Of a DNA stretch of 23,190 nt, positions 1-23,190 are shown piece after piece (position 1 is the first letter of the stretch; the number at the start of each line of letters is the position of its first letter). Source of the DNA: a virus. Below the pieces are notes generated by a model. It was given only the letters and a program-made list of their open reading frames with translations. It ran no database searches and was not told where the DNA came from. The position numbers were made by a program, and so were the translations under genes. The stretch is from the IMG/VR virus record IMGVR_UViG_3300010300_000115, positions 1 through 23,190 of that record. One strand, given 5' to 3'.

Positions 1-365
1 AAAACACCATCAGTTATTTGAAATGGTTCATATCCAGATCCTGGATCATTCATTATAATATTAAATTCTTCAATTAAAACATTACTTGGGAAGTATCTTA
101 GAAGATCTAAGTGTGATAATTCATCTAAACTATAAGGGGCTCCTGCAACAAAAGATGGCATTGTATCATCTTCGCTGGAGACATCATTATGAAGATCTTT
201 CAAACTCATTCCAATCGAATTACCAGAACTGTTGTAATCGGTAACAGGATACTCGTAAGGTACTATTATCATACCAAATCCATAAAGATTTTGAGAATAC
301 TCTGTTATTGCTCCTAATGATTTTATTTCTCCTTCACCAGGTACACGTTTATATAAATTACTCAT
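1..365 (-). CDS. Hypothetical protein, probable tail/fibre-associated, partial (C-terminus beyond window)
   Basis: Reading down from the ATG at 365-363, the frame stays open to the window edge, about 121 codons. The start is well supported: GGAGGG lies about seven bases upstream, at 376-371 on the minus strand. The start overlaps the end of the tail-fibre gene by eight bases (fibre stop at 360-358), which suggests translational coupling. The product begins MSNLYKRVPGEGEIKSLG and has no signal peptide, membrane segment or motif I recognise. It is fairly acidic, with several Asp/Glu/Ser runs around residues 60-70. Position directly after the fibre gene makes a fibre-associated role (assembly factor, adhesin or next fibre segment) possible, but that is inference from context only. 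Confidence 0.72.
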   Translation of the reverse strand, partial: MSNLYKRVPGEGEIKSLGAITEYSQNLYGFGMIIVPYEYPVTDYNSSGNSIGMSLKDLHNDVSSEDDTMPSFVAGAPYSLDELSHLDLLRYFPSNVLIEEFNIIMNDPGSGYEPFQITDGV

Positions 366-3300
366 TGCTACCCTCCAGTCTCTTTTTTAACTCATCTATC
401 TGCTGTTGTTGATCTTTAATACCTTCAATTAATAATGGTATTATTTTTTCATAACGAACTGATATAATTCCATCTTGTTCTCGAGTTGCATTAGGTAGAA
501 CCTTTTGTACTTCTTGTGCAATAACACCAATATCTGCTTTACCTCTTTTTGATATACCTGCTTTGTCGTTCCAAGTAAATGTATTACCAGATAATTTTTT
601 AATCTTATTTATTGGATGTTCAATAGGTGAAATTTTGTCCTTTAATGTTTTATCTGATGTAGAAAATGCAACAACATCACCGGTACATCGTATCTCATTG
701 TAAATATCTATACCTACATCTAAATCACCTTTAATTTTCATATGATTACCACTATAACTACCAAAAGGGTTTGTGGTACCGCCAATAAATTTCATGCGGT
801 TGGAGCTATCAATAATAAAATTATACACTCCACCTAGTGCAAGGTCATATAGATTACGTTCTTGGATTTCAGCAACAGCTTCTCCTGATAATCTGAAATC
901 TGAATAAGCATCAAAATCAAAACCGTGATAAATAGCAAGGACACCACTATCTGAGTGCCCGAAGTAATCTGCACTACCAGCTTTAGTGTATAGTTGAACA
1001 TACGAATATTTGTCACACTCTATCGTGATTTGTGCTGCAGCTTCTCCACTACCTAAATCCATGGTATGTATTTTACGTATTGCACCGCATGCGCGTACAA
1101 CACCATTAACATCAGCTGCTAGAGTTCCTATCGCTACACCTTCACTATCACATCGAGCAGTTAAATTTAATTTAATATGTGCTGCTTCTACACCACCTTG
1201 TGAGCCATCTAAATAAATATCTGTATATTGGGTTTCATCTTCTACACCATGCTCGAGGTATAATATAGAGTTATGCGCTGGATTAGTATTATATACTATC
1301 TGCTGTGCTTCGGGAGTAGTACCGAAGTTAGATCCAATAACTACAACTCTCTGACGTAATGCTCTAGCTATCGCAAAGCCATCAAATGTAGCGGATGAAG
1401 CTGATAAACTACCTGAAAATGTTGCATTACCACTGGTATCTAGTGATATGGAGGAGTTGTTGCTTGTACCTATAGTCAAATTTCCACTACCATCAACGCG
1501 TAAAGCAGATTTATCCGTTGCATCAATACCAACTCTTACAGTACTTCCGAAATTAGCTACATTTGCAGAATCTTCAACTATAGTTAACCCACCTGAATTA
1601 ACAACTGCATATGTATTAGTATCATCACCATAAGCAATCACACCACCTGCATTAAGTTTTAGTTTAAGATTCTGTGCAGCAGATCCATCATAAAACTCTG
1701 TGGATGTACCAAATTTAGCTAAACCGAAATTAGGTGTTTGTCCTGATGAAGATATATCCATACCCGTACTTGTTAATACAAGTTGAGATTCCATAGCATC
1801 TATCGCTGCTTGAGCTGTGTTTGCTGATGCTGTTGCAGTATTGGCAGTTGATTGAGCAGCTGCAATTCCAGGCAACTGATCGCTACTACTAACCACACCG
1901 TCAGGTAGGGAAGATACAAAATCTAATTGTGTACTACTACTAACTGTACCTTCAGGTAGTCCCGCAGTTAAATCAGAGCCTGCTTCAATAGTTACTTGCC
2001 CAGATATAGTTAGAGTGGTACCATCCCAAACAAGCTTATCTTTCAAACTCATTTTACCGGTATTATCAACATAAAATGCAGTGTTACTATTATTATGTGT
2101 TCCAGTACCAATATACAGCTTATCGTTTTTCATTTGGATACCACCGATAGAGCCTGTATTAGCAACTATTCCACCTTCAAGGAAAACATTCTTTGAATAT
2201 AATCCAAATTGCCCAGAAGGATCAGTGCCATGTAGTCTATCAGAAGACAGTCCAGATAAATCACCAAGTCGAGCTTTTAGATCTATATCATAAATACTAG
2301 AGCCGGTTCTTTCTACTATGTCAATAAATGGTGTTGTTACATCGTTTGGATTAGCGTTTAATCTGATATATCCAGTGCCGATTTTACCTGTCGATACAAC
2401 AACTTGTGACCCTGAATAAGATTGTGGGAATGATGCAATATCACCTAACGAACCTGACGTTGTAGAATTAATATTATCTGAACCACTGTATCCACGTTGC
2501 ACGAATAATTTACCAGATAAATCAATTGCACTACTCAGATTATTACGAGACGATGATTCAACTAATATATATTCTGTTGTGAAACCTGTATCAGATACTT
2601 TTTTCATTGTTAATATCTCATTAACAGCAAACCCTGACACGTTAACGACAGACATTGTTGTGTCAGTAACTCTATGGATTCCATCATCTGCAGCAGAACC
2701 ACCTAATTGTCCTGAACCTGTAAGTACTGTTGAATTTGCAATATATAATTGACCACCAACAGCATTTACAGTTTCTTTCTCAAAAGTAGTTGTTGATAAC
2801 GTACCACGTATCTTAGCGTTTTCTACCTCTAAAAATCCACCATCTTCAGCAGTTAAACGAAATCCTGAACCTGGCACATCACTTGCAAATCCGCTTGATT
2901 CAATTGTACCATCTTTACGGATGATCATTTTACCACCAGTAAGTTCATTAACACCTAAAGACCATCCTGAGATTTCGTATTTATCATTACCCGAATCTTT
3001 ACCTAAGAACATACGAGATGTACCTTGAGCAAGAGCATCAAAGTCTGCAGTGCGAAATCCGTAATTATTATTATCGGTGTAGAACATACTCACAACCGGT
3101 AAGCCGCCGTCGAGCTCACCAACCTTTATACTAGGTCCGTCACCACCTGCGAGCTGTATTCCTTGACTACTATCTACGGTGCTTTGAGCACGGAGTTTAG
3201 TGCCGCTAATATCCCAACCAGCAATTTTACCAGCTGAAGCTGTGATAACACCGGTATGATTTACATTAAATTTACTAGAACTTAATGCATACGTTTGCGT

Positions 3301-3999
3301 TGAATCACCTATTTCAAACCCTGTAGTTGTAAGTGTATGGTCCCCAATATCATAACCACCTATTTTACCAGCTGAAGCGGTTATCGTACCTTCAAAGACA
3401 GCACCACTAGCAAATAATTGTCCACTTTCACTTACAGCAAAGTTAGGTCCAAATTTTACATAATATTTACCTGCGGTAGCTGTTGCACCTTCACTAGGTG
3501 TAAAATCGATATAATATTCATCTCTAACTTGATCGAAAGCAGCTGCAGTATCTGAACCTGGGCCTTTAGTTGTATGGTATAGTGCAGCACCGTCAGCATC
3601 TAAAGTAGCATTAGATCCACTTAACTTACCATCTACTATTTGCCATTTACCCAATTTACCGGAATTAGCAGTAATAACACCATCAGTTGTTACATGAAAA
3701 TTTGAAGAGCTAATCTCTATATTACCATCTGATCCAGAGATAAATTGAGACCCTTCTGTACCAACGAAGAATTTTTTAGTTCGTATATCTAACTCACCGA
3801 CCTGTGTTGATGTCGAAGTTGCAAATCGCATATACGATTCACTGTGCTGAATTAATTCTAACCCAACACCTGAATAACTGGTGAAAGCAGCGCTACTATT
3901 TAAAACAAATGATCCTGACCATAACATTAATCCGCTACCGCTATGAGATCCGGTAGCATAATTAAATCCTTTATAGTCTGATGTTCTTAAATTAGCCAT
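358..3999 (-). CDS. Long tail fibre / tail-spike-like protein with C-terminal S74 intramolecular chaperone
   Basis: A 1213-residue fibre protein expected at the distal tail for host recognition. The last ~105 residues form a peptidase S74 (endosialidase-type chaperone) domain. The catalytic dyad is visible as S1115-D-K-T-L-K1120, followed by a GVIAQEVQKVLP core and a Gln/Lys-rich C-terminal helix. In this family the chaperone trimerises the fibre and then cleaves itself off at the Ser. The body has recurrent T/S-A-G-K-I-G-G-type turns near residues 106, 203, 250 and 608, an Ala/Thr-rich probable coiled coil at ~712-745, and a duplicated LP-G-VSSS-QL motif just before it. The N-terminus is Ser/Gly-rich and probably the virion-proximal end. 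AAGGGA lies about ten bases before the ATG, and the gene starts two bases after the preceding stop. The fold is confident; the receptor is unknown. Confidence 0.9.
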   Translation of the reverse strand: MANLRTSDYKGFNYATGSHSGSGLMLWSGSFVLNSSAAFTSYSGVGLELIQHSESYMRFATSTSTQVGELDIRTKKFFVGTEGSQFISGSDGNIEISSSNFHVTTDGVITANSGKLGKWQIVDGKLSGSNATLDADGAALYHTTKGPGSDTAAAFDQVRDEYYIDFTPSEGATATAGKYYVKFGPNFAVSESGQLFASGAVFEGTITASAGKIGGYDIGDHTLTTTGFEIGDSTQTYALSSSKFNVNHTGVITASAGKIAGWDISGTKLRAQSTVDSSQGIQLAGGDGPSIKVGELDGGLPVVSMFYTDNNNYGFRTADFDALAQGTSRMFLGKDSGNDKYEISGWSLGVNELTGGKMIIRKDGTIESSGFASDVPGSGFRLTAEDGGFLEVENAKIRGTLSTTTFEKETVNAVGGQLYIANSTVLTGSGQLGGSAADDGIHRVTDTTMSVVNVSGFAVNEILTMKKVSDTGFTTEYILVESSSRNNLSSAIDLSGKLFVQRGYSGSDNINSTTSGSLGDIASFPQSYSGSQVVVSTGKIGTGYIRLNANPNDVTTPFIDIVERTGSSIYDIDLKARLGDLSGLSSDRLHGTDPSGQFGLYSKNVFLEGGIVANTGSIGGIQMKNDKLYIGTGTHNNSNTAFYVDNTGKMSLKDKLVWDGTTLTISGQVTIEAGSDLTAGLPEGTVSSSTQLDFVSSLPDGVVSSSDQLPGIAAAQSTANTATASANTAQAAIDAMESQLVLTSTGMDISSSGQTPNFGLAKFGTSTEFYDGSAAQNLKLKLNAGGVIAYGDDTNTYAVVNSGGLTIVEDSANVANFGSTVRVGIDATDKSALRVDGSGNLTIGTSNNSSISLDTSGNATFSGSLSASSATFDGFAIARALRQRVVVIGSNFGTTPEAQQIVYNTNPAHNSILYLEHGVEDETQYTDIYLDGSQGGVEAAHIKLNLTARCDSEGVAIGTLAADVNGVVRACGAIRKIHTMDLGSGEAAAQITIECDKYSYVQLYTKAGSADYFGHSDSGVLAIYHGFDFDAYSDFRLSGEAVAEIQERNLYDLALGGVYNFIIDSSNRMKFIGGTTNPFGSYSGNHMKIKGDLDVGIDIYNEIRCTGDVVAFSTSDKTLKDKISPIEHPINKIKKLSGNTFTWNDKAGISKRGKADIGVIAQEVQKVLPNATREQDGIISVRYEKIIPLLIEGIKDQQQQIDELKKRLEGSNE
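655..657 (-). other. Predicted S74 autocleavage serine (Ser1115)
   Basis: The TCA codon for Ser1115 lies in the T-S-D-K-T-L-K context. A Ser followed five residues later by Lys matches the catalytic Ser/Lys spacing of the endosialidase-type intramolecular chaperone. Cleavage here would release a C-terminal fragment of about 99 residues and leave a mature fibre of about 1114 residues. This is predicted from the motif alone. Confidence 0.65.
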
Positions 4000-4001
4000 A
4001 T

Positions 4002-6266
4002 TTATATAGTCCCTTCAAATCCTTCTAAGATAAATCCATCTCCAATATTTACCGTTCCAGGTAACTGATTATTTGTTCCGTCAATATACAAGTTACTACC
4101 AGAGAAGTCAACGCTGTTAACTGTTAGCGCTAAATTTGACTCTTCCATGTTACGATTATAAAATTCAAACTTAAAATCTAATACATCGTCTTGTTGAGCT
4201 GTTGGTATTGGAAATTCTAAAAAAGTGTGATTAGGTGTAAACCCTGTTTGACGTTCACCACGGACCTCAACATTGCCAATAAACCACCTTCCTGCATACG
4301 TATTAAATCTAATATTAATATTACCATCTTCCGTAGGTGTATAAATATATTGAACTAATTGTTTTGTAACTATACCTGGTACAACTTGCTGCTCATTTGG
4401 TGTAAATCTACTAGGTAATGTAAGTTTAAATCTATTTTGAAATTTCGAGCTAGGTATATGAGCATTAGCAAGAGCATTTTCCTGAACAAATCTTAAAGCT
4501 CCACCAGGACCTTTAGCTGCTACCCACTCATTTTTAATTTTTTTAGTATACTGATTAGCAATAGTATTACTACCTAATAGATCTAGTTGCTCTCTATTAG
4601 CACTATCTAATTCAGATCTTAAGACTGCAGCTCTAATATTACCTAAACCTGTACCGCTTGGATTTGCAGCTATGTATCCGAAGTGGCCACGTGCTACTTC
4701 ATCACTCTTTTCAACATTAGAGCCTGATATCCACATCTCTAAAGTACTCGGCACTGTTTGACCAACTTCCTTTTCAGCTGCTGCTTCAAAAGTTATACTA
4801 TATGTATTACCTGCATATACATCAATAGTTTTATTACTCTTAAACATTATACCTTGTGTAGTCCAAGGACTATTATATATAGGAATTAGATCACCAGGCC
4901 TATTTCCACTACCCGTAATCATAACACCACCCATTATAGGGGAATTAGATTGAGTTGCAGCTACTGAACCCCATGTAGCAGTTGTTGACCATAAATTATC
5001 AACAATGTCTTGATTTGTAAAATAACCGGCTCCTCTGTAAGGAGTTGATGCATTAACATCATTCATAAGATTATTATCTTCAACTTCTTCTTCACCTATC
5101 ATGGTATATGGACCAAATCCTTGACTTCTCATATACGTCTTAATTTTATATACATCACCAGCTATAGGGTCTAAATTTTTTATCGTCATTCTACCGAATG
5201 ATTGGATATTACTTTTACCGGTTGTGTCCGTTCCAATCTGGTGATAGCTTGTCGTAAAATTAGCATGGTTAGGAAAATCTAAAAGGAAGTTCGGTGCTTG
5301 CGCTTCTGTTAAAATACCACCATTAGGGAATTTTATCTGAACAGGTACAATTAGAGCATCGACAAGTAATGTATTACTATCCTTAACTTCTAGAACTACA
5401 GGTGTCCAATCTGGGTATGTACCTTCAGCGTCTAAGTATAGAGGTTTGACATGGCCATATCTACCAGAGTCTAACATACCCTTCTTAGCCCAAGCTAGGG
5501 GATCAAGGTAAGTTATATCAACATCATTACCATACTGTTTTCTAATATGTGAATCAAAGTGTGCTGTAGTTAACCCGCTTACCCTTAATAATACTTCACG
5601 CATATCAGGGTTAAACCCGCCACCTGATTCTGCAGGAATGTGGTTTGCAAATTTTATAACTGCCGTAGCGGAGCTGTGATATCCTGAATATTTAATTTCA
5701 GGTTCAGGGGTATAAGATGTTATTGTACCCTGTGTTAGAGATTGAAAAGCTTTATTGCCAATTTTGAAATCGTAATACATATATTCACGATTAATCTCTT
5801 CTATCTTAATTGAAGGGGCTGTTTCAAAAATTACTCGTGATGAATTTGGTTTATTAGGACTTAAAGTTACAAATCTACTCCACCTAACATTATGACGACC
5901 TTCCCAGTTTTTAGGTACAGGTCTACCGTTTGGCCTCTTTTTAGCAACACCAAGAATAGACACTCTACAAACCCCAGGTAAAGCAGTATCATAAACAAAA
6001 ATAGAGATAACACGATGACCTGAAATATCTCTATATTTATTAACTTCGTGATAAACAGGTTTACCTGATTCATCAAGTACTTCAATAAGTATTTCTGATC
6101 CTTTAAGAAGTAGATCATCATTACCATAAATTTTAAAGAAATTTTTTCCAGAAGTTAATTCAGAAGGAAATTCATCGATTCTAAAATAGTCTGAATAATC
6201 AGTGCTATCAACAATTAATATAGGTTGCTTATGCAGCCCAAGATACGGATTTTGCTTTTGAATCAT
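4002..6266 (-). CDS. Large structural protein, probable tail/fibre-connector with beta-sandwich domains
   Basis: A 754-residue protein with no enzyme motif, signal peptide or membrane segment. The N-terminal ~150 residues look beta-rich and may be the virion-anchoring part. A fibronectin/Ig-like stretch lies around residues 354-380 (RMTIKNLDPIAGDVYKIKTY). Residues ~440-560 and ~610-754 look like carbohydrate-binding-type jelly rolls, with alternating hydrophobic strands, a YAGNTYSITFEA strand and a terminal NLYIDGTNNQLPG segment. AGAGGT sits a few bases before the ATG, supporting the start. It lies between the fused recombination nuclease and the S74 tail fibre, with only two bases to the fibre gene. 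I infer a fibre-base or baseplate-peripheral role. The domain calls come from reading the sequence, not from a profile search. Confidence 0.75.
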   Translation of the reverse strand: MIQKQNPYLGLHKQPILIVDSTDYSDYFRIDEFPSELTSGKNFFKIYGNDDLLLKGSEILIEVLDESGKPVYHEVNKYRDISGHRVISIFVYDTALPGVCRVSILGVAKKRPNGRPVPKNWEGRHNVRWSRFVTLSPNKPNSSRVIFETAPSIKIEEINREYMYYDFKIGNKAFQSLTQGTITSYTPEPEIKYSGYHSSATAVIKFANHIPAESGGGFNPDMREVLLRVSGLTTAHFDSHIRKQYGNDVDITYLDPLAWAKKGMLDSGRYGHVKPLYLDAEGTYPDWTPVVLEVKDSNTLLVDALIVPVQIKFPNGGILTEAQAPNFLLDFPNHANFTTSYHQIGTDTTGKSNIQSFGRMTIKNLDPIAGDVYKIKTYMRSQGFGPYTMIGEEEVEDNNLMNDVNASTPYRGAGYFTNQDIVDNLWSTTATWGSVAATQSNSPIMGGVMITGSGNRPGDLIPIYNSPWTTQGIMFKSNKTIDVYAGNTYSITFEAAAEKEVGQTVPSTLEMWISGSNVEKSDEVARGHFGYIAANPSGTGLGNIRAAVLRSELDSANREQLDLLGSNTIANQYTKKIKNEWVAAKGPGGALRFVQENALANAHIPSSKFQNRFKLTLPSRFTPNEQQVVPGIVTKQLVQYIYTPTEDGNINIRFNTYAGRWFIGNVEVRGERQTGFTPNHTFLEFPIPTAQQDDVLDFKFEFYNRNMEESNLALTVNSVDFSGSNLYIDGTNNQLPGTVNIGDGFILEGFEGTI

Positions 6267-6324
6267 AATTACCTCTGTTATCTACTAGAATCTACTTCAA
6301 GTATCTTATATAAATATATGATTA
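6267..6324. other. 58-base intergenic gap, AT-rich, possible promoter
   Basis: One of only two gaps larger than about 30 bases. It separates the recombination nuclease stop from the structural gene at 6266. It carries AGAGGT for the downstream gene and an AT-rich core (minus strand TATATTTATATAAG, around 6318-6305) that could serve as a -10-type element. No clear -35 box, hairpin or T4 late-promoter TATAAATA in the gene orientation is visible. The plus strand does read TATAAATA at 6309-6316, facing away from the genes. Confidence 0.3.
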
Positions 6325-9300
6325 CTAATAAATAACGTTACTTAGACTGTGTTGTTTAGATATCTCAATAGCATCATCAACCATATCTCTCATTACATCA
6401 ATATGCGATATTATAAGAATAAAATCAAACTCCGTCTTTAAGTAATCAAATAACATTGACATCGAACTAATATTGCTAGAGTCTAAATTACCAAATCCTT
6501 CATCAATAGCTAAGAAAGTAGGTCTAGGTAAATTAGAAATATTAATTAAAGCAACACGAATAGCTAATGATGATATGAATTTCTCCATACCTGAAGTCAT
6601 TTCTAATGACCAAGTACTCTGACCATACTTAATATAGGTTAAGATATTTTTACCGTCAACATCAAATTCAAGTTCAAAATCTACTACTTGTGATAAAATA
6701 TTATTAACTTCTTCTTGTATGTATGGCAAGGTATCAGAAATAATCTCATAAGGAATACCATCACGCTTGATAGCATCAAGGTAGTACTCATACGCTTTTA
6801 ATTTGATCTCTAAACTATGAGCTTTTTTAATATGATTATTAATATTCTTTATATCAGTTTTATAAACCTTAATATCACTATAGCACAATTGTCGTTTATC
6901 ATCAACTAGTGATAGTTCTGTTTTTAGAGTATCTTGCTCATTCTCTCGAACTCTAATCTCACTATTAATCTCTTTATTCTGTTCTATAGCTTGTAAGTTT
7001 TTATGATAGCGTTCAATAAGCTTATCTAATTCCTTATTACGTGTAATAATTTTATCGCGAACTTCTTTAGCTTGATAGTAAGCAATCCTACCAGCATCTC
7101 GCTCTCTCTGTATTTGAGAAATTATACTACGTTGATCAGTTAGATCGTTAATGTCACTTTCGATACCATTAAAACTATCTAATTGTGTTTTATAAGATTT
7201 AATAGATTCTACTAATTCTCTAGCTACCACTTTATCATTTTCTAAGCTTGTTTTAGTTTTATGAGCTGTTTTTACAAAATCATTATTTTTACAGAAAGTA
7301 CAGTTAGGATCAAATTGACCTATTGCATCAAGTTTTTCTTGCTTATGAAGAACATCTTTCTTCAACATTTCTTTGGTTTGATTTAAGGATTGTAGTTCTG
7401 ATATGCATGCTTTATAATCTACATACTTACCTTCAACATTACTTTGCTCGTAACGTGAAACTTTTTCTTCTGCAGCCGCTACCAGCTCTTTATTATGAAT
7501 TGCAATTTTTTCATCAGACTTTAATCGCTCATCTATATCTTTAATTCTAGATTCGTTAGATTGTTTCTCTCGCTCTAACTCTTCCAAGTTATCAAGCGGT
7601 AGCTTTTTATGTAAAGACTTTGTTAGACTAAGTATTTCTTTACTCTTCTCTTTAATGTTAGATTCGACATCCTTTTTTTCAGCTTGATATTGCTCATAAC
7701 GTATTTCACACTTCTCAAGCTTATCTTCTTTATCAATTAACTCTTGAGAATAATCAGTATTACCAAAATCCTTAAGTAAAGCTTGCACATCCCGAATCTC
7801 TTCATTTGCTAATGCGTATAACTGTTCAAATACTGTTATATCTAGAAATTGAGAGAGTAAATCCTTTTTCTCAAACTGTGACTTATCTATAAATCCAGTG
7901 TTATTATTTTGAACTGATAGTGCAGTAAGAATAAAGTCATCATACTCACCTAAATATCCTTGAATGTTCTTATCTGTATCTCTTCTTTGTTCACCATTCA
8001 GAGAAACCTTTTCACCTTCTTCATCGATATACCAAAAATCTACATCTACACGTACTTTACCTTTTTGCCATCCTTTCAATATTCTCTTCGCTCGTCTCTC
8101 TATAAAGTATGTAACACCATCAATCTCTAACTCTAATTTACAATGAAAAGTATTTTTAGTGTTATTCATTATATCAACAGCTGATTTACCTCTACTACAT
8201 CTATCAAAAATACAAAATGCTAATGAATCTAGTATAGCTGATTTACCTGCATGATTAGGTGCAAATAAACCTATAACATCTTTAGCTTTAGAAAAGTTAA
8301 TTGTATTTCCATCACCGTAACTAAACATATTAGAGAATTCAAAGTTTTTCATCCTCCATGTTACATTTCTAGTTATATCTTCATTTAACAAGGAATCATT
8401 CAACGTCTTATTAATACTTTTTATTTGTCGCATTAAGTTATCATCAACATCGTGATTCTTCTCTATATAATCTTTTAATAATTTATTTTGATAATTAACA
8501 TCTCTAACATCACGAGTTAAAGATCTAGATGTACTAGCAATACCTTTTATCTTATCCTGCTTTATAGTAATAATATCATTAGCTCTACATTTCTTCTTTA
8601 CCTCTTTAATTATACTCTTTAGCTCAGCTTCTGTTGTGTTAGTAGTTCTAATGCGTAAGCGAGGCTGCTTAGGTATATCATCTATATTAGGTAAAACACC
8701 GTCTTTAACATCTATAGTATAGAAGCCATATTTGTTTGGTATATCTACGTATTTTGGCTTTCTAGATGGTATATCCCATACAGCGTAACCATGGTGTTTG
8801 AATGCTTCACCGAAATTTTGCTGAATAAGAGATCCAGGGTAGCATATTGTCTTAGCTTTATCAACATATTGTCGTTTATGAATATCACCTAATAGTGATA
8901 AATCATAGCCATCAAATAAGTTTGATGTATATTCTTCACCTGTTACTTCATACCCTATATCAGTTTTAGAAGATTGGACAGGTCCATGGAAAAGTGCAAT
9001 CTTTGTATCAGCTTCAAAAGATTCGGCTTTAATAAAGTCAGATGCTGGATCAAAGATACTAAATACAGTAAAGTGTGTATCAGCAATTTTATAGACGCCT
9101 GAATCTTTCAGATAGTGTAGCTTTGGATGATTTAAGTTTTTTATAATAGGTGATAGAGCATCTAACCTACTAGTATTATTTAGGTTAGTATCATGATTAC
9201 CAGTAATAACAATAGTATGTCGCCTGTCAGCTAAGTTCTTTAAAAACTCAGAAGTCAGAGAAATCAATTCAGGTGATATATCAGTTTTGTTGTGGACTAC

Positions 9301-9474
9301 ATCACCAGCTACATATACAATAGAGTTTTCAGGTAGATCATCTACCCCTTTATATAACTCTTTAAATATTTGTTTATACTCAGTATGTCTTTGATAGTTA
9401 CGAATGTGTATATCTGCGACATGTAATACTTTATTTAGCTTATCAAACCCGACATTAATATTTTTTATTTTCAA
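6325..9474 (-). CDS. Fused Mre11-Rad50 / SbcD-SbcC recombination exonuclease (T4 gp47 + gp46 equivalents)
   Basis: A 1049-residue fusion of two normally separate subunits. Residues 1-~300 are an Mre11/SbcD calcineurin-like phosphoesterase with the full metal-ligand set: D21-I-H23, G57-D-V-V-H61, G92-N-H-D95, H163 and G196-D-I-H199. Residues ~300-372 are a charged helical linker where the Rad50-binding region of gp47 would lie. From about 375 a Rad50/SbcC ATPase follows: P-loop APNHAGKS (405-412), long coiled coil with zinc-hook C725-T-F-C728, signature-like TSGMEK (960-965), Walker B with D991-E992, and an IISHID H-loop. T4 gp46/gp47 processes DNA ends for recombination-dependent replication; the same is inferred here. 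The start is TTG, overlapping the primase TGA stop as TTGA. No ATG or GTG occurs between the upstream in-frame stop and the DIH motif, so TTG is the only reasonable start. The P-loop lacks its first Gly, and the signature has SGM where SGG is usual. Confidence 0.93.
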   Translation of the reverse strand: MKIKNINVGFDKLNKVLHVADIHIRNYQRHTEYKQIFKELYKGVDDLPENSIVYVAGDVVHNKTDISPELISLTSEFLKNLADRRHTIVITGNHDTNLNNTSRLDALSPIIKNLNHPKLHYLKDSGVYKIADTHFTVFSIFDPASDFIKAESFEADTKIALFHGPVQSSKTDIGYEVTGEEYTSNLFDGYDLSLLGDIHKRQYVDKAKTICYPGSLIQQNFGEAFKHHGYAVWDIPSRKPKYVDIPNKYGFYTIDVKDGVLPNIDDIPKQPRLRIRTTNTTEAELKSIIKEVKKKCRANDIITIKQDKIKGIASTSRSLTRDVRDVNYQNKLLKDYIEKNHDVDDNLMRQIKSINKTLNDSLLNEDITRNVTWRMKNFEFSNMFSYGDGNTINFSKAKDVIGLFAPNHAGKSAILDSLAFCIFDRCSRGKSAVDIMNNTKNTFHCKLELEIDGVTYFIERRAKRILKGWQKGKVRVDVDFWYIDEEGEKVSLNGEQRRDTDKNIQGYLGEYDDFILTALSVQNNNTGFIDKSQFEKKDLLSQFLDITVFEQLYALANEEIRDVQALLKDFGNTDYSQELIDKEDKLEKCEIRYEQYQAEKKDVESNIKEKSKEILSLTKSLHKKLPLDNLEELEREKQSNESRIKDIDERLKSDEKIAIHNKELVAAAEEKVSRYEQSNVEGKYVDYKACISELQSLNQTKEMLKKDVLHKQEKLDAIGQFDPNCTFCKNNDFVKTAHKTKTSLENDKVVARELVESIKSYKTQLDSFNGIESDINDLTDQRSIISQIQRERDAGRIAYYQAKEVRDKIITRNKELDKLIERYHKNLQAIEQNKEINSEIRVRENEQDTLKTELSLVDDKRQLCYSDIKVYKTDIKNINNHIKKAHSLEIKLKAYEYYLDAIKRDGIPYEIISDTLPYIQEEVNNILSQVVDFELEFDVDGKNILTYIKYGQSTWSLEMTSGMEKFISSLAIRVALINISNLPRPTFLAIDEGFGNLDSSNISSMSMLFDYLKTEFDFILIISHIDVMRDMVDDAIEISKQHSLSNVIY
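8350..8358 (-). promoter_or_regulatory. Internal TGGAGG abutting ATG at the gp47/gp46 junction
   Basis: On the minus strand TGGAGG directly touches an in-frame ATG (Met375) exactly where a free-standing gp46 would begin (MKNFEFSNMFSYG). The zero-base spacing is too short for normal initiation. It could be a remnant of a once separate gp46 start or a weak internal start. It may also be chance, since TGG-AGG also encodes Trp-Arg. Confidence 0.3.
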
Positions 9475-10382
9475 ATTATCATTCCCATCTGCTTCATCAT
9501 TAAACTACTCCCGGTTAAAGGACTAGTTGTATTGTACATTTTAGTAAACTCTGAATAGCCTAGTTCACTAGGGTCACTACTACCTAATTCTATTAAATGT
9601 ACTTCTACTCCATTATTTACTAGATACTCACATATATCTAACGCTTTCGATCTAGCATCTGTATCTAATGCAATGTAAACTGTTCTAACGTTATTATTAA
9701 TAATAGCTGTTTTTAATTTATTTAATATTATTTTACCAAAGAGAGGGATAGCGTTACGTTTAGCAGCTATAGCATCAAATGCACCTTCTACAATAGTTAT
9801 TGGTTCATTCCAATTAATAAGTAATTCAAATCCAATTATATCTTTACTTACTTTAGGATTTTTATGTTTAAACGATGCATCTTTATAATAAGATCTACCA
9901 GTGAAAAAATTTAACATACCGTTATCATCATAACTAGGAATAATAATCATACCACTATATTCACCAGTCTCACAATAACCAATATTATATCTAACTATAT
10001 CTTCTCGTGTTATACCTCGACTCTTTAAGTAATGTAGAGCATTTCTAAATTCTGGATTATTTTTATTACCATTAAGTATTAGTTGAAACTCTGGTGGTAG
10101 CATAACTTTTTGTTCTATACTACTTTGCTTAACAGGTACGTAATTGCCTACTTCAGTATTTAAATCGTTAATTTGTGTTTGAGATGCATTAGCTCGTTTA
10201 AATAGCGTAAAGAGTTTTCGCCCTTTAGCATTACAAACCCAGCAATGCCAGAATTGTGTAGATAGATCGACTTCAAGTTTATGTTTGTAGTGATTGCAAC
10301 AAGGACACTTGAATGATACATTATTACCAGATGTTTTTTTAGACCGGCCAAGCACAGTCTCTAGTATACTTAATAAACCCAT
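9471..10382 (-). CDS. DNA primase (T4 gp61-like; zinc ribbon plus TOPRIM)
   Basis: A 303-residue protein that should make RNA primers for lagging-strand synthesis alongside a replicative helicase not present in this window. A zinc-binding ribbon at the N-terminus has C26-P-C-C29 and C47-W-V-C50. A primase-core-like segment follows at ~140-170 (MIIIPSYDDNGMLNFFTGRS). The TOPRIM domain has its conserved Glu in TIVEGAFDAIAA (E199) and its acidic pair in YIALDTDA (D240, D242), then DPSELG near 270. The size is close to that of T4 gp61. The ATG has AAGG only one base away, a poor ribosome-site spacing, so initiation may be weak or coupled to upstream translation. The TGA stop overlaps the TTG start of the recombination nuclease, linking the two replication genes. 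Confidence 0.9.
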   Translation of the reverse strand: MGLLSILETVLGRSKKTSGNNVSFKCPCCNHYKHKLEVDLSTQFWHCWVCNAKGRKLFTLFKRANASQTQINDLNTEVGNYVPVKQSSIEQKVMLPPEFQLILNGNKNNPEFRNALHYLKSRGITREDIVRYNIGYCETGEYSGMIIIPSYDDNGMLNFFTGRSYYKDASFKHKNPKVSKDIIGFELLINWNEPITIVEGAFDAIAAKRNAIPLFGKIILNKLKTAIINNNVRTVYIALDTDARSKALDICEYLVNNGVEVHLIELGSSDPSELGYSEFTKMYNTTSPLTGSSLMMKQMGMII

Positions 10383-10408
10383 GCCTTAATATAAGATAAA
10401 TTTTAATA

Positions 10409-10849
10409 CTACACAACTATTTTATTTATTTTTTTCGCTACACTCTCGTCAAATCTAACTTTAGCAAAGCGTCTTGGACCAATACAATCATTATAGAAAT
10501 CATCACTAGCTGATACATGAAATCTATGATGAATATTTTCTTCTAAGTAGTTAACTTGTCCTTTAGTTTCACCCATTATAAGTATTCTGAATTCGAAATT
10601 CTTTTTACCTAACTTTTTAATATCTTGTTGGAGTGATTTAGAAGAACCTGTGTACGTAGCCCAATCAGATTCTTTGCGAATAACTTTACGTCGCTTTTGT
10701 CCTTTCACTTTTACACGACGAGTTGTACCGAAATACTTCCGACCAATATACTTCTTACCTGTTTTTTTATTTTTTATTAAGTAAACAAAACCAAAAACTT
10801 TATCAGGTACATTTTCTAATATTTTACCTTTATATAACCAATGACTCAT
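10409..10849 (-). CDS. GIY-YIG family endonuclease-like protein
   Basis: A 146-residue protein with a GIY-YIG nuclease core. The first motif is G20-F-V-Y23 and the second is Y34-I-G36-R37. A basic stretch (~44-60) precedes W63-ATYTGSSKSL, and LEENIH around 102-107 probably supplies the metal-binding Glu. The family contains homing endonucleases and phage DNA-degradation or repair nucleases. From memory, T4-like marine phages carry a closely similar protein as a regular genome component, so a selfish homing role is not required. No DNA-binding domain of the usual homing type is visible after the core. No Shine-Dalgarno sequence precedes the ATG, which lies four bases after the previous stop, so translation probably depends on the upstream gene. 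Substrate and role are unknown. Confidence 0.8.
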   Translation of the reverse strand: MSHWLYKGKILENVPDKVFGFVYLIKNKKTGKKYIGRKYFGTTRRVKVKGQKRRKVIRKESDWATYTGSSKSLQQDIKKLGKKNFEFRILIMGETKGQVNYLEENIHHRFHVSASDDFYNDCIGPRRFAKVRFDESVAKKINKIVV

Positions 10850-10852
10850 ATT

Positions 10853-12640
10853 TTATGTATCGAATTGCACAACAAATGTTGCGTCAAAATCTGTAGGTTT
10901 TTTGACTGGCTGTGCTAATTTACCAATTGCTAATAACTCCTTCATATCATTATATAATCCAATCGTTGTAATATAAGGTGAAAATTCAGAACCTGTTGTA
11001 AATGATTGTGCATACTGATTATTCAAACTATATCCTTGACGTGCAGTAGGATTAAGAGTCATATTAAATTCATCATCCTCAATAACACATCTATAAGAAT
11101 GAGCTGTAATATCATGTGATCCTGAAAATGTTAGAGTAAAGTTGCTTGTTGCTTCAGTTGATCCTTCTCTACTGGGTGTGGTTAGAGTAATTATACCATG
11201 TTTGTAGAATATATTTCCAACAACTGGGTTGGTAGAAACAGCATGAATTTTAGAAATAGTTTCATCACTATCTACGTTTAACGCTTTATTGTATATCACA
11301 AACTCATCTATTGATCCAGAAAACGGTAAAGTATATGCAGGGTTAAATGGTACAGTATCGTAATAACTACTCCCTCTTCTCCACTGCTTAAATCCTGATC
11401 TCCTAGCTCCGATACATATATCTGCAGAAGTATTTGTATCGTAACCAACTAAAGGATCGGTAGCTGAAGTAATACTATTTGGTATACTGTCTGTAGACCA
11501 TATAGTAAGAGGAGGTGAAGATGTATTGTTAGAGCCGCTACCAACCATTAATTGTACGTTAGATCCAGTCTTTTGAAAAACAATATGTGTCCATACATCA
11601 CCACCAATATTTTGTGCATTACTAGATGAGAGTAGTAGCATGTTATCGTACCTACCTCTTCTAGCATATATCTTACCGATTTCAGATGCATCACCACTAT
11701 GATTTACAACGGATATTTCCCAAGGAGTAATATTATCATCTTGAGGATTATTTATAAATCCTCGGCTAGTTGCAATAACATTTTCAGTATGAGCTTCTAA
11801 ACCTCTAATATTATCCGATCCTTTATAATATCCTGTATAGCTTTGAGATACACTCTGTGTAGGAGGAATATTTACCCACAAGCTAACACAAAAATCATTA
11901 TCCCAATCAGTTGAATTAGGATTACTACTTCCAACTAATTCAATAACACTCTCAGAACCTGAATTTAGAGATGCAGAGCCATTTAGATTAATAGCTCGAT
12001 ATTCAAGCGGATAGCCATAAGGATTCGTACCTGTTTTTCTACCATAATCCATAACACCATTACGAACTTCAATATTCTTAGGGACTGAGCTGCGATATTT
12101 CAATTTATAGTTATTAGTTATCTTACTACCAGCAGCAATCTCTCTCTCTTCATCAAAAGATAAATATACATATGAGTTTTTAGGTAGAGGAGGTATAACA
12201 TCTTTATAATTAGATTTACTATAAACTGAGTTAGTAAAAAGATTACCTTCACCATCATCCCAATAATCTTCAGCAGCGTTTATAAACACAGTACCGGGAT
12301 GTATCCGTTTACCATATATTTCTGACGGTATACTCCATGCTTGAACATATGATAATAATTCACGTTCCTGTGTGTTTAGGTATTCACTATCACTTGAAAT
12401 TGTTGAATTATTAGGGTCTGAGTAATATAAATGATTGATAGAATCAAATATAGAGGTTTTATAGAAACCATCAGTCTTTCCATCTGTAGTTCTAAATTGT
12501 TCAGAACTATAAGATCCTGATAATACCTTTACGCCATAACTCCCTGCAAGCTCATCTGTTATATTCCACGACTTATGTGCAGTGTAATCTATTACAGATG
12601 ATCTCTTAGGATCAAGTGCTTTAAACGTAAACCTAGACAT
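10853..12640 (-). CDS. Structural protein with LamG/concanavalin-A-like domain and shared C-terminal module
   Basis: A 595-residue virion protein. Residues ~215-460 form a LamG (Laminin_G_3-type) beta sandwich: FCVSLWVNIPP (250-260), VWTHIVFQKTGSNVQLMVG (349-367) and the closing SGSIDEFVIYNKAL (441-454). Such domains typically bind glycans, so contact with the host surface or capsule is likely. The N-terminal part contains IPSEIYGKRIHPGTVFI (104-120), resembling a segment of the next gene upstream. Residues 474-595 are paralogous to the C-terminus of that same gene, ending with SPYITTIGLYNDMKELLAIG. AAAGGA precedes the ATG at a good distance. It sits eight bases after its paralogue and just before the GIY-YIG gene. 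A peripheral baseplate or fibre role is inferred. Confidence 0.8.
   Translation of the reverse strand: MSRFTFKALDPKRSSVIDYTAHKSWNITDELAGSYGVKVLSGSYSSEQFRTTDGKTDGFYKTSIFDSINHLYYSDPNNSTISSDSEYLNTQERELLSYVQAWSIPSEIYGKRIHPGTVFINAAEDYWDDGEGNLFTNSVYSKSNYKDVIPPLPKNSYVYLSFDEEREIAAGSKITNNYKLKYRSSVPKNIEVRNGVMDYGRKTGTNPYGYPLEYRAINLNGSASLNSGSESVIELVGSSNPNSTDWDNDFCVSLWVNIPPTQSVSQSYTGYYKGSDNIRGLEAHTENVIATSRGFINNPQDDNITPWEISVVNHSGDASEIGKIYARRGRYDNMLLLSSSNAQNIGGDVWTHIVFQKTGSNVQLMVGSGSNNTSSPPLTIWSTDSIPNSITSATDPLVGYDTNTSADICIGARRSGFKQWRRGSSYYDTVPFNPAYTLPFSGSIDEFVIYNKALNVDSDETISKIHAVSTNPVVGNIFYKHGIITLTTPSREGSTEATSNFTLTFSGSHDITAHSYRCVIEDDEFNMTLNPTARQGYSLNNQYAQSFTTGSEFSPYITTIGLYNDMKELLAIGKLAQPVKKPTDFDATFVVQFDT
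10856..11221 (-). repeat. Paralogous C-terminal module, copy B
   Basis: Encodes residues 474-595 of the 595-aa structural protein. Shared landmarks with copy A, in order: GNIFYKHGIITL, DDEFNMTLNPTA and YITTIGLYNDMKELLAIGKL. Similarity is at protein level; nucleotide identity looks low, so the duplication is old or each copy was acquired separately. Confidence 0.65.
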
Positions 12641-12648
12641 AGTGTCCT

Positions 12649-13707
12649 TTAGTAATCTAATTTAATTCGTATTGTAGCTTCTCGTTCGTAATTTTTTAGA
12701 AGAGGTTTACTGAGTTTTGCGACTGCTAACAATTCTCTTTGCTCATTATATAAGCCAACAGTTGATATATAAACTTGAGGATCTCCAATCATTGTTGCAT
12801 GTCTCAATCTACCTGCATCTCCTGTAGTAAATGTTTCATTAGTAGAAAAGTTATACTCACTATTTTTTGCTCTTACAAAATAAAATGTTGAAGATATATC
12901 TTCATCAGCACGCCCTGTAAAATTAACCAAAGAGTTGTAAACCTTTTTAGGTATTTCATCGTTAGCGTTAGCAGAATCACCTAAATCTGATACACTTAAT
13001 GCTGTACCAAGACTTAACCCGGACGTGACAGGTATACTATTTCCAATCATACGTTCACCATCTAACATTATTACACCTAGCTCAGGGTAAACTTTACCCC
13101 AATATACATAATCACTACCAGATTGATATAACGTTGGACCAGTTGATGAACCACTTATAACATTATAGACTATATGACCATTTTCTGTAGTTGATGCAGC
13201 TACTGAGCTATCATCGCAAACAGTATGCTTAATTATACCACTACCAGAAAATTGAATATGCCAATCACCTTTATCGATTTGCTCTTTAAATCTACTTCGT
13301 TCTAACGTTATAAATACTGCATTATTGACTGTAGTATTATCTGCTAATTTAAATTTTGTAGTTGGAGTAGGTGAGTCTAATAACAGATTTCTGAATTGAC
13401 TATATATAGCTCGTGATGGGTGATAACCAGTAGTAGCGCCAGTTGGACCTTTCGAACCAGAACCAGCATAATGACCGTAAGATATTTGAAACTGTACAGC
13501 TGCTGTATCACTAGTTGAACTATCATCAGGATTTTCATGGTAAACATCATAATAATAAGATTCACCAGCAGCTGATGCTGTCTGTGCTGATGATGTAAAG
13601 AAAGATGTTAAACTTCCTGTACCGTTACTAAATAAGCCTGTTGTTACGTTTCTTGATACGTTACCTTTAACTATATCACCTGTTTCAAATCGAGTAAATG
13701 TTGACAT
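12649..13707 (-). CDS. Structural protein sharing a C-terminal module with the following gene
   Basis: A 352-residue protein with no catalytic motif or membrane segment. The N-terminal ~130 residues are Ser/Thr/Gly-rich and unrecognised. The segment RSRFKEQIDKGDWHIQFSG (137-155) and the C-terminal block from GKVYPELGVIML (204-215) through EYNFSTNETF (284-293) to YISTVGLYNEQRELLAVAKL (313-332) align by eye, in the same order, with the 595-residue protein encoded next. That protein carries a LamG insert between the two blocks, which this one lacks. AAGGA at good spacing supports the start. The pair probably arose by duplication and occupies related virion positions. A baseplate-peripheral or fibre role is inferred from neighbours. 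Confidence 0.75.
   Translation of the reverse strand: MSTFTRFETGDIVKGNVSRNVTTGLFSNGTGSLTSFFTSSAQTASAAGESYYYDVYHENPDDSSTSDTAAVQFQISYGHYAGSGSKGPTGATTGYHPSRAIYSQFRNLLLDSPTPTTKFKLADNTTVNNAVFITLERSRFKEQIDKGDWHIQFSGSGIIKHTVCDDSSVAASTTENGHIVYNVISGSSTGPTLYQSGSDYVYWGKVYPELGVIMLDGERMIGNSIPVTSGLSLGTALSVSDLGDSANANDEIPKKVYNSLVNFTGRADEDISSTFYFVRAKNSEYNFSTNETFTTGDAGRLRHATMIGDPQVYISTVGLYNEQRELLAVAKLSKPLLKNYEREATIRIKLDY
12652..13098 (-). repeat. Paralogous C-terminal module, copy A
   Basis: Encodes residues 204-352 of the 352-aa structural protein. Landmarks: GKVYPELGVIML, NSEYNFSTNETF and YISTVGLYNEQRELLAVAKL. They correspond by eye, in order and with similar spacing, to copy B in the adjacent gene. Confidence 0.65.
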
Positions 13708-13719
13708 CGCTATCCTTTA

Positions 13720-14370
13720 TTATAGTTGACCGGTTGTTAAATTATTATCAGCATTAACAGTAACAGGAATAGTTATTGTACCACCTGTCTCATTAGCTGT
13801 GATAGTTAATGTTGTTGATGTGGTAGTTGATATAGATCTTGCTGTTAATCTAGCAGTTAATGCAGTTATAGTATGTGATGACTGATTACCGTCTGGTGTA
13901 TGTACTTGGTTATTTCTAGCTAAATTAGCTTGACCTTGTAGTTGATCTGCAGATAAAGTTAAAATATCAGCATTAGCTACAGTAAACGTATATCCAAGTG
14001 ATCTATTACCGTCAGTTACGTTAGCTGTTTGAGGTGCAACGATACTTGATTGACCTGGTAAAGTTAAAACTACACTCGATTGTGCTAAAGTTATCACAGG
14101 TAGAACTTGTGTATTTTTTGGTAAGGTAATTAATTTATATTTTAATGATTGTGGGTCATTAGAAAAAGCTTCTAGCATTGGAAGATTTTCTATTGCTTCA
14201 CCATAGTAGTTTGTACCACTATCATGCCCAACATCCCATAAATCATAATCAATTTCATCATCACCTAAAGCGAAGTGAGTAATATTAAAATCACCCTTAG
14301 CTAATAACTCTCTTCCTTTCTTAGTTAAAACTGCATCTACAGTTACACTACTATTATCTAAATATCCCAT
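13720..14370 (-). CDS. Small structural protein with conserved-looking N-terminus and Ig-like C-terminal domain
   Basis: A 216-residue protein. Its N-terminus (MGYLDNSSVTVDAVLTKKG, then FALGDDEIDYDLW and YYGEAIENLPMLEAF) matches a type I recall as recurring in structural clusters of marine tailed phages; its biochemical function is not known to me. From about residue 95 the sequence becomes Thr/Ser/Ala-rich with alternating hydrophobics, looking like one Ig-like or BACON-like beta sandwich that ends in TITIPVTVNADNN. Phage Ig-like domains often decorate virions and bind surface glycans weakly. GGAG lies ten bases before the ATG. It follows one of the two larger intergenic gaps, so it could be the first gene of a transcript. 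Confidence 0.72.
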   Translation of the reverse strand: MGYLDNSSVTVDAVLTKKGRELLAKGDFNITHFALGDDEIDYDLWDVGHDSGTNYYGEAIENLPMLEAFSNDPQSLKYKLITLPKNTQVLPVITLAQSSVVLTLPGQSSIVAPQTANVTDGNRSLGYTFTVANADILTLSADQLQGQANLARNNQVHTPDGNQSSHTITALTARLTARSISTTTSTTLTITANETGGTITIPVTVNADNNLTTGQL

Positions 14371-14430
14371 TTTTAGTCAACTCCATGTTTTGTTATATAT
14401 TATAAATATACGTTTAAAAATATTTTACCA
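14371..14430 (-). promoter_or_regulatory. 60-base intergenic gap with candidate -10 element
   Basis: The gap separates the 1315-aa gene from the 216-aa gene. On the minus strand an exact TATAAT lies at 14404-14399, about 30 bases before the ATG, within TATATTTATAATATATAAC. No TTGACA-like -35 box stands 17 bases upstream. The region is so AT-rich that a chance match is likely. The GGAG for the next gene is also here. No stable hairpin with a U-tract is evident. Confidence 0.28.
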
Positions 14431-17400
14431 CTATTCTACAGTTAGGTCTCCCATTTCAGTTGCACCACCTCTAGGTCTACTTGACCCAAATGGCTCTTCT
14501 GATATACCTAGTTCAGAATTTTCACCTGCAAACAACTTATTAGGGTTAGTGAAGAAGAACTCTACAGCTGGAGCTCCGTCTGGTGTATCTTGTGAAGGTG
14601 CATTAAATGTAGTTGAGGATAACTTAGTACCTACTCTAGTCAATCTAGTATATCCAGTAGAACTATTTCCTTGAGTATTATGAGTATTTTCTAAACCTAA
14701 AGTATCGATTTGAGATAAAATATCTATTTTCCTAGATAAATTAACTGTTGCAGAATAAATTCCTAAATCTCTATTTTCCGCACGTTGTTGAGGTACCTCT
14801 GCTGATACAGTTGCTATTTCAGGCATAGTTAGTTGAGCATTATAAGCATTATCTGTTATTGAAATGACACCAATATCCTTAACTTTATGTCTTTCTAAAA
14901 TATTAGGTCGTATAATAACACCGACAGTTGCATCAGCACGCGCAGGTAAAATACTTTCAATCTGTTTCCAAAATCCTACATTAATATATTTTAACATTCG
15001 AATGAATGCCCAGATATTGTATCGATCGCTATACTTTTTAAAATAGAGATTTTGAATCTTTTTTAAAGTAGAGTATTCGTTACTAAATTTATCTCGAGGA
15101 TCACCAATATAATCATCAAGTGAGAAGCCGCCAAATTGCATAGCAATATCTAGATCGATTTGATCTTGAGGTGAAAATGCAACAGATAGTTGTTCTGTAT
15201 CTAATGGGTTAGAGTCATTAGGAGAAGTTTCAAAGCTTTTATCCCAAGCTAATTGATTTAATCGTAAAGAATTATTTTCTATTCGTATCTTACTATCATT
15301 ATTTGTTGAACCAATAGTATTAGGTACATCAACATAGTACCTTTCTGATTTGTTACTATATGATGTGTTGGAGTCAGGCCATCCCACGAAATTAGCATCT
15401 GTTTTTGTAGAAAGTACATTGAATGGTTTAACGTATAACGAGTTAGGTATTGATCCTGTAGTGCTTAAATTAGTTATTATTGAGTGATTATATTTCTTAT
15501 TATCAGTACCGAGAGGATATCTTAGTATTAGATCGTTATATGCAGACTCAATAGAATCTCCTGTTATCGATATAGGTGATAAAGCGTGCTGATAGAAGGA
15601 TTTATCGCTTATATGCTCTGCCCATCCTCTTATTTCTTGCATAGATCCAGAAAATGCATTGTATGTTGATGTGCTTAACCCAGAACCAGTACCGCCCCAT
15701 ATTAGTTTACTATAAATAGCCCAAGTACTATTAAAAGCTCGTTTAGTAGCAGTAACATCAGCAGGAGTAAAACTAGTACTACCACTATGAGTAATATCAT
15801 CTGCGTGTTCACCGATTTTAGCATATCTGATTGTAAAAGTTGGTCTAGTAGTAGATGATGGTGTTGTTACATATTCCTCTGTACCAAAGGAAACGTTCCA
15901 CCAATCGTTATCATAAAATGGTGCATAATCAGTTGACATTGTAGTAAATCCATCATTAGCACTACCTGATGTAAGTTTGAATTGTAGTCTACCATACTTT
16001 CTGTATATAGAATCATAATCTGCTGAACTAGAGTGTTCTAAAATTACCTCTATTTTACTCGCTCCTAAACTAGATGTAACCTCACTTGATACTAAATGCA
16101 TACTTTGTGTAACGGATGTATCAAATCTAAACTCATACATTGGTGTATAGCGATTTGTAGTATTAGTAAAATTAAAGTTAGTATTAGATGCATGTATACT
16201 AGAATGTTCAGTAGTAATATGACTAGAGCCTGAGAAATTGAGTGCATAGGAGAATTTTTCAACCTCTCTACGTGTGTTTAATGGTCGTGTAGGGGCAGGG
16301 CCTCCGTATTCTTGTACTCGCAATATAGTTGTAGGTATACCATATGTATTTAAAAGCGCTTTAATACCTCTTGCTGTACCTTTAGTTTTTAGCAAGTATG
16401 GTATATTATTAATAATTCGCTTCCAAGTCTGCTTTTCTAAATCTTCTTGAGAGTATGATTGCTCTCTAACATATGTATTACCAGAATTGTAACTTCCCGT
16501 CTCGTCTGTACCTAATACATACTGCCATAACTTACTACTATCAAAACCAGATTGTAGAGTCCATCCAAATGATTTTGCAGTATCGTAGATTAAATCTTTA
16601 CTCAACCCTTCATAAATAGATTCTTCTCTATCTACCGTGTTAGTTATTTGATCAATATGATTGTATATAGTGTCAAAGTGTTGACCAATCATATCAATGA
16701 ATAGAGTGTAATTATCACTATTACTATCTTGTAATATGTGTTGCGGTATAGTGTTTCTAAGAATATTATTGTTTGTATCATCGTATAAAGATGCTGACGC
16801 TAATTGAGAGGCATACCATGCTTTCCCTTCAGAACTCGTTGTATGTAAGAGAGTATATGGCTTATTAGAATTACTTTTAGGCCATGTTGCTGGGTGGTAA
16901 ATACCGTATGAGTTAGATTCGTAGCTATGAGATTCATAATACAAGTACTTTTCATAGTCATCAAACCCACTAATAATATTATTCTTCTTTGTATCGTAGT
17001 TAGATTTATTTTGTAAAAACTCTGCAGAGCTAGTGGCAGAAGATTGTGCTTTACCAACTAAACCGGTTGATACCATATTAGATTGAGAAGTATAGTATTC
17101 TATAAGTTCAAGTTTATATTTAAAGTTTTTCAATCGCTCTTCAGCAGAACTAAAATGAACGAAGTTCTCATATTTTCTAAAATCTAGATTTAGATTAACA
17201 CCTGTAGACCCGCTTATGTACGTATCTAAAATAGATTGTTTAGTTGAAGGGTCAGAACCTAATATAGTATCCCAAGTTTCAAATTCTGTTGATTTAGCAG
17301 GCTTATTTTTATAATCCACTGCTTTATAGTTAGGTCCACGAAGTTCATTAAATTCTTCTAGAGTTATACTTTCTAAATCTACCGTTACAGGTATTTCAAA

Positions 17401-18378
17401 AGGTGATACAATATCACGAGTAATAGTAAATTGATCACCAATCCGTATATCTCGAGATAAAGGCTCAGTAAATCTAAATATTATATGATCTTCACTTTCA
17501 CCCTCTAAATTTAAAGGTACCCAATTACTAGCTAATAAATCAATACGACGTTCTTGATCTCTAAGTAGTGCAGGCCAAATTACTTGATATGTAAAATCCT
17601 CTCTAAATCGAGAAGTTCTACTATATTCTTCTACCGAATTATAGTATTTTGGTAGAGTAGTTTTAACTCTCATCTCAAAACGAGATGGTGAGATCTCCTC
17701 TACTTGTACATCACCTACATCTTCAAAATTTTCATCATTGTAAATATAATTTCTATATACCGTAACATGTATATTATATTGACCGTTTCCTAAACCAAGT
17801 CTATCACGGACTAACTCAAGAACATTTATAGTAAATAGGGATTCTTCAATACTTATTAAATTATCTTTAACACTAACAGTTATAGATGTAACTTCATTAT
17901 CACCACTGTAAACAACGATCGATACATAATCTAAATCTTCATTTATATCTGTGTAAAGTGGTGCATATTGCATCTCACTATTTATCTCATCATTTAAATA
18001 AATAATACTATTTTCGTCTACAAATGCGTTATCTTTATCTTCATCAGCTACAGGTACTGGTGGCGGGGGCGTTTGAGCTTGAATCTCACGTACACGCTCT
18101 TCATATTGTAAAGCTTGTTGCTGAACAACATCTAGTTCTGAACTTGCAACTGTTTGTTGAGATTGAGCTTGCTGTAACTCAGAATTCAATGCTTGCTCTT
18201 TTAAAGCCTGTGCTGCCTCTTCTCTCTCACGTTGCTGAGCTCTACGTTGTGCTTTACTAATACCGCGAGTAGATCTACGTCCTGATGTGCGTGAAGCACT
18301 GGACCCTCGACCGCGACCGCGCGATGCACGTGCTGGTGCTGATGTACTACCTCGTCTACCTCTACCTCGTCTAGCCAT
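14431..18378 (-). CDS. Large baseplate/tail protein: Arg-rich N-terminus, gpI/gp7-like motif, LamG-like insert
   Basis: A 1315-residue multidomain protein. Residues 1-~50 are an Arg/Gly/Ser tail with 16 Arg, followed by a Gln/Glu-rich probable coiled coil (~45-105), a PPPPVPV linker and an acidic segment. A TWKRIINNIPYLLKTKGTAR stretch (651-670) running to YGIP (679-682) resembles the KGT-type core of Tail_P2_I (P2 gpI), the family related to part of T4 gp7. Residues ~708-932 look like a LamG/ConA-type sandwich ending in FSGSMQEIRGWAEHISDKSF. Near the C-terminus, ILPARADATVGVIIRP (~1143-1158) has a pattern I associate with marine phage structural proteins. The protein follows gp25 (W-like) and gp6 (J-like), the expected neighbourhood for a gpI/gp7 counterpart. 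AGAGGT lies about a dozen bases before the ATG. The wedge assignment is inference; the motif reading is moderately confident. Confidence 0.78.
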   Translation of the reverse strand: MARRGRGRRGSTSAPARASRGRGRGSSASRTSGRRSTRGISKAQRRAQQREREEAAQALKEQALNSELQQAQSQQTVASSELDVVQQQALQYEERVREIQAQTPPPPVPVADEDKDNAFVDENSIIYLNDEINSEMQYAPLYTDINEDLDYVSIVVYSGDNEVTSITVSVKDNLISIEESLFTINVLELVRDRLGLGNGQYNIHVTVYRNYIYNDENFEDVGDVQVEEISPSRFEMRVKTTLPKYYNSVEEYSRTSRFREDFTYQVIWPALLRDQERRIDLLASNWVPLNLEGESEDHIIFRFTEPLSRDIRIGDQFTITRDIVSPFEIPVTVDLESITLEEFNELRGPNYKAVDYKNKPAKSTEFETWDTILGSDPSTKQSILDTYISGSTGVNLNLDFRKYENFVHFSSAEERLKNFKYKLELIEYYTSQSNMVSTGLVGKAQSSATSSAEFLQNKSNYDTKKNNIISGFDDYEKYLYYESHSYESNSYGIYHPATWPKSNSNKPYTLLHTTSSEGKAWYASQLASASLYDDTNNNILRNTIPQHILQDSNSDNYTLFIDMIGQHFDTIYNHIDQITNTVDREESIYEGLSKDLIYDTAKSFGWTLQSGFDSSKLWQYVLGTDETGSYNSGNTYVREQSYSQEDLEKQTWKRIINNIPYLLKTKGTARGIKALLNTYGIPTTILRVQEYGGPAPTRPLNTRREVEKFSYALNFSGSSHITTEHSSIHASNTNFNFTNTTNRYTPMYEFRFDTSVTQSMHLVSSEVTSSLGASKIEVILEHSSSADYDSIYRKYGRLQFKLTSGSANDGFTTMSTDYAPFYDNDWWNVSFGTEEYVTTPSSTTRPTFTIRYAKIGEHADDITHSGSTSFTPADVTATKRAFNSTWAIYSKLIWGGTGSGLSTSTYNAFSGSMQEIRGWAEHISDKSFYQHALSPISITGDSIESAYNDLILRYPLGTDNKKYNHSIITNLSTTGSIPNSLYVKPFNVLSTKTDANFVGWPDSNTSYSNKSERYYVDVPNTIGSTNNDSKIRIENNSLRLNQLAWDKSFETSPNDSNPLDTEQLSVAFSPQDQIDLDIAMQFGGFSLDDYIGDPRDKFSNEYSTLKKIQNLYFKKYSDRYNIWAFIRMLKYINVGFWKQIESILPARADATVGVIIRPNILERHKVKDIGVISITDNAYNAQLTMPEIATVSAEVPQQRAENRDLGIYSATVNLSRKIDILSQIDTLGLENTHNTQGNSSTGYTRLTRVGTKLSSTTFNAPSQDTPDGAPAVEFFFTNPNKLFAGENSELGISEEPFGSSRPRGGATEMGDLTVE

Positions 18379-18386
18379 ATTACCAT

Positions 18387-19829
18387 CTACCTCTTAGGAA
18401 AATCTTTTTTACCTATATTTAATGTTCCAAGATCAATAACAGAACCTGCTGGATCATCTAGTTTAATATTATAATCTAATTCAAGTTTAAACTCACGTTT
18501 ACGTTTTCTTCTATAATCAAAACTGGTTGTAATAACCATAGTAAGGGGACCAGGTGGTTTTTGCACATAATATGTTGTATCTTGCATATCTTGCCCATTA
18601 TGCTTACCATACTTTGCACCATTTATATTTCTACAAAGTTTATTACCAGTATTATACTCAACACCATCTATTTTTACACTTGGTCTACTCTTTCTAAACT
18701 TCTTTCTTTTATTTCTACCATTACCGTAATCATTCCACTTTACTTTAAATTTAAGCCATCTAGGTTCATAAGCATCTGTAACTTGCGTTACAACTTCTTT
18801 AGTTTCGCCAGTTACAGGATCAGTAACAGTATTAACAATAGTTGCACCTTCTTCAAATATTGCAAGACCTTTACCATCAGCAGCATCTGGGTTATAGTTA
18901 AAGCTACCTTTGAAAGTACTTGAGAATCCTTCAACATCAGAGAAGTCATCAGAGTCTTTTATTTCATAAAATATCGTTTCAGTCTTTACACCAACTTCAT
19001 TTCGTATCTCTACGGTTAATGCTTTCCTTGCTTCTGTAGGTGATACTTCATACATCTGAAATGATTTACCTCTCTTAACTTCCTGACCATCTAATTTCCA
19101 TATAATATCATCAGCTACTACCTGTTCACCTGTTTCAGGGTGAATGTAACTTACTGGGTTATAAACATAAAAAAGTGGATTATCACCAGTAAAGAATCTA
19201 TAAACAGGGCTTATACCATAAATGGCAGGCCAGTAATGATTATTACGTCTAACTTGAGGATTAGATAGATCTTTTGTAGCATCGGTAGAGCCACCAAAAT
19301 CAGCTAACATACCCCAGTTAGCAACATATATTTTATTTATAGTTGGATCACCACTCACAGGTGGATCAACAGGTAGAGTTAGTGAGGTTGGTATAGGTAG
19401 CAGTTCATAGATAGTGTCATCTATAAATTCCTGAAGATCTTCATAATCTAGTCCTCGACCTTGCAATGGTCTAGGAAATCTAGGATTACCATCTTCTAAA
19501 TCATTAGTTATCATAAAGCGATTATTTACCAATAATACATCTTTAGATGTGTCTATACCTGCACGTCGTCTCTCTGCTAACTCACGTAATTTATTTTCAC
19601 GTTCGATCTCTTTTTTATAATCCTCAACTGTTTGCGTTTTTTGAGGCCTAGGTGTAGCAATACGAATTTTTTGCTCTTCAACCATCTTTTCTGTTTTTGC
19701 TTTGATACTTTCGGGAGTATCAAAAGGTGTAGGCATAGCGGATACAGTAAACAAGTTGTTATTAAACTTCTTTTGAGCTTCAGGATTAGATCTTAGTTTT
19801 CTTAAAAATGCTTCGTAATCGAATGCCAT
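18387..19829 (-). CDS. Structural protein with Ig-like domain and basic C-terminal half
   Basis: A 480-residue protein of unknown function. The N-terminal ~110 residues are charged and mostly helical (KAKTEKMVEEQKIRIATPRP, then an Arg/Glu-rich helix). A central part around 210-300 reads as an Ig-like or PKD-like sandwich, with strands such as DDIIWKLDGQEVKRGKSFQM and RKALTVEIRNEVGV. The last ~110 residues are rich in Lys/Arg (RNKRKKFRKSRP, FDYRRKRKREFKLELDY). The Shine-Dalgarno sequence is weak (GAGA), and the gene begins two bases after the previous stop. Lying between the gp6 neighbourhood and the gpI-like giant protein, it is probably a baseplate-periphery component. No enzymatic motif is seen. 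Confidence 0.72.
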   Translation of the reverse strand: MAFDYEAFLRKLRSNPEAQKKFNNNLFTVSAMPTPFDTPESIKAKTEKMVEEQKIRIATPRPQKTQTVEDYKKEIERENKLRELAERRRAGIDTSKDVLLVNNRFMITNDLEDGNPRFPRPLQGRGLDYEDLQEFIDDTIYELLPIPTSLTLPVDPPVSGDPTINKIYVANWGMLADFGGSTDATKDLSNPQVRRNNHYWPAIYGISPVYRFFTGDNPLFYVYNPVSYIHPETGEQVVADDIIWKLDGQEVKRGKSFQMYEVSPTEARKALTVEIRNEVGVKTETIFYEIKDSDDFSDVEGFSSTFKGSFNYNPDAADGKGLAIFEEGATIVNTVTDPVTGETKEVVTQVTDAYEPRWLKFKVKWNDYGNGRNKRKKFRKSRPSVKIDGVEYNTGNKLCRNINGAKYGKHNGQDMQDTTYYVQKPPGPLTMVITTSFDYRRKRKREFKLELDYNIKLDDPAGSVIDLGTLNIGKKDFPKR

Positions 19830-19831
19830 AA

Positions 19832-20899
19832 TTATCTCACAACTTTAAATAATGTATTACAAGTAAAGTATTCACGTTGACTGTTGTATTGCCTGCTATC
19901 TATTCTAACATCTACCCTATACATTCTTTCAGGTAGTAAACTGTCCATCCAAAAGTTAAAATAATTACCAGAACTATCACAACTTATTTTAGTGTAGGTT
20001 GTGTTAAATGGTACTATTGTCTCATTAGTAGCTACATCAATAATAGAGTAATATGATGAAGATGGTAGATAATCAGGTAAATTACTTGATACAGATGAAC
20101 CATATGTTCTAACAGGGTATAATTCTCTACCTGATAGACGTATACGTGCTTTTTCATCTTCTCTGTATTCACCTTTCATATTTGTAGCAAAAACACCAAC
20201 TTGATCTGCAGTTAAAGCATTTAAAGACCCGGTAATAAATTCACTATCATCCCACCTTACTTCTAAGCGTGGTGAAAATATAGTATGTGTTTCTTTAGAA
20301 AAATATTTTAATGAACCATATCTTACACCATCTGTTTCTTCCGAACCGGATCGTTGAATTAATAATCCGTTATCTTGATAAGACAATGGACCGGTTACCC
20401 ATGAGCTAGTAACTATATGACTAATATCCATTTCTATATCTAAATCATTATTAGTAAATGATTGTGATACAACATAGCCTGATTCTGTTACAGTTGTGCA
20501 GCCTGGCGTATTCCAAGTATCACCACTTGTTTCACCATTTCTGTATTTCCAACTTACACCTTCAGTCACAAAAGGGTAGTAAGTTGATTTACCTACACCC
20601 ATATTCCATGATTGTGAAATAGGTGCAACTGTAAGGTTATAGTTGAATGGTATTTGTTCCTGCATTGCATTATATAATTTAAGAAAGTATTTAGCACTAC
20701 TACTTATCTCACCAGATACAATTGACTTTGATACTTCTGTGGTATTGAAATCAATGACTATTCTAGTATTACTAACACCTGGCTGTTTTGATGATGATAC
20801 AATTTTAGTTAATTCTAATATTTCATCAATACCAGTATTTACACTTTCAGAGTTTTCATATAATGTTGCATCTCTCGATGGAAATAAAGAATAAATCAT
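19832..20899 (-). CDS. Structural protein with DNRLRE/CBM96-like jelly-roll fold
   Basis: A 355-residue protein. Residues ~8-215 follow the order expected of a DNRLRE-type beta sandwich: an opening DATLYENSESVNTGIDEIL (10-28), an RIVIDF strand (46-51), AKYFLKLY (69-76), LTVAPISQSW (89-98), DIEMDISHIVTSSW (154-167), a DNGLLIQ strand (176-182), then YFSKETHTIFSPRLEVRW (199-216). Similar sandwiches occur in bacterial surface adhesins and carbohydrate-binding modules. The remaining ~130 residues may be a second beta domain, with LLPERMYRVDVRID near the end. AAGGT stands about ten bases before the ATG. It follows gp6 directly, suggesting a baseplate or baseplate-attached protein. The fold match is by eye only. 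Confidence 0.72.
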   Translation of the reverse strand: MIYSLFPSRDATLYENSESVNTGIDEILELTKIVSSSKQPGVSNTRIVIDFNTTEVSKSIVSGEISSSAKYFLKLYNAMQEQIPFNYNLTVAPISQSWNMGVGKSTYYPFVTEGVSWKYRNGETSGDTWNTPGCTTVTESGYVVSQSFTNNDLDIEMDISHIVTSSWVTGPLSYQDNGLLIQRSGSEETDGVRYGSLKYFSKETHTIFSPRLEVRWDDSEFITGSLNALTADQVGVFATNMKGEYREDEKARIRLSGRELYPVRTYGSSVSSNLPDYLPSSSYYSIIDVATNETIVPFNTTYTKISCDSSGNYFNFWMDSLLPERMYRVDVRIDSRQYNSQREYFTCNTLFKVVR

Positions 20900-20910
20900 A
20901 TCACTATACC

Positions 20911-22782
20911 TTAATATGTTACTACTCGACCTTTAATATCAGTATCTGGATATTTTATTTCAAATACTGAAGGATCGAGAGAGGGGTATATAACCCCTTT
21001 ATGTGTTGCAGATTCAAAAGAATATTTATTACCTGAATAACCATTATCTGTATTGTAGTAATTAACAACTTTAACATCAATAACAGATTGAACACCATCA
21101 ACTTCAGCTAGTGCAAGATAAATATCCTTAATTATGATTGGAGTATTAAACGATATTTTATCTATATTAAATTTATCTTTTAATGCTTGTATACATTGTA
21201 GTAAAACAGATTGTGAGTTTCGATTAGCAAGTACAGTAATTTCAAAATCAATACCAAAGTTAACAACATAGCCGTCTTTTATATTTATAGCGTCTGTTAA
21301 CATTCTATATTGAGATAGGTATGTCTTAATATTGCGTTTTGTAGCTGTGTTAACCGTTGTTAATTTTTTATCTTGATCATACCCGAGTACGTACATATTT
21401 ATAGCGAGAGGATTAGCAACCTCAACACCATCATTGGTGAGTTGTTCATCTGAAGCTATATATGCTTTTGTAATATTACCAAATTTACTCGGTAGCGATA
21501 GAGCTCTTACAATATAATCTTCCTTTGTTACCATTCTATTCTGTGTAGCAAAGTTGGCTAAAGCATTATTCTTAACATCTTGTAAAGATTCAACACTTGT
21601 TCCACCTGTAGCTGGTAGAGGGTTACTTACTTGAAGTGAATTCTCAGCAGTAGTTTTGAGAGATTCTTCTAATGTTTTAGCACTATTAAATGATATTGTT
21701 TTTGATTTAACAGTTGTAATGGTTTTACTAGGTACATTAGCGGTTAATCCATAGCCAACAATATATTCAACAGTTAATGTTGTATTATAAGGAGATTCAC
21801 CATATGTATTTGTATATAAAAAGTTAGATGGATCGAATGAAGTATCTAAATTATTTGTATTACCGGGAATAGGAGATCCTACATTTTCTGGATTAGGTAT
21901 AATCTCTTCATCAGGACTAGAAGAGATACCAGAGCCAAATTGTAACTCTATTTTATCATCAACAGTTACACGACTGATAAATCTACGTGATGTTTTTCGT
22001 AATTTTAATATATAAGGTGCATCAACAGAATCACCACTCATTACTGGGTCTTGGGCTGCTGAATTAACCGTCTCACTAAATATAGTATCTTGGGCCAGAA
22101 ATGGCACCTCATACCAGTTATTACCATCACTATCAGTAACAGATTCAATAGATACAATATTAGAATCATCAACTAACACTTTTAAATATGGTTCTGCAGA
22201 TCCTATAGTTATATTTTTAGTTCTAATTTCACCGCTAATCGCAGGCACTGTCTTTTTAAGTAAGTACTGTTCAGGTTGCCCTGTAGTATTATTAATTTGA
22301 TATACCGTTACATCTGTCGGTGATGTAGAACTTGAGTGAGCAAAATTAACTGGTGTTGTTGTTCTAAAGATAATATTTGAAGGTGTTTTAAACTCTGCAC
22401 CCTTTTCAACAGTAAATGCATAGTCATAATTAGGTTTCGAATTTATACCTGAACCGAGACTTGGTACTAATTGGAATATTTCAATATCAGCATTTGCAGA
22501 AGATGCAAGTTTAGGTTTATAACCAAAAGTTTGTGCAATATTATAAATATTCTTTTTCTCTTGAGCATGTTCAAGCATTGTCTCCTTCATAGCATAGTCA
22601 GTATAGTAAGATAGTACATCACCAACATACGATGCCATTTCAATAAACATCATGCCAGGTGAGGATTCATTGAAATCATTATAAGTATTAGGAAAATAAT
22701 TTTTTGCAAATTCAATAAGATTACCTCTAAACTCAGAGAAATCTTTATTGATATATTTAATATCTTTTTTAACTTTTGCCAT
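20911..22782 (-). CDS. 6: Baseplate wedge protein, gp6/J-like
   Basis: A 623-residue protein of the Baseplate_J family, the equivalent of T4 gp6 and P2 gpJ, which dimerises and links wedges into the inner baseplate ring. The N-terminal part shows the family pattern FNESSPGMMFIEMASYVGD followed by SYYTDYAMKETML and a GYKPK turn (~37-93). The conserved core is visible around 385-420: NPLPATGGTSVESLQDVKNN, then QNRMVTKEDYIVRAL. AGGA precedes the ATG by about seven bases, and the start lies two bases after the gp25 stop, so the pair is probably translated together. Length is close to T4 gp6. Confidence 0.92.
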   Translation of the reverse strand: MAKVKKDIKYINKDFSEFRGNLIEFAKNYFPNTYNDFNESSPGMMFIEMASYVGDVLSYYTDYAMKETMLEHAQEKKNIYNIAQTFGYKPKLASSANADIEIFQLVPSLGSGINSKPNYDYAFTVEKGAEFKTPSNIIFRTTTPVNFAHSSSTSPTDVTVYQINNTTGQPEQYLLKKTVPAISGEIRTKNITIGSAEPYLKVLVDDSNIVSIESVTDSDGNNWYEVPFLAQDTIFSETVNSAAQDPVMSGDSVDAPYILKLRKTSRRFISRVTVDDKIELQFGSGISSSPDEEIIPNPENVGSPIPGNTNNLDTSFDPSNFLYTNTYGESPYNTTLTVEYIVGYGLTANVPSKTITTVKSKTISFNSAKTLEESLKTTAENSLQVSNPLPATGGTSVESLQDVKNNALANFATQNRMVTKEDYIVRALSLPSKFGNITKAYIASDEQLTNDGVEVANPLAINMYVLGYDQDKKLTTVNTATKRNIKTYLSQYRMLTDAINIKDGYVVNFGIDFEITVLANRNSQSVLLQCIQALKDKFNIDKISFNTPIIIKDIYLALAEVDGVQSVIDVKVVNYYNTDNGYSGNKYSFESATHKGVIYPSLDPSVFEIKYPDTDIKGRVVTY

Positions 22783-22784
22783 TG

Positions 22785-23189
22785 CTATATCCTAACACTT
22801 ATATCTAATATTTTAGTTATATCTAATTCTTTAACTTCATAACTCACAAGTATATTTGCAGTATTATCAATAAAATCAACTGATGCATCTTTTATATTTA
22901 CGAAAGGCATCCACTCACTTGCAGCTTGCCTAATTGTTTCAAGTGCAGCTGAAGATATATTACCCTCTACTGCAGGTTCGAATAGTAAGCTGTATAAGCC
23001 ACTTCCATATGTTGGATGCATCAATCGTTCACCTCTCATAGTTAAGATTAAATTTTTTAAATTTGTATGAATTTGATCTTCCGTTACATAGTTAAGTGCA
23101 AAACCTCCAACATCAGAATTTAATGGAAGTTTAAGACCGATAGCAACATCATTCTTAAAATCTAAAGGATTAATCTTTTTATTAGGCAT
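22785..23189 (-). CDS. 25: Baseplate wedge protein, gp25/W-like
   Basis: A 134-residue protein of the gp25 (GPW_gp25) family, an inner-baseplate wedge component that contacts the gp6/gp7 core and helps start sheath assembly. The hallmark is MRGERLMHPTYGSGLYSLLF (51-70), matching the family pattern of a GER turn, an aromatic-Gly pair and a Leu-Phe-Glu end. The ATG lies one base from the window edge, so the ribosome site cannot be seen, but the length is typical of the family and the protein looks complete. It is followed directly by gp6, the usual W-J order of contractile-tail baseplate genes. Confidence 0.9.
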   Translation of the reverse strand: MPNKKINPLDFKNDVAIGLKLPLNSDVGGFALNYVTEDQIHTNLKNLILTMRGERLMHPTYGSGLYSLLFEPAVEGNISSAALETIRQAASEWMPFVNIKDASVDFIDNTANILVSYEVKELDITKILDISVRI

Positions 23190-23190
23190 A

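Follow-up and report, generated by a model that had tools for sequence, protein, structure and literature searches.

Introduction

Fusions of Mre11 and Rad50 into a single protein have been described by Yoshida, Claverie and Ogata in 2011 (PMC3175470) in Mimivirus (R555), a Bacillus phage, plasmids, bacteria and eukaryotes, together with hundreds of marine homologues, many of which lie beside phage genes including primases. A viral origin of the fusion was proposed in the same study, and the R555 motifs were shown to carry GDxxH for GDxxD and an Asp for His in GHIH (PMC3175470). In phage T4 the homologous subunits, gp47 and gp46, are encoded by two genes with two small genes between them, and by their annotation recombination and the breakdown of host DNA depend on them. 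Bacterial SbcD and SbcC, homologous to the two halves of the fusion and sharing their gene order, are likewise two genes, and the coiled coil of E. coli SbcC is longer than that of the protein described here. Searches of an open-access library turned up neither later work on phage fusions nor any on the re-split form presented below, which is not proof of absence.

Both subunits in a single reading frame

The window, i.e. the whole stretch of 23,190 nucleotides analysed, corresponds to a metagenomic 23-kb viral contig from IMG/VR (IMGVR_UViG_3300010300_000115). The earlier note had claimed that nuclease and ATPase subunits sit in one uninterrupted frame without giving its strand; this frame is indeed found, on the minus strand (6325-9474), with no internal stop over 1049 residues, the plus strand being stop-rich (Table 1).

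Table 1. Coordinates of the fusion gene, of the regions of its product and of the adjoining primase gene within the window.
Feature	Position	Strand	Evidence and remarks
Mre11-Rad50 (SbcD-SbcC, gp47-gp46) fusion gene	6325..9474	minus	1049 aa; TTG start 9474, TAG stop 6325-6327; profiles, 80/80 best relatives fused
Mre11-type phosphodiesterase domain, residues 1-228	8791..9474	minus	metal motifs DIH, GDVVH, GNHD, H163, GDIH; profiles, AF2 secondary structure
Mre11 capping domain, about residues 229-305	8560..8790	minus	strands and helix at 229-305 in the AF2 model; T. maritima Mre11 matched by profile
Mre11 helix-loop-helix (Rad50-docking), residues 326-360	8395..8499	minus	AF2 helices 326-340, 345-360; profile aligned to T. 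maritima Mre11 203-375
Linker joining both former subunits, residues 361-371 (~11)	8362..8394	minus	coil, block pLDDT 69; break point of split phages
Rad50 N-lobe, residues 372-545	7840..8361	minus	P-loop FAPNHAGKS at 8239-8265; profiles, AF2
Coiled coil, residues 546-902	6769..7839	minus	zinc-hook CTFC at 7291-7302; AF2 helices
Rad50 C-lobe, residues 903-1049	6328..6768	minus	signature TSGMEK 6580-6597; Walker B and D-loop 6478-6516; H-loop His 6403-6405
DNA primase (CHC2/Toprim type)	9471..10382	minus	stop overlaps fusion start by 4 bases; upstream of fusion in 80/80 best relatives

The two halves match the SbcD/gp47 and SbcC/gp46 profiles separately, with residues 14-350 aligned to PHROG_100 (SbcD, E=3e-30) and residues 278-1048 to PHROG_77 (SbcC, E=5e-46), while Pfam Metallophos is matched by residues 15-200 (E=2e-10). 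Pfam and NCBIfam are otherwise consistent with both halves, mostly under the family cut-offs. Both PHROG profiles are about 970-990 positions long, and this length suggests that fused members were among the sequences from which they were built. Furthermore, a profile of 50 relatives aligned over query residues 188-359 with the T. maritima Mre11 structure, as far as the helix-loop-helix at the C-terminus of the latter, and also matched the solved E. coli SbcC and archaeal Rad50.

The AF2 model of the fusion has a mean pLDDT of 82 and a pTM of 0.46, a low value at which the relative arrangement of the domains is unreliable and is not taken as evidence. Along the chain, the model displays the phosphodiesterase, the cap, the helix-loop-helix, the linker coil at 361-371, the Rad50 head and the coiled coil. 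Many of its PDB matches are chains of Mre11, SbcC or Rad50, and further SMC proteins occur among them. At the head of the viral structure matches are giant-virus proteins that are as large as a fusion and carry the annotation DNA repair exonuclease, the top one in the structure library being Tupanvirus A0A6N1NVE8, 25% identical over 1314 alignment columns.

The five metal motifs, the P-loop, the zinc hook, the signature and the Walker B named in the earlier note were all located. In the Mre11 half, the phosphodiesterase motifs I to V are DIH (D21, H23), GDVVH (57-61), GNHD (92-95), H163 and GDIH (196-199), two of them with a substitution since motif II is of the GDxxH form and motif V reads GDIH, not GHIH. 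The Rad50 half shows a Walker A or P-loop (FAPNHAGKS, 404-412), a CxxC hook on the coiled coil (C725-x-x-C728), an ABC signature (TSGMEK, 960-965), a Walker B (FLAIDEGFG, with NLD) and an H-loop (SH, 1023-1024), the Walker A and the signature being variant. Most of the catalytic and ATPase motif positions, not all, are invariant in 50 relatives; these include, among others, G57-D58, G92-N93-H94, H163 and G196-D197-I198-H199 in the Mre11 half and N407, G410-K411-S412, C725, C728, S961-G962-M963-E964, D991-E992 and H1024 in the Rad50 half.

The ATPase variants run throughout the clade: FAxNxxGKS (8239-8265) is without the first glycine (A405 in the window), and SGMEK (6580-6597) stands for SGGE. 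Together with GDxxH and GDIH, these departures are common to the window's clade, and those in the P-loop, the signature and motif V are probably tolerated because they are conserved across it. GDIH was rejected as a hallmark of the fused forms, given that T5-type D12 has GDLH too.

Comparison with R555

The window protein fits the R555-type description, and fusions of this kind have been known since 2011. An N-terminal Mre11/SbcD part and a C-terminal Rad50/SbcC part are in one frame; motif II is GDxxH (GDVVH) and the first His of motif V is replaced by Asp (GDIH), as in the published description; and the helix-loop-helix (326-360) is followed by a linker (361-371) within the 9-12 residue range. 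The domain order in one chain, both metal-motif departures and the marine homologues beside phage primases are shared with R555. In contrast, R555, which was compared by its published description, has 1351 residues against 1049 in the window, whose coiled coil is shorter and whose carrier is a tailed phage.

The earlier note saw rightly a single polypeptide where two genes are found elsewhere, but it overestimated the novelty of this arrangement, which was published in 2011 (PMC3175470) and is common in aquatic viruses. Its idea that the fusion forces a new geometry is doubtful, since in the complex of T. maritima the C-terminus of Mre11 and the N-terminus of Rad50 are already ~ 28 angstrom apart and 9-12 residues can bridge this gap (PMC3175470), the linker being here of ~ 11 residues. 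What the locus adds to the kind described in 2011 is a well-sampled phage clade.

Relatives and gene neighbourhood

Queried with an alignment of five sequences, IMG/VR gave at least 468 relatives, of which the best 80, with 41-85% identity, were analysed. All of these 80, surveyed for the fused or split state as the earlier note had proposed, are fused in a single frame over whatever length their contigs cover, and 74 of them have complete fused genes of 1035-1073 aa (median 1050). A close annotated case is WWT39521.1 of Microcystis phage Mel-JY01, which is fused, 39% identical end to end and kept in the order GIY-YIG, primase, fusion; it differs by a small ORF between primase and fusion and is annotated only as "AAA domain containing protein". 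As the window is a single metagenomic contig and both genes are adjacent or nearly so in split phages, an assembly error that erased a stop between two neighbouring genes could be thought of. This explanation has next to no probability: no stop or frameshift, which the earlier note had looked to between residues 300 and 375, is present in the window sequence, and the junction is equally open in the 80 best relatives and in the annotated Mel-JY01 genome.

The primase lies upstream of the fusion in 80/80 best relatives, and the 4-base overlap, formed in the window by the TTG start at 9474 and the primase stop codon (TTGA), is seen in 36 of them. Upstream of the primase, the window encodes a SegE-type GIY-YIG endonuclease (10409-10849), and a SegE-like gene precedes the primase in 24/80 best relatives. 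The PHROG_447 name of this protein is "NAD synthetase" while Pfam gives SegE GIY-YIG (E=2e-30); the former is probably a wrong name. Beyond this gene are large genes, most of which lack a profile match and presumably encode structural proteins; baseplate-wedge proteins follow up to the right edge of the window, and downstream of the fusion large proteins are found, one of which has an endosialidase-type chaperone at its end. The carrier of the fusion is a marine, tailed phage. In the window and the 80 relatives, the primase and Mre11-Rad50 are embedded in a tail/baseplate gene block, an odd site for replication genes.

A second, more distant fused group is formed by the 735-kb phage LR756501 and L176-L185, with proteins of 1202-1250 aa. 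LR756501.1 (L158, L006) has, besides the fused Mre11-Rad50, a separate T4-like gp46-type gene. The fused form is not unusual in aquatic viruses, and much of the signal seen earlier in marine metagenomes is probably due to the window's clade.

Among cellular sequences, fused matches in bacterial or archaeal bins (L088-L094) sit on short contigs of 3.8-20 kb, which are probably phage-derived. These short pieces aside, the halves are in separate frames on bacterial genome contigs wherever both were seen. Candidate cellular fusions in Candidatus Daviesbacteria were discarded, the tblastn spans over both halves being two adjacent frames.

Phylogeny of fused and split forms

For the trees, the fused chains were taken unaltered and the split pairs were joined. 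E. coli SbcCD was placed inside the phages in the first tree on a very long branch and was dropped; a second tree was built without it and without the Moorella phage row, both being long branches. All fused forms make up one clade (100/100), separate from the T4, cyanophage, T5-type and SPO1-type split pairs, so that one fusion event is enough within this sample, whereas in a wider sample of life the fusions are polyphyletic (Yoshida et al. 2011, PMC3175470). The general statement of the earlier note that T4, bacteria and most phages have two genes holds for T4, for phages of the T5 and SPO1 types and for those bacteria that were examined. Conversely, the window protein is not made of two separate subunits and does not belong to the T4-like clade; with T4 gp47/gp46 it shares homologous halves and an expected role in recombination-dependent replication, while the T4 pair falls outside the fused clade.

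Proposed function and mechanism

The single-chain Mre11-Rad50 complex is very likely the phage's equivalent of gp46/gp47. This reading is supported by the one frame, the domain order, the conserved motifs, the presence of no more than one strong copy in those long relatives that were searched and the co-location with the primase. Indeed, 8/8 long viral contigs of the window's clade have one SbcC/SbcD-type locus each, and in the complete 190-kb Mel-JY01 genome there is one SbcD match and the SbcC matches besides the fusion are two marginal ones. Since no other strong gene of the SbcC/SbcD type accompanies it in these long relatives, the fusion appears to stand in for gp46/gp47 in its phages. 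Another task for the fused protein, for example in host takeover or counter-defence, with recombination left to a normal gp46/gp47 pair, could be suggested by the 735-kb phage LR756501, where a T4-like gp46 accompanies the fused protein, and by the fact that most cells with a fusion also have the normal pair (PMC3175470). For the window's clade this is very improbable, given that a second SbcC/SbcD-type gene of comparable strength was not found in the complete Mel-JY01 genome and the 8 long contigs.

As a gp46/gp47 equivalent, the protein would most likely act as the T4 pair does, by ATP-driven DNA-end resection for recombination-dependent replication. Dimer formation, nuclease and ATPase activity and the replication role are inferred from known Mre11-Rad50 enzymes. 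Two chains would pair via their Rad50 heads (with ATP), their Mre11 cores and their zinc hooks; ATP binding would close the heads over a DNA end, and hydrolysis would open them and let the Mre11 active site resect this end. The 3' single strand produced would serve recombination-dependent replication, and resection may also aid host DNA degradation. The docking site of the helix-loop-helix would be the base of the coiled coil of Rad50 and the linker would continue to the Rad50 N-terminus, the fusion therefore tying together parts that would already touch. A405 in the P-loop, SGMEK for SGGE and GDIH for GHIH count against activity, a GDxH-type change being also present in T5-type D12. At about 120 kDa, a natural single-chain Mre11-Rad50 would be convenient for structural work.

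A chain probably divided again in jumbo phages

In a set of jumbo phages (L167-L174, L175, and L096 with L162), the Mre11-Rad50 chain is cut inside the Mre11 capping domain, unlike the ancestral break. The nuclease core is encoded by a frame of 274-295 aa whose end corresponds to about query residue 267, and a partner frame of about 790-806 aa, with the remaining capping domain, the docking helices and Rad50, starts near residue 268, the two proteins tiling the fused one end to end. Both parts are kilobases apart and often on opposite strands: they are within 10 kb in L167-L174, about 12 kb apart in the Bacteroidales contig (L096 and L162), which is similar to the rumen jumbo phages, and far apart on one 363-kb contig in L175. 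On every viral contig that was searched, a single match to the nuclease and a single strong one to Rad50 were obtained. The rumen source of these phages is probable, being taken from the RUG12352 bin name and not contig by contig.

The re-split forms group together in a clade (100/100) that adjoins the fused LR756501 group (99/95), within the fused clade. We consider it likely that a single event in a large phage clade gave rise to the fusion, and that in the rumen jumbo phages the chain was later cut at another place, about residue 268, within the Mre11 capping domain. This order is the economical one because the reverse would require Rad50 to take over half of the capping domain together with the docking helices all at once. 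If so, the nuclease would depend for its attachment on the two halves of the split capping domain coming together again and not on its own docking helices, and these relatives would offer a natural experiment on which nuclease-ATPase contacts are needed. The re-split form is more novel than the fusion itself.

The site of this break also bears on whether the fused chain could be cleaved after translation to give an ordinary two-subunit complex. The linker 361-371, of lower model confidence, could be exposed to such a cut, but no protease or self-cleavage motif was noticed in the course of a non-systematic inspection and the rumen phages have divided the gene elsewhere, not at the linker; cleavage is very improbable.

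Another interruption is present in the 484-kb phage LR756508.1 (L005:4983-9208), where a 305-aa ORF interrupts the fused gene directly after the conserved GDIHKRQ metal motif. A group I intron was considered and set aside, as Rfam gave 0 matches at the gathering threshold and 0 intron matches at a relaxed threshold. The 305-aa ORF itself resembles a homing endonuclease.
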